Below are positions 1 through 53,057 of a DNA stretch of 53,057 nucleotides, one piece after another. Within the stretch, counting starts at the first letter, position 1. Every line of letters begins with the position of its first letter. Location: NCBI GenBank assembly GCA_902767725.1, contig CACXIM010000014.1, forward strand, positions 1-53,057, in the 5' to 3' direction. Below the pieces are notes generated by a model, which saw only the letters and a list, made by a program, of their open reading frames with translations, was not told where the DNA came from and searched no databases. The DNA comes from an uncultured Bacteroidia bacterium. Its GTDB lineage: Bacteria; Bacteroidota; Bacteroidia; Bacteroidales; F082. The translations under genes and the position numbers were made by a program.

Positions 1-99
1 ACCTTCAGTGTCAGTGGCTTGGTTGAAGGAATAGGTGACCATCATGACCTCGCGTTCGGTGAGGCCGTCAACTTTTAATGTTACAGGTGTTTTTGCCAT
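1..99 (-). CDS. tssD: TssD/Hcp-like T6SS tube protein (5' part only)
   Basis: Only the first 33 codons lie in the window; the rest runs off the left edge. The peptide starts MAKTPVTLKVDG and contains YSFNQATDTEG, which resembles the N-terminal strand and the YxxNQxxDxxG turn of Bacteroidota TssD (Hcp) proteins. TssD hexamers stack into the inner tube that the TssB/TssC sheath expels. The gene follows tssC by 48 bp on the same strand, the order expected in a subtype iii T6SS cluster. The call rests on a short peptide plus context; another small T6SS component is possible. Confidence 0.62.
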   Translation of the reverse strand, partial: MAKTPVTLKVDGLTEREVMMVTYSFNQATDTEG

Positions 100-147
100 T
101 TTTGTAATGTTTTAAAGTGTTAGTATTAAGTGAATTAATCCGTTAAA

Positions 148-1524
148 TTATTCCAATGAAGTGTTTGCATCCATATAGTCCTTGTTGTCGGCCTCAAGCT
201 TGATAACAAAGTTCTTGGCAGCAAAGAATGGAGTGATGGAGATGTCGACCGAAACAATCTTGGTCTTGGGATCTTGCTTCGGGTCGCCCAGTTTGTACTT
301 CGAGAAGAAGTTCTGGTAGCCCTGGTAGTGGTTAAGGAAGTCTTGGATCTTGTCCTTCAGCTTCTTGGGCGAGGTATAAGGATCCCAGTTTTCGAGGGCG
401 ATTTCATGCACATAGTTCATGAGCACCTTCTTAACCCAGTCGAACACACGAACGATAGGATATTCCATCATGGCATCGAGATCGCCGTTGTACAAGGTGT
501 TGTTGTTGAATGCCATGACGCGGCCTTCTGAGAACACCATCGGGACGACATGGTCGTCCATCAGCGAGGCGATTTCCGACTTGAGAAGGTCGAGCTTGAC
601 GCCCTTTACGTCGGCCACAGTACCATATTTCTTACCAGCGCGGCCTTGTGAAATCGGCGTGGCTTCGTCGTACATCATACCAGCCAAGGCACCGGCGGGC
701 GAAATGTAGAAAGCCTCTTCATACTGCTCGTCGTAGCTGAGTTTCTCACTCTCGCGGCCAACAAGCCAGTTACAGGCCATGACGACATTTTGCAGAGCGG
801 CATCGCTGTCAACGAAGCCCTTAGTGACTTCTTTCAGGTCTTCGAGCGAGTTCTCGTCATCGAGGGCAGTATCAGTCACGAGAATGGTTCTGTACTTGTG
901 TGCCACCTTGGCCCAACGAAGTAGTTCCACTCTGTCTTTGAACACGCCGCCAGGGATGACAATAAAGCTGTAGCTATCTTTCAAGCTCAAACGGTCGAAG
1001 GCGTGCTTCAACAAATCATCCACCTGGTCTTTGAAACTTGACTCGGTATCGGTGATGGCATCTTTAGCCACGTTGATGACTTTAAGCTTCTCCACCTTTT
1101 CGCCGCCACTGTTCTTAAAGAACATGTCGAGGGCACGATAGCTGCGCTCCAAATCTTTGGAGGCATCCAGTGCGTCAGTGATGCCTTGGGTGAGCACCTT
1201 CAAGTGTTTCTCTTCCTTCTGCTTGCAACTCTCTACCATGTCGGTTGCCGAGCTCTTACCTTCATTAAGGATTTCGAGCCATGCTTTCAGTTCGGTCTTC
1301 AAGGCATCGCGCTTTCCCTTCTTGCGACTGTCGCTCAGGAACGAATCCTTGATGGCTTTCTTAGTGGGGTTCATGTCCTCGGCGGCAGGGATGATGCCCT
1401 TGATGGCCGAGAAACCTCCGAATCTCTGCAAGAGTTCGGTCACTTCCTTTTTCTGCTGTGCGCCTTGCTGTTGTTGCTGTTGCGCACCGGCTTCGGTAGC
1501 TTTCTGTAATTGAGGATCTGCCAT
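148..1524 (-). CDS. tssC: T6SS contractile sheath large subunit TssC
   Basis: A 458-residue protein without signal peptide, the usual size for Bacteroidota TssC. A short Gln run (residues 15-20) is followed by a helical segment (FGGFSAIKGII, then a KKGKRDALK stretch) typical of the Bacteroidota TssC N-terminus. The C-terminal part (DPYTSPKKLKDKIQDFL, then ISITPFFAAKNFVIKLEA) matches the core strands of the sheath fold. Together with TssB it forms the contractile sheath around the TssD tube in the cytoplasm, which ClpV recycles. It lies 25 bp downstream of tssB and 48 bp upstream of the TssD-like gene, so the genes are very probably co-transcribed. Confidence 0.85.
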   Translation of the reverse strand: MADPQLQKATEAGAQQQQQQGAQQKKEVTELLQRFGGFSAIKGIIPAAEDMNPTKKAIKDSFLSDSRKKGKRDALKTELKAWLEILNEGKSSATDMVESCKQKEEKHLKVLTQGITDALDASKDLERSYRALDMFFKNSGGEKVEKLKVINVAKDAITDTESSFKDQVDDLLKHAFDRLSLKDSYSFIVIPGGVFKDRVELLRWAKVAHKYRTILVTDTALDDENSLEDLKEVTKGFVDSDAALQNVVMACNWLVGRESEKLSYDEQYEEAFYISPAGALAGMMYDEATPISQGRAGKKYGTVADVKGVKLDLLKSEIASLMDDHVVPMVFSEGRVMAFNNNTLYNGDLDAMMEYPIVRVFDWVKKVLMNYVHEIALENWDPYTSPKKLKDKIQDFLNHYQGYQNFFSKYKLGDPKQDPKTKIVSVDISITPFFAAKNFVIKLEADNKDYMDANTSLE

Positions 1525-1549
1525 AGTTATCTTCTATTTTTTTCGATGA

Positions 1550-2011
1550 TTATTCGTTTTCTTCCAATTCGTTCAGCAAATACTCGAGATAGTCCTTGAG
1601 TTCTTCCTTGCTGCCAGCGTCCTTGAGGATGTCACGGAGCTTTTTATTCGATTCAATTTGCTTGCGCACCTTGGCAACGCTGTCCATTTCAGCTTTTTTC
1701 TTCGAGAGGAATTCGCTGTTAGCCACGAGATTGCCCTTGCCGCCATTGGCTTCAAAGTCTTTAATCTCGTTGAAATGCAGCGTCTCTGAAACCACACCAC
1801 CTTCATCATCGGTGAAGTTCACCTCTACGCTGGGTTTGAAGTGGTCGAACACGTCGCCAATGGTCTTGGCGTCCTCAAACAGCTCGGGATCCTCGCCCTG
1901 AGCGTCGGAGGTGTATTGGTCGATGAACAAGGTTTTGTTGGTGTCAAGTGCACTTACCTGACTGCCCGATTCTTCATCGGTAGCTTTTGAAATGAAATTT
2001 TTCTCTTCCAT
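1550..2011 (-). CDS. tssB: T6SS contractile sheath small subunit TssB
   Basis: A 153-residue soluble acidic protein. The middle holds a sheath-type segment (DVFDHFKPSVEVNFTDDEG, then ETLHFNEIKDFEANG), comparable with the conserved FKP and F...DF region of TssB/VipA, and the C-terminus is a charged helix (LRDILKDAGSKEELKDYL). TssB pairs with TssC in the sheath. The gene sits between clpV (46 bp upstream) and tssC (25 bp downstream). Family assignment rests on size, the FKP/DF motifs and synteny. Confidence 0.8.
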   Translation of the reverse strand: MEEKNFISKATDEESGSQVSALDTNKTLFIDQYTSDAQGEDPELFEDAKTIGDVFDHFKPSVEVNFTDDEGGVVSETLHFNEIKDFEANGGKGNLVANSEFLSKKKAEMDSVAKVRKQIESNKKLRDILKDAGSKEELKDYLEYLLNELEENE

Positions 2012-2057
2012 AGCGATTTTTTTTAATTATTTATTTAGTTACCTTATTGTGTAGTCA

Positions 2058-4664
2058 TTATTCCTCAGGAGCTTCCGTCGTCTGTTTCTCAGTTTCAGGA
2101 GCATCAGTAGTTTCTGTAACCTTAGGTGTTTGCTCTGGTTCTTGAGCTGGAGCAGTTTGCGGAGCTTCCTGCTTAATCATGTATTCAGTCTTCACGCCGT
2201 TGACGTAAAAGACCACCTTACCGTCTTCCATCTTCACCTCGACGGTGTCGCCAGCCTTGAGTTTGCCACTGATGATCATCTTCGACATCGGGCGGCGCAA
2301 CTCCTTGCGGATGGTGCCAATGATGGGACGAGCGCCGAATTGCGGGCTGAAGTCCATCATGGCGATGGCTTGTTTGGTGTCGTCGTCGATCTTGAAGCTG
2401 ATGTTCTGCTCGGTAAGCAGCTTCACCAAACCCTTCAGGTGGATGCTGAAGATACGGGTGACGGTGGCCGGCGTGATGGGCGAGAACGGCACAATCTCAG
2501 TCAAACGGCCAAGGAACTCGGGACGGAAGTAGTCCTGCATGATGGTCATCAAGTCGCTATTCTTCGGGACGATACCCTTCTCGAACGAGTCGACGATGAA
2601 CTTGCTGCCAATATTCGAGGTGAATAAGATCAAGGCGTTGGAGAAGTCGCCCACACGACCAAGGCGGTCGTGCAGCTTACCTTCGTCAAGAATCTGCAGG
2701 AATAGGTCGAACACCGACTTGTGGGCCTTTTCGATTTCGTCAAACAGCACCACAGAATAGGGTTTCTGACGGATCTTATTGACCAACAGGCCGCCCTCTT
2801 CGTAACCAACATAGCCGGGAGGCGCTCCATACAACAAGGCGACTGAGTGCTCTTCCTTGAACTCCGACATGTCAAAGCGGATAAGTGACGACTCATCCTG
2901 GAAGAGGAATTCAGCCAAGGCCTTCGAAAGCTCGGTCTTACCAGTACCTGTGGGTCCGAGGAAGAAGAAGGAGCCCATGGGCTGACCCTTCTTGTTGAGG
3001 CCCGAACGTGACTCATAGATGGACTCAAGGATGGTCTTGATAGCATGATCTTGTCCAACCACACGGCGTTTAAGAATCTCCTCTGCGTTGACGAGTTTCT
3101 CACGCTCCTTCGACTGCACCTTGCCCAACGGGATGCCCGTTTGCTTGGCCACCACAGCGAAGAGGTCGGAAGCTAGCACTTCGTCGCGTTTCTCGGCGGT
3201 GAGGGTCTTCAGTTTGGCGATGACCTTGTCGAGATAGTCGAAGCGTTCTTCCTTAGTGCCAATCTTCAAGAAGTCGGTATCGTCGTCGAGTTGGGCGATG
3301 AGCAGTACGCTTACCTTATTTATTAATTCATAGTGTAGCCAATTAAGCTCCACCATGAGTTTCTTATCATCCAGATGCTCAGGATTCTCTTTCAGTTTAT
3401 TGAGTTTGGCCTCAATATTGGCAACGTCATTGGCTGACACGTCGTTCATGGTCTTAATGAGGGCCATGGTACGGTCGATGAGGTCGAACACCGAGTCAGG
3501 CATGGCCTTTTCGGTCATGTAACGCTTGGCCAAACGGATGGCTTCAGTGATGACTTCGTCCTTAATGGTCAAGTTATGGTATTTTTCAAACGTATTGACT
3601 GCGCCTTCCACAATGCGGAAGCAGGTATCCATGTCGGGTTCGTCGATCTGCATCTTTTCGAACTTGCGCACCATCTCCTTGTCGGTTTCAACGTTCTTGG
3701 TGAAACCGTCGACAGTGGCAGTGCAAACGAGCAACAGGTCACCACGGTTGAGCTCCTGCTTCAGCAGGTCGCCCGTACCATGTAGAGCGCCCATCTTGTC
3801 CATCATCTTGTCCAAACCTTCAATGACGAGGATGGCGTTGCCTAGAGCTTTCAGCTCGTTAATGACGCTCTTGAAACGGTCTTCCGTCTCCATGTTGTTC
3901 ACGGCGCCACTAGCCAGTGCAGCCAAGTCGAGTTCGTATACGATGGAGCCTTGAAGGAAACTTGGCACGTTGCCGCTAAGCAGACGGGCGACAAAGCCGT
4001 TAATCAAGGCGGTCTTACCCACGCCCGATTCGCCGATGATCAGCAAGTTGGACTTGGTCTTTCGGCCAAGAATCTCGAAGAATGAAGCAATCTCACGCTC
4101 AAAACCGACCACGGGATTTGTTTTCCCGTTAGCTACCAGTTCGTTCTTGTTGATGCAATACTTGCCAAGGGTCTTCTTGGCATTGGCCGATAGTACGGGA
4201 GCGGGGGCAGCTGTACCTTCGCCAACTGCAGCTTGAAGATTCAACGCATCGACGACCTCGTTGGCGGTCAAAGGCAAGTTCTTCAGCTGGTTGAAGTTGA
4301 AGCCAACACCTGGGGTGGCCAAGGCAGCCAAGACGCAATAGTTGTCGACAGTCTCCAATCCAAACTTGGTACGATAGTCGTCGGCGGTGTCGAATACGGC
4401 CTTTGCCTCATCAGTGATGTCGAGATCGCTCACTGGACGCGATGCTTTAGGCGTCATGCCTATCTCGCAGTCGGCCCACTCCACCAAATAGTAATAGTCT
4501 TTGTCCAAGTTGCCTTCAATGAAGGGCACCATGCCCATATCCTTATGCAACAAGGCTTTGAAGATATGGCAAGGATAGATGGCATCATTGCCGTTGCTAA
4601 CGGCATAGTTCTGGGCTATCCTCAACAAGTCTTCAAAAGTAGTGTAAATGCTCTTTTTATTCAT
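2058..4664 (-). CDS. clpV: T6SS ClpV/TssH-type AAA+ ATPase with degenerate first nucleotide-binding domain
   Basis: An 868-residue Clp-family protein: Clp-N-like domain (about 1-150), first AAA+ domain with Walker A GESGVGKT (about residue 210), shortened middle region, second AAA+ domain with Walker A GPTGTGKT (about 570), pore loop GAPPGYVGYEEGG, Walker B VLFDEIEKA and sensor TSNIGS, then a Pro/Thr/Glu-rich tail of about 40 residues. In the first AAA+ domain the Walker B is VIEGLDKM (E282-G283 where Clp proteins have D-E), the aromatic KYRG-type pore loop is absent and the ERRF arginine pair reads VRKF. The second domain looks intact. Placement directly before tssB-tssC, and divergence from the clpB at the other end of the window, support a sheath-recycling role. 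Confidence 0.83.
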   Translation of the reverse strand: MNKKSIYTTFEDLLRIAQNYAVSNGNDAIYPCHIFKALLHKDMGMVPFIEGNLDKDYYYLVEWADCEIGMTPKASRPVSDLDITDEAKAVFDTADDYRTKFGLETVDNYCVLAALATPGVGFNFNQLKNLPLTANEVVDALNLQAAVGEGTAAPAPVLSANAKKTLGKYCINKNELVANGKTNPVVGFEREIASFFEILGRKTKSNLLIIGESGVGKTALINGFVARLLSGNVPSFLQGSIVYELDLAALASGAVNNMETEDRFKSVINELKALGNAILVIEGLDKMMDKMGALHGTGDLLKQELNRGDLLLVCTATVDGFTKNVETDKEMVRKFEKMQIDEPDMDTCFRIVEGAVNTFEKYHNLTIKDEVITEAIRLAKRYMTEKAMPDSVFDLIDRTMALIKTMNDVSANDVANIEAKLNKLKENPEHLDDKKLMVELNWLHYELINKVSVLLIAQLDDDTDFLKIGTKEERFDYLDKVIAKLKTLTAEKRDEVLASDLFAVVAKQTGIPLGKVQSKEREKLVNAEEILKRRVVGQDHAIKTILESIYESRSGLNKKGQPMGSFFFLGPTGTGKTELSKALAEFLFQDESSLIRFDMSEFKEEHSVALLYGAPPGYVGYEEGGLLVNKIRQKPYSVVLFDEIEKAHKSVFDLFLQILDEGKLHDRLGRVGDFSNALILFTSNIGSKFIVDSFEKGIVPKNSDLMTIMQDYFRPEFLGRLTEIVPFSPITPATVTRIFSIHLKGLVKLLTEQNISFKIDDDTKQAIAMMDFSPQFGARPIIGTIRKELRRPMSKMIISGKLKAGDTVEVKMEDGKVVFYVNGVKTEYMIKQEAPQTAPAQEPEQTPKVTETTDAPETEKQTTEAPEE

Positions 4665-4713
4665 ATATTAACACATTGTTGGTTGTTTAAATTCAGATTA
4701 GAATTATTGAACG

Positions 4714-4721
4714 TGCAAATA
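4714..4721 (-). promoter_or_regulatory. Promoter -7 box before clpV/tssBC
   Basis: On the minus strand TATTTGCA forms a Bacteroidota -7-like element (GCATATTTGCAC) about 50 nt before the clpV start. The DNA around it (4725-4800) is strongly A/T-rich with A-tracts. It would make clpV-tssB-tssC-tssD one unit separate from the two-component genes upstream. Confidence 0.5.
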
Positions 4722-4819
4722 TGCAAAAAAAAAACCAATTTGCAATAAGTAAATTTACCTATTTTTCAAAAAAAGTATTAAAAATGCAAAAAAAAGAAAT
4801 AACAGGAAGGGAAATCTGC

Positions 4820-5461
4820 TTATACCAAACCGTTCAAAAAAGCATAATTCACCATCTCAGTCGTCGAGTCACATCCAATTTTATTGAAGATTTTGTTTTT
4901 GTGTGATTCCACCGTACGCGCACTGATAAAGAGTTCATCGGCAATCTCTTTTGAGGTCTTTCCCAAAGCGCAGAGACGAATGATGTCGAGTTCGCGCTGC
5001 GTAAGGCTTTCGCTTTTCGAGAAAGTCGTCCCATCTGAATGAAGATTCTCTGAGTCTGGACCGAAATAGTCCTTACCATCGAATATGGAGGAGATGACCG
5101 TGGCCAGGCCTTGTGGGGTGACGTCTTTGCTGACAAAGCCATTGAGCCCGGCTTGAATCATAGCATCAAGTTTAGGGTTGTTGTCCTCCCCCGACACCAA
5201 CAGCACTTTGATTTTTGGGAAACTCTGTTTGGCCATTTTCAACACATCCATGCCAGTACCATCGGGCAAAAAGTAGTCAAGCAGGATCAAATCGATTTCG
5301 TCTGAGTGTTGTTGAAGATAATCTAAGGCCTGAGCTACGTTTTCGGCCTCTGACTTGAGCACACAATCGAGGCCTGAATACGACAAGGCCATGTGTAGCC
5401 CGACACGATAGAGCGGATGGTCTTCCACCAATAGGATTCTGATTTTGCCTTTCTGCATCAT
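4820..5461 (-). CDS. NarL/FixJ-family response regulator
   Basis: A 213-residue protein with an N-terminal receiver domain (ILLVEDHP with acidic residues 13-14; phospho-acceptor D62 in LILLDYFLPDGTG; SGED and FVSKD with the conserved Lys) and a C-terminal LuxR-type helix-turn-helix (LTQRELDIIRLCALGKTSKEIA, ISARTVESHKNKIF). Its start overlaps the stop of the histidine kinase gene by 4 bp (ATGA), so the two form a translationally coupled pair. Targets cannot be read from the sequence. The T6SS cluster starts 155 bp downstream on the same strand, which makes it a candidate target but no more. Confidence 0.9.
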   Translation of the reverse strand: MMQKGKIRILLVEDHPLYRVGLHMALSYSGLDCVLKSEAENVAQALDYLQQHSDEIDLILLDYFLPDGTGMDVLKMAKQSFPKIKVLLVSGEDNNPKLDAMIQAGLNGFVSKDVTPQGLATVISSIFDGKDYFGPDSENLHSDGTTFSKSESLTQRELDIIRLCALGKTSKEIADELFISARTVESHKNKIFNKIGCDSTTEMVNYAFLNGLV

Positions 5462-7437
5462 TGCTTTGGTTTTTTAATGTTAAACCGTATTGTCGTTCCT
5501 TCACCTTCAACGCTGTCGATGAGGAGCTGTCCACCATTTTTCACCATCAGCTGACGGCTTACGAAAAGGCCTATGCCTGTGCCACGCTCCCCATAGGTGC
5601 CTTTGGTTGGTTTCACCGTTTCATGCATCAACTCCTGCATGCGCTGCTGGCTAATGCCAACTCCACAGTCAACCACTTCTACCCAGACCTGTTTGTCTTC
5701 CTCGACAGCCCTCACTGTAATCTCGCCTCCCTCTTTGGAGAACTTGATGGCATTTGTGAGAAGGTTTTGGAAAACAATATTGAACACGTTGACCTTATCA
5801 TAGCATTGCAGATTGGGCGCGATGTCATAAATCACCACCAAATCCTTGGCTTTCAGTTCTTCTGCATGTGGTTTCACGCCCTCTTCCACGGTTTGCAACA
5901 GATTGAACAACGCGGGGGGATTGGCTTCCTTGCCCAACTCGCCATAAATCCAATGAAGAATGGTATAAAGCTTGTCCTTCAACTCATCAGAGCCCTTCTT
6001 CAACGCTACCATGTTCTCTTTCAATTCCTCACGACTGAGGCTATCGAAATGTTCGTTAGCCAATTTCAGCACCATGTTCTGCGCCAACACCGAGTTCTTC
6101 ACGTCGTGAGAAGCCACTGAAAGAATCCGGTTTTGGGTGTCATTGAGCCTAGCTAAAGTCTGATTTTGTTTCTTACTGACCCGAATCAGACGCATCAGAA
6201 TAACCATGATGACGATGAGCAGTCCTGCAAAAACAAAAAGTATGATGATTTCGGCGGCTTGTGTCCTGTTGTTTTTCTCCTGTATCTCTAGCTGGTGGTC
6301 TTTCTCTGCAAGGTCGTATTTCACTTGATAGTCGCGAATAAGGGCTTGCTGGCTCTCATTGAAGATCGAGTCTTTAAGAGCCGTACTCAACTCATAATAC
6401 TCCAACGCTTTTTTAGCATCAAATTGCCTCGATGCTTCGCAAGCACCCTTATAGGCATTGAGCAGGCACTCGTCGAATTGGCCTTCCTTCGATAAGGCTA
6501 TGGCTTTCTGGAAATGGACTTCCGAATCCTTGTATTGCCCCTTGACAAGACGAAAATGGCCAAACAAAGTCTCAATCTCAGCTTGAAAGAAAATGTCTTC
6601 CTCGGACTCTGCCAAACGAAGAGCTTCCTCAAGCATCGTAAAGGCTTCATCTTCTCGACCAGCAGCAAAATAGGCACGTGCTACCACCATTCTACGTTGA
6701 ACAACCTTATTTGGTGAGTCGTTGTGATGCATTGAATAATCCAAGGCCTGTTCCGAAAGCGCTACAGCCTTTTCAACCTTCTCCCTGCTACGCTGCCCCT
6801 CAATTCGTTCCGATTGCGAAAGATAGATGTCGGCAAGATTGTTCAGGTAGGTCGCCATATCCAGATAGTCGCGGTCGTCTTTCAACTCGCCCATCATGTT
6901 GATGCACTTGGCGTTCATGTCTTCTGCCCTATCTAATTCACCCATTGAGGAATAGATGGCAGCCATATTGTTGGTAGTGTAACGTATATTACGCTCATAA
7001 AACGGATTGGCTTCCTGTTCGTTCAACTGCATCATAAGCTCATTACAACGGTTGTAACTGTCAATGGCCTCCTCAAGCTGGCCCATACGCTGGTATGCCA
7101 CTCCTAGCGTGTTGTAACAGCCTGCCATATTGAAAAAGTCTTCTTTCTGGCTGTACTGCTCAATGGCTTTGTTGGTATAACTGATGACCTCCATCATCTC
7201 AGAGCGGTCAAAATGCCAAAAGATCAATGTCTTGAGCAATTTGTCGTTCACGACCTCCACCGGAGTATCGTTCGAAAAAACAGCCGAGTCGCCCGCCATA
7301 GTCACAATATCGTTGGCCAAACGCACTGCATTTTCGCCACGGCTTGTGAGAAAAGCGTTATACAGGCTATCAATCTCATGCGCCACGACCGAAGCCGTCA
7401 TCCAAAGGCATCCTATGAGTAAAAGCAGTTTTTTCAT
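5458..7437 (-). CDS. TPR-sensor histidine kinase
   Basis: About 659 residues from the chosen ATG. It has a signal peptide (MKKLLLLIGCLWMTASVVA), a periplasmic region of TPR units (for example CYNTLGVAYQRMGQLEEAIDSY), one membrane segment (IIILFVFAGLLIVIMVIL), a HisKA-type helix with the probable phospho-acceptor His near residue 445 (SVASHDVKNSVLAQ) and an HATPase domain with N box (NLLTNAIKFS), G1 (DCGVGIS) and G2 (GTGIGLFVS). This is the Bacteroidota TPR-kinase layout paired with a NarL regulator. The start at 7437 is preferred because the -7 box TATCTTTG occupies 7443-7450, which excludes an earlier start if that promoter is used. The H box has VKNSV instead of LRTPL, as in this subgroup. 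Confidence 0.9.
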   Translation of the reverse strand: MKKLLLLIGCLWMTASVVAHEIDSLYNAFLTSRGENAVRLANDIVTMAGDSAVFSNDTPVEVVNDKLLKTLIFWHFDRSEMMEVISYTNKAIEQYSQKEDFFNMAGCYNTLGVAYQRMGQLEEAIDSYNRCNELMMQLNEQEANPFYERNIRYTTNNMAAIYSSMGELDRAEDMNAKCINMMGELKDDRDYLDMATYLNNLADIYLSQSERIEGQRSREKVEKAVALSEQALDYSMHHNDSPNKVVQRRMVVARAYFAAGREDEAFTMLEEALRLAESEEDIFFQAEIETLFGHFRLVKGQYKDSEVHFQKAIALSKEGQFDECLLNAYKGACEASRQFDAKKALEYYELSTALKDSIFNESQQALIRDYQVKYDLAEKDHQLEIQEKNNRTQAAEIIILFVFAGLLIVIMVILMRLIRVSKKQNQTLARLNDTQNRILSVASHDVKNSVLAQNMVLKLANEHFDSLSREELKENMVALKKGSDELKDKLYTILHWIYGELGKEANPPALFNLLQTVEEGVKPHAEELKAKDLVVIYDIAPNLQCYDKVNVFNIVFQNLLTNAIKFSKEGGEITVRAVEEDKQVWVEVVDCGVGISQQRMQELMHETVKPTKGTYGERGTGIGLFVSRQLMVKNGGQLLIDSVEGEGTTIRFNIKKPKQ

Positions 7438-7442
7438 CGCCA

Positions 7443-7450
7443 CAAAGATA
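7443..7450 (-). promoter_or_regulatory. Promoter -7 box, probably leaderless, for the histidine kinase
   Basis: TATCTTTG on the minus strand is followed after 5 nt (TGGCG) by the ATG at 7437. Transcripts from such boxes start about 5 nt downstream, so the mRNA should begin at or next to the start codon. Confidence 0.6.
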
Positions 7451-7455
7451 CACAA

Positions 7456-8331
7456 TTATTGGTAATAACGCACCAATCCCTCGGAAGGAGCCTTCAAAAC
7501 CTTACCCAATGTGAGGCCATAATCGGCCAGCGTTTCTTCCAACACATCGGTGAAATAATAAGCCACCGACCCCACAAAGCCCAACTTCAACGAATGACAT
7601 TCATCGAAACGAAGGATAAAAGCTTCAACAAAAGCCTTGAAACAATCTCTCACCAGCCCTTGGATATAAGGATGTGACTTATGCTCGCCCGCAAATTCAG
7701 CAAACGAGGCAAGGTATTTGGAAGATTGTTCCCCATGATACAAATGCAGGATAAAATCTTTCAACTCCAGATGATATTTAGCTTCGAATTGCCGCATCAA
7801 ATCCTCTGGCATGAAGCCATAGAAATAAGCCCGCACCACTCTCTTGCCAATGTGCATACCACTGCCTTCGTCGCCAACAAGATAGCCAAGGGAAACGGCC
7901 TTATCAACCACCTTCTCTCCATCAAATACACAGGCATTCGACCCCGTTCCCAGAATGCAGGCAATGCCTTTTTCTTGACCCAAAACGGCATGGCAGGCAG
8001 CCATGAGGTCATGGGTAACGTGGATGTCGGCATTGGGAAAACGGTTTTGGAACACTTCTTTGATCATCTGGCAATTCTGAATGTTGGCGCAGCCCGTCCC
8101 ATAATAATGTATCGCTTGTAGAGATGCCGATTTATCGCTTCTCGAAACAGAACAATCATTATTTTGAGACGCGATCAATCGCGTCTCTACAAGATTGATG
8201 ATGTTTTCAAGGCATCGCCTATCCGTATAATTTGGGTTGAATCCCTCTGTCGTGAAACGCGATTTCACCACATTTCTTTCCATCAGAATCCATTCCATTT
8301 TGGTCGATCCAGCATCGATAATGAGCCTCAT
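7456..8331 (-). CDS. BadF/BadG-type (N-acetylglucosamine) kinase-like ATPase
   Basis: 291 residues from ATG 8331, the usual length for this sugar-kinase/ATPase family; the upstream in-frame extension is promoter DNA (-7 box at 8349-8356). Visible are the phosphate-1 motif (LIIDAGSTKMEW), the phosphate-2 region (THDLMAACHAVLG), the GTGSNACVF loop and GDEGSGMHIG. These fit the ASKHA fold of N-acetylglucosamine kinase-like proteins, which phosphorylate amino sugars from the cell wall or diet; the substrate is not proven. Between NIINLVE and HYYGTGC the protein has a polar stretch encoded by a palindromic repeat (8115-8193), seemingly in a surface linker. The stop lies 18 bp before the histidine kinase start. 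Confidence 0.8.
   Translation of the reverse strand: MRLIIDAGSTKMEWILMERNVVKSRFTTEGFNPNYTDRRCLENIINLVETRLIASQNNDCSVSRSDKSASLQAIHYYGTGCANIQNCQMIKEVFQNRFPNADIHVTHDLMAACHAVLGQEKGIACILGTGSNACVFDGEKVVDKAVSLGYLVGDEGSGMHIGKRVVRAYFYGFMPEDLMRQFEAKYHLELKDFILHLYHGEQSSKYLASFAEFAGEHKSHPYIQGLVRDCFKAFVEAFILRFDECHSLKLGFVGSVAYYFTDVLEETLADYGLTLGKVLKAPSEGLVRYYQ
8115..8193. repeat. Palindromic repeat element inside the sugar-kinase gene
   Basis: A 79-bp segment bounded by perfect 10-bp inverted ends (CTTGTAGAGA and TCTCTACAAG). The right half is itself a perfect palindrome (GAGACGCGAT / ATCGCGTCTC, 8166-8187) and the left half (8121-8143) is a decayed copy. The GAGACGC core recurs at 34129-34195 and 40300-40324. 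It is read through in frame by the kinase gene. Confidence 0.7.
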
Positions 8332-8348
8332 AGATGCATATTTTTGTG

Positions 8349-8356
8349 CAAAAATA
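8349..8356 (-). promoter_or_regulatory. Promoter -7 box for the sugar-kinase-like gene
   Basis: TATTTTTG followed by CAC on the minus strand, 17 nt before ATG 8331. It supports the short start over the open frame that continues to 8490. Confidence 0.55.
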
Positions 8357-8387
8357 AGGAAAACTGCGTAAAACCGAATATTTTTAA

Positions 8388-8395
8388 TAGTTTTG
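8388..8395 (+). promoter_or_regulatory. Promoter -7 box for speA
   Basis: TAGTTTTG followed by CAGCC on the plus strand. The leader to the speA ATG would be about 100 nt and includes the repeat-like segment at 8416-8470. Confidence 0.45.
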
Positions 8396-8415
8396 CAGCC
8401 CATTTGATAATGAAT

Positions 8416-8470
8416 ACGGCCCTTCGACCCTTCGATTAAGCTCAGCGGTCGCAGGCTAGACCTCAACTTG
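8416..8470. repeat. Dispersed repeat-like segment in the speA leader
   Basis: The segment contains CCCTTCGA..TTAAGCTCAGCGG..CGCAGGC, resembling the common environmental-genome repeat built on CCTTCGACAAGCTCAG. There is only one copy in this window, so the repeat assignment rests on general knowledge. Confidence 0.35.
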
Positions 8471-8498
8471 TTGAACAAACCAAATAGCAAACAAAGAC

Positions 8499-10385
8499 AT
8501 GAGAAAATGGCGCATTGAAGACTCCGAGGATCTTTACAACGTTAAAGGCTGGGGAGGTAGTTATTTTTCCATCAATGAAAAGGGCCACATGGTCGTGACA
8601 CCCAAAGAAGGCTGTGCCTCAGTTGACCTACCCGAACTGGTTGACGAGCTGTCACTTAGGGATGTTTCTGCTCCCATGCTGCTGCGTTTCCCCGACATCC
8701 TTGACGACCGCATCAACAAGATTGACTCCTGCTTCAAGGAGGCGGCCAAGGAATACGAGTTCCACGGCCAGAACTTCGTGGTGATGCCCATCAAGGTGAA
8801 TCAGATGCGTCCTGTGGTCGAAGAGATCGTCAGCCACGGCAAGAAGTGCAACATCGGCCTGGAAGCTGGCTCCAAGCCTGAGCTCCACGCCATCATCGCC
8901 CTCGGTACTGATTCCGACTCACTCATCGTCTGCAATGGCTATAAGGATGAGGAATTCATCGAGCTCGCCTTGCTCGCCCAGAAGATGGGTCGTAAAATCA
9001 TCATCGTCATCGAGAAACTCAATGAACTGAAGATTACGGCCAAAATCGCCCGACGTCTGAAGGTCACGCCCAACTTGGGTGTGCGCATTAAGTTGGCCAG
9101 CTCGGGTGCAGGCAAATGGGAAGAGTCGGGTGGCGACGGTAGCAAGTTCGGCCTCACCTCCTCTGAACTCCTCGAAGCCCTCGACTTCCTCGAAGAGCAC
9201 GACATGAAAGACTGCCTGAAACTGGTACACTACCACATCGGCAGCCAAGTCAGCAAAATCAAGAAAATCAATGTAGCCTTGCGTGAGGCGGCACAGTTCT
9301 ACGTGCAGCTCTACAAGATGGGCTACCATATCGAATACGTCGACATGGGCGGCGGTCTCGGCGTCGACTACGACGGCACCAGCTCCAGCAGCGCCAGTTC
9401 AGTCAACTACAGCATCCAAGAGTACGCCAACAATGCCATCTACACCATCGTGGATGCCTGCGACAAGAACGAATTGCCCCACCCCAACGTCATCTGCGAA
9501 TCGGGCCGTGCTTTAACAGCGCACCACTCCGTGCTCATCTTCGAGGTGCTGGAAAAGACCTCTCTGCCCGAATGGGACGACAACGAAGAACCTGAAGAAA
9601 ACGACCACGAACTCATCAAGGAGCTCTACGAGTCGTGGGACGAGCTTACCAAAAACTCTTCTCTTGAGATTTGGCACGATGCCCAAGAAATCCGCGAAGA
9701 AGCCCTCAACCTGTTCAGCCTCGGCCTGCTCGACCTCAAATCGCGCGCCAAAATTGAAAGATTGTTCTGGAGCATCGCCCGTGAGGTCAACCACATCGCC
9801 AACAGCTTGAAGCGTGTGCCTGAGGACTTCACTTCATTGCCGAAACTCTTGGCTGACAAGTATTTCTGCAACTTCTCACTATTCCAATCGCTGCCCGACC
9901 TTTGGGCTATCGACCAGCTCTTCCCTATCATCCCGATTCAAAGATTGGACGAGAACCCGACCCATCTGGCCACCTTACAGGACATCACTTGCGACAGCGA
10001 CGGCAAAATCACCAACTTCGTCGCAAAGTCGACTCAGCATACCATCCCGCTGCATTCGTTCAGCGACAAGGAGCATTATTATATAGGTGTGTTCCTCGTA
10101 GGCGCCTATCAAGAAATCTTGGGTGACCTCCACAACTTGTTTGGTGACACCAACGCCGTGCATGTCTCCGTGGATGAAAAGGGTTACTACATCGACCAAG
10201 TCATCGACGGCGAGACCGTTGCCGACGTGCTCGAATACGTACAATACAGCCCGAAGAAACTGGTGCGCACAGTGGAGACCTGGGTCACCAAGTGCGTCAA
10301 GGAAGGCAAGATTTCGGTTGAGGAAGGCAAAGAGTTCCTTTCCAACTATCGTTCCGGGTTGTACGGATATACTTATTTGGAGTAG
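8499..10385 (+). CDS. speA: Biosynthetic arginine decarboxylase SpeA
   Basis: A 628-residue cytoplasmic PLP enzyme that converts arginine to agmatine, the first step of the agmatine route to putrescine and spermidine. It begins with WRIEDSEDLYNVKGWGG, characteristic of SpeA. The alanine racemase-like barrel carries the PLP lysine K99 (MPIKVNQ), HIGSQ, the Gly-rich phosphate loop GGGLGVDYDG and ICESGRAL with catalytic Cys about 333. A helical insert and a C-terminal sheet domain follow, as in full-length SpeA. Length is normal. No other polyamine gene is adjacent; the downstream neighbour is convergent. Confidence 0.95.
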   Translation: MRKWRIEDSEDLYNVKGWGGSYFSINEKGHMVVTPKEGCASVDLPELVDELSLRDVSAPMLLRFPDILDDRINKIDSCFKEAAKEYEFHGQNFVVMPIKVNQMRPVVEEIVSHGKKCNIGLEAGSKPELHAIIALGTDSDSLIVCNGYKDEEFIELALLAQKMGRKIIIVIEKLNELKITAKIARRLKVTPNLGVRIKLASSGAGKWEESGGDGSKFGLTSSELLEALDFLEEHDMKDCLKLVHYHIGSQVSKIKKINVALREAAQFYVQLYKMGYHIEYVDMGGGLGVDYDGTSSSSASSVNYSIQEYANNAIYTIVDACDKNELPHPNVICESGRALTAHHSVLIFEVLEKTSLPEWDDNEEPEENDHELIKELYESWDELTKNSSLEIWHDAQEIREEALNLFSLGLLDLKSRAKIERLFWSIAREVNHIANSLKRVPEDFTSLPKLLADKYFCNFSLFQSLPDLWAIDQLFPIIPIQRLDENPTHLATLQDITCDSDGKITNFVAKSTQHTIPLHSFSDKEHYYIGVFLVGAYQEILGDLHNLFGDTNAVHVSVDEKGYYIDQVIDGETVADVLEYVQYSPKKLVRTVETWVTKCVKEGKISVEEGKEFLSNYRSGLYGYTYLE

Positions 10386-10393
10386 TCTTCTTG

Positions 10394-10469
10394 ACTATGG
10401 CTTATGACAATGGCCTATGGCTTCCCCACGTAGGGACTGCCATAGGCCATTTGCCATAGTCATAGGCCA
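10394..10469. terminator. Large inverted repeat between convergent speA and acyl-CoA ligase genes
   Basis: The perfect 11-bp arms TGGCCTATGGC (10411-10421) and GCCATAGGCCA (10439-10449) are flanked by a second matching pair (CTATGGC / GCCATAG), giving a long hairpin. It fills the whole gap between the two stop codons. It may terminate transcription in both directions or be a dispersed palindrome; there is no clear T-tract. Confidence 0.45.
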
Positions 10470-10471
10470 AC

Positions 10472-12241
10472 TTATTCGAACATCTTATCGATGACGTCCT
10501 TATACTTAGCGATGAGGACCTTACGCTTGACTTTGAGCGTGGGGGTCAGCAAGCCATTGCCGATGCTCCACTCGTCAGCGAGCAGCACTTGCTTCTTGAT
10601 CTTTTCAGTCTCGCCCAAACCCTTGTTCAGCTCGTTGACTTCCTTTGCGAAGCGCTTGAGCACCTCAGGATTTTGAATCATCTCCTCGTTGGTCGTATAG
10701 GGGATTTTCTCTTCAGTACACCAAGACTTGAGGTCACTGAAACTCGGGATGATGAGGGCGCCAGCGAACTTCTGGTTCTCACCTACCACAAGGATGTTTT
10801 CAATCAGCTTGGAGGCGCAGAACTTGGCTTCGATGACATCGGGGTTGATGTACTTGCCGCCCGAAGTCTTAAACAGGCTCTTGATGCGGCCAGTGATTTT
10901 CAAGCGGTTGTATTGGTCAAACTCACCCATGTCGCCTGTGTGGAACCAGCCCTCCTCGTCGATAACCTCTTTGGTGAGTTCAGGGTGTTTGTAGTAGCCC
11001 ATCATCACGTTGTGTCCACGGCAGCAAATCTCACCGTTCTCGGCAATCTTCACCTCGGTGCCAGGTAGCGGTTGACCTACATAGCCCACTTCGCGACCGT
11101 GGGGGTTGCGGTTGCTGACGGCGATAACGGGTGAAGTCTCCGTCAGACCATAACCTTCAAACACAGGCATCTTGATGGCCGAGAAGAAACCGGCAATCTT
11201 TTGCGAGATGGCAGCAGCACCCGACACGATGATGTCGAAGTGGTCGGCACCGATACCTTCCCTGATTTTGGCGTAAACCAGTTTATCGGCTATACCCAGC
11301 TTCCAATCATAGAACCAATGGCGGCTGACAGCGTCGATCTTATAACGCTCGCCAAGGCGCACGGCCCAGAAGAAGATGCGTTTTTTGATGCCCTTCTGTT
11401 TCTTGCCCGACTGCAAGATGGCGTCGTAAAAGCGTTCGAGCACACGTGGCACAGCACACATCATCGTGGGATGCACCTCTCGCATGTCGCTGGCGATGGT
11501 ACCCAAACTCTCGGCATAATAAATGGACATGCCTCGATATTGGTAACAATAGTTCAGCGCACGCTCGTATGCGTGGCATACGGGCAAGAAACTGAAAGCC
11601 TTGTTGGAATTGTCACTGATGGTGTAATGGAAATTCGGGAATTGGTTCATCAAGTTGTGGTGCGAGAGCATCACGCCCTTGGGTGTACCTGTAGTTCCCG
11701 AAGTATATATGATGGTGGCACACTCCATCTCGTCGACAGAAGCTTTGCGAGCAGCCAGCTCTTCGGCATGTGGATGCTCCTTGCCAAGTTCCAGCAACTG
11801 ATCGAAATAAGGATATTTCTCACGGTCAACCATGGTGTAGACCAACTTCACGTTGGGTGCGTCGGGCAAAATATTGGTCACTTTGTTCATCACTGAGAGG
11901 CCGTCGATGATGACCATCTTGGCATCACAGTCATGAAGGATATAACGGTAGTCATCCTCACTGATAGTAGGATAGACGGGTACAGAGATGGCACCCACCT
12001 GGCTGATGGCCATGTCGAGCATGTTCCATTCAGGTCGGTTGGTGAGGATCATCGCCACCTTGTCGCCTTTCTCGATGCCCAATTCAATGAGGGCATAGCT
12101 CAGCGTATCGGTGTGTTCCTTATAGGATGTAGAACTATATTTCACCCATTGGCCGTTTTTCTTACCAGCCAAGGCTTCCTGTTGGTTGGGATACTTCTCG
12201 ACATAGTTGTCAAGAAGGTCAAAAACTCTTTTTATTTCCAT
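10472..12241 (-). CDS. Long-chain fatty acid-CoA ligase (AMP-forming)
   Basis: A 589-residue ANL-superfamily adenylate-forming enzyme expected to activate fatty acids to acyl-CoA. It shows the ATP-binding motif TIIYTSGTTGTPKGVMLSH (A3), GYGLTETSPV (A5), GWFHTGDMGEF (A7), the hinge region ITGRIKSLFKTSGGKYI and a C-terminal catalytic-type Lys region (LTPTLKVKRKVL). The GRIKSLFKTSGGKYINP form is typical of the bacterial long-chain synthetases that resemble eukaryotic ACSL. No signal peptide. It stands alone with its own promoter (-7 box 12265-12272). Confidence 0.9.
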   Translation of the reverse strand: MEIKRVFDLLDNYVEKYPNQQEALAGKKNGQWVKYSSTSYKEHTDTLSYALIELGIEKGDKVAMILTNRPEWNMLDMAISQVGAISVPVYPTISEDDYRYILHDCDAKMVIIDGLSVMNKVTNILPDAPNVKLVYTMVDREKYPYFDQLLELGKEHPHAEELAARKASVDEMECATIIYTSGTTGTPKGVMLSHHNLMNQFPNFHYTISDNSNKAFSFLPVCHAYERALNYCYQYRGMSIYYAESLGTIASDMREVHPTMMCAVPRVLERFYDAILQSGKKQKGIKKRIFFWAVRLGERYKIDAVSRHWFYDWKLGIADKLVYAKIREGIGADHFDIIVSGAAAISQKIAGFFSAIKMPVFEGYGLTETSPVIAVSNRNPHGREVGYVGQPLPGTEVKIAENGEICCRGHNVMMGYYKHPELTKEVIDEEGWFHTGDMGEFDQYNRLKITGRIKSLFKTSGGKYINPDVIEAKFCASKLIENILVVGENQKFAGALIIPSFSDLKSWCTEEKIPYTTNEEMIQNPEVLKRFAKEVNELNKGLGETEKIKKQVLLADEWSIGNGLLTPTLKVKRKVLIAKYKDVIDKMFE

Positions 12242-12264
12242 ATTGTTCTCGTTTCAATATTCGG

Positions 12265-12272
12265 CAAATATA
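12265..12272 (-). promoter_or_regulatory. Promoter -7 box for the acyl-CoA ligase
   Basis: TATATTTG followed by CCG on the minus strand, 23 nt before ATG 12241. Confidence 0.6.
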
Positions 12273-12343
12273 GGAAAAATCTATATATCCTAATATTTTT
12301 TCAACGAAAAACACGTTTTTTATGGTTATTATTCAACAAAGGT

Positions 12344-12363
12344 GATTCCCCTTGCGGGGAATC
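12344..12363 (+). terminator. Perfect 8-bp-stem hairpin followed by T-tract
   Basis: GATTCCCC-TTGC-GGGGAATC followed by TTTTTA on the plus strand. It lies just past the stop of the minus-strand EamA gene, on which strand the T-tract is missing, so its polarity as a terminator would be toward plus. The same GATTCCC..GGGAATC design recurs in both arms of the element at 50815-50941. Confidence 0.4.
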
Positions 12364-12366
12364 TTT

Positions 12367-13278
12367 TTATGCCTTAAGGCACAGGCACACCAACGCCGCC
12401 AACACCATCAGCAAAGGGACAAGTTTGCTGCGGATGTTTTTCTCCTTAAACCCGAAGATGCCGTATATGAACGACACAACAAGGCGCACGCCATAAAGGA
12501 TGAGCGGGATGAGCACTACCACGGCGGCATCCTGCTTCAAGCCCGTGAGATAGATAACGTCGGCCACGGTGACGAAGACCGCCATGGCCACGATACCCCA
12601 ACGCCACTCAAATGGCTGTTCCTTTCGTTTGGGCAACCAAATGAAAAGGAACATCAAGGCCATCATGAGAAAGTCGTAAATGGTGTACCAAGCTTGGATG
12701 GTGGACGGTGAAATATTCTCCTTGCTGAGCAAGAACTTATCGTAAACGCCACTCAAGGCGACCAAAATCGCCGAGCCCAACAGCATATACACCCATTTGT
12801 TCGACTTGAAATGTATGCCCTCCAACTTGCCCGATCGATTCATTAGATAGAACGATACGATGGCCAGCACCACGCCTGTCCATTGCAACCAAGTCAGTTT
12901 CTCTTGGAAGATCAAAAACAATAGGATGACCGAAATGGCAGGACGCAACTGGTTGACAGGACCCACCACTGTGATAGGCAAGTGTTTCATGGCCGAATAG
13001 CTGAACATCCAAGAAGCCAGGATGAGCGCCGTCTTACCCATGATAAGCAAATGCTGACGCAACGTCAGCGGCTCGATGAAGAGCTTTTGCATGAACTCGC
13101 CCTCAAAAACGTATGGTTTGAATTGCGACAGCAGGACAAGGGGCAAAAACATGAGTCCGCTAACCATAGTACTATAAAAAAGCACAGGAATGATTGCATT
13201 GTTGACGACGGTCTGTTTCTTGAAGATGTCGTAAAAGCCCAACAATACGGCTGAAATCAAAGATAAGACTACCCACAT
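12367..13278 (-). CDS. EamA/DMT-family membrane transporter
   Basis: 303 residues from ATG 13278, with about ten hydrophobic helices in two EamA halves. The first begins WVVLSLISAVLLGFYDIFKK; a loop with NQLRPAISVILLFLIFQEKLTWLQW closes the first half, the usual EamA signature position. Substrates of the family are very diverse (metabolite export or uptake), so none is assigned. The start was moved inward because a -7 box (13312-13319) covers the upstream Met of the open frame. It is divergent from the dGTPase gene. Confidence 0.8.
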   Translation of the reverse strand: MWVVLSLISAVLLGFYDIFKKQTVVNNAIIPVLFYSTMVSGLMFLPLVLLSQFKPYVFEGEFMQKLFIEPLTLRQHLLIMGKTALILASWMFSYSAMKHLPITVVGPVNQLRPAISVILLFLIFQEKLTWLQWTGVVLAIVSFYLMNRSGKLEGIHFKSNKWVYMLLGSAILVALSGVYDKFLLSKENISPSTIQAWYTIYDFLMMALMFLFIWLPKRKEQPFEWRWGIVAMAVFVTVADVIYLTGLKQDAAVVVLIPLILYGVRLVVSFIYGIFGFKEKNIRSKLVPLLMVLAALVCLCLKA

Positions 13279-13311
13279 GATGTGACGGCTTTGAAATCGT
13301 AAGATTGGCCG

Positions 13312-13319
13312 CAAAAGTA
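13312..13319 (-). promoter_or_regulatory. Promoter -7 box for the EamA gene
   Basis: TACTTTTG followed by CGGCC on the minus strand, 33 nt before ATG 13278. It decides the start. Confidence 0.6.
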
Positions 13320-13361
13320 CGTAATTATTCCTTTGGATACCGCAATTCCAATGTTTTTCTG

Positions 13362-13369
13362 TAAATTTG
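13362..13369 (+). promoter_or_regulatory. Promoter -7 box for the dGTPase-like gene
   Basis: TAAATTTG followed by CGCC, 17 nt before ATG 13387. Confidence 0.5.
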
Positions 13370-13386
13370 CGCCAAAATCAGAGCCT

Positions 13387-14706
13387 ATGGACTGGAACGA
13401 CCTACTCTCCAACAAACGCTATGCACAGCCGCACAAGAGCCCAGATATCCGCAGCTCTTTCCAACGCGACTATGACCGCATCATCTTCAGCAGTCCCTTC
13501 CGCCGTTTGGAAAACAAGACCCAAGTGTTTCCCCTACCGGGCGCACAGATGGTACACAACCGTCTGACCCACAGCCTTGAAGTGGCCAGCGTAGGGCGTT
13601 CCATCGCCTGTCGCACTGTGGAACAACTGGCCAAGAAGCACCCCGAGCTGAAAGAGCGCCAATCCGACATCGAGAATATCGTATCCACCGCTTGTCTTGC
13701 TCATGACCTTGGTAACCCGCCTTTTGGGCACTCGGGCGAGGACACGATCAGCAGCTTCTTCCGTGACGGCAAAGGCAAGGAGCTGCAAAGCCAGATGCTA
13801 CCTGAGCAGTGGAGCGACCTCATCGCCTTCGAAGGCAACGCCAACGCCTTCCGCCAGCTGACACATCAGTTCACGGGAAGGCGCGCCGGTGGATTCTCGT
13901 TGACCTCGGCCACCTTGGCCACTTTGTTGAAATACCCCTACCCTTCCTTCGACAAAGGCAACCGCAAGAAATACAACGTCTTCTATTCCGAAATTGAGGC
14001 TTTCAAAGAGGTTGTCGAAGAATGTGGTATGCCTCGTGTGGATGCCGAACATCTCGTGTATGCCCGTCATCCCCTCTCCTACATGATGGAAGCTGCCGAC
14101 GACATCTGTTACCTCGTCCTCGACATGGAAGACGCCCACAAACGCGGCATTGTCAGCTCGGAGGAAATCGAACGTTGTTTCCTATCGTTCTTCAACGCCG
14201 ACCATTCCAAGGACAAGGAGGTGTTCAAACACAAAGAGGTAGTTTACCGCGACGTGACCGATGTCAACGAGCGGATGGCCTTTTTGCGCGCCACCTTAAT
14301 TAATAAACTCGTCAACTGCGTCAGCGACATCTTTATCAAAAACTACGACACCATCATGGAAGGCCGCTTCGAGAAGAGCCTCATCGCCCACCTGCCCGAG
14401 TTCGAGAAAAACGCACTCGACCGATGCCGCGATGCCTCTGTGAGACACATATACCGCCACCCCTCGGTGGTTAAAATCGAGCTGACCGGCTTCAACGTCA
14501 TCGGCACGCTATTGGAGCAATTCACTGATGCCGTGCTAAACCCCGGCACACCATACAACAAGAAGCTGATCTCACTCGTTCCCGAACAATTCAAGGTGGA
14601 GACTGACGACACCTACACCAAACTGCAATCCGTCGTCGACTTCATCTCCAACATGACCGACCTTTACGCTGTGCAACTCTATAAAGACTTGAGAGGAATT
14701 GACTGA
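13387..14706 (+). CDS. dgt: Deoxyguanosinetriphosphate triphosphohydrolase-like HD protein
   Basis: 439 residues from ATG 13387. HD-domain metal ligands are visible in NRLTHSLEVASVGR and CLAHDLGNPPFGHSGE, with a later HPLSYMMEAADDICYLVLD segment; these are diagnostic of the dGTPase family, which hydrolyses dNTPs to nucleoside and triphosphate. The opening SSFQRDYDRIIFSSPFRRL is also family-typical. The start was chosen at MDWNDLL because it lies downstream of the -7 box at 13362. Its TGA shares one base with the ATG of the next gene. Confidence 0.9.
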   Translation: MDWNDLLSNKRYAQPHKSPDIRSSFQRDYDRIIFSSPFRRLENKTQVFPLPGAQMVHNRLTHSLEVASVGRSIACRTVEQLAKKHPELKERQSDIENIVSTACLAHDLGNPPFGHSGEDTISSFFRDGKGKELQSQMLPEQWSDLIAFEGNANAFRQLTHQFTGRRAGGFSLTSATLATLLKYPYPSFDKGNRKKYNVFYSEIEAFKEVVEECGMPRVDAEHLVYARHPLSYMMEAADDICYLVLDMEDAHKRGIVSSEEIERCFLSFFNADHSKDKEVFKHKEVVYRDVTDVNERMAFLRATLINKLVNCVSDIFIKNYDTIMEGRFEKSLIAHLPEFEKNALDRCRDASVRHIYRHPSVVKIELTGFNVIGTLLEQFTDAVLNPGTPYNKKLISLVPEQFKVETDDTYTKLQSVVDFISNMTDLYAVQLYKDLRGID

Positions 14707-16229
14707 TGAAGAAGACCTTTACCATAGTTTGCCTATTGCTCTGCACAGTGGTTTCATTTGCGCAAGAACCCCTCGTCACAAGAAGCACAAAATCCTATTT
14801 GATTGCCAATGGTAACCCCAAAGACGCTGCCTTTCTGAAAGACAAAGCCCATCAAGCCGGTCTGGACCTAGGGCTCATGGTGCTGGCCAACCGCATCCCC
14901 ACCTCCAGCAAACTCGTGGGTCCTAAACCCTCTAAACACCTGCTGAAACAAGGCCTCCTACATCTGCAACTTCCAATGGACGACAAGCAAAACGAGTTTG
15001 CGGTTTACCACTCTGACCTTTTCGACATCCCCACCACCATCAACGTGCTGCAAATCGACGATGAGCTCATTACCTACCGCAGTGTGGAAAAGGTGGGCGA
15101 CATCCACTTGTTCTACCAATGTGTCCGCGGTGCTTTTGGAACCAAAAGAGTCGCCCATGGCAAAAAAGCTGTTGTCTACAAACTCTGGGACACGCCCGAA
15201 CGCACCCTCCTCCCCGACCTAGAGACGCAAGACCAGATGGCACAAGCCGAAGCCAAAAAATTAGCCAAAACCGATTATCCTCTTTTGATTTTCAACGACT
15301 TGAAGAGCTACGCCTACAACGACCAAGGCGACTTGGCTATAGGCCATTTCCTTGATACCATGCACAAATACAATCCCGACAAGCTCTTGCAGGCCGACCT
15401 GCTCACCCCTGCTGCGTGGCCTTATCTGAGCCGTGTCAACGATAACCAACTTTGGAACGAGAACATGCGAAACACCATGGTGGAGACACTGACCGAGAAA
15501 CAGGAGTTTTACCGCAAGACACAGATGCCGTGGATGATCGGCAACTTCAAGATCCACCTTGCCGACAAAAACAGAAAAGCAACCTCGATGGAGGAACTGG
15601 AATGGTTCCTCTCCAAAGCCGCCGCATTTGATGCCGGTTTCGGTCTCGACTTCAGCACCGAAGCTATGCGAAAACACGGCCTGACCCATATCATGCTTAA
15701 CACCATACGCACATGGGAACACCTTCGTGTATCCCATGCCTTCAGCGAAAAAATGAAGGAAAAACTTAAAGATCCCTATAGCGACTGGCACATCAAGAAA
15801 GAAGAAGACTCCACTTTTTTTCTTTATCCCCAACACAACTCACGCCGTTATTTCTGCAATCTCACCGACGACCGATGGGAATGGAACTCCCCATACACAA
15901 GCCGCTTCGCGCTCAGCATCTGTGTTGAAGGCAAAGGCAGCATCGACAACTTGGCCTTCCAAACCCCCAACGGAACGCTGTATTTCACTTGTTCCATCAA
16001 GGCCGGACAATACCTTATCTATGATTTCGAGGGCAATGCCTGCATCACCGATTTGAACTACAATAAGGTGGCCGATGTAATCGCTCAAGGCGAGTCGGTC
16101 TTGAACGAAGGCATCTCCCCGGTTTCGTTCACCTGCGAGGTCAAAATGGAAGAAAGGAAAAAGCCTGACGTGACCATACGCTATTACACACATGGCGAAG
16201 CTGAAAAGTTGAAAAAGAAAACCAAATAG
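14706..16229 (+). CDS. Secreted protein of unknown function, possibly glycoside-hydrolase-like barrel
   Basis: 507 residues with a signal peptide (MKKTFTIVCLLLCTVVSFA, then QEPL), so exported to the periplasm or beyond. A segment IDDELITYRSVEK..CVRGAFGTKRVAHG resembles the RGA(F)GT..H stretch I associate with Bacteroidota proteins predicted to be carbohydrate-active; a barrel-like middle (LLIFNDLKSYAYND, MPWMIGNF, DAGFGLDFSTEAM) and a C-terminal sheet region follow. No catalytic pair can be named. The ATG overlaps the dGTPase stop by one base, so the two are coupled although one product is cytoplasmic and the other exported. Confidence 0.6.
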   Translation: MKKTFTIVCLLLCTVVSFAQEPLVTRSTKSYLIANGNPKDAAFLKDKAHQAGLDLGLMVLANRIPTSSKLVGPKPSKHLLKQGLLHLQLPMDDKQNEFAVYHSDLFDIPTTINVLQIDDELITYRSVEKVGDIHLFYQCVRGAFGTKRVAHGKKAVVYKLWDTPERTLLPDLETQDQMAQAEAKKLAKTDYPLLIFNDLKSYAYNDQGDLAIGHFLDTMHKYNPDKLLQADLLTPAAWPYLSRVNDNQLWNENMRNTMVETLTEKQEFYRKTQMPWMIGNFKIHLADKNRKATSMEELEWFLSKAAAFDAGFGLDFSTEAMRKHGLTHIMLNTIRTWEHLRVSHAFSEKMKEKLKDPYSDWHIKKEEDSTFFLYPQHNSRRYFCNLTDDRWEWNSPYTSRFALSICVEGKGSIDNLAFQTPNGTLYFTCSIKAGQYLIYDFEGNACITDLNYNKVADVIAQGESVLNEGISPVSFTCEVKMEERKKPDVTIRYYTHGEAEKLKKKTK

Positions 16230-16319
16230 CAAAAGGATTGGCTTTTTCATCACCACAAATGATGAATGTTTTGAGAATTAGTATCATTAATTAGGATGAA
16301 AAGGTAAGGATTGTCTTTG

Positions 16320-16327
16320 TATTTTTG
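16320..16327 (+). promoter_or_regulatory. Promoter -7 box for feoAB
   Basis: TATTTTTG followed by CGG, 22 nt before ATG 16350. It excludes the earlier in-frame Met at 16311 as start. Confidence 0.6.
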
Positions 16328-16349
16328 CGGTCGGAAACAGAAGCCAAAA

Positions 16350-18716
16350 ATGATTACACTCGACAAATTAAATATCGGTCAATCCGCACGCATCAAGGCC
16401 GTGGAAGGCGAAGGCCAACGCCGCCAGCACTTCCTTGACATGGGCCTCATCCCTGATGCTGTCGTCAAACTCGTGAAATTTGCGCCCTTGGGCGACCCTA
16501 TGGAAATCATGGTGCACGGCTATGCACTAACGCTCCGCAAAGCCGATGCTGCCCTCATTGGAGTTGAACCCAACGACGATGCCCCAACGGAAGAAAATAA
16601 CAGTGACTCCAGCCTTGACCGCCTCTATATCACATCTTTACATGACCACAACGCCCACCCTGGCTTGGGCGAGGCAGGCATCTACCACGACAAGACCCAT
16701 GAAACGCCACTTCCAAAAGGCACCAAACTCACTTTCGCCCTTGCCGGACAACAGAACTGTGGCAAGACGACCCTCTTCAACCAACTGACGGGAGCCAACC
16801 AACATGTGGGCAACTTCCCCGGTGTCACTGTCGACCGCAAGGACGGCACCATCAAAGGGCATCCTGAAACCTCCGTCACCGACCTGCCGGGCATCTATTC
16901 ACTATCGCCTTACACCTCCGAGGAAATCGTCTCGCGCGAGTTCATCATGAAAGAGAAGCCCAAGGCTATCATCAACATCGTGGACGCCAACAACATCGAG
17001 CGCAACCTTTACCTCACCATGCAGCTCATGGAGTTAGGTATGCCTATGGTACTGGCTCTCAACATGATGGATGAAGTGCGCAACAACGGCGGCAGCATCC
17101 TCGTCAACGAGATGGAGCAAATCCTCGGTCTGCCTGTGGTGCCTATCTCGGCGGCCAAGAACGAAGGCATCAACGAGCTCGTTGACCATGCCATACACAT
17201 CGCAAAATACCAAGAAGCGCCTGTGCGTCAGGACTTTTGCGACAAGGACGACCACGGTGGCGCCGTGCACCGCTGCCTGCACAGCATCATGCACCTCATC
17301 GAGGACCATGCCCAGCGTGCCGACATCCCCGTGCGTTTTGCCGCTTCCAAGCTCATCGAAGGCGACACCATCGTCATGGATGCGCTGCAACTCTCACAAA
17401 ACGAGAAAGAAACCCTAGAACACCTCATCCTCCAGATGGAAGAGGAACGCGGCCTCGACTGCGCCGCAGCCATGGCTGAGATGCGTTTTGCCTTCATCAA
17501 AAGGCTCTGCGACAAGACTGTGATGAAGCCCAAGGAAAGCAAGGAATACCAACGCAGCCGCAGCATCGACCGCATTCTGACAGGCAAGTGGACGGCCATC
17601 CCCATCTTCATCCTCGTGATGATGGGCATCATCTGGCTCAGCATCGATGCCATAGGCGCACCCTTGCAAGACTGGCTCGACCAAGGCATCTCGTGGCTCG
17701 CAGAGGTCACAGGCAACGCTTTGGCCAACTGGGACGTCAGTCCTGCGGTGCAGTCGCTTGTTGTCGACGGCATCTTTGGCGGCGTGGGCAGTGTGCTGAG
17801 TTTCGTGCCTATCATCATTCTGCTATTCTTCTTCCTCAGCCTGTTGGAGGACAGCGGATACATGGCGCGCGTGGCCTTCGTCAGCGACAGTTTCTTGCGA
17901 AAGCTCGGCCTCACCGGTCACAGCATCGTGCCTATGCTCATTGGTTTTGGCTGCACCGTGCCCGCTGTCATGTCGACGCGCACCTTGCATTCCACCCACG
18001 ATCGTTGGCGTACCATCCTACTGACACCTTTCATGAGTTGCTCGGCCAAGATCCCAATCTATGCCTTCTTCACCAGCATGTTCTTCCCGCATCACGGAGG
18101 GTTGGTGCTGATAGGCTTGTATCTCTTGGGTATCATCGTCGGCATCGTCACTGCGCTGTTCACCAAATGGTTCGGCAACAAAGGCGACGTGGCCCCCTTT
18201 GTCATGGAGTTGCCCAACTACCGCCTACCGAGCCTCAAGAACGTGGCGCACCTGCTGTGGGATAAGACCAAGGACTTCCTGCAGCGTGCCTTCACTGTCA
18301 TTTTCATTGCCTCTTTGGTGATTTGGCTCCTGCAAACCTTCGACTTCCACTTTCAGATGGTCGAGAATGGCGAAGGCAGCATGTTGGCCAGTGTAGCCGG
18401 TTGGATTGCTCCCGTCTTCCGTCCTTTGGGCTTGGGTGAATGGCAAATCGTCACCGCCTTGGTGAGCGGTTTCATGGCCAAAGAAAGCGTGGTGGCCACC
18501 CTCGAGGTGTTGAATGCCATGCCGTTGTTCACCACCGTCACAAGCATCTCCATGCTAGTCTTCTGCCTGCTCTACACACCATGCGTGGCTGCCATGGCCG
18601 CAGTCCGCCGTGAGTTGGGCACCAAATGGATGCTCTTCATCATCCTGTTCCAATGCGTAGTAGCTTGGATTTGTGCATGGTTGGCTTTCCTCATCGCTAA
18701 TGCCATCATCGCATGA
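16350..18716 (+). CDS. feoB: FeoA-FeoB fused ferrous iron transporter
   Basis: 788 residues from ATG 16350. An N-terminal FeoA SH3-like domain (about 1-75: LDKLNIGQSARIKAV, HFLDMGLIPDAVVKLVK) is joined by an acidic linker to FeoB. The G domain has G1 GQQNCGKTTLFNQLTG (about 133), TVDRKDG, G3 DLPGIYSLSPY and G4 NMMDE; the membrane part has two gate segments (GFGCTVPAVMSTRTL with the conserved Cys, and LLYTPCVAAMAAVRRE). It imports Fe2+ across the inner membrane with GTP hydrolysis. The FeoA-FeoB fusion is common in Bacteroidota. The small Cys-rich gene downstream overlaps by 4 bp. Confidence 0.95.
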   Translation: MITLDKLNIGQSARIKAVEGEGQRRQHFLDMGLIPDAVVKLVKFAPLGDPMEIMVHGYALTLRKADAALIGVEPNDDAPTEENNSDSSLDRLYITSLHDHNAHPGLGEAGIYHDKTHETPLPKGTKLTFALAGQQNCGKTTLFNQLTGANQHVGNFPGVTVDRKDGTIKGHPETSVTDLPGIYSLSPYTSEEIVSREFIMKEKPKAIINIVDANNIERNLYLTMQLMELGMPMVLALNMMDEVRNNGGSILVNEMEQILGLPVVPISAAKNEGINELVDHAIHIAKYQEAPVRQDFCDKDDHGGAVHRCLHSIMHLIEDHAQRADIPVRFAASKLIEGDTIVMDALQLSQNEKETLEHLILQMEEERGLDCAAAMAEMRFAFIKRLCDKTVMKPKESKEYQRSRSIDRILTGKWTAIPIFILVMMGIIWLSIDAIGAPLQDWLDQGISWLAEVTGNALANWDVSPAVQSLVVDGIFGGVGSVLSFVPIIILLFFFLSLLEDSGYMARVAFVSDSFLRKLGLTGHSIVPMLIGFGCTVPAVMSTRTLHSTHDRWRTILLTPFMSCSAKIPIYAFFTSMFFPHHGGLVLIGLYLLGIIVGIVTALFTKWFGNKGDVAPFVMELPNYRLPSLKNVAHLLWDKTKDFLQRAFTVIFIASLVIWLLQTFDFHFQMVENGEGSMLASVAGWIAPVFRPLGLGEWQIVTALVSGFMAKESVVATLEVLNAMPLFTTVTSISMLVFCLLYTPCVAAMAAVRRELGTKWMLFIILFQCVVAWICAWLAFLIANAIIA

Positions 18717-18883
18717 ACTGGCCAACTGTCATAGTATTGTTGGTTGTCCTGGCGATGGTCATTCTTGCCATCCGCACCATGCGAATGGGCAAAAGCCAAT
18801 GCTCTTGTGGCGAAAACGGAAAGAATGTTGAAAACAGCGGCAAATGCGCCTCTTGCGCGGCGGATTGTCCGTTCAAACGATAA
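18713..18883 (+). CDS. FeoB-associated Cys-rich membrane protein
   Basis: A 56-residue protein starting MNWPTVIVLLVVLAMVILA: one membrane helix followed by a short cytosolic tail with five Cys (QCSCG, KCASCAADCP). Its ATG overlaps the feoB TGA (ATGA). This matches the FeoB-associated Cys-rich protein family found after feoB; the Cys cluster may bind iron or an Fe-S centre near the transporter (inference). Confidence 0.85.
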   Translation: MNWPTVIVLLVVLAMVILAIRTMRMGKSQCSCGENGKNVENSGKCASCAADCPFKR

Positions 18884-18969
18884 ATAAACATACTTCATCA
18901 CACTGATTCTCTGCTATTTATAAAAACAAGTAACTATTCAGAATTAAACTACATTTATTTAAGCTTCTT

Positions 18970-19045
18970 AGCTGTAAGCTATCAGCCGTCAGCTATCAGC
19001 TCGGTAGCACCAAGGCTGACTGCTGATGGCTGACTGCTGACGGCC
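18970..19045. repeat. Imperfect inverted repeat of GCTATCAGC/GCTGACGGC units
   Basis: The left part has alternating GCTATCAGC and CGTCAGC units, the right part GGCTGACTGCTGATGGC and ACTGCTGACGGCC; the two arms pair imperfectly. This resembles a short repeat seen between genes in many environmental Bacteroidota (general knowledge). Confidence 0.55.
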
Positions 19046-19145
19046 AATTTTTCCTGCCTTTTCTGTAAACTAATTCTGCTCATCTACTTAGCAACTTTTT
19101 TCTACATAATCCAGATGAAAATGGACAGCATTCCTTTTTTATCCA

Positions 19146-19153
19146 TATCTTTG
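19146..19153 (+). promoter_or_regulatory. Promoter -7 box for the 19188 lipoprotein gene
   Basis: TATCTTTG followed by CTCCG, 34 nt before the ATG. Confidence 0.55.
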
Positions 19154-19187
19154 CTCCGCAAATCACAGTTCGTCCATTTTAAGGTAA

Positions 19188-20225
19188 ATGATGAAGAAGT
19201 ATTATATCTGGCCTTTAGTTTTGGCCTTACTTACATGGGTTCTTGCCTCTTGCGACCAAGAAGTGGAACCTGAACAACCCATCAATGTGCATGGCCAGTA
19301 TCATGCAGTGTATGTCGCTGATACCAACGACCTGCCTCACACCGACATCAACCTTGACGTGAAAAAGGTCACCGATTCCACGTATCTAGCCCAGATGGCT
19401 TTTTACCATTATTACAAAGACAATCTGCTATACTCGGAGGTCACAAATACGTGTGAACCCGTTATCAATAAAGACACAGTCCTCCTCAATTTCGTTATGT
19501 CAGAAGGAAAAAACACCGGGACGTCAAAGCCTTTGGATCACAAGCTGAACGTTGTGTTTCTTTACGACAACGATGTCCTTAAGTTGCTTTCTTCTTCCGA
19601 CAACAACATCCTGCCCGACGACATGCCTTTGTTTCACAAGGCTGTTACACGTGAGGATTCGGCTGCCATCCATTTCGATTCGCGGCTTCCAAGGACAACG
19701 ATGATTGATGGATTGCATTTCATCAATGGTCCTGTCAAAAGAGTTTGTGCTACTTCATCGACTGGCTTCACCTATTTCGAATATTATTTCGATGAGAAAG
19801 GCATTGTGACAGGCCACAAAGACAGCAACGGCAAAACATACGACTACGAAGTGGGCAATCTCGGCGATGGCGGTTATTATTCCTTCCTCAAGCATCAAGG
19901 ATGGAATGCCGAGTTGTCATACAATAGTGCCAACCAGCTTATTTCAGACAACACAAGGCGTAATCTGATTTCCTATTATTATGACCCTTACGGAAGGATG
20001 ACAGATGGCTATTACAAGAATTCCAGGACATTCTATTCTTTCGAGCTTCAATTTGATGCACATGGAACCCTTATCGGCATCTGGAATAAGAGTTCGGACA
20101 AATATGAAATGAAATACATCGTCCGGGAAACCGACAATTATGGCAATCCACTAGAGCAAAGCATTGATTATTGCAATGGACGTGTCTCCGCACCATACCA
20201 TTATGAATACGAGTATTACGAATAA
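19188..20225 (+). CDS. Lipoprotein of unknown function
   Basis: 345 residues with a lipoprotein signal (LLTWVLASCDQE; lipobox Cys about 22). The N-terminal half is a sheet-rich domain; the C-terminal half has Tyr/Gly-rich strands (FEYYFDEKGIVTGHKDSNGK, YYYDPYGRMTDGYY, YGNPLEQSIDYCNG) resembling the YD-like strand repeats of DUF4595-type Bacteroidota lipoproteins. No enzyme motif. It could start at 19188 or at the next ATG (19191). It is convergent with the B12 operon. Confidence 0.6.
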   Translation: MMKKYYIWPLVLALLTWVLASCDQEVEPEQPINVHGQYHAVYVADTNDLPHTDINLDVKKVTDSTYLAQMAFYHYYKDNLLYSEVTNTCEPVINKDTVLLNFVMSEGKNTGTSKPLDHKLNVVFLYDNDVLKLLSSSDNNILPDDMPLFHKAVTREDSAAIHFDSRLPRTTMIDGLHFINGPVKRVCATSSTGFTYFEYYFDEKGIVTGHKDSNGKTYDYEVGNLGDGGYYSFLKHQGWNAELSYNSANQLISDNTRRNLISYYYDPYGRMTDGYYKNSRTFYSFELQFDAHGTLIGIWNKSSDKYEMKYIVRETDNYGNPLEQSIDYCNGRVSAPYHYEYEYYE

Positions 20226-20288
20226 ACGGATTTTAGCACTCCTATTCAATTAGTCTAGTTTTTAGGACGCACTACCCTTTCAAGATTC

Positions 20289-21425
20289 TTATTCTTCCAC
20301 CAGATGGTAATACTTTGGCTGATAGCCTTCCCATTCATCCGTCAGCAATTCAGGATGGAAAAAATGAATGAAATCGGCCAACAATAAATCGGGCTCGCAC
20401 TGCGACTGCTCGAAATAACCCGTTGATAGGATGTCACAAACGATGATTTGGTGATTCTTGAACGCATCAAACAGTGGATAGACAGGACTTTCTTTCCCCA
20501 AGGACTCGTAGGTCATCGGGAAAGGATTGGAGTTGATGACGCGCCAATAGTCGGCATGCTGTGCCTTGGCGAGGATGCTCTCAGCATCCATCGGAACGCT
20601 GGCGGTTGATGGATTGTCTTTCCAAATGTAGTCGGCACCGGCATCGGCAAAGAGCTTGGCGATATAACTACGGCCACCCGCCACATACCACTGCCCGTTG
20701 AAGGCCAAGTCAGAGAACACTGTGGGACGGTGCTCCACCTCAGCACAAAGCGTTGAGAGGGCATTGTAGCGCTGCTCGATGTCGTCGAACCACGCGTCGG
20801 CCTTGTCCTCGCATCCTGCCAAGATGCCTATAACACGGATCCACTCGGCGCGGCCCAAAGGCGTATTCTCCATATAGTCCGCAAACGGAAACAGCACGGC
20901 ACCCGTGACATTGAGTCCGCCTTGGTTGCCGTCGAAATAAGGCGAATAGAGCAAAGCATCGGGCTGTAGCTGTATCATCCGTTCCACGTCGGCTGCAGCC
21001 TCCGTGCCGATGTCGTAGACCTTTCCCTCAGCAAGCAAAGCACGCATGGTGGAGTCTGTGACAAAACGGCCTTCCAGAATACCTTTCACACGTTCGATTT
21101 CTCCCAGACGAAGGAAAACAGCCCATTGCGTGGCCGAAAATGAAATCACCGACTTGACAGGAATCATAAGGACACCTTTCACATCTTGATCGACAGGCTT
21201 GGTCGTATCCTTGACAAAAGCGAACGAGCCCAAAGACAGTGTGGTGTCCCAAGGGCAAATCACTTCTGCACGATAGCCGTAGTCTTTCTCGTAAACCACA
21301 ATGTTTCGTGCATAGCGCATCAGATTGTCGCCTGTTTCCTTTTCAAAAGAATCATTGCCTTTAGGAGCACAAGCTGTAAACACGACAAACACTATCGCAC
21401 ACATAAGGTGCAAGATACAATTCAT
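20289..21425 (-). CDS. BtuF-like ABC-transporter substrate-binding lipoprotein (probable cobalamin)
   Basis: 378 residues from ATG 21425, with lipobox TACAPKG. It has the two-lobed class III periplasmic-binding-protein layout: ERVKGILEGRFVTD, EAAADVERMIQLQPDALLYSPYF (the equivalent of the 'P-D-lvi' strand), PLGRAEWIRVIGILAGCEDKADAWF, and a second lobe with FADAGADYIW. Bacterial BtuF/FhuD-like proteins share this. It is the last gene of the riboswitch-controlled operon, so cobalamin or cobinamide is the likely ligand; Fe-siderophore binding is the alternative. The upstream open frame (to 21554) lies over a repeat and is not used. No btuC or btuD follows. Confidence 0.8.
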   Translation of the reverse strand: MNCILHLMCAIVFVVFTACAPKGNDSFEKETGDNLMRYARNIVVYEKDYGYRAEVICPWDTTLSLGSFAFVKDTTKPVDQDVKGVLMIPVKSVISFSATQWAVFLRLGEIERVKGILEGRFVTDSTMRALLAEGKVYDIGTEAAADVERMIQLQPDALLYSPYFDGNQGGLNVTGAVLFPFADYMENTPLGRAEWIRVIGILAGCEDKADAWFDDIEQRYNALSTLCAEVEHRPTVFSDLAFNGQWYVAGGRSYIAKLFADAGADYIWKDNPSTASVPMDAESILAKAQHADYWRVINSNPFPMTYESLGKESPVYPLFDAFKNHQIIVCDILSTGYFEQSQCEPDLLLADFIHFFHPELLTDEWEGYQPKYYHLVEE

Positions 21426-21543
21426 ATTTGCACGCAGAATCCGCAGAAAACGCAGAATCCTATCGGCGACATAATTAGTGTCGCTTTGCGCTTCCCATAA
21501 TTCAGCGCATTCTGCGTGAGACAAATTACAAGCGTGAGGCATC
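21426..21543. repeat. Dispersed CGCAGAATCCGCAGAAAACGCAGA-type repeat region between CWC and BtuF-like genes
   Basis: The segment contains repeated CGCAGAA words (21434-21463) and a matching ATTCTGCGTG on the other side (about 21510-21520), forming an imperfect inverted repeat. It stays open in the BtuF frame, which creates a false N-terminal extension. Confidence 0.5.
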
Positions 21544-21708
21544 TTATTTTCCATTGATTTCCTCCAAACAGTCTTTACACACGCAATCGCTGTAATGCTC
21601 TTTTAAATAAGCTTTCGTGGCGTCGTTCAGTTTCACCTTCACGCACCAGCAGTCAATGGAATGCACGCATTCGAACGTTTTTCCGCAACGGGGACAGGTT
21701 TTGGTCAT
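21544..21708 (-). CDS. Small cysteine-rich CWC-family protein
   Basis: 54 residues from ATG 21708 (MTKTCPRCGKTFEC). Eight Cys are arranged as CPRC, C, CWC and CVCKDC, fitting the CWC domain family, presumed to bind zinc or another metal. It lies inside the B12 riboswitch operon between the BtuG-like and BtuF-like genes. Its role is unknown. Confidence 0.75.
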   Translation of the reverse strand: MTKTCPRCGKTFECVHSIDCWCVKVKLNDATKAYLKEHYSDCVCKDCLEEINGK

Positions 21709-21751
21709 TGTTGATTGTTGAATTGTTGAACTGTTGTCTGTTTTTAGAAAG

Positions 21752-21778
21752 TTTGGGCGGATTTGCAATCCGCCCAAA
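21752..21778. repeat. Perfect palindrome of the GGATTTGCAATCC family, copy 1
   Basis: Arms of 12 bp (TTTGGGCGGATT and its complement) around TGC. A partial second unit (GGGGATTTGCGACCCC) follows directly. Related copies are at 31378-31450 and 31992-32041. Confidence 0.7.
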
Positions 21779-21816
21779 CAGAGTTGGGGATTTGCGACCC
21801 CCTAAAAGAATATCAA

Positions 21817-22896
21817 TTATTTAAACAACATTGCACTGGGAATGATGCCTGCCTCGAATGAGTTCAGCAGCACACCATCGTTGGAATAACGATACACAGT
21901 ACCATTCATGGAATAGTTCTTTGCATCAGTAACATAGATGTCGCCCGTCCTGGGATCCACGGCCATGTTGTAGTACAGGGTTCCCGACTCGGCGGTGATG
22001 CGGAAGGTCTCCGACAAGTCCATGCTAGCCAAGTCGAAGCGACGCACTTCATTATTATAAATCATATAGAACTGATCGCCAGCAAGGTTAGACTTCAAGA
22101 CCTGCGCCGTGCCGTTGAACTCATAGCGACGTTGGGCCGTCTTCAGCATCGGATCGATTTCCCATAGCGAAGGGTTCTCGCCGTAGTCCATATCCCATGA
22201 GCGACCTTCGCAAAGCACCCACACATGGCCGTTCTTATCAACCACCATCGTGTTGGGCTCCTTGCCCACCTCGACATCGGCAACTTTCACGTCGTTGTTG
22301 ACATCGATGACCTGAACCGTGTTATAGCTGTCGTGCGAGTCAGCATTGATATAGTAGTAGGACCAATTGCTGACATATAGCTCATTGCCTACCTGCACCA
22401 TCTTTTCGGTGGTATTGCCTGTCTCGACAAAGCCCGCATGGGTCATATCCTCCGGATTGACAATCCAAAGGCCAGAGCCCATCAAGTCGCTGACGTATGC
22501 CTTGTTAGGCGCCACAAAGTGCATCTCACGAGGCGAATAGAAATCAGTGAGCTTGAAAGGCTTGGTGGTGTCGCACACCATCGTGTTGGCATTCACCTTA
22601 TAGATATAGTTGCTGTTATTGACAACGATATACAGTTGTCCGTCAACCAAGGCCATGCTTTGAGCCACATCGCCGAGTGGAGCATTGTTCACCTTGTAGA
22701 ACAAGTTGTTAACCACCGTGTCGGCCACAGGGTCATAGAACGTCAGCGAGGCGTTGGAGGCCTGATAGTTGCCTTCGTTGAGCAACAACACGCCTGAGCC
22801 AACGGTAAAGGTACTTGGATCGACAGGCTGGTCAGGCTTGCAAGAGAACAACAGCGCAGCGACAAAAGCCAACAATAACAGGTTTATTCTTTTCAT
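21817..22896 (-). CDS. BtuG-like beta-propeller surface lipoprotein (DUF5074-type)
   Basis: 359 residues from ATG 22896 with lipobox LLFSCKPD. Repeated blade-like strands (GQLYIVVNNSNYIYKVNANTM, NKAYVSDLMGSGLWIVNPEDM, NELYVSNWSYYYIN, GHVWVLCEG, GDIYVTDAKNYSMNGTVYRYS) indicate a seven-bladed YncE-like propeller, the fold of BtuG, which captures B12 on the cell surface of Bacteroides and hands it to BtuB (established for B. thetaiotaomicron). Placement under a cobalamin riboswitch strongly supports the call. The lipobox is followed by KPDQP, without an obvious strong acidic surface-export signal. Confidence 0.85.
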   Translation of the reverse strand: MKRINLLLLAFVAALLFSCKPDQPVDPSTFTVGSGVLLLNEGNYQASNASLTFYDPVADTVVNNLFYKVNNAPLGDVAQSMALVDGQLYIVVNNSNYIYKVNANTMVCDTTKPFKLTDFYSPREMHFVAPNKAYVSDLMGSGLWIVNPEDMTHAGFVETGNTTEKMVQVGNELYVSNWSYYYINADSHDSYNTVQVIDVNNDVKVADVEVGKEPNTMVVDKNGHVWVLCEGRSWDMDYGENPSLWEIDPMLKTAQRRYEFNGTAQVLKSNLAGDQFYMIYNNEVRRFDLASMDLSETFRITAESGTLYYNMAVDPRTGDIYVTDAKNYSMNGTVYRYSNDGVLLNSFEAGIIPSAMLFK

Positions 22897-22908
22897 CACT
22901 TATCGAAT

Positions 22909-23886
22909 TTATTGTTTCACAACACGTTTTGTAACGGTCATTCCATCAGCCTTGACGCGAACGAAATAAACACCTTCGTTCAGGTTGTCAAAGTTGATGA
23001 CTGAGGAATTGGAAGTCAAGACCAACTGGCCAACAAGATTGAATATCTCGACGGCTTGCAGATTTTCGGCGTTCACCGTCAGTCTCTCTTTTACGGGATT
23101 GGGATACAAAGCGATAGCAATCGTTTCGTTCTCTTGCACATCGTGGGCAATGTCATGAATCACGCCGACAGCATCGAGGTCCATACCACTGGAGGCGAAT
23201 CCCGTGGGCCAAGGGTCGTTGATGATATGCCCTTCCGAGTCGTAGGTGGCATATTGAGGGTCGATGTTGCCCACCACGTCGACAATGCGGACATGGGTGA
23301 TATGGTTTTTGTCGAGCAAGGCATTGTCCTCGACTTCGTCCAAGTCAAACGGAGTTCCATAAAATGCACCGTATTTACTGGCAAAATTATGGAGTTGTTC
23401 AGGAACGATGGAACCTGCATTACCCAATTGAGTTTCGGTTTGGACGTATGTAACAGCAGGAAAACGGAAGAAATTCTCGCCATCGGAGCTGACCTCCACG
23501 AAACCCAGCTCAAGTGCCCATGTATCTGGATTTTGCGCGTTGGCAAAACCATTCTCGAACACAGCGAAATCAGGGCCTATTCCATTACAAATGGGCGACT
23601 CGAAAGTCAAGGTGGCGGTGCCACCGTCACCAAGACTCACCACGTCCATCGTGCCGCCAGGCACGCCCAAGGCTAGCGTTTCTTCGCCAAATGAAGCAAG
23701 GCCGTTTTCCGGTTTGTCGATGCGCATTAGGCCACGTTCCACTGTGCAGCCCGTAGCCCAAGCCACGAAAGCCGAAGAGTCGGCATGCATGGCTGTGGTG
23801 CCGGGTTTGTCTTGCGCAGGCGCAAACTGTGCCCACAACGAAACCGGCACCATAGCCAACAGCAATATGGAGAGTCTCTTTATCAT
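22909..23886 (-). CDS. T9SS-type secreted protein, candidate B12-binding surface protein
   Basis: 325 residues from ATG 23886: signal peptide (LSILLLAMVPVSLWAQ), a domain with GDGGTATLTFE..NGIGPDFAVFENGF, FVEVSSDGENFFRFPAV, HITHVRIVDVVGN and ASSGMDLDAVGVI, and an intact T9SS type A C-terminal domain (LYPNPVKERLTV, VEIFNLVGQ, LNEGVYFVRVKAD, KRVVK). The VFENGF/DLDAVGV domain occurs in surface proteins encoded beside BtuG in Bacteroidota B12 loci (family knowledge, not checked). It would be exported by T9SS rather than as a lipoprotein. A function in B12 capture is inferred from operon and riboswitch. Confidence 0.75.
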   Translation of the reverse strand: MIKRLSILLLAMVPVSLWAQFAPAQDKPGTTAMHADSSAFVAWATGCTVERGLMRIDKPENGLASFGEETLALGVPGGTMDVVSLGDGGTATLTFESPICNGIGPDFAVFENGFANAQNPDTWALELGFVEVSSDGENFFRFPAVTYVQTETQLGNAGSIVPEQLHNFASKYGAFYGTPFDLDEVEDNALLDKNHITHVRIVDVVGNIDPQYATYDSEGHIINDPWPTGFASSGMDLDAVGVIHDIAHDVQENETIAIALYPNPVKERLTVNAENLQAVEIFNLVGQLVLTSNSSVINFDNLNEGVYFVRVKADGMTVTKRVVKQ

Positions 23887-23887
23887 T

Positions 23888-25105
23888 TCACCACAAGTTT
23901 CGCAGGCCACCGTTCAGCATCTCGGTGCTGATGCGGACTTGTTCGCCAGCCATGACGTCGGCGCTCACAGTGCTGACCATGCGGCCTTGCATGTCATACA
24001 CCGAAATCGTGGTCATGCCTGCGTTTTCAACGGTCACGAAAGCCTCGTTGACGGCAGGATTGGGATAGATAATCAGGCTGCTCAGAGCATTTTCATTCAC
24101 AGCGGTGTGCGGGTCGGTAGCAGGAAGAATCTCAGTCGTCCAAGAAATGGTGGTCCAGTCGTCGGACATGATGCCGCAAGCAACGCCACCAATCTTCACG
24201 AAATCGTTGTTGTGAATCGGTTCTTCAGCCATCATGTTCATACCCATCAAGCCATTCACGCTGTGCATGGGAACATCATAATCGGGATCGCCCCATTGGG
24301 CATCAGGATTCGGGCACATGGTCAGATTGTATTCATCATCCACATAGGTGATGTTGGTGGGAGCGGTACCAACAACAGTCAGACGCTCGTCGGCAGCTGC
24401 AATATCAGTAAGAGCTTGGAAAACAGTGGCATCGCCATCGAAACGGTAACCCCATGCCAGAGCGGTTTCAGTGTAGCTGCACCAGCTGAGGGCAATCACG
24501 ACCTCGTTTTCGCCTTCGCCAATCCAATATTTAATCTCGTCAGCGGTGATTGTGGCATCAACAACCTCTCCACCTGCATTCGGGTCGGTAGCGGGAATAA
24601 TCTCAGTAGTCCAAGAAATGGTGGTCCAGTCGGGGGACATGATGCCGCAAGCAACACCACCAATCTTCACGAAATCGTTGTTGTGAATCGGTTCTTCAGC
24701 CATCATGTTTTGGCCCATCAAGCCATTCACGCTGTGCATGGGAACGTCATAATCGGGATCGCCCCATTGGGCATCAGGATTAGGGCACATGGTCAGGTTG
24801 TATTCATCATCCACGTAGGTGATGTTGGTGGGTGCTGAACCGATGACCGTCAGGCGCTCGTCGGCAGCAGCGATATCAGTAAGAGCTTGGAAAACAGTGG
24901 CATCGCCATCAAAACGGTAGCCCCATGCCAAAGCAGTTTCAGTATAGCTGCACCAGCTGAGTGCAACCACAACCTCATTTTCGCCCTCGCCAATCCAATA
25001 TTGGATGTCGGCAGGATCGATAGTGGCATCTTGTTGTGCACACAAATTGGTCGTAAACAGACCGAAGATTCCCATAAGGAATGCTAAAGTAAAGATTTTA
25101 CGCAT
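23888..25105 (-). CDS. Secreted protein with two near-identical 156-residue domains and a damaged T9SS C-terminal domain; first gene of the B12 operon
   Basis: 405 residues with a signal peptide (MRKIFTLAFLMGIFGLFTTNLCAQ). Two tandem domains start at residues 32 and 188 (motifs YWIGEGENEVV, ETALAWGYRFDGDAT, IAAADERLTV, NITYVDDEYNLTMCPNPDAQW), differing at only a few positions. A T9SS type A domain begins normally (IIYPNPAVNEAFVTV, ISVYDMQGRMVS) but ends abruptly LNGGLRNLW. In another frame the same DNA reads AKLVVK then TGA, the canonical end, and that TGA overlaps the next gene's ATG. A short deletion with frameshift is therefore likely. It is the first gene after the cobalamin riboswitch; B12 binding is an inference. 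Confidence 0.75.
   Translation of the reverse strand: MRKIFTLAFLMGIFGLFTTNLCAQQDATIDPADIQYWIGEGENEVVVALSWCSYTETALAWGYRFDGDATVFQALTDIAAADERLTVIGSAPTNITYVDDEYNLTMCPNPDAQWGDPDYDVPMHSVNGLMGQNMMAEEPIHNNDFVKIGGVACGIMSPDWTTISWTTEIIPATDPNAGGEVVDATITADEIKYWIGEGENEVVIALSWCSYTETALAWGYRFDGDATVFQALTDIAAADERLTVVGTAPTNITYVDDEYNLTMCPNPDAQWGDPDYDVPMHSVNGLMGMNMMAEEPIHNNDFVKIGGVACGIMSDDWTTISWTTEILPATDPHTAVNENALSSLIIYPNPAVNEAFVTVENAGMTTISVYDMQGRMVSTVSADVMAGEQVRISTEMLNGGLRNLW
24115..25012 (-). repeat. Intragenic tandem duplication (two ~460-bp units)
   Basis: Unit 1 spans about 25012-24545 and unit 2 about 24544-24115 in transcription direction. They match closely at DNA level, including a long identical run around the PMHSVNGLMG codons and the PIHNNDFVKIGG codons, which points to a recent duplication or gene conversion. 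Confidence 0.85.
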
Positions 25106-25168
25106 AATAATATAATTTTAGGTTTGACATTCAATCCATTACATCCTTATTTATAAGGAAAGCCAGCT

Positions 25169-25199
25169 CTTGTCCCGAAAGCTTCGTTTCAGCGACAAG
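25169..25199 (-). promoter_or_regulatory. Hairpin downstream of the B12 box (candidate expression platform)
   Basis: In the minus-strand RNA, CTTGTC and GACAAG pair around a 19-nt loop directly after the B12 box. A loop here could form the L5-L13 kissing contact known from cobalamin riboswitches. There is no U-tract, and the start codon is about 64 nt further on, so control may be translational or may need additional pairing. Confidence 0.5.
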
Positions 25200-25352
25200 C
25201 GGCAGGTCTTCTGACTTACTCCTTTGGTCTGGCCACCTTCCCGAAAGACTAGGTTTTCAGTGGCATATAGGCCAGCGTGAAGAGCTTACAGCAGCGGGAA
25301 CTGTCCGGGATTTTCACCCGATTCCCTATTGAGCCTTTCGGCACCGCTTATC
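25200..25352 (-). ncRNA. Cobalamin riboswitch
   Basis: On the minus strand the leader contains the features of the AdoCbl-family aptamer: GGTGCCGAAAGGC at the 5' side, AATAGGGAATCGGGTG..AATCCCGGACAGTTCCCGC (P3-P6 core), GCCACTG with GGGAAGGTGGC, and the B12 box AGTCAGAAGACCTGCC at 25201-25216. It precedes the first gene of the operon with the BtuG-like and BtuF-like genes, which should be shut off when cobalamin is abundant. Confidence 0.93.
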
Positions 25353-25357
25353 GGCGG

Positions 25358-25365
25358 CAAAGATA
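25358..25365 (-). promoter_or_regulatory. Promoter -7 box of the B12 operon
   Basis: TATCTTTG followed by CCGCC on the minus strand, placed so that the transcript would start immediately before the riboswitch 5' side. Confidence 0.65.
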
Positions 25366-25408
25366 CAGCATTTTCCGAAAAAGCGTACAGAAAACGAGAA
25401 AAAGTTTC

Positions 25409-25416
25409 TATATTTG
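25409..25416 (+). promoter_or_regulatory. Promoter -7 box for the 25450 gene
   Basis: TATATTTG followed by CAGC, 33 nt before the ATG. It is independent of the riboswitch, which is on the other strand. Confidence 0.6.
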
Positions 25417-25449
25417 CAGCGGAAACAATAATCTAGAAAACTACCAATA

Positions 25450-28320
25450 ATGAAAAGACTATCATTAATAATTCCCATTCTGTTGATGGCAATGGGATTG
25501 CTACACGCACAAGATGTCTATTTCTCCGGAAACCATAATGGGACGGGAAAGATATGGAAAAACGACTCGATAGTCCATACTATCTCCGATTCCTTGAACG
25601 TAACATTGAATGCCTTGCAAGTCAAACCTGACGGAACCGTCTACTCCGCAGGCTGCATCTCTGATATGGAACAATCCATAGGACGCCTCTGGGAGAACGA
25701 AAGTGTATTGTTTACGGTAGGTGAACATGCTTTTATCAACAACTTGATGCTCAACGGAAACGATTGGACCGCTACTGGAATCGAACAAAACGAATGGGGC
25801 ATTAACAAAGGTGTCGTTTGGAACAACGGTGACATCCTCTATGCCTTTAACGACAGCATCGTGCCTAACGAAATCTACGCCATGTATATTGACACGATCA
25901 ACGGCGACATCTATACTGGTGGCGCGACAGACTCGATCGGAACAGCCATTGTGTGGAAAAACGACACGGTGTTTTGGGAGGCCGACCTCTTCTCCACGGC
26001 ATGCTGCCTCTACCATGACGGCACCAACCTCTACGTGGGTGGATACTATTATTTGGAAGGGCTGCTGATGGCCACCCTTTGGGAGAACGGAGAAATCCTC
26101 TATTCCTTTGGCGACAGTCTTACCTCTGTTTTCCAAGCCATTGACATCTATGACGGCGACATCTACACTGCTGGCTATGCCGAAGACTCTGTCTTCGTAT
26201 GGAAAAATGGCGAAGTACTCTATTCGCATCCCTACGATGAATTTGGTAGTATCTTAGCCTTGATTGTCAACGAATACGGTGTTTATTATGCTGGCCATAT
26301 TGATCAAGAGGGCATGGTATGGAAAGATGGCGAAATCCTTTACCAACCAGAGGACTGCGACGAGATCACTGCACTTGTCGTGATGCCCACTGAGCCCCTG
26401 CCTTCTTTTACCCTCACCGTCGAGGTCGACAGCATCGGAGGAGGCACCGTCACGGGAGGAGGCACCTACTATTATGGCGACACGGCCACCATTGAGGCCA
26501 TCCCTGACATGGGTTGTGAGTTCCTTTTCTGGAACGACGGCATCGTCACCAACCCGCGTGATATCATCATCACCCAAGACACCACCTTCGTCGCCCATTT
26601 CAACCATTTCAATTACACCATCGAGACCGCTGTCGTTCCGCTCAACTCGGGCATAGTCACTGGGGGCGGCAGCTATCCATACGGCGACACCATCACCCTT
26701 GAGGCCGTCGCCAATCCCGGTTACATCTTCGAAAGATGGACCGACAGTGTCACCGACAATCCTCGTGAAGTCATCGTCACCCAAGACAGCGTTTTCATCG
26801 CCATGTTCAGCCTTCGCCAATACACCATCACCGTCGAAAGCGACAACCCCGAATGGGGCTCTGTGACAGGAGGTGGCACTTTCTACTACGGCGACACCAT
26901 CCAGATTGAGGCCATTGCCAACTACGGCTACACGTTTTCCTTCTGGACCGATGAGGGCGACGGCAGCTATGAAAACCCGCGAACCATCATCGTCACCGAA
27001 GACCAGACCTTCATCGCGCACTTCGGCATACAGCAATGCGTCATCCAGACCGGTGTCGTCCCTGAAGGTGCAGGAACCGTAACTGGGGCTGGAGGGTATC
27101 TTTATGGAGACACCATCACCTTGACAGCCCAAAGCAATTTTGGCTACGTCTTCAACCATTGGGATGACGGCGTGACCGACAACCCAAGAACCATCATCGT
27201 TGAAGGCGATGCCACCTATATCGCCATCTTCACGCCGCAGCAGTTCGAAATCACCACAGAATGTGACCCCGTGGAAGGCGGCACGGTGAGCGGTGCAGGA
27301 ACATACGACTACGGCAGCATCATCACCCTGACTGCCACGCCCAATGAATACTACGCCTTCCTATGCTGGAGCGACGGCATTGCTGCCAACCCACGCAACG
27401 TCACCGTGACCGGCAATGCGAACTACAAAGCCATGTTCCATCTCAATGGCACACCGCAATACACCATCACTGTGGTGGCTAACGATACGTTGTTAGGCAC
27501 CGTTACTGGCGGCGGCACCTTTGACCAAGGCACCACCATCGAAATCAGTGCCACGCCTAATGGTGGCGCCCGCTTCATGAGCTGGGACGACGGCAATACC
27601 GACAACCCGCGCAGCATCGAAGTCACGCAAAACATGACTTTCATGGCTATATTTGCTGAAATCCCTGTTTTCACCATCACCGTAAGGCCCGATAATCAAC
27701 TTCTTGGCTCTACCTACGGTAGTGGCACATATATGCTCAACCAAGTCGTCACCATCGGTGCCACGCCCATCAATGGCTACTATTTCTCTGGTTGGCAGGA
27801 CGGCGACATGAACAATCCACGCACCATCGTCGTTACAGGCAACGCCGTATACATTGCCTCGTTTACACAAAACCCAGTGCAGACCTACACCGTTAGCGTA
27901 CTTTACGACGAAGCCCAAGGCTTCATCCTCGGCACTGGTACCTACGCCGAAGGCAGCATAGCCACCATCGCCGCCATACCCGCCGATGGCTTCTGCTTCA
28001 AGAGATGGGACGACGGCACTACCGACAATCCCAAAGAAATCCTAGTCGACCACGACATCGTTCTGGCGGCATTCTTTGAATTCACCAGCGTTGACGAGAA
28101 CGGCTTCGAGACCATTAGCCTCTACCCCAACCCCGCCAACGACAAGATCCACATTGAAGGGCTGGAGGGCGAACATGAAGTCCAGATCTACAACGCCTTC
28201 GGCATGTTAGTCTTGACGACGGACATAGATGGTGCCGGTGAAATCAACATCGAAAAGCTGAACGCAGGCATCTACTTCATCCGCATCAACGGTCATGCCG
28301 TGAGATTCATTAAAGAATGA
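25450..28320 (+). CDS. Large T9SS surface protein: seven-unit propeller-like region plus eight InlB-type repeats
   Basis: 956 residues. After the signal peptide (LIIPILLMAMGLLHAQ), residues about 25-315 hold seven units ending in W(K/E/N)N(G/D).(I/V)L(Y/F) (WKNDSIVHT, WENESVLFT, WNNGDILYA, WKNDTVFWE, WENGEILYS, WKNGEVLYS, WKDGEILYQ), suggesting a seven-bladed propeller. Residues about 318-877 contain eight tandem ~70-residue repeats with GTVTGGGTYYYGD, a W.DG core and NPR.I.VT..., i.e. divergent InlB B-repeats. The end is an intact T9SS type A domain (LYPNPANDKIHIEG, LNAGIYFIRINGHAVRFIKE). Probably a surface adhesin or binding protein; the ligand is unknown. Confidence 0.85.
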   Translation: MKRLSLIIPILLMAMGLLHAQDVYFSGNHNGTGKIWKNDSIVHTISDSLNVTLNALQVKPDGTVYSAGCISDMEQSIGRLWENESVLFTVGEHAFINNLMLNGNDWTATGIEQNEWGINKGVVWNNGDILYAFNDSIVPNEIYAMYIDTINGDIYTGGATDSIGTAIVWKNDTVFWEADLFSTACCLYHDGTNLYVGGYYYLEGLLMATLWENGEILYSFGDSLTSVFQAIDIYDGDIYTAGYAEDSVFVWKNGEVLYSHPYDEFGSILALIVNEYGVYYAGHIDQEGMVWKDGEILYQPEDCDEITALVVMPTEPLPSFTLTVEVDSIGGGTVTGGGTYYYGDTATIEAIPDMGCEFLFWNDGIVTNPRDIIITQDTTFVAHFNHFNYTIETAVVPLNSGIVTGGGSYPYGDTITLEAVANPGYIFERWTDSVTDNPREVIVTQDSVFIAMFSLRQYTITVESDNPEWGSVTGGGTFYYGDTIQIEAIANYGYTFSFWTDEGDGSYENPRTIIVTEDQTFIAHFGIQQCVIQTGVVPEGAGTVTGAGGYLYGDTITLTAQSNFGYVFNHWDDGVTDNPRTIIVEGDATYIAIFTPQQFEITTECDPVEGGTVSGAGTYDYGSIITLTATPNEYYAFLCWSDGIAANPRNVTVTGNANYKAMFHLNGTPQYTITVVANDTLLGTVTGGGTFDQGTTIEISATPNGGARFMSWDDGNTDNPRSIEVTQNMTFMAIFAEIPVFTITVRPDNQLLGSTYGSGTYMLNQVVTIGATPINGYYFSGWQDGDMNNPRTIVVTGNAVYIASFTQNPVQTYTVSVLYDEAQGFILGTGTYAEGSIATIAAIPADGFCFKRWDDGTTDNPKEILVDHDIVLAAFFEFTSVDENGFETISLYPNPANDKIHIEGLEGEHEVQIYNAFGMLVLTTDIDGAGEINIEKLNAGIYFIRINGHAVRFIKE

Positions 28321-28335
28321 ACCAACAACAACCAT

Positions 28336-28369
28336 AAAAAGGTGAGCCTCACATGAGACTCACCTTTTT
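28336..28369. terminator. Bidirectional Rho-independent terminator
   Basis: AAAAAGGTGAG (28336-28346) pairs with CTCACCTTTTT (28359-28369), with T-tracts on both strands, between the convergent 25450 and subtilisin genes. Confidence 0.85.
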
Positions 28370-28393
28370 TGTGTCTTTTTAGAGACGTCATTA

Positions 28394-30037
28394 TTACTTG
28401 GTAATCACGAGCTTCAGCGTCTCGCTGCCCGACTCCGACACGGCATTGATGAAATACACGCCCTCGCTCAGCGTATTGAGGTAACGCTCAAACGAAGTGT
28501 GATTCAGACCGTTGAAGCTATAGGCATACAGTTTGCGGCCCATGATGTCGAAAACCGTCAGTTCTGCCTTGTGGGCATCATTCAAAGCCACGTGCACCTC
28601 ACCATGGGAGGGATTGGGATACACAGTAATCAATTCTTTGCCTGAAACAGAATCCTCCACATTCAACAGTTCCAAAGCCTGTGAAAAATCAGGGATGCCG
28701 TAGCCATATTTGCTATCGGGATGGTCGGCGCGATTACCACAAGCACGGATGACATCGCAAATCTCTTGCACCGAAGCGTAAGGACGTGCTTGACGCAGAC
28801 ATGCCACAGCACCAGCGAAAACCGGGGTAGCAAACGAGGTGCCATTACCATTATAGTAAGGCCACCAGCCTCCATAACCCGATGCCACGTAGGTGCCTTC
28901 TCCCATGGCCATCACATCAGGTTTGATACGGCCATCGTAGGTCGGCCCCACCGAACTGAACGAAGCGCGATTGCCGTTGGCATCGACAGCGCCAACAGTC
29001 AAGATATGCTCGGCATCGCCAGGGATGCCCAAGGTGCAATTGCCATCGCCTTCGTTGCCCGCGGCATTCATGCAGATCATGCCACGAGAGGCAGCAATCT
29101 CGCATCCAATCGACATCGGAGCGGTTTTGCCGTCATAATGCTCGAAAGGATGGTCCCATTGGCTCATGTCAAAAGTGATGTAACCCAACGAGGTGGAGCA
29201 CACATCCACACCTAAGCTGTCAGCATATTCGGCGCCCGACACCCAGTTGTATTCCTCGATAATATTCTCACTATCACCATCTTCAGTATGAATGAGGTAA
29301 TAGGAGGCCTTGGGAGCTGTTCCCACCATCTCGTTGGGGTCGTAGGCAGCCATGGTGCTCAGGCATGAAGTGCCATGCGTGCTCTGCGTATAAACCGAGT
29401 TAGAGCCATACACGAAGTCACGAGTGCCCAACAGGCGGCCTTCTTCACGCATATTGTCGAAGCATGATGCTTCTTCAGTGCCTATGAACCCGCCATCGAG
29501 GACAGCCACGACGACGCCCGTGCCGTCGAAACCCATCTCGTGCAACACGTCGACATTCAGCTGCTTCACCTGGGTCTCCGCACCACCGTAATAACCACGC
29601 ATACGGCTACTAGGAGCCACTGGCTTCATCTCATTGGCCATCCAACGCTCTTTCATTTCCTGTGCCTTGGGGTCGTTAGGGCAATTGCGCACCACTTCCA
29701 CAAAAGCAAGAGCATTGATAGCCTCAATCACAGCGGGGTTGGTGACGTGCACCGAAACGCCATTCAACCATTTCGAGGGGTTGAGCAGCTCGGCACCGCA
29801 ATCAGCCACGGCTTGAAGGTATTGCGGGTTGACAGGGATGTCGTACGGATCAATGGCGATGCCCAGATTGGCACGACGCTGCAAAGCCCTTGGACTCAGA
29901 TAAGCCTCAGGGTTGTCGATAGAATAAGGTGAGTTGTTCTTGTCGGTAAACTGTACCCAGTAGATGTTAGATGCGACCTGCGCTTGGGCAAACATCGTGA
30001 CCGTAAGAAACATTAGTAAAAAAGATAGCTTTCTCAT
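28394..30037 (-). CDS. T9SS-secreted subtilisin-like serine protease (S8)
   Basis: 547 residues: signal peptide (LLMFLTVTMFAQAQ), a propeptide-like region (about 21-150), and an S8 catalytic domain with the triad D181 (VAVLDGGF), H221 (HGTSC) and S401 (GTSFATP) plus the oxyanion Asn N328 (AAGNEG). A T9SS type A domain closes it (VYPNPSHGEVHV, LTVFDIMGRKL, LSEGVYFINAVSESG, LKLVITK). Expected to be an active protease exported to the surface or medium. The layout is common in Bacteroidota. Transcribed from its own promoter, divergent from trmD. Confidence 0.92.
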   Translation of the reverse strand: MRKLSFLLMFLTVTMFAQAQVASNIYWVQFTDKNNSPYSIDNPEAYLSPRALQRRANLGIAIDPYDIPVNPQYLQAVADCGAELLNPSKWLNGVSVHVTNPAVIEAINALAFVEVVRNCPNDPKAQEMKERWMANEMKPVAPSSRMRGYYGGAETQVKQLNVDVLHEMGFDGTGVVVAVLDGGFIGTEEASCFDNMREEGRLLGTRDFVYGSNSVYTQSTHGTSCLSTMAAYDPNEMVGTAPKASYYLIHTEDGDSENIIEEYNWVSGAEYADSLGVDVCSTSLGYITFDMSQWDHPFEHYDGKTAPMSIGCEIAASRGMICMNAAGNEGDGNCTLGIPGDAEHILTVGAVDANGNRASFSSVGPTYDGRIKPDVMAMGEGTYVASGYGGWWPYYNGNGTSFATPVFAGAVACLRQARPYASVQEICDVIRACGNRADHPDSKYGYGIPDFSQALELLNVEDSVSGKELITVYPNPSHGEVHVALNDAHKAELTVFDIMGRKLYAYSFNGLNHTSFERYLNTLSEGVYFINAVSESGSETLKLVITK

Positions 30038-30087
30038 TGTTATTGGATTTAGATTATGAACTTAATAAATAGGTGACAAAAGCCGGG

Positions 30088-30095
30088 CAAAAATA
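30088..30095 (-). promoter_or_regulatory. Promoter -7 box for the subtilisin gene
   Basis: TATTTTTG followed by CCCGG on the minus strand, about 50 nt before ATG 30037. Confidence 0.5.
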
Positions 30096-30137
30096 ACGAT
30101 TTTTCCCAACACCAAACACAGTTTCATACAAAATGCC

Positions 30138-30145
30138 TACTTTTG
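30138..30145 (+). promoter_or_regulatory. Promoter -7 box for trmD
   Basis: TACTTTTG followed by CC, 22 nt before ATG 30168. Confidence 0.6.
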
Positions 30146-30167
30146 CCAAAAATTCAAAAAACAGAAT

Positions 30168-30857
30168 ATGCGCATCGACATCATAGCCGTTTTCCCCGAA
30201 ATGTTTGAGGGGCCTTTCACCGAGTCCATCATCAAACGCGCTGTAAACAAGGGCATTGTGGAGATTGGGTTGCATAACCTCCGTGACTACAGCACCGACA
30301 AGCACCACAAGGTGGACGACTACTCATTTGCCGCTGGAGCGGGCATGGTGATGATGATCGAGCCTGTCGACAACTGCATCAGCCACTTGAAGAGCCAAAG
30401 AAACTACGACGAGGTCATTTACATGAGCCCCGACGGTGAGCTTTTGGACCAGCCTTTGTGCAACCAACTCTCGATGAAAGAGAACATCATCATCCTTTGT
30501 GGACACTACAAAGGCATCGACGAACGCATTCGTGAACACCTGATTACCAAAGAGATAAGCATAGGAAACTATGTTTTATCGGGTGGTGAGTTAGGTGCGG
30601 CCGTCTTGGTCGACAGCTTGGTGCGCCTCATCCCAGGGGCCTTGGGCGACGAGACCTCTGCCCTCTCCGACTCGTTCCAGGACGGCTTGGTGTCGCCTCC
30701 GGTATACACGCGTCCCAGAAACTACAAAGGCTGGGAAGTTCCCGAGGTGCTTTTGTCGGGCAACGACAAGCTCATCAATGATTGGCGTTTAGAGCAGGCC
30801 ATCGAGCGCACCAAGATGCGGAGACCTGAGATGTACGAAATTTTCAAAAAAAGCTAA
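30168..30857 (+). CDS. trmD: tRNA (guanine-37-N1)-methyltransferase TrmD
   Basis: 229 residues, full length. It opens with [17 protein letters not shown], contains [19 protein letters not shown] and [11 protein letters not shown], the SAM-binding trefoil-knot segments [13 protein letters not shown] and [20 protein letters not shown], and ends with a helical tRNA-binding domain. It methylates G37 of tRNAs and prevents frameshifting. rplS follows, as in many genomes, although here without rimM and rpsP. Confidence 0.96.
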
Positions 30858-30886
30858 GATTCTGCGCTACATATTGGATTTTTTTG

Positions 30887-30894
30887 TATTTTTG
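30887..30894 (+). promoter_or_regulatory. Promoter -7 box for rplS
   Basis: TATTTTTG followed by CACCC, 40 nt before ATG 30935 and just after the trmD stop. It lets rplS be transcribed separately from trmD. Confidence 0.65.
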
Positions 30895-30934
30895 CACCCA
30901 CTTTTTGGAGAAAAATATACAAAAATATATAAAA

Positions 30935-31288
30935 ATGAGCAAGAACGCATTAATTCAATTCGTTGAAGATCAAATCGTTGTAAAAGATTTTCCGAAGTTC
31001 AAGACAGGCGACACCATTACGGTGACCTACAAGATTGTTGAAGGACAAAAAGAGCGTCTGCAGAAGTTCCAGGGCATCGTCCTGAAGCGCAGCGGCCAAG
31101 GCAAGGTTGGTACATTCACCATCCGCAAGATTTCGAACAACGTTGGCGTGGAAAGATGTTTCCCCATTGCCTCCCCGATGATTGAGAACATCGAGGTGAA
31201 CAAGAAGGGCGCTGTCCGCAAGTCACGCATCTACTATCTGCGCGGCCTCCGCGGCAAGAAAGCCCGTATCAAGGAGCTCAAGGACTAA
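30935..31288 (+). CDS. rplS: 50S ribosomal protein L19
   Basis: 117 residues from ATG 30935 (MSKNALIQFVEDQIV). The L19 pattern is clear: F.TGDTITV.YKI.EG.KER.Q.F.G.V..R, then VGVER.FP..SP.I..IEV..KG.VR.S..YYLR...GK.ARI. It binds 23S rRNA at the subunit interface. The earlier Met of the frame lies upstream of the -7 box and is not used. Followed by a strong terminator. Confidence 0.97.
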   Translation: MSKNALIQFVEDQIVVKDFPKFKTGDTITVTYKIVEGQKERLQKFQGIVLKRSGQGKVGTFTIRKISNNVGVERCFPIASPMIENIEVNKKGAVRKSRIYYLRGLRGKKARIKELKD

Positions 31289-31307
31289 TACCTTCAGCCA
31301 CAACGAA

Positions 31308-31345
31308 AAAAGAAAGCTCCGAGCGTTTGCTCGGAGCTTTCTTTT
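31308..31345 (+). terminator. Rho-independent terminator of rplS
   Basis: AAGAAAGCTCCGAGC (31310-31324) pairs with GCTCGGAGCTTTCTT (31329-31343) around a GTTT loop and is followed by a T-rich tail. Confidence 0.93.
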
Positions 31346-31377
31346 GTTATTATTATTCCTCTTCTTTTTTCTTCCGT

Positions 31378-31450
31378 TCCAGTGGATTTGCAATCCCCTA
31401 TGTTAACACTGGCTCTCAAGGCCGGCGGATTGCAAATCCGCCTGAACTGG
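31378..31450. repeat. GGATTTGCAATCC-family palindromic repeats, copy 2
   Basis: Two units, CCAGTGGATTTGCAATCCCC on the left and GGCGGATTGCAAATCCGCC on the right, the whole block flanked by TTCCAGT and ACTGG. It ends immediately before the stop codon of the 31453 lipoprotein gene. Confidence 0.65.
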
Positions 31451-31452
31451 CA

Positions 31453-31953
31453 TCATGGTATCCACTGCCGAGCAATGGTGCTGTCCGGCTTGTAGTCAAA
31501 CGGGTGGAAATAGAAATAGTCATCCTCTCCTTCTTTTTTAATACAAGTGTCGTTCACTATCTCGAAGGTGTGCAGGATTGACACCCCCGAACCCATGGCC
31601 GGCCAGAACCATTTTGACCATTTGAGGGTGTCGCCTTCCACTACAAAAACTCCCCAAGCAGTCTGACTACTGAAATCATTATGACCTTGATGGGTGATGC
31701 TATCCACAGTAACCTCATCAGGGACGGTCGTTTGAACTGTTGCAGCTCTTAGAAAAGTGCCGTCACGATACATAAAATACAGGTTCATACAGTCCGGCTT
31801 CCAGTCATACTGCGAGTAGTGGATATTATACCAAAACCCATCAGTCCGAAGTTCATCACCGTCATAAGGAGTTCTTTCGAAATGCAATGGCTCATACTTG
31901 TTGCAACCTGCCAGTAATAATGACAAGAGCAGCACCAAACATGTCTTTTTCAT
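31453..31953 (-). CDS. Small lipoprotein of unknown function
   Basis: 166 residues with lipobox LLLAGCNK (Cys about 17). Sheet-rich and Trp/Tyr-rich (GFWYNIHYSQYDW, FMYRDGTFLRA, WSKWFWPAMGSG, DYFYFHPFDYKPDS). No known motif. It is bracketed by two blocks of the same GGATTTGCAATCC repeats (31378-31450 and 31992-32041), so gene plus repeats could have moved as a unit, though nothing else indicates transfer. Confidence 0.6.
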   Translation of the reverse strand: MKKTCLVLLLSLLLAGCNKYEPLHFERTPYDGDELRTDGFWYNIHYSQYDWKPDCMNLYFMYRDGTFLRAATVQTTVPDEVTVDSITHQGHNDFSSQTAWGVFVVEGDTLKWSKWFWPAMGSGVSILHTFEIVNDTCIKKEGEDDYFYFHPFDYKPDSTIARQWIP

Positions 31954-31991
31954 AATGCTATAGATTTAAGGTTCACCATAGTGTGTCCCCG

Positions 31992-32041
31992 TTCCAGCGG
32001 ATTTGCAATCCGCTGGTGCTGAGTATGGGGATTTGCAATCC
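31992..32041. repeat. GGATTTGCAATCC-family palindromic repeats, copy 3
   Basis: Two perfect palindromes, CCAGCGGAT..ATCCGCTGG (31992-32014) and GGGGATTTGCAATCCCC (32025-32041), separated by 10 bp. Confidence 0.7.
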
Positions 32042-32102
32042 CCTTATTTATTGTGCCTTTCATGGCGTTAGACTGTTGTTTCGGTGGCAAAGAAAATGAT
32101 TA

Positions 32103-33521
32103 TCATTCCTCCTCTTTCTTCTTCCGTTTAAATATCTTAGTTCGTAACATAAATACCGTCAACGCAGCCCAAAAGACCACCAAAATGCCCAAAGTGATAA
32201 AGGTAGCCTTGGGGCTCTGCGGGGCATAGCCCACCAAAAGCAGCACAGGGAAGCCCAAGACGATGGCCGAAAGGGTCTGCAGCACGAGGTTGTTGGCGGC
32301 AGGGGTCTCAAACTTCGGGTCAATCTCGCGCAACAGAATCATACCATTACTGGCCGTACCCGTCAGCATACCAAACATGGAGAAGAAGCCCTCGTACTTG
32401 TAATTGGGATAAAGGTGTTTCGAAATGATCAGCACATAAATGAAAGTGACTGCGGCACCCAAAGTGCAGATGATGATGAAAGGCAAGATGAACGATCCAA
32501 AATTCTCCAAGCTGATAGCGGCAGTACCCGCAACAATCATGACATCGAAACAGAAACCGCTGATGCGATTGAGCATATAGTTGTTGATATACTCGCGGCT
32601 CATCAGCTTGGCCTTCTTGAAACGGCCCAAGAGCCACTTGAAGAAAATGCCGAACAGCGTGCCCGTCAGGAAGTTGAAGCCCCAAAGCATAGGTTTCAAG
32701 GTGTTAGTGCCAAAATTGCCCAAATCCATCCCTTGAATCCAATTGGTGAACAGGAAGACGAGGAAATAGACAAACAGCACCATACAAATCTGCACCGAGA
32801 GCTTGTCGATGGACTCTGCATCGGGAATCTCGCCCTTGCTTTCGTAATCCTCCAGCTTGTTCACCTGGGCCTCGGCAAGCTTCTTTCTCGAAAGCAAGCC
32901 CTTGCGACGCAAGATGTTCATATAGATGACACCGACAACGCTACCCACGATGAAGCCGGTGGCAGCGATGGACAAGCCAAAGTCAGCCCCCGAGAAAGAA
33001 ATGCCTTGTTTATCGGCCCAAGTCGTGAAAATCTTTCCGAAATTTAATGCCTGTCCCGGTCCTTGGCCGTAGCCCATGGGCAGCAACAAACCCGCTGCAT
33101 AAAACAGCTTTCCGCCCAGATAGAAAAACAGGATGGATACGATGAGACCCACAATGCCTTGAATGACGTATGTGGAGGCCGTCAAAGCACCCGTCTCAAT
33201 CACCTTCATCGGCGTGGACTTCGATTCTATCTTGTTGTTCTTCAATGCCAAGGCCACAAAACCCAAGCCCAAGGCATGATAGGTCACAACCTCCATCACA
33301 GGCTTGTTGATGAGTTCCTTGCACCCAGGAATCGCCTTAAAAATCAAGAGCAACAAACCGCCGATCAAAGCCGAAGGAATCAGGCTCTTACGCAAGAAGG
33401 GAATCTTGGTTCTCAACACATTACCGAACAACAAGGCCGTTGCCAAAATGCAGAATTGCACCAGCCAATTCCAAGCTATCGGCTGGTCGAAGGTCATTAC
33501 AGAAGCGTCTAAAAGTGTCAT
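32103..33521 (-). CDS. Sodium:glutamate symporter family (GltS-like) membrane protein
   Basis: 472 residues, about 11-12 hydrophobic helices. The first half contains RKSLIPSALIGGLLLLIF and the pore motif GYGQGPGQALNFG; the second half has the matching inverted-repeat element (FSMFGMLTGTASNGMILLREIDP). A charged cytoplasmic loop (SRKKLAEAQVNKLEDYESKGE) separates the halves. Typical of GltS-type Na+/glutamate symporters, somewhat longer than E. coli GltS. Substrate inferred from family. A lone gene with its own promoter. Confidence 0.87.
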   Translation of the reverse strand: MTLLDASVMTFDQPIAWNWLVQFCILATALLFGNVLRTKIPFLRKSLIPSALIGGLLLLIFKAIPGCKELINKPVMEVVTYHALGLGFVALALKNNKIESKSTPMKVIETGALTASTYVIQGIVGLIVSILFFYLGGKLFYAAGLLLPMGYGQGPGQALNFGKIFTTWADKQGISFSGADFGLSIAATGFIVGSVVGVIYMNILRRKGLLSRKKLAEAQVNKLEDYESKGEIPDAESIDKLSVQICMVLFVYFLVFLFTNWIQGMDLGNFGTNTLKPMLWGFNFLTGTLFGIFFKWLLGRFKKAKLMSREYINNYMLNRISGFCFDVMIVAGTAAISLENFGSFILPFIIICTLGAAVTFIYVLIISKHLYPNYKYEGFFSMFGMLTGTASNGMILLREIDPKFETPAANNLVLQTLSAIVLGFPVLLLVGYAPQSPKATFITLGILVVFWAALTVFMLRTKIFKRKKKEEE

Positions 33522-33544
33522 ATTTCTGTGTTTGAATTAGTCCG

Positions 33545-33576
33545 CAAACGTACTAATTTTTTTCATACAAAACAAA
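33545..33576 (-). promoter_or_regulatory. Promoter for the GltS-like gene (-33 TTTG and -7 TACGTTTG)
   Basis: On the minus strand, TTTG at 33576-33573, a 20-nt spacer, then TACGTTTG at 33552-33545, 24 nt before the ATG. Both consensus boxes can be recognised. Confidence 0.65.
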
Positions 33577-33580
33577 TTCT

Positions 33581-33588
33581 TAATTTTG
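33581..33588 (+). promoter_or_regulatory. Promoter -7 box, probably leaderless, for the first chromate-transporter gene
   Basis: TAATTTTG followed by CAGC and then ATG at 33593: only 4 nt between -7 box and start codon. Confidence 0.6.
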
Positions 33589-33592
33589 CAGC

Positions 33593-34237
33593 ATGAAAAA
33601 AGCGTTTGAACTGTTCTTCTCTTTCTTCAAGATTGGAGCCTTTACCCTGGGTGGCGGCTATGCCATGCTGTCGATGGTGGAGAAGGCCGTCGTCGACCAA
33701 AAGAAGTGGATTCCCAACGATGAGTTTTGGGACATGATTGCAGTGGTTCAGTCGCTTCCCGGTGTCTTCGCCGTCAACACGGCTTTGTACGTCGGACATC
33801 GCGTGGCCGGCACGAAAGGCGCCTTTGCCGCCATGTTGGGTGCCATCATCCCTTCCATTACCATCATCCTGCTTTTGGCCACGGTGTTTCGCGAGTACCG
33901 CGACCAACCCGTGGTGGAACGCATCTTCAAAGGCATACGTCCCTGCGTGGTGGCCCTCATCCTCGCCCCTTCCCTGCGCATGATCAAGTCGGCCAAGGTG
34001 ACTTGGAAGACCGCCATCATCCCCATCGCCACGGTGTTCCTCATCTGGTGGTGTAAGATTTCGCCCGCATACGTCATTCTTGTCGCCATCGCGGGAAGCA
34101 TCATCTATGCACTTATTATCAGGCGCAAGACACGAGACGCGGGAGGTAATCCCCCCGACCCTATTTCAAGGGGGAGCCGTCCCGCGTCTCGTGTCTCGAA
34201 GTCCCAAAGTCAAAAAGATAAGGAGGCCAAGCCATGA
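33593..34237 (+). CDS. Chromate transporter, short-chain CHR subunit 1
   Basis: 214 residues. The CHR domain begins FFSFFKIGAFTLGGGYAMLSMVE and continues IAVVQSLPGVFAVNTALYVGHRVAG, with about five or six hydrophobic segments. It belongs to the short-chain chromate transporter type, where two adjacent half-size genes make one transporter; the physiological substrate may be chromate or sulfate-like anions. The last ~30 residues (after IRRKTRDAGG) are Pro/Ser/Lys-rich and are encoded by a palindromic repeat (34129-34195), so the natural C-terminus was probably shorter. ATGA overlap with the second subunit. Confidence 0.85.
   Translation: MKKAFELFFSFFKIGAFTLGGGYAMLSMVEKAVVDQKKWIPNDEFWDMIAVVQSLPGVFAVNTALYVGHRVAGTKGAFAAMLGAIIPSITIILLLATVFREYRDQPVVERIFKGIRPCVVALILAPSLRMIKSAKVTWKTAIIPIATVFLIWWCKISPAYVILVAIAGSIIYALIIRRKTRDAGGNPPDPISRGSRPASRVSKSQSQKDKEAKP
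34129..34195. repeat. Palindromic repeat inside the 3' end of the first chromate-transporter gene
   Basis: Perfect 16-bp arms GACACGAGACGCGGGA (34129-34144) and its complement (34180-34195), with an inner CCCCC/GGGGG pair. The GAGACGC core is shared with 8115-8193 and 40300-40324. The element is translated in frame. Confidence 0.75.
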
Positions 34238-34773
34238 TCTACCTGCAGCTGCTTTGGGTCTTCGTAAAAATCGGCGTACTGGGATTTGGCGGCGGCTATG
34301 CCATGCTCTCGCTCATCCAGCATGAGGTGGTCGACCACTACGCCTGGATGAGCACCACCGACTTTGCCGACATGGTGGCCATCTCGCAGATGACACCAGG
34401 TCCCATCTCCATCAACTTGGCGACCTATGTGGGCTACACCACAGCGGGCTTCGGTGGCTCGTTGTTGGCTTCGTTTGCACTCTGCCTGCCTTCCATCATT
34501 ATGGTGTACTTCATCTTGAAATTGTTCATGAGCAAGAAGAACAATGCACTGATGACCAACACCTTGAAAGGCTTGAAGCCTGCCATTGCCGGACTCATCT
34601 TCGCCGCCGGTCTCTCCATGATGAACACCCAGAACTTCGTTGACTTTGGTCGCGGACAATACAACATCAGCGTCATCATCTGCGTGCTGGCGTTCGTTGC
34701 CTCGTATTTCTTCAAGGCCAATCCGATACTTCTCATCGTGCTTTCAGGCGTGGTGGGATTTTTCGCGTATTAA
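34234..34773 (+). CDS. Chromate transporter, short-chain CHR subunit 2
   Basis: 179 residues opening LLWVFVKIGVLGFGGGYAMLSLIQHEVVD, with VAISQMTPGPISINLATYVGY, the paired half of the short-chain chromate transporter. Five or six membrane helices, ending IVLSGVVGFFAY. Its start overlaps the stop of subunit 1 by 4 bp, which suggests coupled synthesis in equal amounts. Confidence 0.87.
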   Translation: MIYLQLLWVFVKIGVLGFGGGYAMLSLIQHEVVDHYAWMSTTDFADMVAISQMTPGPISINLATYVGYTTAGFGGSLLASFALCLPSIIMVYFILKLFMSKKNNALMTNTLKGLKPAIAGLIFAAGLSMMNTQNFVDFGRGQYNISVIICVLAFVASYFFKANPILLIVLSGVVGFFAY

Positions 34774-34805
34774 AAGCAGTGAGTACTGATACTGAAAAGC
34801 AAACC

Positions 34806-34891
34806 GTCATTGCGGACTTGATCCGCAATCTCCCAAGCGAAACGAGTACGTCTCCGCACTTGGGAGATGGCGGATGTAGCTCCGCCATGAC
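34806..34891. repeat. Imperfect inverted repeat (GTCATTGCGGA..TCCGCCATGAC)
   Basis: The outer ends GTCAT/ATGAC and inner CTCCCAAG/CTTGGGAG pair. It resembles the widespread CGTCATTGCGGACTTGATCCGC repeat of uncultured bacteria (general knowledge). It may also end the chromate-transporter transcript. Confidence 0.55.
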
Positions 34892-34941
34892 AGAAAAGGC
34901 TATCTAACACTTCCAATGAAATAGTAAAAAACCACACAAAT

Positions 34942-36651
34942 ATGAAACAAAACATTATCACCATCATTATCCTCCTTTGGGCAGGCTCTACTTTCGCCCA
35001 ACATGCCCTCACCTATCAAAGCTATGCCAAAGGCGTTGCTGAGCAAGACACTACCACCATTCAGGTCATCGAAAATGCGAAATGCCTGAAAATCAAAAAT
35101 GTCGAAAAGTCTTCGTCCAACCCCGTTCCTGGATATGCCGAGAGCAATACCTACGTGGATTATGTCCTTGATTCCGTCTACACCATTTTGGACTATGGCG
35201 ACGGAAAGTTCTACAGCTCCTATTCATTGACCGATAACGATGTGGTTTTCAGTGAAGAAGGCAAGGAAAAACTATTGGGTTACGATTGCAAGAAATACAA
35301 GACTAGCATCAATTCCAACACCATCGAGGTGTGGATGACGGAAAGCCTCGGTTTCGAGGCCACCCCAATGCCTGGTCTCGGCCGGCTGAAAGGCGTGATG
35401 GTACGTTGCATGAGAAACGGTTCCTATATCACTGACTTGACTGTAGTTAAAGACCAAAAGTATGCTCTCGTCGACCTCATTCCTGACTACAAAGGCCAAC
35501 ATAAGACCTCCCGAGAGTTGGGTCAATTGCGCAAAGACAAACTCGTCATGCGCATCCCTGTGTTCGAGGACGAGCAAATCAATTTTGCGGACTATGCGCC
35601 TTTTGATGGTGAAATACCTTACGACACCACCATTCATTTCAGTCATGGAACGCTGATTGTCAAACGGATGAAGTTGCCGGAATTGCCTGAGCATTACCAA
35701 ATCTTTGCCGAAATCCATCAACAAAGCAATGGCGATGCCTACGACCGCTCTGCCTCCGTATTTGTCATCCCCACAGAAAAGACTATGAGTTTCAAGGATG
35801 GCTTGACAAAAGGCATCGAGGCTTTGCCTACTCTTGTCGGCAAGGATGGCAAGGAATACCAAGGCATCAAGGCGGAGAAAGACTATCTGCCGCCTGTTGA
35901 GTTGGTGCGGTTTTTCACCTCGTTTGGCGCTGGCCATTTCAACGACAAGGTACAGATCGACGGTTTGGATTGGGCTGACGAGAATTACTACAAGATGGAA
36001 GTCAGTGAGTTGCGCGACCGTTTGCGCGGCGATATGCTCATCGGGGCTTTTATCGGCAACTACGACAAGGGCGGACACAAGATTTCGCTCGACCTCCTCG
36101 CCTATCCCAGCGACTACGAATGGAAAGACAAACCTTTGAAACAACACTCCATTCCGCTGTTCAACACCTGCAATGTACTGGAAATGTCGGGACAAAACTA
36201 TGGCCGATTGTTTGCCACCGATAGTCTTGAAATCGAGTTTGAGATTCCTGAAGGTGCTGAACACGTGAGGCTGCGTTACATCAGCACGGGTCATGGCGGT
36301 TGGGACAACGGAGACGAGTTCAATCCCAAGGAAAATGCCATCTACATCGATGGCGTGAAAATGTTCACCCATACTCCTTGGCGTTGCGACTGTGCCACCT
36401 ATCGTGAACAAAACCCCGTGTCGGGCAACTTCTGGAACGGAATTTCCTCCTCCGACTACTCACGCTCGGGCTGGTGCCCTGGCACGGCTACCAATCCCGT
36501 ATATTTTGACCTAAGCGGCTTAAAGCCAGGGAAGCACACAATTCGCATCGCCATCCCACAAGGCAAGGACGAAGGGGAATCGTTCAGCCATTGGATGGTT
36601 TCGGGAGTGGTATTGTTCGAGAAGATAGACAAAAAAGACAAAAAGGACTAG
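34942..36651 (+). CDS. GLPGLI-like domain fused to PNGase F-type N-glycanase
   Basis: 569 residues with a signal peptide (IIILLWAGSTFAQ). Residues about 20-190 resemble the GLPGLI family (YTILDYGDGKFYSSYSL, EKLLGYDCKKYKT, IEVWMTESLGFEATPMPGLGRLKGV). Residues about 225-565 resemble both PNGase F domains: YDRSASVFV with D268 at the place of catalytic D60, and ISTGHGGWDNGDEF with E459 at the place of E206, followed by RCDCATYREQNPVSGNF and SRSGWCPGTA. The residue matching E118 is not obvious. It would release N-glycans from glycoproteins. No T9SS domain, so it is probably periplasmic. Confidence 0.82.
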   Translation: MKQNIITIIILLWAGSTFAQHALTYQSYAKGVAEQDTTTIQVIENAKCLKIKNVEKSSSNPVPGYAESNTYVDYVLDSVYTILDYGDGKFYSSYSLTDNDVVFSEEGKEKLLGYDCKKYKTSINSNTIEVWMTESLGFEATPMPGLGRLKGVMVRCMRNGSYITDLTVVKDQKYALVDLIPDYKGQHKTSRELGQLRKDKLVMRIPVFEDEQINFADYAPFDGEIPYDTTIHFSHGTLIVKRMKLPELPEHYQIFAEIHQQSNGDAYDRSASVFVIPTEKTMSFKDGLTKGIEALPTLVGKDGKEYQGIKAEKDYLPPVELVRFFTSFGAGHFNDKVQIDGLDWADENYYKMEVSELRDRLRGDMLIGAFIGNYDKGGHKISLDLLAYPSDYEWKDKPLKQHSIPLFNTCNVLEMSGQNYGRLFATDSLEIEFEIPEGAEHVRLRYISTGHGGWDNGDEFNPKENAIYIDGVKMFTHTPWRCDCATYREQNPVSGNFWNGISSSDYSRSGWCPGTATNPVYFDLSGLKPGKHTIRIAIPQGKDEGESFSHWMVSGVVLFEKIDKKDKKD

Positions 36652-37604
36652 CAAAGAAGCATCGTGTCAACCGTCACCATCGCCGCCAAAGCCTCCACTA
36701 AAACTACAGCACGAGGCAAGGCACAAACATCGTGTCGTCCCTCAATAGCGATTTGGCAAGTCTCCCCTGCCCGATTCACGGTTTGCTGAGGTTTCGCGAT
36801 GCTCGGTATCGGCTTGAAGGCCACACGGAAAACAATGTCATTGCCATTGGTGATACCACCTTGTATGCCACCGGAATGGTTAGTCGCAGTGGTGATTTTG
36901 CCATCCATATTAATAAAGGTGTCGTTGGCCTCGGAGCCTTTCATCTTTACCACAGCAAAGCCGTCGCCGACCTCGAAGCCCTTCACTGCAGGCAGGCTGA
37001 ACATGGCATGAGCCAACTCTGCCGAGAACTTGCCGAACATCGGTTCACCCAAACCTGCAGGGACACCTTTGATACAGCATTCAACGATGCCACCCACCGT
37101 ATCGCCCTCTTTTCTGGCCTGTTCAGCGTCGCCCATCTCAGTAACTTTGGCAATGATTTGAATACCCTTCTCCTTCAAAACCTGTTTGGCGATGGCACCT
37201 GCCACTACAATAGACAAGGTCGTCCGTGCCGAAGCCCTGCCACCACCACGCCAGTCACGGATACCATATTTCTGCTCGTAGGTGAAATCGGCATGCGAGG
37301 GACGATAGATGTCTCTCAAAGGCTCGTAATCCTCTAGTTTGTAGTCCTCATTGCGCACCATAAAAGCGATTGGCGTACCCAAAGTGACGCCATCAAGCAA
37401 GCCAGAGAGCCACTCGATTTGGTCTGTTTCTTTGCGTTGCGATGCTGTTGAAGATTGCGCTGTCTTGCGCCTAAGTAATTCGCTGTCAATGAAATCGAAA
37501 TCCAGTTTCAATTGTGAGGGGCAACCATCGATGACACCACCGATGGCCGTGCCGTGCGACTCGCCAAAGGTGGTGAGTCTGAAGATGTGACCAAGAGTAT
37601 TCAT
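36648..37604 (-). CDS. aroC: Chorismate synthase
   Basis: 318 residues from ATG 37604 ([18 protein letters not shown]). Family motifs: [16 protein letters not shown], the Arg-rich [27 protein letters not shown], and [11 protein letters not shown] near the C-terminus. It converts EPSP to chorismate with reduced FMN, the last step of the shikimate pathway. It is slightly shorter than the usual ~355 residues, consistent with the compact Bacteroidota form. The stop overlaps the end of the PNGase-like gene by 4 bp (convergent). Start decided by the -7 box 4 nt upstream. Confidence 0.95.
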
Positions 37605-37608
37605 GAGG

Positions 37609-37616
37609 CAAAAATA
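37609..37616 (-). promoter_or_regulatory. Promoter -7 box, probably leaderless, for aroC
   Basis: TATTTTTG followed by CCTC and then ATG 37604 on the minus strand. Confidence 0.6.
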
Positions 37617-37636
37617 CAAAAATCGACAGAATTTTG

Positions 37637-37644
37637 TATTTTTG
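37637..37644 (+). promoter_or_regulatory. Promoter -7 box for smpB
   Basis: TATTTTTG followed by CAGCCGCA and then ATG 37653; the leader is only a few nucleotides. The box lies 20 bp from the aroC box in opposite orientation. Confidence 0.6.
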
Positions 37645-37652
37645 CAGCCGCA

Positions 37653-38117
37653 ATGGACAAAAAGAGCACAAATAGCAACATCAAGATAAAGAACAAACGC
37701 GCCACGTTCGAGTATTTCCTCGTGGAGACGCTGACGGCAGGCATCGTACTGACGGGGACGGAAATCAAGTCTATCCGTGGCGGCAAGGCTAGTTTGGCGG
37801 ATTCGTATTGCAGCTTCAAAGGCAATGAACTATTCGTCATCGGCATGCACATCGCCGAATACGCGCAAGGCACCTACAACAACCACGACCCCAAGCGTGA
37901 CCGCAAACTACTGCTCAATGCCCGCGAACTGCGCAAGCTGAAAAACAAAGTGCAGGAAAAAGGCTTCACCATCGTGCCCGTCGTGCTGTTCATCAATGAG
38001 AACGGATTGGCCAAGTTGGACATTGCCTTAGCCCGAGGCAAACACTTCTACGACAAACGCGAGAGCTTGAAGACCAAGGACTCGAAGCGGGAGTTGGAAA
38101 GGATGGAGAGGTACTAA
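37653..38117 (+). CDS. smpB: SsrA-binding protein SmpB
   Basis: 154 residues from ATG 37653. Motifs: [62 protein letters not shown], and the basic tail [20 protein letters not shown]. It binds tmRNA and delivers it to stalled ribosomes for trans-translation. The annotated open frame further upstream runs through the aroC promoter and is not used. No tmRNA gene is visible in the window. Confidence 0.96.
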
Positions 38118-38155
38118 TTGACAATTAACAATTGATAATTGATAATTGACAATTA
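38117..38155. repeat. ATTGACAATT/AATTGATAATTG repeat after smpB
   Basis: Four or more overlapping AATTGA(C/T)AATT units in tandem, partly palindromic. A common low-complexity intergenic repeat in Bacteroidota. Confidence 0.6.
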
Positions 38156-38170
38156 GCAGTTTAAAGTGAA

Positions 38171-38734
38171 TTAGAAGGAGAAACAATAGCCGACGCGCAA
38201 GGAGATGGGCGAAGCGTATGGCGTGTCAATCCCTCCTGTCGAGAATGCAGACCAACTCAGGTTGTAAAGCACCATGTAATACACAAAACTACCCGAGTAG
38301 GAATATTGACGGTATCCTGCACCCACAAATAAGCTATTGAACCATTTACTTCCCGTCGTAGTATGGTTCCAACGCGAAAATCCATACATCATCTCATCCT
38401 CAACATGAACGAACAAGCCCTTGTAAACCTGACAGTTGGTATAGGGTGCCACACCAAAATAATGCGCGTAGGAACTGCCATAATAACGGTCGAAATCACA
38501 CGATAGGTTATAGATGCCACGCACACCCACTTCCCAAGGGCTGAAAATACGGTAACCAAATTGAGGAGCGATGGAAACGTTGAGATAATTGCCATACATT
38601 CCGCCGCCCACGTTGCCGCCGACGACAAATTTTCCTTTCATATCCGGCACATCAGGAAGGAACTGCGCCGAGGCCTTGCCAACAAGGCCGAAAAGCATCA
38701 AACAAAGCGATGCGATGATTGCGAAACGTTTCAT
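38171..38734 (-). CDS. Small outer-membrane beta-barrel-like protein
   Basis: 187 residues from ATG 38734 (the codon six bases earlier is GTG). Signal peptide (FAIIASLCLMLFGLVGKASA), then alternating aromatic strands (VVGGNVGGGMYGNYLNVSIAPQFGYRI, WEVGVRGIYNL, LFVGAGYRQYSYSG) and a C-terminal aromatic end (LRVGYCFSF). This fits an eight-strand porin-like or OmpA-type barrel. Function unknown. Confidence 0.65.
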   Translation of the reverse strand: MKRFAIIASLCLMLFGLVGKASAQFLPDVPDMKGKFVVGGNVGGGMYGNYLNVSIAPQFGYRIFSPWEVGVRGIYNLSCDFDRYYGSSYAHYFGVAPYTNCQVYKGLFVHVEDEMMYGFSRWNHTTTGSKWFNSLFVGAGYRQYSYSGSFVYYMVLYNLSWSAFSTGGIDTPYASPISLRVGYCFSF

Positions 38735-38751
38735 AGTCACGATATTTTCCG

Positions 38752-38759
38752 CAAAAATA
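38752..38759 (-). promoter_or_regulatory. Promoter -7 box for the barrel-like gene
   Basis: TATTTTTG followed by CGG on the minus strand, 17 nt before ATG 38734. Confidence 0.55.
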
Positions 38760-38796
38760 CAATAAAATCCTTATCCGCTCGTATCCAATAATAGTT

Positions 38797-38804
38797 TATC
38801 TTTG
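38797..38804 (+). promoter_or_regulatory. Promoter -7 box for the beta-helix lipoprotein gene
   Basis: TATCTTTG followed by C, 17 nt before ATG 38822. Confidence 0.55.
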
Positions 38805-38821
38805 CTTTTTTAAATTTTGTC

Positions 38822-40285
38822 ATGAAAGCTCGACATATCTTACTCATAATCACCATTTTCCTGTTGGCAGGCTACTCGTGCAAGAAGAACAACACGGTCA
38901 ACCCCGACTCCAATTTGAAGCTGGAATTCTCGGCCGACACAGTTCTCTTCGACACCGTTTTTACCTCTTTAGGCTCGGCCACACACGAACTGAGAATCTA
39001 CAATACGCATAGCGACGACTTGAAAATCAGTTCCATACGCCTTGTCGGAGGCGACAATTCCCCTTTCCGTTTCAACCTCGACGGCGAAAGTGCCACCGAG
39101 ATTTATGACAAGATCATCCCTGCCAACGACAGCCTCTTCTCCTTCCTGCGCGTCACCATCAATCCGAACGACCTCAACTCGCCTTTCGTCGTAGAAGATG
39201 AGTTGGAGTTCGTCACCAATGGCAATGCGCAGACCATTAAGCTATTTGCATGGGGACAAAACGCCAACTACATCGTCGCCGACAAGGTGGTGGACATTGG
39301 CGGAACGCCCTATCCCTACCACATCGTTGCCGACAGCCTTCAGACCACGGTTTGGACTTCGGAACGGCCCTACGTGATCTACGGTTATGCCCTCATCAAC
39401 AGTTACGGCACCTTGAGAATTGAACGAGGCACGCAAGTCTATTGTCACCAAGGCGGTGGCATCCTCTCGTGGAGCGACGGTCAGCTCATCATTGAGGGCA
39501 CGGCTGAGGAACCTGTCATCGTGCAGGGCGACCGTTTGGAGCCCTATTACAACGACACCCCTGGACAATGGGAACAAATCCTGATGATGGACGGTCGTGC
39601 CGGTGCCGACCATCGCATCAGCCATGCCATCATCCGCAACGGCACTATCGGGCTTAACTGCCAATCAGTTTTGAAAGCAACAGAATGTGCCTTACGCATC
39701 GACAACACCATCGTTGAAAACCAAAGCGGCTACGGCTTGTTCTCTATCCTCTATGCCGTTGAGGCCAAGAACTTTGTCATCGCTAACTGTGGCTTTGCCA
39801 ACTTCTGGGCCTTCGGTGGCGATTACCGCTTTGTGCACGGCACCATCGCCAACTATTGGAACGCCAACGAGCACAATAACAACGAAAACGCCGTTTCGGT
39901 TGCGAACTATGCCATCGGTGGCAACGAGCAGCCCTTCTATTATCCCTTCCGCATGGAAATGGACAACTGCATCATTTATGGCAGACAGAAGGACGAAATC
40001 AAGACAGTTTTCGGTCCAGATGCAGATTCGCTCTACACCTTCGACCACTGCCTCATCAAATCGGAGAAATACAACGGAACGATGCCAGGTTTCAGCCATT
40101 GCCTCTTCAACCTGGAACCACTCTTTGCCGACCCCATCAAGCCCGACTGCCACATCGACAGCATCGCCTCGCCCGTCATCGGCATGGGCAACCCACTATT
40201 TGGTAACGAATTGCCTAGCGATTTGGACGGGATATCAAGGGTAGGCGCGCCTGATATTGGGGCATACCAATATGCGCCGAGATAA
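38822..40285 (+). CDS. Lipoprotein with right-handed beta-helix-like domain
   Basis: 487 residues with lipobox LLAGYSCKKN. An Ig-like or choice-of-anchor N-terminal domain (LEFSADTVLFDTVFTSLGSATHELRIYN) is followed by stacked strands typical of a parallel beta-helix: GTLRIERGTQVYCHQGG, GQLIIEGTAEEPVIVQGD, HAIIRNGTIGLNCQ, CALRIDNTIVENQSGYGLF, NFVIANCGFANFW, MDNCIIYG. The end ISRVGAPDIGAYQY is the classical terminus of Bacteroidota parallel-helix lipoproteins. Often linked to carbohydrates, but no catalytic residues can be named. Confidence 0.72.
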   Translation: MKARHILLIITIFLLAGYSCKKNNTVNPDSNLKLEFSADTVLFDTVFTSLGSATHELRIYNTHSDDLKISSIRLVGGDNSPFRFNLDGESATEIYDKIIPANDSLFSFLRVTINPNDLNSPFVVEDELEFVTNGNAQTIKLFAWGQNANYIVADKVVDIGGTPYPYHIVADSLQTTVWTSERPYVIYGYALINSYGTLRIERGTQVYCHQGGGILSWSDGQLIIEGTAEEPVIVQGDRLEPYYNDTPGQWEQILMMDGRAGADHRISHAIIRNGTIGLNCQSVLKATECALRIDNTIVENQSGYGLFSILYAVEAKNFVIANCGFANFWAFGGDYRFVHGTIANYWNANEHNNNENAVSVANYAIGGNEQPFYYPFRMEMDNCIIYGRQKDEIKTVFGPDADSLYTFDHCLIKSEKYNGTMPGFSHCLFNLEPLFADPIKPDCHIDSIASPVIGMGNPLFGNELPSDLDGISRVGAPDIGAYQYAPR

Positions 40286-40299
40286 TGGGATGATTGGTA

Positions 40300-40324
40300 T
40301 AGAGACGCATGCAATGCGTCTCTA
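40300..40324. repeat. Perfect palindrome TAGAGACGCAT..ATGCGTCTCTA
   Basis: 11-bp arms around GCA, lying between the convergent beta-helix and M23 genes. It belongs to the same GAGACGC-core family as 8115-8193. It could also act as a bidirectional terminator, but has only a weak T-tract. Confidence 0.7.
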
Positions 40325-40328
40325 CAAA

Positions 40329-42041
40329 TCAATAAACAACCTTCACCTTTAAGGTCTTCGTGTTGCCAACGCCATCGGTCACCACAACTTTCACGTTGTT
40401 AGTGCCTTTCTTGATCTTTTCGTCGAACTCGTAATAAAGCAGGTCGTTCTTGGCGTCGTACTTGCCCAAGACCCACACGTCATCCAGATAGATATTGTAG
40501 GTCTCGATGCCGGTCATGTCGTCTGAAATCTTGAAGCGCAGCGACTTCAGCTCATGCACGGCTTGGCCGTTCTTGAAATTGGAAGCCTTGACCGTCGGTG
40601 CCACGGAGTCAATCTTGACGGTGTATTCGCCCATGGTATAAGTCTTCACTTCCATGCAGCCATTTTTCATGGAGCCGCCCAAAGAGGAGACCTTGCCGTT
40701 TTTGTCGATGCTGGCGATATACATCCTCTTGTCGGAGGCCCACCGTTCTTCAGGTCGGATGCGCACGGTGAACTTCTTGAAAGTGGTCATGCCCTCATCA
40801 CCAAAGCGATAGATGCGAGAGCAGCAACCCGCCTCATCACGTTGACCCGTCGGTATCCACTCGTCGCGGAAGAGCGTATAATTCTCCATAGAAACGTTGA
40901 AGTCCTCAATGGTAATGTTGTTGTTGAGCGAGCCGTCGGCCTTCACGAAATACTCGCTGCGACGGCGTGCAGGACGCTCCACCTCAACGGGTGCCACGCC
41001 CACCAATTTGAACGATGCCGTCGAGCTGTTGCCCGCATAATCGGTGATTTTGAAACAGACATTCACCGTGTCGCCTTCCACCACCTTGACTGTTCCATTC
41101 TTCTTCTTAATCATGCGCAAATGGTTGTTCGGGTCGACATCGGTGCGCACATAGTTCGATTTCTTCTCCTTATAATGGCGATAGTCGAGCAGGCTGTTCA
41201 CATAACGCGGCTCGCTGTAAGAGAAGCTATCAGCCTCAACTTGGAAAGCCAACTCGTCGTCGAGGAAGAGTTCATAGAAATAAGGGCCATTCTTATTCGT
41301 CGAGGCACCCACCATATCGTAAGTGCACACGCCAAACGAAATCTCACCGTTGCCATGGACATATTCCCTTTCTTTAAGGCTATATTTCCCCTTAGGATTC
41401 TCAGTCAGAGAGAAATACTTCGGATTGATTCCACCTTCCAAGGTCGAAGAGTCGCCCAAGGGATACACAGAGACGCCAAGGATGGTCGGACGCACATTGT
41501 CCTCAATCTTATAACCGAAAAACATCGGGTTGACGGGCTTTTCACTTCCCGTATGACGTATCTCGAAATGCAAGTGGGGTCCTCCCGAGCTGCCCGAATT
41601 ACCCGAGATGCCAATCAAGTCGCCTCGTTTCACTGGGAAAACGTCTTTTTCAAGATAAATCTGCGAGGTATATTTCTTGTTCTTGTATTGGAATTGCGTC
41701 ACATATTTGGCCACATCGCTTCTGAAACGTTGCAAGTGGGCATACACCGTCGTAAAACCATCATAATGCGTGATATACAACACGTTACCATAACCGTAGG
41801 GAGACACTCCGATACGGCTAATATAGCCATCGGCCACGGCATACACCTTCTTGCCTTCCACACTCTGGGTCCTGATGTCGAGGCCGGCATGAACGTGGTT
41901 GGGACGAATTTCGGCAAAAGTGGCCGACAACATAATGGGAATATCAAGCGGGTTGCGGTATTGAGGATAGGTTTGAGCGGCTGCACCGACAGTGACTGCC
42001 ATCGCAAGCAAAACCAATAAAGAACGCAATTTCTTCATCAT
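40329..42041 (-). CDS. M23-family (LytM-type) metallopeptidase
   Basis: 570 residues from ATG 42041, which is preceded by a rare clear Shine-Dalgarno AAGGAG (42048-42053). Signal peptide (LVLLAMAVTVGAAAQ). The LytM domain follows at once, with ligands H51 and D55 (HAGLDIR), H102 (YAHLQ) and H156/H158 (GPHLHFE); it should cut peptidoglycan cross-links or similar peptides in the periplasm. About 400 residues of Ig-like strands follow, ending NNVKVVVTDGVGNTKTLKVKVVY. The open frame upstream to 42149 crosses the promoter. Confidence 0.9.
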   Translation of the reverse strand: MMKKLRSLLVLLAMAVTVGAAAQTYPQYRNPLDIPIMLSATFAEIRPNHVHAGLDIRTQSVEGKKVYAVADGYISRIGVSPYGYGNVLYITHYDGFTTVYAHLQRFRSDVAKYVTQFQYKNKKYTSQIYLEKDVFPVKRGDLIGISGNSGSSGGPHLHFEIRHTGSEKPVNPMFFGYKIEDNVRPTILGVSVYPLGDSSTLEGGINPKYFSLTENPKGKYSLKEREYVHGNGEISFGVCTYDMVGASTNKNGPYFYELFLDDELAFQVEADSFSYSEPRYVNSLLDYRHYKEKKSNYVRTDVDPNNHLRMIKKKNGTVKVVEGDTVNVCFKITDYAGNSSTASFKLVGVAPVEVERPARRRSEYFVKADGSLNNNITIEDFNVSMENYTLFRDEWIPTGQRDEAGCCSRIYRFGDEGMTTFKKFTVRIRPEERWASDKRMYIASIDKNGKVSSLGGSMKNGCMEVKTYTMGEYTVKIDSVAPTVKASNFKNGQAVHELKSLRFKISDDMTGIETYNIYLDDVWVLGKYDAKNDLLYYEFDEKIKKGTNNVKVVVTDGVGNTKTLKVKVVY

Positions 42042-42067
42042 TGTAAACTCCTTATTAAATAATTGGG

Positions 42068-42075
42068 CAAAGATA
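42068..42075 (-). promoter_or_regulatory. Promoter -7 box for the M23 gene
   Basis: TATCTTTG followed by CCC on the minus strand, 26 nt before ATG 42041. Confidence 0.6.
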
Positions 42076-42086
42076 CACTTTTTTTC

Positions 42087-42094
42087 TATTTTTG
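42087..42094 (+). promoter_or_regulatory. Promoter -7 box for the LTA-synthase-like gene
   Basis: TATTTTTG followed by CATC, 22 nt before ATG 42117; 11 bp from the divergent M23 box. Confidence 0.6.
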
Positions 42095-42116
42095 CATCGG
42101 TTTTTGAAACAAAACG

Positions 42117-44111
42117 ATGCGTCGTCAAACGAGAAAAGAGAAAATCCAAGCTTGGCTTTCGTCGCCTTACATGCTGTTAGCCTATCGGTTGATTGCCACC
42201 TTGTTGGTACTCAGCATCAGCCGTTGGATGCTCTATCTGTTCAACCTCCAGTTTTTCCACCAGCTTGACACCGGCCAAGCCTTGGCACTCTATCTGCAAG
42301 GGATGCGGTTCGACCTTCCCATCGCCTTCGGCATCAACATATTGACCATCCTTTTCTATTGTCTTCCCTCACGCATCATTTATAAAGATGAGCTACAGAC
42401 CTTCGTCGACATCATCTACATCGTGGCCAACGCCATCGCCGTCCTGCTAAATTTTCTGGATATTGTTTGTTTCCATTTCTTCGGCAAACACCTCACCACC
42501 CATTTCCTGAAACTGCTCTTTAATTCCGATGAGGTATCGTTTGGCGTCGTCAGGCAGGTCTTTTTCGACTATTGGTACCTATTAGTCATCTTCGTGCTCT
42601 TCGTGCTGATTATCATCGTAGTAGCGCAACACACCAAGCTCAATAAGCCAGAAAAAGAAGAAAAGCCGCACTGGGTCCTTCGACAGTCCATCAGTCTGAT
42701 GGTGATGCTTCTGCTCACGGCCCTTGCTGGTCGTGGTGGGCTCCAAGCCAAGCCCATTTCGGTAGAGACCGCCATGCAATACACCGACCCGCAGAACGCG
42801 CCCATCCTGCTAAACACACCGTTCTGCCTCCTCACCACTCATGAGACCCCGCTGAAAGAACGAGCCGGTGAATATGTTAGCGACTTCTCCCCCATTCATT
42901 ACGAATTGACAGCCAATCGCTTCATTGAAAGCGATAGCTTGGCCGTGGACAGTTTACCTTCCAATGTGGTCGTCATCATCTTAAAAAACATTGGACAAGA
43001 AATGGTAGGGTATTACAGCCACGACCGCCGTTCCCAGCTCACACCTTTCCTCGACTCACTCTTGAGCCAAAGCCTCACCTTCAATGGCATGTCGAACAGC
43101 CGCAGGAGCCTGGAGGTGCTGCCTGCCATCCTGGCCAGTATCCCCTCGATGATGGAGAACGACTTTGTGAGGTCGCCCTATGCCAACAACGAGTTTGATG
43201 CCTACAGCAAACACTTACAAAAACAAGGTTACAACACCATCTTTATGCATGGCGGCAAGAACGGTGTGATGGGCTTCGACGAGTTCTCGCGCCGCGCAGG
43301 ATTCAGCAAGTATTTCGGACGCACAGAATATGGCGACGACAACGATTACGACGGACAATGGGGCATCTACGACGGGCCTTTCCTGCAATATGCCGCCAAG
43401 ACCCTCAACCGCGTGCACGAGCCTTTCGCCACGGCCATCTACACCCTCTCGTCGCGCTATCCCTACAAAGTGCCCAAAGACTTCGAGTTTCCCGAAGGCA
43501 GCTATTTCTGGACAGGATTCGAAAAGACCGTCTATTATGTCGACTGCGCCTTGAGGGACTTTTTCAAAACCGCCAAGCAGATGCCGTGGTACGATCACAC
43601 CCTGTTCGTCATCACAGCGGACTATTCCAACAATGAGCACTTCCAGCCCGAATACAGCAACGTCTGGGGCATGTATTCCATCCCTATCGCCTTCTATTAT
43701 CCAAACAAAATCAAGGCTTTACAAAGCAACGAGATCGCCCAGCAAATCGATCTTGGGCCGTCCATCCTCTCCGCACTTGAAGTCAACGACACACTGTTCT
43801 CTTTCGGCCGTAACCTGTTCGACACCCTTAGCGAGCCCTCTTTCGTCAGCTATTACAACCTGACCTACCAATATTGCGACGGCACCTATCTGGTACAGTC
43901 GGACGGCGAGAATTCTTTCGGCATCTTCAAGCCCATCAGCGACTCGCTTTTGAACGATAACCTCATCGACAGGCTGCAGTGTCCTGACGTTTACGACAAG
44001 CTCTATCGTTTCCTGCAAGAGTATAACAACAGAATGATTAACAACGAGTTATATTATATCCCAACCGATACCATTATTTATAACGACAGCCTCCATGAAA
44101 CACAAGAGTGA
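42117..44111 (+). CDS. LTA synthase/sulfatase-family membrane protein lacking key catalytic residues
   Basis: 664 residues: five N-terminal membrane helices (about 15-230), then an extracytoplasmic sulfatase-fold domain. The family scaffold is clear (LTPFLDSLLSQSLTFNGMSN, EVLPAILASIPSMMENDFVRSPYANN, FMHGGKNGVMGFDEFSRRAGF, FFKTAKQMPWYDHTLFVITAD). At catalytic positions it departs from active LtaS-type enzymes: VVIILKNIGQE has K290-N291 where active members have E-S, the SSHHPY stretch is SSRYPY (R447-Y448) and the metal-binding ADH is ADY (D502-Y503). S331 is at the nucleophile position. It probably cannot hold the metal and may be a structural or regulatory relative. It overlaps the next gene by 17 bp. 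Confidence 0.82.
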   Translation: MRRQTRKEKIQAWLSSPYMLLAYRLIATLLVLSISRWMLYLFNLQFFHQLDTGQALALYLQGMRFDLPIAFGINILTILFYCLPSRIIYKDELQTFVDIIYIVANAIAVLLNFLDIVCFHFFGKHLTTHFLKLLFNSDEVSFGVVRQVFFDYWYLLVIFVLFVLIIIVVAQHTKLNKPEKEEKPHWVLRQSISLMVMLLLTALAGRGGLQAKPISVETAMQYTDPQNAPILLNTPFCLLTTHETPLKERAGEYVSDFSPIHYELTANRFIESDSLAVDSLPSNVVVIILKNIGQEMVGYYSHDRRSQLTPFLDSLLSQSLTFNGMSNSRRSLEVLPAILASIPSMMENDFVRSPYANNEFDAYSKHLQKQGYNTIFMHGGKNGVMGFDEFSRRAGFSKYFGRTEYGDDNDYDGQWGIYDGPFLQYAAKTLNRVHEPFATAIYTLSSRYPYKVPKDFEFPEGSYFWTGFEKTVYYVDCALRDFFKTAKQMPWYDHTLFVITADYSNNEHFQPEYSNVWGMYSIPIAFYYPNKIKALQSNEIAQQIDLGPSILSALEVNDTLFSFGRNLFDTLSEPSFVSYYNLTYQYCDGTYLVQSDGENSFGIFKPISDSLLNDNLIDRLQCPDVYDKLYRFLQEYNNRMINNELYYIPTDTIIYNDSLHETQE

Positions 44112-44436
44112 CAAAAACGGAACCGTATATTCCACCAACCCTGACTTTGCCTTCGACTATGGCGAGGAAGAAGTCATCACCCTAGAGCCAGCCAAACAGA
44201 ACCTACGCGTAATGCTCGACAAGAAACAGCGCGGCGGAAAGAAAGTGACCCTCATCACAGGCTTCCAAGGCTCCGACTACGACCTTGCCGTCTTGGGCAA
44301 GGAACTGAAGTCGGCCTGCGGTGTGGGCGGTAGCGTGAAAGATGGCGAAATCCTGCTTCAAGGCGACTTCAGAGAGAAAGTGCTGGCGCTATTGGTACAG
44401 AAAGGTTATACAAAGACTAAAATCAGCGGAATATGA
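44095..44436 (+). CDS. SUI1/eIF1-like translation factor (YciH family)
   Basis: 113 residues. The C-terminal ~75 residues form the SUI1 fold: LRVMLDKKQRGGKKVTLITGF, DLAVLGKELKSACGVGGSVKDGEILLQGD, REKVLALLVQKGYTKTK. YciH-type proteins bind the small ribosomal subunit and are thought to tune initiation fidelity. It starts 17 bp inside the previous gene and overlaps the mscS-like start by 4 bp, so translation is coupled on both sides. Confidence 0.92.
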   Translation: MKHKSDKNGTVYSTNPDFAFDYGEEEVITLEPAKQNLRVMLDKKQRGGKKVTLITGFQGSDYDLAVLGKELKSACGVGGSVKDGEILLQGDFREKVLALLVQKGYTKTKISGI

Positions 44437-45653
44437 TTGAAAAATACATAGAGATCCTTAGCGGCATCGGAAAGTATCTTCATTTTGGTCAGAACACCTC
44501 ACTAGGCATCGCCGAAGGCATTGCCTTCGTCTCACTGCTTGTCGTGGGTATCCTGTTATATTTCCTTGCACGTTTCATCATTAGCAAGACCGTCAACGTC
44601 CTCATCAAGAAGACACCTTCGAAGTACGACGACCTGCTTGTGAAAAACAAGGTATTCATTCGCATCTGCCTGCTCATCCCAGCCATACTTGTCAAATACT
44701 ACCTCAATGACGCCATACCTAACTTCCCAGGAGCCGTTGCCATCATCACCAAGATTACGAAAATCTATGAAATCATGGTCTATGCCTCCATCTTGATGGC
44801 TTTGGTGAACGCAGCACATGAGCTCTACAACTCATTTGAAACCTCGAAATTGAAACCCATCGAAGGCTTGATACAAGTCATCAAAGGCATCATTATCGCC
44901 GTCAGCGTGTTGCTCATCACCACCTTCCTGTTAGGCAAAAGCCTCAGCAGCATCATCATCGGATTGGGCACCATCTCGGCCGTGCTCCTACTCATCTTCC
45001 AAGACTCCATCAAAGGCTTTGTGGGCAGCATACAACTGTCGATCAACGACATGCTCCGCATTGGTGACTGGATCGTGATGGGGCAGGCCGACGGCACTGT
45101 GTTGGAGATCAACCTCACTTCAGTGAAAGTGCAGAACTGGGACAACACCATCACCACCATCCCCACCTACACACTGGTCTCGGCCCCGTTCACCAACTGG
45201 CGCGGTATGTCAGAGTCGGGCGGACGACGCATCGCCCGCAGCATCAACATCGACGTGAACACTATACGTTATTGCACGCCGGAGATGCTGGAGAAATACA
45301 AGCATTATTCTTTGGTAAAGGACTACATCGCCGAGAAAGAAGAAGACATCCTCGAATACAACAAGTCGAACAACATCGACACGAGCGAGATCATGAACGG
45401 CCGCCAACAGACCAACCTCGGCATCTTCCGCGCCTACATCAAGGCCTACCTCAATAACAACCCGAAGCTGAACCACAACCTCACCATGATGGTGCGACAG
45501 CTGCAGCCCACGGAGTTTGGTGTGCCTTTGCAAATCTACGCCTTCAGCAGCGACAAGCAATGGACCAACTACGAGGAAATCCAAAGCGACATTTTCGACC
45601 ATATCATTTCCGCTGCGCCGATGTTTGATTTGAAGATATACCAGAAACATTAA
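44433..45653 (+). CDS. MscS-family mechanosensitive ion channel
   Basis: 406 residues with about four membrane helices. The pore-lining TM3 and the beta domain are recognisable: SLSSIIIGLGTISAVLLLIFQDSIKGFVGSIQLSINDMLRIGDWIV, then ADGTVLEINLTSVKVQNWDNTITTIPTYTLVSAPFTNW. It releases osmolytes on hypo-osmotic shock. The C-terminal ~170 residues are a longer-than-minimal cytoplasmic part, similar to YbdG-like channels. ATGA overlap with the YciH gene. Confidence 0.92.
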   Translation: MIEKYIEILSGIGKYLHFGQNTSLGIAEGIAFVSLLVVGILLYFLARFIISKTVNVLIKKTPSKYDDLLVKNKVFIRICLLIPAILVKYYLNDAIPNFPGAVAIITKITKIYEIMVYASILMALVNAAHELYNSFETSKLKPIEGLIQVIKGIIIAVSVLLITTFLLGKSLSSIIIGLGTISAVLLLIFQDSIKGFVGSIQLSINDMLRIGDWIVMGQADGTVLEINLTSVKVQNWDNTITTIPTYTLVSAPFTNWRGMSESGGRRIARSINIDVNTIRYCTPEMLEKYKHYSLVKDYIAEKEEDILEYNKSNNIDTSEIMNGRQQTNLGIFRAYIKAYLNNNPKLNHNLTMMVRQLQPTEFGVPLQIYAFSSDKQWTNYEEIQSDIFDHIISAAPMFDLKIYQKH

Positions 45654-45665
45654 GACGCGCTTAGC

Positions 45666-45733
45666 GTCATTGCGAGAAGGCACGACGATGCTATTATGAT
45701 TGTAGACTAGATTGCTTCGTTCCTCGCAATGAC
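45666..45733. repeat. Inverted repeat GTCATTGCGAG..CTCGCAATGAC
   Basis: Perfect 11-bp ends (45666-45676 and 45723-45733) with a further internal pair related to AGATTGCTTCG. A well-known environmental repeat type. It covers a false upstream Met of the hydrolase gene. Confidence 0.7.
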
Positions 45734-45758
45734 TAGGAATGGCATAATAAATGAAAGT

Positions 45759-46688
45759 ATGAACCCAGGAATCGTTTTTACAGAGAAGTATTTGAGGCTG
45801 ATGTTCAAACAGTTGCGCGACGCCACACCTGAGGAGGTGATGGATGAGTTGGAGCATTGCCGTCGCGAAAACCGACGTCCCGTGCGCATACCACGTTATT
45901 TCAGGGGATTCTTCGTCGAAGACGAGAAATACTGCGCCTCAACAGGCTTTGAGATGCAAGTCTTCAGGCATGACGAAGTAAGGAAATCCTTAATCCAACC
46001 AAAGAAACTCATCCTATACCTCCACGGCGGTGCCTTCATCTATCCACCCGTGTTCTTCCATTGGCGTTTCCTGCACGACATTGCCCTGCGCACCCATTGC
46101 GATGCCTTGTTGCCCGTCTATCCCAAGTCGCCGGAATACGACTGCGAATACTCCGTCAAGACGCTGTTGGAATACTACAAAAGCATTTCGGATTCAGGGC
46201 AATACGATGAAATCCACCTTGTAGGCGACTCCGCAGGAGCTTGTCTCTGCCTTGTGGTTGCACAGGAAGCTTTCAAAAACGGCTGGCAAAAGCCAACGTC
46301 CTCCACCCTGCTCTCGCCTTGCGTTGACCTAAGCCACGCCAAGGAAAAAGAGATGCTGGCTTTGCAAGATCGAGACAGCATGCTGCAATACGACCGTATT
46401 GTCATCCTCAATGCCATCTGGCAAGGCCAATTGTCGGCACAACATCCTTGGGTCAGCCCCGTTTTTGGTGACTTCAGCGGCATCGACAATTTGAGTGTTT
46501 ATTACGGTTCCGACGAAATCCTCCAGCCCGACGACCTTTTTCTCAAAGAAACGTATGAAAAGGCGGGCAAAACCGGACATTTCCACGAGTACGAAGGCAT
46601 GTTCCACACCTTTGCCATGTTCCCGATACCGGATGGATTCAAAGCCACAAAAAAAATAGCCGCCTTCATCAAGGATGGGCGGCTATAG
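45759..46688 (+). CDS. Alpha/beta hydrolase of the HSL (hormone-sensitive lipase-like) family
   Basis: 309 residues from ATG 45759; the earlier Met at 45729 lies in the repeat. Oxyanion motif HGGAF (LILYLHGGAFIY), nucleophile elbow GDSAG (HLVGDSAGACL), acid SDEILQPDD and His in GMFHTF complete the triad. Typical esterase/deacetylase on small esters; substrate unknown. The last codons (KKIAAFIKDGRL) overlap the terminator of the convergent minus-strand operon. Confidence 0.88.
   Translation: MNPGIVFTEKYLRLMFKQLRDATPEEVMDELEHCRRENRRPVRIPRYFRGFFVEDEKYCASTGFEMQVFRHDEVRKSLIQPKKLILYLHGGAFIYPPVFFHWRFLHDIALRTHCDALLPVYPKSPEYDCEYSVKTLLEYYKSISDSGQYDEIHLVGDSAGACLCLVVAQEAFKNGWQKPTSSTLLSPCVDLSHAKEKEMLALQDRDSMLQYDRIVILNAIWQGQLSAQHPWVSPVFGDFSGIDNLSVYYGSDEILQPDDLFLKETYEKAGKTGHFHEYEGMFHTFAMFPIPDGFKATKKIAAFIKDGRL
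46656..46686 (-). terminator. Rho-independent terminator for the minus-strand operon, inside the hydrolase coding end
   Basis: ATAGCCGCC (46656-46664) pairs with GGCGGCTAT (46678-46686); on the minus strand it is followed by a run of eight T. It lies 24 nt after the stop of the 46710 gene and within the last codons and stop of the plus-strand hydrolase. Confidence 0.85.
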
Positions 46689-46709
46689 TAGTTTGGGCAA
46701 TTCTTCGTC

Positions 46710-47357
46710 TTACGGGCAAGTAGTCACCGTGTTGGCACACACCCATTCCTCGTCGACCCAGCCGTGAAGGTCAACGAAAGGATGGCGGTAACCTTCTTGC
46801 CATTCTTCCTCAACCTCGCCCCAGCACCAGTCCTTCGGGTTGGATTTCACCTGCAAACGGCGCGTCTTGGTGTCGGCAGCGACAACATCCAAACTGATTT
46901 CCTTGTAGTCGGTCGTGCAGACCACCTCTTGGCTGTCGGGAGCCTTGTAGAAGTTGATGGTTTCACCGCCATAATTACGGGTAGCGAACGAGAAATGAGG
47001 ATTATGGATAACGGGATAAGGCTTGCCTTCGAAGGGGTCTTTATACTCAACCTCAACCAGATTGCCTGCCTCATCCATCTCAAAACTATCTTCTTCCTCT
47101 GGGCACCAATGATAAGGGATGAGCCAATCGCCATCAGGCATCTGCCATGCATCGACAATCATATCATAGCCGCCATAATCAAGGATGAATCCAAACAAAT
47201 CATCCTCATTGAAGTCGGCTGGCATGGCGTCGAGATAGCGAACCGTAGTCTCATCGTTCGCAGGTTTGTCTTTAATTTCTGTCGTGTTTTGCGTGGAAGC
47301 TGTGTTGCATCCAAACAGCAGGGCGACAAGTGCCCCTAAGAGTAATGCTTTTTTCAT
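46710..47357 (-). CDS. Lipoprotein of unknown function, acidic, Trp-rich
   Basis: 215 residues from ATG 47357 with lipobox LLFGCNTA. A linker (TQNTTEIKDKPANDET) is followed by an acidic domain with GFILDYGGYDMIVDAW, HWCPEEEDSFEMDEAG, DWCWGEVEEEWQEGYRHPFVDLHGWVDEEWVC. No recognised family. Last gene of a probable three-gene minus-strand operon. Confidence 0.6.
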   Translation of the reverse strand: MKKALLLGALVALLFGCNTASTQNTTEIKDKPANDETTVRYLDAMPADFNEDDLFGFILDYGGYDMIVDAWQMPDGDWLIPYHWCPEEEDSFEMDEAGNLVEVEYKDPFEGKPYPVIHNPHFSFATRNYGGETINFYKAPDSQEVVCTTDYKEISLDVVAADTKTRRLQVKSNPKDWCWGEVEEEWQEGYRHPFVDLHGWVDEEWVCANTVTTCP

Positions 47358-47385
47358 GATGAAATTCGATAAATGAATTGCCAAA

Positions 47386-48093
47386 TTACTTCTTGACCTT
47401 CACCTTCTTTTGGTTTTTAATGATTTTATTCTGTCCGGAGTTGTTTGGCTCGTTCTTCTGCAATTCAGCCTTCTTCTTATTCACAGCCGCCACGTATCTT
47501 CCGTTGGGATAGGCTTTTAGATAGGCATCACAAGCAGCCACGGTTGTGCACTTCTTATAAAACTCATCTTCGTTCTTCTCTGACTGTTCAGCATCTTTCA
47601 CTTTCTTTTCCAACTCACTTTTCTTTGCCTTCACTTCATTCACATATCTACCATTGGGATAGGCATTCAGGTAGGCATTGCAAGCCGAAATGGTGGTGCA
47701 CTTCCTATAGCTCTCATCTTCTTTGCGTTCCGCCTCTGCTCTGGCTTCTGCCCTTTCTTCGGCTTGCTCTTTGGCTTGGGCTTTCTGAGCCTTGGCAGTA
47801 CTGTCGGCCACATATCTGTCGACCACATTTTTGGCATCCTTGTAGTATTTGCCGTTAGTTCCATAGGAACTCATATAAGCCCTATAGTCGGCAACTGAAG
47901 AACAGGCTTTATAGGCTTGGGTATCAGAATCGTTGTCTTCAGATTTAAAGTTAAAGTGACCACAACTCGACAGGCCTCCAACCATAACGGCTACGCCTAA
48001 ACCCAAACCTAACAAAAGGTTGACTTTATTCTTGCGATTCGTTGAACTTTTTGGTGCAGCTGCACCTTGAGGATAATTAGTTTTGTTTTTCAT
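47386..48093 (-). CDS. Membrane-anchored/lipoprotein-like protein with three CxAYLxAYPNGRY repeats
   Basis: 235 residues. A long basic N-region (about 25 residues) precedes a hydrophobic segment (LLLGLGLGVAVMVGG) and SSCGHFN, which could be a lipobox or a simple anchor. Then a degenerate repeat (ACSSVADYRAYMSSYGTNGKYY), an Ala/Glu/Lys coiled-coil stretch (about 95-125), and two strong repeats (KCTTISACNAYLNAYPNGRYVNEV and KCTTVAACDAYLKAYPNGRY). The Lys-rich tail resembles a nucleic acid- or wall-binding end. Function unknown. Confidence 0.6.
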   Translation of the reverse strand: MKNKTNYPQGAAAPKSSTNRKNKVNLLLGLGLGVAVMVGGLSSCGHFNFKSEDNDSDTQAYKACSSVADYRAYMSSYGTNGKYYKDAKNVVDRYVADSTAKAQKAQAKEQAEERAEARAEAERKEDESYRKCTTISACNAYLNAYPNGRYVNEVKAKKSELEKKVKDAEQSEKNEDEFYKKCTTVAACDAYLKAYPNGRYVAAVNKKKAELQKNEPNNSGQNKIIKNQKKVKVKK

Positions 48094-48119
48094 AACACTA
48101 AATATTTTTGAAATGATAA

Positions 48120-49748
48120 TTAACGTAAAACAATCTTCGTGTTGACTTCTTCGTAACCATTCTGTGCCTTCAACAAATAGAGGCCCTTCGGTTGTCCGCT
48201 GATATCAAGAGTTGCATGTGATTCGGTAAGTTGTTCCAACACTTTTCTGCCAGTGATGTCAAACACTTTTACTTGCCATTGGCCTTGGCCCAAATTGAGG
48301 TTGACGATGCCCGTGGTCGGATTGGGCGACACGCAGACAGCCGCTAATCCATCCTCTTCCACCGCCACATAACCATCGCAATGGAGCTCAGTAGCCAACT
48401 CGTAGGTAAACCTTCCAGAGGAGTTGCCGCCATTGAAGACTACCGCTCCATTGGAGTCTTTCACCTGGAAGAAGCCACCGCCCATGCCTTCACCAGCCGC
48501 ATCGTACACGGTAAGACGATAACAGGCCTCATGAGGCAAAACGACGTTTTCTCTATAGACGTGGTTGGCTTGCTCGTAGGTAAAATGATACAAGACCTCT
48601 TCCGTATCCATGTTTTTAATTTCAAACGACGTGTTTTCGGGATGCGGGCCCGTCTTCAACTGCAAAAGCAAGGCACCATCCACGGTAACCGGCTCGCCCA
48701 ATGCGACACCCGCTACATTGTCGGCCATGAACTCGTCGGCATGGCCATTGGGCATCTCCACAAAGAATTGCAAAGTACCCGTGGTTTCAGCCACAAAGTC
48801 GTCCATCACCATTTCGACCGTATCACCCTGGGGCAACGTGCCGTTCCAAGTTTGGCTATGGCTCCTCAAACCGTCAAAGACACGTACCTCAAACGAGTTA
48901 ATGGTCTCGTGACCGAAATTCTTCACCTTCAGACGTGGATGTTGCATACCAGAGCAGTTCTTGACCACAACATTGTCAATTCCTTGCAGGACCAGGTCAT
49001 AATCCAAATCCAAGGCTGTGGACATACGAACGGCTTGGTAAACCTCTTTTGTACTACCCGAGTAATTCTGCACCCAAGCCGTCAAATAGCAGTCTTCCTT
49101 GGGCCAGTTCATCTCAAAGGTCTCACTGATATTCATTGTGGGGCCTGTGAAAGGTGTACCCGTTTGCGTGGGTATCATGTCACGACACACATGGTGCAAG
49201 CCCTGCATGCCTTGCCAGCTCACATCGATATTGCATTGGGTCAAGGCGATGAAAACGCGCACATCGTTGCCGCTGCAATCACCCACTTGGTTGACAGTGC
49301 AATTCACACGGCAGGTATTACCTTCCACACACTCATAACTCAAGTCGATGGTGAACGGGCTGGCCACGTCAATGCGTTGGTTGTAGTAATTTCTGTAAGA
49401 GGAATACATATTCTCACTGGCGCTACCGCCACCTGATTTGGTATAAATGCCATCAACCTTCAATGTCGGATAACTGTTGATGCCATAATAGCTGGCGCGT
49501 GCATTGGTCTCGTTGGTGTAATACAGATCGGTGGAAAACGCCGGAGTATGATAGGCAACTGGAGCGATGGCCAAGCCTTCCTCCATCATCTGAGCGATGC
49601 CGTTGGCTGCGGCAGGGCAATATGGGCAGCGAACACCGGTGAAAACTTCAAAAAGCACACACTCACGTGCCACATTGTCTTTGCTTTGGGCAAACGCCGT
49701 CGAGAACAATCCTATCGCAACGGCAAAGAAAAGTACAGTCTTCTTCAT
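48120..49748 (-). CDS. T9SS-secreted Omp28-related protein with thioredoxin-like domain
   Basis: 542 residues from ATG 49748. Signal peptide (VLFFAVAIGLFSTAFAQ), a thioredoxin-like Omp28 domain (VLFEVFTGVRCPYCPAAANGI with a CPYC pair, AYHTP, YYGINSYPTLKVDGIY), then Ig-like strands and a T9SS type A domain (VSPNPTTGIVNLNLG, VKVFDITGRKVLEQ, PKGLYLLKAQNG, KIVLR). Related Omp28 proteins are surface proteins of Porphyromonas. The CPYC motif suggests thiol chemistry but this is not shown for the family. First gene of the probable operon with 47386 and 46710. Confidence 0.85.
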   Translation of the reverse strand: MKKTVLFFAVAIGLFSTAFAQSKDNVARECVLFEVFTGVRCPYCPAAANGIAQMMEEGLAIAPVAYHTPAFSTDLYYTNETNARASYYGINSYPTLKVDGIYTKSGGGSASENMYSSYRNYYNQRIDVASPFTIDLSYECVEGNTCRVNCTVNQVGDCSGNDVRVFIALTQCNIDVSWQGMQGLHHVCRDMIPTQTGTPFTGPTMNISETFEMNWPKEDCYLTAWVQNYSGSTKEVYQAVRMSTALDLDYDLVLQGIDNVVVKNCSGMQHPRLKVKNFGHETINSFEVRVFDGLRSHSQTWNGTLPQGDTVEMVMDDFVAETTGTLQFFVEMPNGHADEFMADNVAGVALGEPVTVDGALLLQLKTGPHPENTSFEIKNMDTEEVLYHFTYEQANHVYRENVVLPHEACYRLTVYDAAGEGMGGGFFQVKDSNGAVVFNGGNSSGRFTYELATELHCDGYVAVEEDGLAAVCVSPNPTTGIVNLNLGQGQWQVKVFDITGRKVLEQLTESHATLDISGQPKGLYLLKAQNGYEEVNTKIVLR

Positions 49749-49777
49749 AGTTAATCGATTTATTAAATTTATAGCCG

Positions 49778-49785
49778 CAAAAATA
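49778..49785 (-). promoter_or_regulatory. Promoter -7 box for the Omp28-like gene
   Basis: TATTTTTG followed by CGGC on the minus strand, 29 nt before ATG 49748. Confidence 0.6.
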
Positions 49786-49826
49786 AGAAGTTTTTTGTGT
49801 TGACCAACCAAATCCGTAAGATTTCT

Positions 49827-49834
49827 TAATTTTG
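49827..49834 (+). promoter_or_regulatory. Promoter -7 box for the second EamA gene
   Basis: TAATTTTG followed by CCCC, 54 nt before ATG 49889. Confidence 0.5.
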
Positions 49835-49888
49835 CCCCGCAAAAAAAACCAACATCTATACTCAAAAGGTTGGGAATAATTTATGTAA

Positions 49889-50815
49889 ATGAAAGAAAAC
49901 CAGAAAAATACAAAACTCATAGGAGCCATTGCCGTTGCGCTATCCGCCATGCTTTGGGGCACCGACGGTATCCTTCTGACTCCACAACTCTACAACCTCA
50001 ACACAGCTTTCGTGGTCTTCGTCATCCACCTCTTCCCATTTTTGCTGATGAATGTGTTTTTCTTCAGGGAATACCGTCACTTGAAGACCATGACGCGCTC
50101 CGACTTGATCTATTTCCTTCTCATCGCCTTGTTTGGCGGCGCCTTGGGCACCTTGGCCATCGTCAAGTCGCTGTTTCTGTTGCATTTCAACAGCCTGTCA
50201 GTCATTGTACTGCTGCAAAAGCTGCAACCCGTCTTCGCCGTTATCTTGGCGCGCATCATCTTGAAAGAGAGGATCAAGAGGCACTTCGCACTATGGGCTG
50301 TCGTCGCTCTAGTTGGTGGCTATTTCCTCACCTTCGGATGGTCACTTCCTGATTTCAGCACCGAAGGCATCACCACTGTCTATGCGGCTTTGCTCTCGCT
50401 GTTGGCTGCCTTCTCCTTCGGTAGTTCGACGGTGTTTTCCAAGAAGATCCTAGGCAACTATTCCTTTGTCAGCTCCACCTTCTTCCGCTATGGCTTCACC
50501 ACCTTGATCATGCTGGTCATCGTGCTGTTCAGCGGCCATATCGGCGATTTCTCGCAGGTGACGCCTCGCAACTGGCTCTTCATCGCCCTCATCGGCCTGA
50601 CCACAGGCTCGGGTGCCATCTTCTTGTATTACTATGGTTTACGCCACGTAAGGGCCTCGCTATCCACCTTCCTTGAGTTGATGTACCCCATCACAGCCGT
50701 GGTGTTGGACTATTTTGTCAACGGCACCAAATATTCGCCCGTGCAGTGGGCTGCGGCCTTCGTGATGATGTTTGCGATTGTGATGTTGAATGTTAGTGGA
50801 AGAGAACGCGAATAG
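49889..50815 (+). CDS. EamA/DMT-family membrane transporter
   Basis: 308 residues, ten predicted membrane helices in two EamA halves: AIAVALSAMLWGTDGILL at the start, QKLQPVFAVILARIILKERIKRHFALWAVVALVGGYFL closing the first half, and LRHVRASLSTFLELMYPITAVVLDYF in the second. Substrate unknown. Not closely similar to the EamA protein at 12367, so not a recent copy. Its stop codon shares its last base with the start of the 127-bp palindromic element. Confidence 0.85.
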   Translation: MKENQKNTKLIGAIAVALSAMLWGTDGILLTPQLYNLNTAFVVFVIHLFPFLLMNVFFFREYRHLKTMTRSDLIYFLLIALFGGALGTLAIVKSLFLLHFNSLSVIVLLQKLQPVFAVILARIILKERIKRHFALWAVVALVGGYFLTFGWSLPDFSTEGITTVYAALLSLLAAFSFGSSTVFSKKILGNYSFVSSTFFRYGFTTLIMLVIVLFSGHIGDFSQVTPRNWLFIALIGLTTGSGAIFLYYYGLRHVRASLSTFLELMYPITAVVLDYFVNGTKYSPVQWAAAFVMMFAIVMLNVSGRERE

Positions 50816-50941
50816 ATTCCCTTCGGGAATGGCTTATCTTTTGCGGGTTAAACTGCGGCGGCTTCAGGCATCTTCAAAATTGAAAAATCATCAAGCCGCC
50901 GCTTATTACAATTAAGCCCTACTCCATTCCCGAAGGGAATC
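50815..50941. repeat. 127-bp nested palindromic element
   Basis: The outer arms of 18 bp (50815-50832 and 50924-50941) are perfect complements, and each arm is itself a small hairpin (ATTCCC-TTC-GGGAAT). An inner pair GCGGCGGCTT/AAGCCGCCGC (50855-50864, 50893-50902) encloses TTCAA..TTGAA. It could fold as one long stem or as three separate hairpins. No T-tract. No open frame of note. Confidence 0.75.
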
Positions 50942-50993
50942 TCATCACAACCATAATTGTCCACCAACTCTACTAATTATTCCCATTTTTGTC

Positions 50994-51001
50994 TACCTTT
51001 G
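50994..51001 (+). promoter_or_regulatory. Promoter -7 box for the DUF2007 gene
   Basis: TACCTTTG followed by CAGCG, 24 nt before ATG 51026. Confidence 0.6.
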
Positions 51002-51025
51002 CAGCGTCATCAAAAAACTAACATC

Positions 51026-51268
51026 ATGGACAACGAAATCAAGTGCATTTATTCCGGTTCCTTAGTCAATGCTGAGTTTATTGGCAGCGTGTTGGAGGAG
51101 AACGACATCAAGTTCCTTATCCGCAACTTCCAAGAAGAAAGCCTCGTGGCAGGTTGGGCGGCAGGCACAATCAAGGGCGATGCCTCGGTGTTTGTTTTCA
51201 CCGAGGACTACGACAAAGCCATGCTGCTCTTGGATGAGATCAATGCTGCAGAGATGGAAGGAGAATAA
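51026..51268 (+). CDS. Small DUF2007-type signal-transducing-like protein
   Basis: 80 residues from ATG 51026. The pattern IYSGSLVNAEFIGSVLEENDIKFLIRNF..., then VFVFTEDYDKAMLLLDEI matches DUF2007, a ferredoxin-like fold in which A.. .L...GI combines with a C-terminal V...D...A...L strand-helix. Cytoplasmic; function unknown. The upstream in-frame Met (50957) precedes the -7 box and is not used. Confidence 0.8.
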   Translation: MDNEIKCIYSGSLVNAEFIGSVLEENDIKFLIRNFQEESLVAGWAAGTIKGDASVFVFTEDYDKAMLLLDEINAAEMEGE

Positions 51269-51322
51269 CCGTTTCCTCCCTTTTTTAAGCCTTGATGGCT
51301 TTAATACTTCTCAAAAACAAAA

Positions 51323-51356
51323 AAAGCCAAGAAGCGCTTTCGCACTCCTTGGCTTT
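51323..51356 (-). terminator. Rho-independent terminator of clpB
   Basis: AAAGCCAAG (51323-51331) pairs with CTTGGCTTT (51348-51356), with an inner GCG/CGC extension. On the minus strand it is followed by a long T-run (51325-51311), 20 nt after the clpB stop. On the plus strand it could also end the DUF2007 transcript weakly. Confidence 0.88.
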
Positions 51357-51376
51357 GCATTTTCATTGGCAAAGGC

Positions 51377-53057
51377 TTAATTCCTGAAAATCAGTCCATC
51401 GCCTTGCACATCCACGATAATGGTCTTCGTCTTGTCGACCGACTCGGCCAAAATCATCTTCGAGAGCGAGTTGAGCAACTCACGCTGCATCATACGCTTC
51501 ACAGGACGCGCACCGTACTGCGGGTTGTAGCTCTGCTTTGCGATAAAGTCGACCGCGGCATCGGTGATGTCGATCTTGATGTCATTGGCGGCCAGCATCT
51601 TCTGCACGCTGCGGAACTGCATCCTCACGATGTCGGCAATCTGGCTCTCGTCCAAAGGTTTGAACATGATGATGTCGTCGACACGGTTCAGAAACTCAGG
51701 TCGCATGAACTGCTTCAGCTGCTCCATCACCTCGTTACGGGTCTTCTCGAAGACCTCCTCGTCATTGCTGCCATTCAGCAGGGCGAAGTTGTCCTGGATA
51801 ATGTTAGCGCCGATGTTGGAGGTCATGATGACGATGGTGTTCTTGAAGTCCACCGTACGGCCCTTGTTGTCGGTCAGACGGCCGTCGTCAAGCACCTGCA
51901 ACAGGATATTGAACACATCGGGGTGTGCCTTCTCAATTTCATCCAACAGGATGACCGAATACGGCTTACGACGCACAGCCTCAGTCAATTGGCCACTCTC
52001 TTCGTAGCCCACATATCCTGGAGGCGCTCCGATGAGCCGCGACACCGTGTGACGCTCCTGGTACTCCGACATGTCGATACGCACCATGGCGTTCTCATCG
52101 TCGAACAGGAACTCAGCCAAGGCCTTGGCCAGCTCGGTCTTACCCACGCCTGTGGTACCCATGAAGATGAAGGAACCGATAGGACGTTTGGCGTCCTGCA
52201 AGCCAGCACGGCTACGACGGATGGCATCGCTCACGGCGGTGATAGCCTCATCCTGACCCACCACACGTTTGTGCAGCTCGTCTTCGAGGTGCAGCAGCTT
52301 CTCACGTTCGCTCTGCATCATCTTGTTGACCGGGATGCCCGTCCAACGCGACACGATCTCTGCCACGTCGTCGGCACCGACTTCCTCGTCCACCAGCGGG
52401 TGATCGCCTTGTGCCGCGTTCAAGTCGGCCTTGGCCTTCTCGATGGCGGCCTCAGCCTCGCGGATCTTGCCGTAACGCAACTCAGCCACACGGCCATAGT
52501 CACCGTCACGCTCAGCCACCTCGGCTTGGTGCTTGTAGGTCTCTATGTTGCTCTTCTCCTTCTGGATGAGTTCCACGTAGTTGCGTTCGGTCTCCCACTT
52601 GGCCTTGATGGCGGAGCGTTTGTCGTTTAGTTCGGCCAACTCCTTCCCTATCTCCTCCACCTTCTTGGTGTCGTTCTCGCGCTTGATGGCCTCGCGTTCG
52701 ATTTCCAACTGACGGATGGCACGTTCCACGTCTTCAAGCTCCTCAGGCATCGAGTCGATTTGTAGCCTCAAACGTGAGGCAGCTTCGTCGATCAAGTCGA
52801 TGGCCTTATCGGGCAGGAAACGATCGGAGATGTAACGCACCGACAGCTGCACGGCCGAGATGATGGCCTCGTCCAAGATACGGATGTGGTGGTGGGTCTC
52901 GTAACGTTCCTTCAAGCCACGCAGGATACTGATGGCCGAAGCTTCGTCGGGCTCGTCAATCATGACCTTCTGGAAACGACGCTCCAGTGCCTTGTCCTTC
53001 TCGAAATACTGTTGGTATTCCTTCAAGGTGGTGGCACCGATGGCACGCAACTCGCCA
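51377..53057 (-). CDS. clpB: ClpB disaggregase (C-terminal ~560 residues; 5' end outside window)
   Basis: The frame is open to the right edge, where it reads GELRAIGATTLKEYQQYFEKD, i.e. the sensor-1 region of the first AAA+ domain; the Walker A and B of that domain lie outside. Seen here: arginine fingers ALERRFQK, the coiled-coil M-domain (about 100-200 of the visible part), the second AAA+ domain with GTTGVGKTELAK, pore loop GAPPGYVGYEE, Walker B VILLDEIEKAH, sensor TSNIGAN and RPEFLNRVD, and the C-terminal oligomerisation domain. ClpB solubilises protein aggregates with DnaK. The canonical features contrast with the ClpV-like paralogue at 2058-4664. Terminator at 51323-51356. Confidence 0.95.
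   Translation of the reverse strand, partial: GELRAIGATTLKEYQQYFEKDKALERRFQKVMIDEPDEASAISILRGLKERYETHHHIRILDEAIISAVQLSVRYISDRFLPDKAIDLIDEAASRLRLQIDSMPEELEDVERAIRQLEIEREAIKRENDTKKVEEIGKELAELNDKRSAIKAKWETERNYVELIQKEKSNIETYKHQAEVAERDGDYGRVAELRYGKIREAEAAIEKAKADLNAAQGDHPLVDEEVGADDVAEIVSRWTGIPVNKMMQSEREKLLHLEDELHKRVVGQDEAITAVSDAIRRSRAGLQDAKRPIGSFIFMGTTGVGKTELAKALAEFLFDDENAMVRIDMSEYQERHTVSRLIGAPPGYVGYEESGQLTEAVRRKPYSVILLDEIEKAHPDVFNILLQVLDDGRLTDNKGRTVDFKNTIVIMTSNIGANIIQDNFALLNGSNDEEVFEKTRNEVMEQLKQFMRPEFLNRVDDIIMFKPLDESQIADIVRMQFRSVQKMLAANDIKIDITDAAVDFIAKQSYNPQYGARPVKRMMQRELLNSLSKMILAESVDKTKTIIVDVQGDGLIFRN

Follow-up and report, generated by a model that had tools for sequence, protein, structure and literature searches.

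What do two probably secreted proteins do in an operon that begins with a cobalamin riboswitch and goes on to a BtuG-type lipoprotein and a BtuF-like binding protein? The operon is on contig CACXIM010000014.1 of an uncultured Bacteroidia bacterium of the order Bacteroidales, and the whole stretch of 53,057 nucleotides that was analysed is referred to here as the window. The initial annotation had listed the riboswitch, BtuG-like, CWC and BtuF-like proteins and two genes for secreted proteins, and all of these are located as it described (Table 1). We call the two secreted-protein genes, which follow the riboswitch, gene 1 and gene 2.

The operon

The riboswitch scores above the covariance-model gathering score of 31.5 bits, and the B12 box pattern with up to two mismatches would be expected only 0.03 times per window. 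None of btuB, btuC and btuD was found within the riboswitch-led unit, in agreement with the initial annotation.

Table 1. Features of the riboswitch-led unit, positions in the window
Feature	Position	Strand	Evidence and remarks
Cobalamin riboswitch aptamer (RF00174), operon leader	25184..25363	-	109.7 bits, E 1.1e-26, model 1-189 complete
B12 box inside riboswitch	25201-25216		exact match to 16-base pattern
Gene 1	23888..25105	-	signal peptide judged by eye, then a tandem pair of DUF4430/transcobalamin-beta-like domains and a truncated T9SS type A tail
Gene 1 domain copy 1	24575..25030	-	shares 91% identity with copy 2
Gene 1 domain copy 2	24098..24559	-	AlphaFold2 model built on 24077-24565, pLDDT 89.1, pTM 0.85
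Gene 1 partial T9SS sorting domain	23906..24070	-	PF18962 28.2 bits against a cut-off of 27, covering 1-56 of its 75 positions; 40-base deletion relative to two congeners at the 3' end
Gene 2	22909..23886	-	signal peptide judged by eye, then a BtuH-like domain and a T9SS type A sorting domain
Gene 2 BtuH-like domain	23128..23829	-	predicted model pLDDT 89.1, pTM 0.89; top Foldseek match 8blw_B
Gene 2 T9SS type A sorting domain	22912..23109	-	PF18962 51.2 bits, TIGR04183 53.7 bits (cut-off 23)
BtuG-type propeller lipoprotein (DUF5074)	21817..22896	-	DUF5074 71.6 bits; lipobox LLFSC by eye
Small cysteine-rich CWC protein	21544..21708	-	PF14375 48.9 bits
BtuF-like ABC substrate-binding lipoprotein	20289..21425	-	PF01497 81 bits; start 21425 judged by eye

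The propeller lipoprotein is BtuG-type by sequence, its DUF5074 (PF16819) score being above the cut-off of 27.2 bits; as a BtuG it would bind cobamides very tightly and form a complex with BtuB. Among solved chains it matches 8p97_B (E 4e-59) and 8okv_B (E 1.2e-57), which we take to be BtuG structures, and also 8blw_B (E 1.1e-16), which carries the name BtuG1 in the Foldseek listing. The BtuF-like protein is above the PF01497 cut-off of 27.5 bits, and in two Bacteroides loci its profile picks out the gene that occupies the btuF position, with E 1.7e-40 and 1.2e-41. Its open reading frame extends to 21554, and the first 43 residues are probably untranslated, since a start at the ATG at 21425 yields what looks by eye like a lipoprotein signal. 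In the congener G494 the corresponding operon (locus L193) has the BtuF-like orthologue, and the CWC protein is also conserved there.

Gene 2 - a remote BtuH-type domain

Judged by profiles and a predicted model, gene 2 is a shortened and remote BtuH-type domain, with sequence homology and fold both pointing the same way. The gene 2 family profile matches the BtuH part of 8blw_B with a whole-sequence E of 2.1e-9, the best stretch being chain residues 394-497, and in a genome with a BtuGH stretch 93% identical to that of B. thetaiotaomicron it matches the gene products in the BtuH1, BtuH2 and BtuGH positions, with E 5.9e-9, 7.7e-9 and 5.5e-10. The profile match holds in both directions. In Foldseek 8blw_B is the sole match below 0.001 (E 3.4e-4, probability 1.00), and there is also a resemblance to discoidin/CBM32 domains.

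The B12-contact residues of BtuH2 are Gln333, Asn399, Phe401, His476, Tyr510, Trp511, Trp577 and Leu578 (PMC8941943). We took the BtuH2 numbering from a 593-aa relative that agrees with that paper at 399, 401 and 476 and disagrees at 333, 510, 511, 577 and 578. The NxF motif formed by Asn399 and Phe401 is kept in the gene 2 family, with the N invariant and the F nearly so; an equivalent of His476 is aligned in only part of the family, and the region around 510 is absent. Gene 2 resembles BtuH2 in profile, fold and NxF motif, but is without its PKD domains and its lipid anchor. Two stretches of BtuH2, about 28 and 52 alignment columns long, are also missing from it, and the longer one spans the region of several corrin contacts.

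A riboswitch is upstream of gene 2 relatives in 17 of 28 other genomes, against 0.037 expected under random placement, and a BtuG-labelled reading frame is present at 22 of the 28 loci. The other 11 relatives have no riboswitch nearby, and one of them, L075 in G101, is likely a false match: it looks like a beta-barrel protein, and PF13568 is found in 1 of the 29 members of the family. The counts include it, but the tail-less gene 2 profile and A3 do not; A3 also omits two relatives that are lipoproteins (L173 and L159).

Gene 1 - a probable DUF4430/transcobalamin-like protein with a damaged tail

The two domain copies of gene 1 have 139 of 152 residues and 90% of bases the same, and the codons that differ comprise 25 synonymous and 13 nonsynonymous changes. 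The initial annotation gave both secreted proteins a T9SS type A domain. This stands in full for gene 2 and only in part for gene 1, where the match to TIGR04183, although at 28.2 bits above the cut-off of 23, is confined to model positions 1-40 of 72, so that a complete C-terminal sorting domain is lacking. Alignment of the DNA with that of congeners G494 and G395 shows that 40 bases are absent between 23906 and 23905, with loss of frame, and the counterparts in the two congeners have an intact tail. Export of the gene 1 product is therefore doubtful in this genome.

With regard to the domain itself, the gene 1 orthologues of two congeners exceed the DUF4430 cut-off (PF14478, 23.8 bits) with 73.2 and 47.6 bits, and gene 1 of the window has no match to this model. 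Among the 31 genomes searched (30 others with the gene 1 family and this one) DUF4430 is above cut-off in 4, with nothing at E 0.001 in the other 27, and when E up to 1 is allowed there are matches for 7 of 45 gene 1 family domains. Foldseek with the copy 2 model ranks two chains of the DUF4430-type 3u7z first, and after these transcobalamin, intrinsic factor and haptocorrin make up 15 of the first 19 matches, being many chains from few proteins. The model is like the transcobalamin beta-domain in fold (TM 0.57 by target length for 5np4), with weak E-values of 0.03 to 1.3, none being below 0.001. In the transcobalamin-like clade a beta-hairpin insert behind a helix contacts B12, according to PMC1796856; the copy 2 model has short strands after helix 48-58. 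From the congener scores and the predicted fold we infer that gene 1 belongs to the DUF4430/transcobalamin-like kind.

Other affiliations were considered. Gene 1 family profiles did not find transcobalamin in the PDB by sequence, and the PDB matches that were obtained for gene 1 or its family, to neurexin (E 0.28-1) and insulin receptor (E 0.7-1.3), were judged to be due to chance. The best PHROGs match for gene 1 is at 1.6e-6. DUF4465/BtuJ was ruled out, as there is no match to PF14717, and BtuK and BtuL were ruled out because operons from a close relative of B. thetaiotaomicron gave no match; its BtuK positions are occupied by two proteins without the gene 1 domain, one of them BtuG-like (E 8.4e-22).

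The initial annotation regarded the two secreted families as having no named function and as plausible new cobamide-binding proteins. They are not both new, with gene 2 being of BtuH type by profile and fold, and gene 1 being transcobalamin-like in the sense given above. We did not find the transcobalamin-like Bacteroidota family or its fusions described in the titles and abstracts of the open-licence papers searched.

The gene 1 family in other genomes

In other genomes there are 42 gene 1 family matches, which include several copies inside single genes, and 40 of them have a riboswitch on the same strand within 6.5 kb upstream, for 14 of these 40 within 220 bases. Counted by genome, the family lies behind a cobalamin riboswitch in 27 of 29 others of the order (G230 entered the count from a separate search). 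For named genomes we looked at the best 80 of 198 loci, and a B12 box is upstream on the same strand in all 80 and elsewhere in only 1; Rfam confirmed the riboswitch at all eight loci submitted. Among 35 full-length proteins, a hand-chosen subset of the relatives found, DUF5074 (BtuG) is fused in 13 and a T9SS tail is present in 27, the partial tail in the window being counted; Chryseobacterium is one source of the BtuG fusions. At locus L204 the domains of genes 1 and 2 occur together in a single protein. The initial annotation had made its proposal depend on an association with riboswitches or btu genes elsewhere, and in the genome searches this is strong for both secreted families.

Transport and secretion genes elsewhere in the genome

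The genome is a draft, 79.6% complete in 153 contigs. It has one strong btuB candidate, at C6:35988-37877, and a single FecCD permease match, on C89, which with the adjoining ABC ATPase gives candidates for btuCD. Since these candidates are unlinked to the operon, the suggestion in the initial annotation of a capture module serving a transporter encoded elsewhere fits, within the completeness of the draft. There are two genes for the T9SS sortase PorU (1172 and 994 bits, cut-off 420), and gene 2, with its C-terminal domain in a genome that has T9SS genes, is predicted to be secreted as T9SS type A cargo.

Riboswitch-led genes elsewhere in this genome encode two T9SS-tailed DUF4465 proteins and a 1906-aa Fn3/MAM protein that has no known B12 domain.

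Comparison with known systems

The cobamide loci of B. thetaiotaomicron (BtuB/BtuG/BtuH/BtuJ/BtuK/BtuL) are alike in having a cobalamin riboswitch, a BtuG lipoprotein, a BtuH-type domain and a BtuF-type protein, and in placing capture proteins outside the outer membrane, here by prediction. They differ in that in our operon T9SS tails replace lipid anchors on two members and btuB, btuC and btuD are unlinked. A search of these loci in two Bacteroides genomes did not detect the gene 1 domain, but B. pyogenes has it.

According to PMC4350170, transcobalamins have DUF4430 at their C-terminus, and in passages of PMC1796856 the bacterial transcobalamin-like members are predicted to scavenge B12, with the clade listed there for animals, low-GC Gram-positives, planctomycetes and euryarchaea, and not for Bacteroidetes. 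Gene 1 is like the C-terminal beta-domain (SLBB superfamily) in predicted fold, while its family differs from transcobalamin in having tandem copies, BtuG fusions and T9SS tails, and no alpha/alpha toroid partner was noticed.

T9SS-type B12 binders are already published for another family, DUF4465/BtuJ (IPR027828), described in PMC12751083 as extracellular B12 binders, 229 of 824 having the C-terminal extracellular targeting motif IPR026444. Genes 1 and 2 have a T9SS tail, partial in gene 1, and predicted extracellular location in common with some of that family, but for gene 2, as for gene 1, there is no PF14717 match.

Proposed function of the unit

We think it probable that the unit serves as a module for cobamide capture under repression by B12, with the products of genes 1 and 2 exported as surface cobamide binders. 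In Bacteroides operons of this kind the riboswitch permits expression at low B12, as shown in PMC12751083, and the same would apply here. The two products would be exported by Sec and then by the type IX system, and would bind cobamides while held on the surface or after release. They may then pass cobamide to the BtuG lipoprotein, partnered with the BtuB encoded elsewhere, for which the C6 gene is the candidate, and the BtuF-like lipoprotein would deliver it to BtuCD, perhaps that on C89. Binding of B12, surface display and hand-over are all putative roles of the module.

Membership of such an operon is no proof of binding, as BtuL, a lipoprotein from a B12-repressed operon, did not bind cobalamin in work reported in PMC12751083. 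Genes 1 and 2 could similarly encode non-binding proteins of the surface or of vesicles that are merely under B12 control, such as adhesins or vesicle-shaping proteins, and the riboswitch-led Fn3/MAM protein and the discoidin/CBM32 resemblance of gene 2 are in keeping with this. However a B12 lipoprotein, 8blw_B, is the best match of gene 2 in both sequence and fold, the gene 1 fold matches after 3u7z are mostly B12 carriers and many relatives are fused to BtuG, and we consider a non-binding role unlikely. Still less likely, in our estimate, is a ligand related to B12 in place of the complete molecule, be it a cobamide precursor, a corrinoid breakdown product or another tetrapyrrole. The loss from gene 2 of the region of several BtuH2 corrin contacts would suit such a ligand, and Burroughs et al. 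2007 (PMC1796856) allow that in archaea proteins of the transcobalamin-like kind may scavenge a different metabolite; against it, the riboswitch belongs to a class that senses cobamides, and BtuG and a BtuF-like protein are encoded alongside.

A different matter is whether gene 1 of this genome is functional, as it could be a decaying or mis-assembled copy, with gene 2, BtuG and BtuF alone doing the work. This is compatible with a capture role for the family, and we give it an appreciable chance, short of even. The frame-shifting deletion in the sorting tail relative to both congeners and the draft state of the genome speak for it, but both domain copies are open and the predominance of synonymous changes between them fits constraint or recent copying.

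Returning to the cobamide-capture reading, one extension is more speculative, and we hold it to be rather doubtful: that the half of human transcobalamin that grips B12 has homologues which Bacteroidota export by T9SS as multivalent "cobalophores", with the BtuG fusions closing round the corrin from both sides. If it is true, the fusion of propeller and beta-grasp domains would be the bacterial equivalent of the sandwich that two domains form in transcobalamin and intrinsic factor.

Significance

Members of the Bacteroidota compete for cobamides as nutrients, and those capture proteins that have been described from Bacteroides are lipoproteins. The resemblance of the gene 1 repeats to part of the human B12 carriers suggests an overlooked bacterial route for catching B12. 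The gene 1 domain would gain a testable function, the Pfam and NCBIfam models tried naming only the T9SS tail and DUF5074 in most members, and the family would supply protein scaffolds for B12 binding. A family that is bound to riboswitches, mostly has T9SS tails and is predicted to fold like the human B12 carriers would add Flavobacterium, Chryseobacterium and many Bacteroidales to the bacteria with such capture proteins.

The operon and its neighbourhood

The window's contig, C14, belongs to a draft genome of 3.06 Mb and 153 contigs that is 79.6% complete. At the Rfam gathering score the window has a single match, a full-length cobalamin riboswitch, and behind it on the same strand are genes 1 and 2 and the genes for a BtuG-type lipoprotein, a CWC protein and a BtuF-like protein, which bears out the coordinates and labels of the initial annotation. 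The gene order is the same in congener G494 (three-domain gene, BtuH-like gene, BtuG, CWC, BtuF), and in congener G395 the riboswitch is followed by genes 1 and 2 only.

Features of the operon and nearby genes in the window
Feature	Position	Strand	Remark
Cobalamin riboswitch	25184-25363	-	Rfam
Gene 1	23888-25105	-	Same strand, behind riboswitch
Gene 2	22909-23886	-	Same strand, behind riboswitch
T9SS-tailed 956-aa protein	25450-28320	+	Eight InlB-type repeats; divergent from operon
FeoA-FeoB fusion gene	16311-18716	+	

G494 has a T9SS-tailed 1038-aa protein at the position matching that of the divergent protein, and in G395 the operon is adjoined by a gene that by eye resembles the FeoA-FeoB fusion.

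Gene 1 - a probable transcobalamin-like family

Gene 1 encodes a signal peptide and then two copies of a domain, 90% identical in DNA; one congener has three. The T9SS tail reported earlier for this protein does score over the model cut-offs, but it is incomplete, as 40 bases present in two congeneric genomes are absent and the frame is lost, by true loss or assembly error.

Besides the tail, no named Pfam or NCBIfam model is over its cut-off in the window protein. The G494 and G395 orthologues match DUF4430 with 73.2 and 47.6 bits (cut-off 23.8). Outside these congeners DUF4430 is rarely reached: it is found in 4 of 31 genomes and, at 0.001, in 3 of 35 full-length proteins hand-picked from the loci of the family; with the limit relaxed to an E of 1 it matches 7 of 45 family domains, the strongest at 1.7e-9. 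A fold search with the predicted domain model (pLDDT 89.1, pTM 0.85) gave first 3u7z, which we take to be a DUF4430-type protein, with the B12 carriers transcobalamin, intrinsic factor and haptocorrin behind it. These carriers are 15 of the 19 first hits, at individually weak E-values of 0.11 to 0.62 and with many chains from few proteins; the human transcobalamin beta-domain 5np4 has a TM of 0.57 by target length. Searching the PDB with sequence profiles of the family found no transcobalamin. We favour a transcobalamin-like domain because the fold hits are consistent and the DUF4430 match is separate from them.

The initial annotation saw both secreted proteins as plausible new cobamide binders, to be judged in part by association with cobalamin riboswitches or btu genes elsewhere, and for gene 1 the riboswitch association is nearly constant. 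The domain is present in 30 of 247 genomes of the order, the window genome counted, and 27 of the 29 others have a riboswitch no more than 6.5 kb ahead of it on the same strand. So do 40 of the 42 matches, which include several copies inside single genes; for 14 of the 40 the riboswitch is within 220 bases. The two remaining genomes have no riboswitch match at all: in G371 the homologue is 312 bases from a contig end, and G474 is 73% complete. In a phylum-wide sample, which has G230 in common with the order sample, 5 of 6 matches outside the window genome have the riboswitch and the sixth has a contig end about 1.5 kb away. In named genomes the best 80 of 198 relatives, mainly from Chryseobacterium and Flavobacterium, all have a same-strand B12 box upstream, with a box elsewhere in 1 of 80, and Rfam confirmed the riboswitch for all 8 loci submitted. 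Of the 35 chosen proteins 13 have DUF5074 (BtuG) in the same polypeptide and 27 a T9SS tail, counting the window's partial one; in G296 a single protein (L204:1531-3708) combines the gene 1 domain, the gene 2 domain and a T9SS tail.

Gene 2 - a BtuH-like family

The best PDB match of the family alignment (29 sequences) is the BtuH half of 8blw_B, a B. thetaiotaomicron B12 lipoprotein chain (E 2.1e-9), and the tail-less profile finds the BtuH1, BtuH2 and BtuGH-position proteins of a close B. thetaiotaomicron relative (5.9e-9, 7.7e-9 and 5.5e-10). An AlphaFold2 model whose input excluded all Bacteroides BtuH sequences (pLDDT 89.1, pTM 0.89) gave 8blw_B first in Foldseek, the sole hit below 0.001, followed by discoidin and CBM folds at 0.004 and above. 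Asn399 and Phe401 of BtuH2, which contact the B12 phosphate and lower ligand (PMC8941943), align to an N that is invariant and an F that is nearly so, with numbering taken from a relative, which matches the paper at 3 of the 8 contact positions compared. Two BtuH2 segments, the second around residue 510, are missing from gene 2 in the alignment.

The family is in 29 of 296 Bacteroidota genomes, the window genome counted. Here too the riboswitch association holds, with one on the same strand within 6.5 kb upstream in 17 of the 28 others against 0.037 expected from random placement, and in 22 of the 28 the fetched sequence includes an ORF labelled BtuG. A T9SS tail is found at E 0.001 in 16 of 29 members; two loci, L115 and L124, one from Flavobacterium and one from Chryseobacterium, have in the position of gene 2 a variant in which a simple pattern finds a lipobox.

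B12 and T9SS genes elsewhere in the genome

The one strong btuB candidate (C6:35988-37877, E 1.6e-139; next best 7e-10) has no riboswitch nearby. The only FecCD permease match is on C89, adjoined by an ABC ATPase, and we infer that these are btuCD candidates; directly upstream of the btuC candidate is a transposase-like ORF by eye (C89:2664-3608, L228). There are two PorU genes. Behind another of the six riboswitches are two T9SS-tailed DUF4465 (BtuJ-type) proteins; with these, complete-tailed proteins of B12-binder families number at least three, plus the damaged gene 1, and beside this set BtuG and BtuF are lipoproteins.

Other riboswitches have different neighbours. A 1906-aa Fn3/MAM protein with no known B12 domain found (C6:76476-82196, L231:1477-7197, minus strand) comes right after that at C6:82338-82520 (minus strand). 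Downstream of that at C6:84716-84900 is a gene of the acetyl-CoA hydrolase/transferase family (PF13336/PF02550; L008:2289-3611, minus strand), and downstream of that at C11:29406-29594 (L010) a gene pair resembling anaerobic ribonucleotide reductase by eye. That at C63:2775-2954 is ahead of a stretch (L009:3212-8774) with an HpaB-family gene (PF11794/PF03241), presumably 4-hydroxybutyryl-CoA dehydratase-like, and, by eye, CoA-transferase-like and dehydrogenase-like genes; these are perhaps a B12-independent succinate route, turned on when the B12-dependent one fails.

Relation to known B12 capture

Surface capture of B12 by BtuG, BtuH, BtuJ and BtuK is published (PMC6143338, PMC10404256, PMC8941943, PMC12751083, PMC13398666), and T9SS-type B12 binders as such are not new. 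B12 scavenging by bacterial transcobalamin-like domains was predicted by Burroughs et al. 2007 (PMC1796856). In the open-licence literature searched, mostly at the level of listings, we found no description of the Bacteroidota branch of the transcobalamin-like clade, of the near-constant riboswitch link of the gene 1 family or its fusions to BtuG and T9SS tails, or of T9SS-tailed BtuH-like proteins.

The operon finding is sound, and its two families can be named more closely than the initial annotation held. Genomic association, homology and predicted folds point to a putative B12-related function for both genes.
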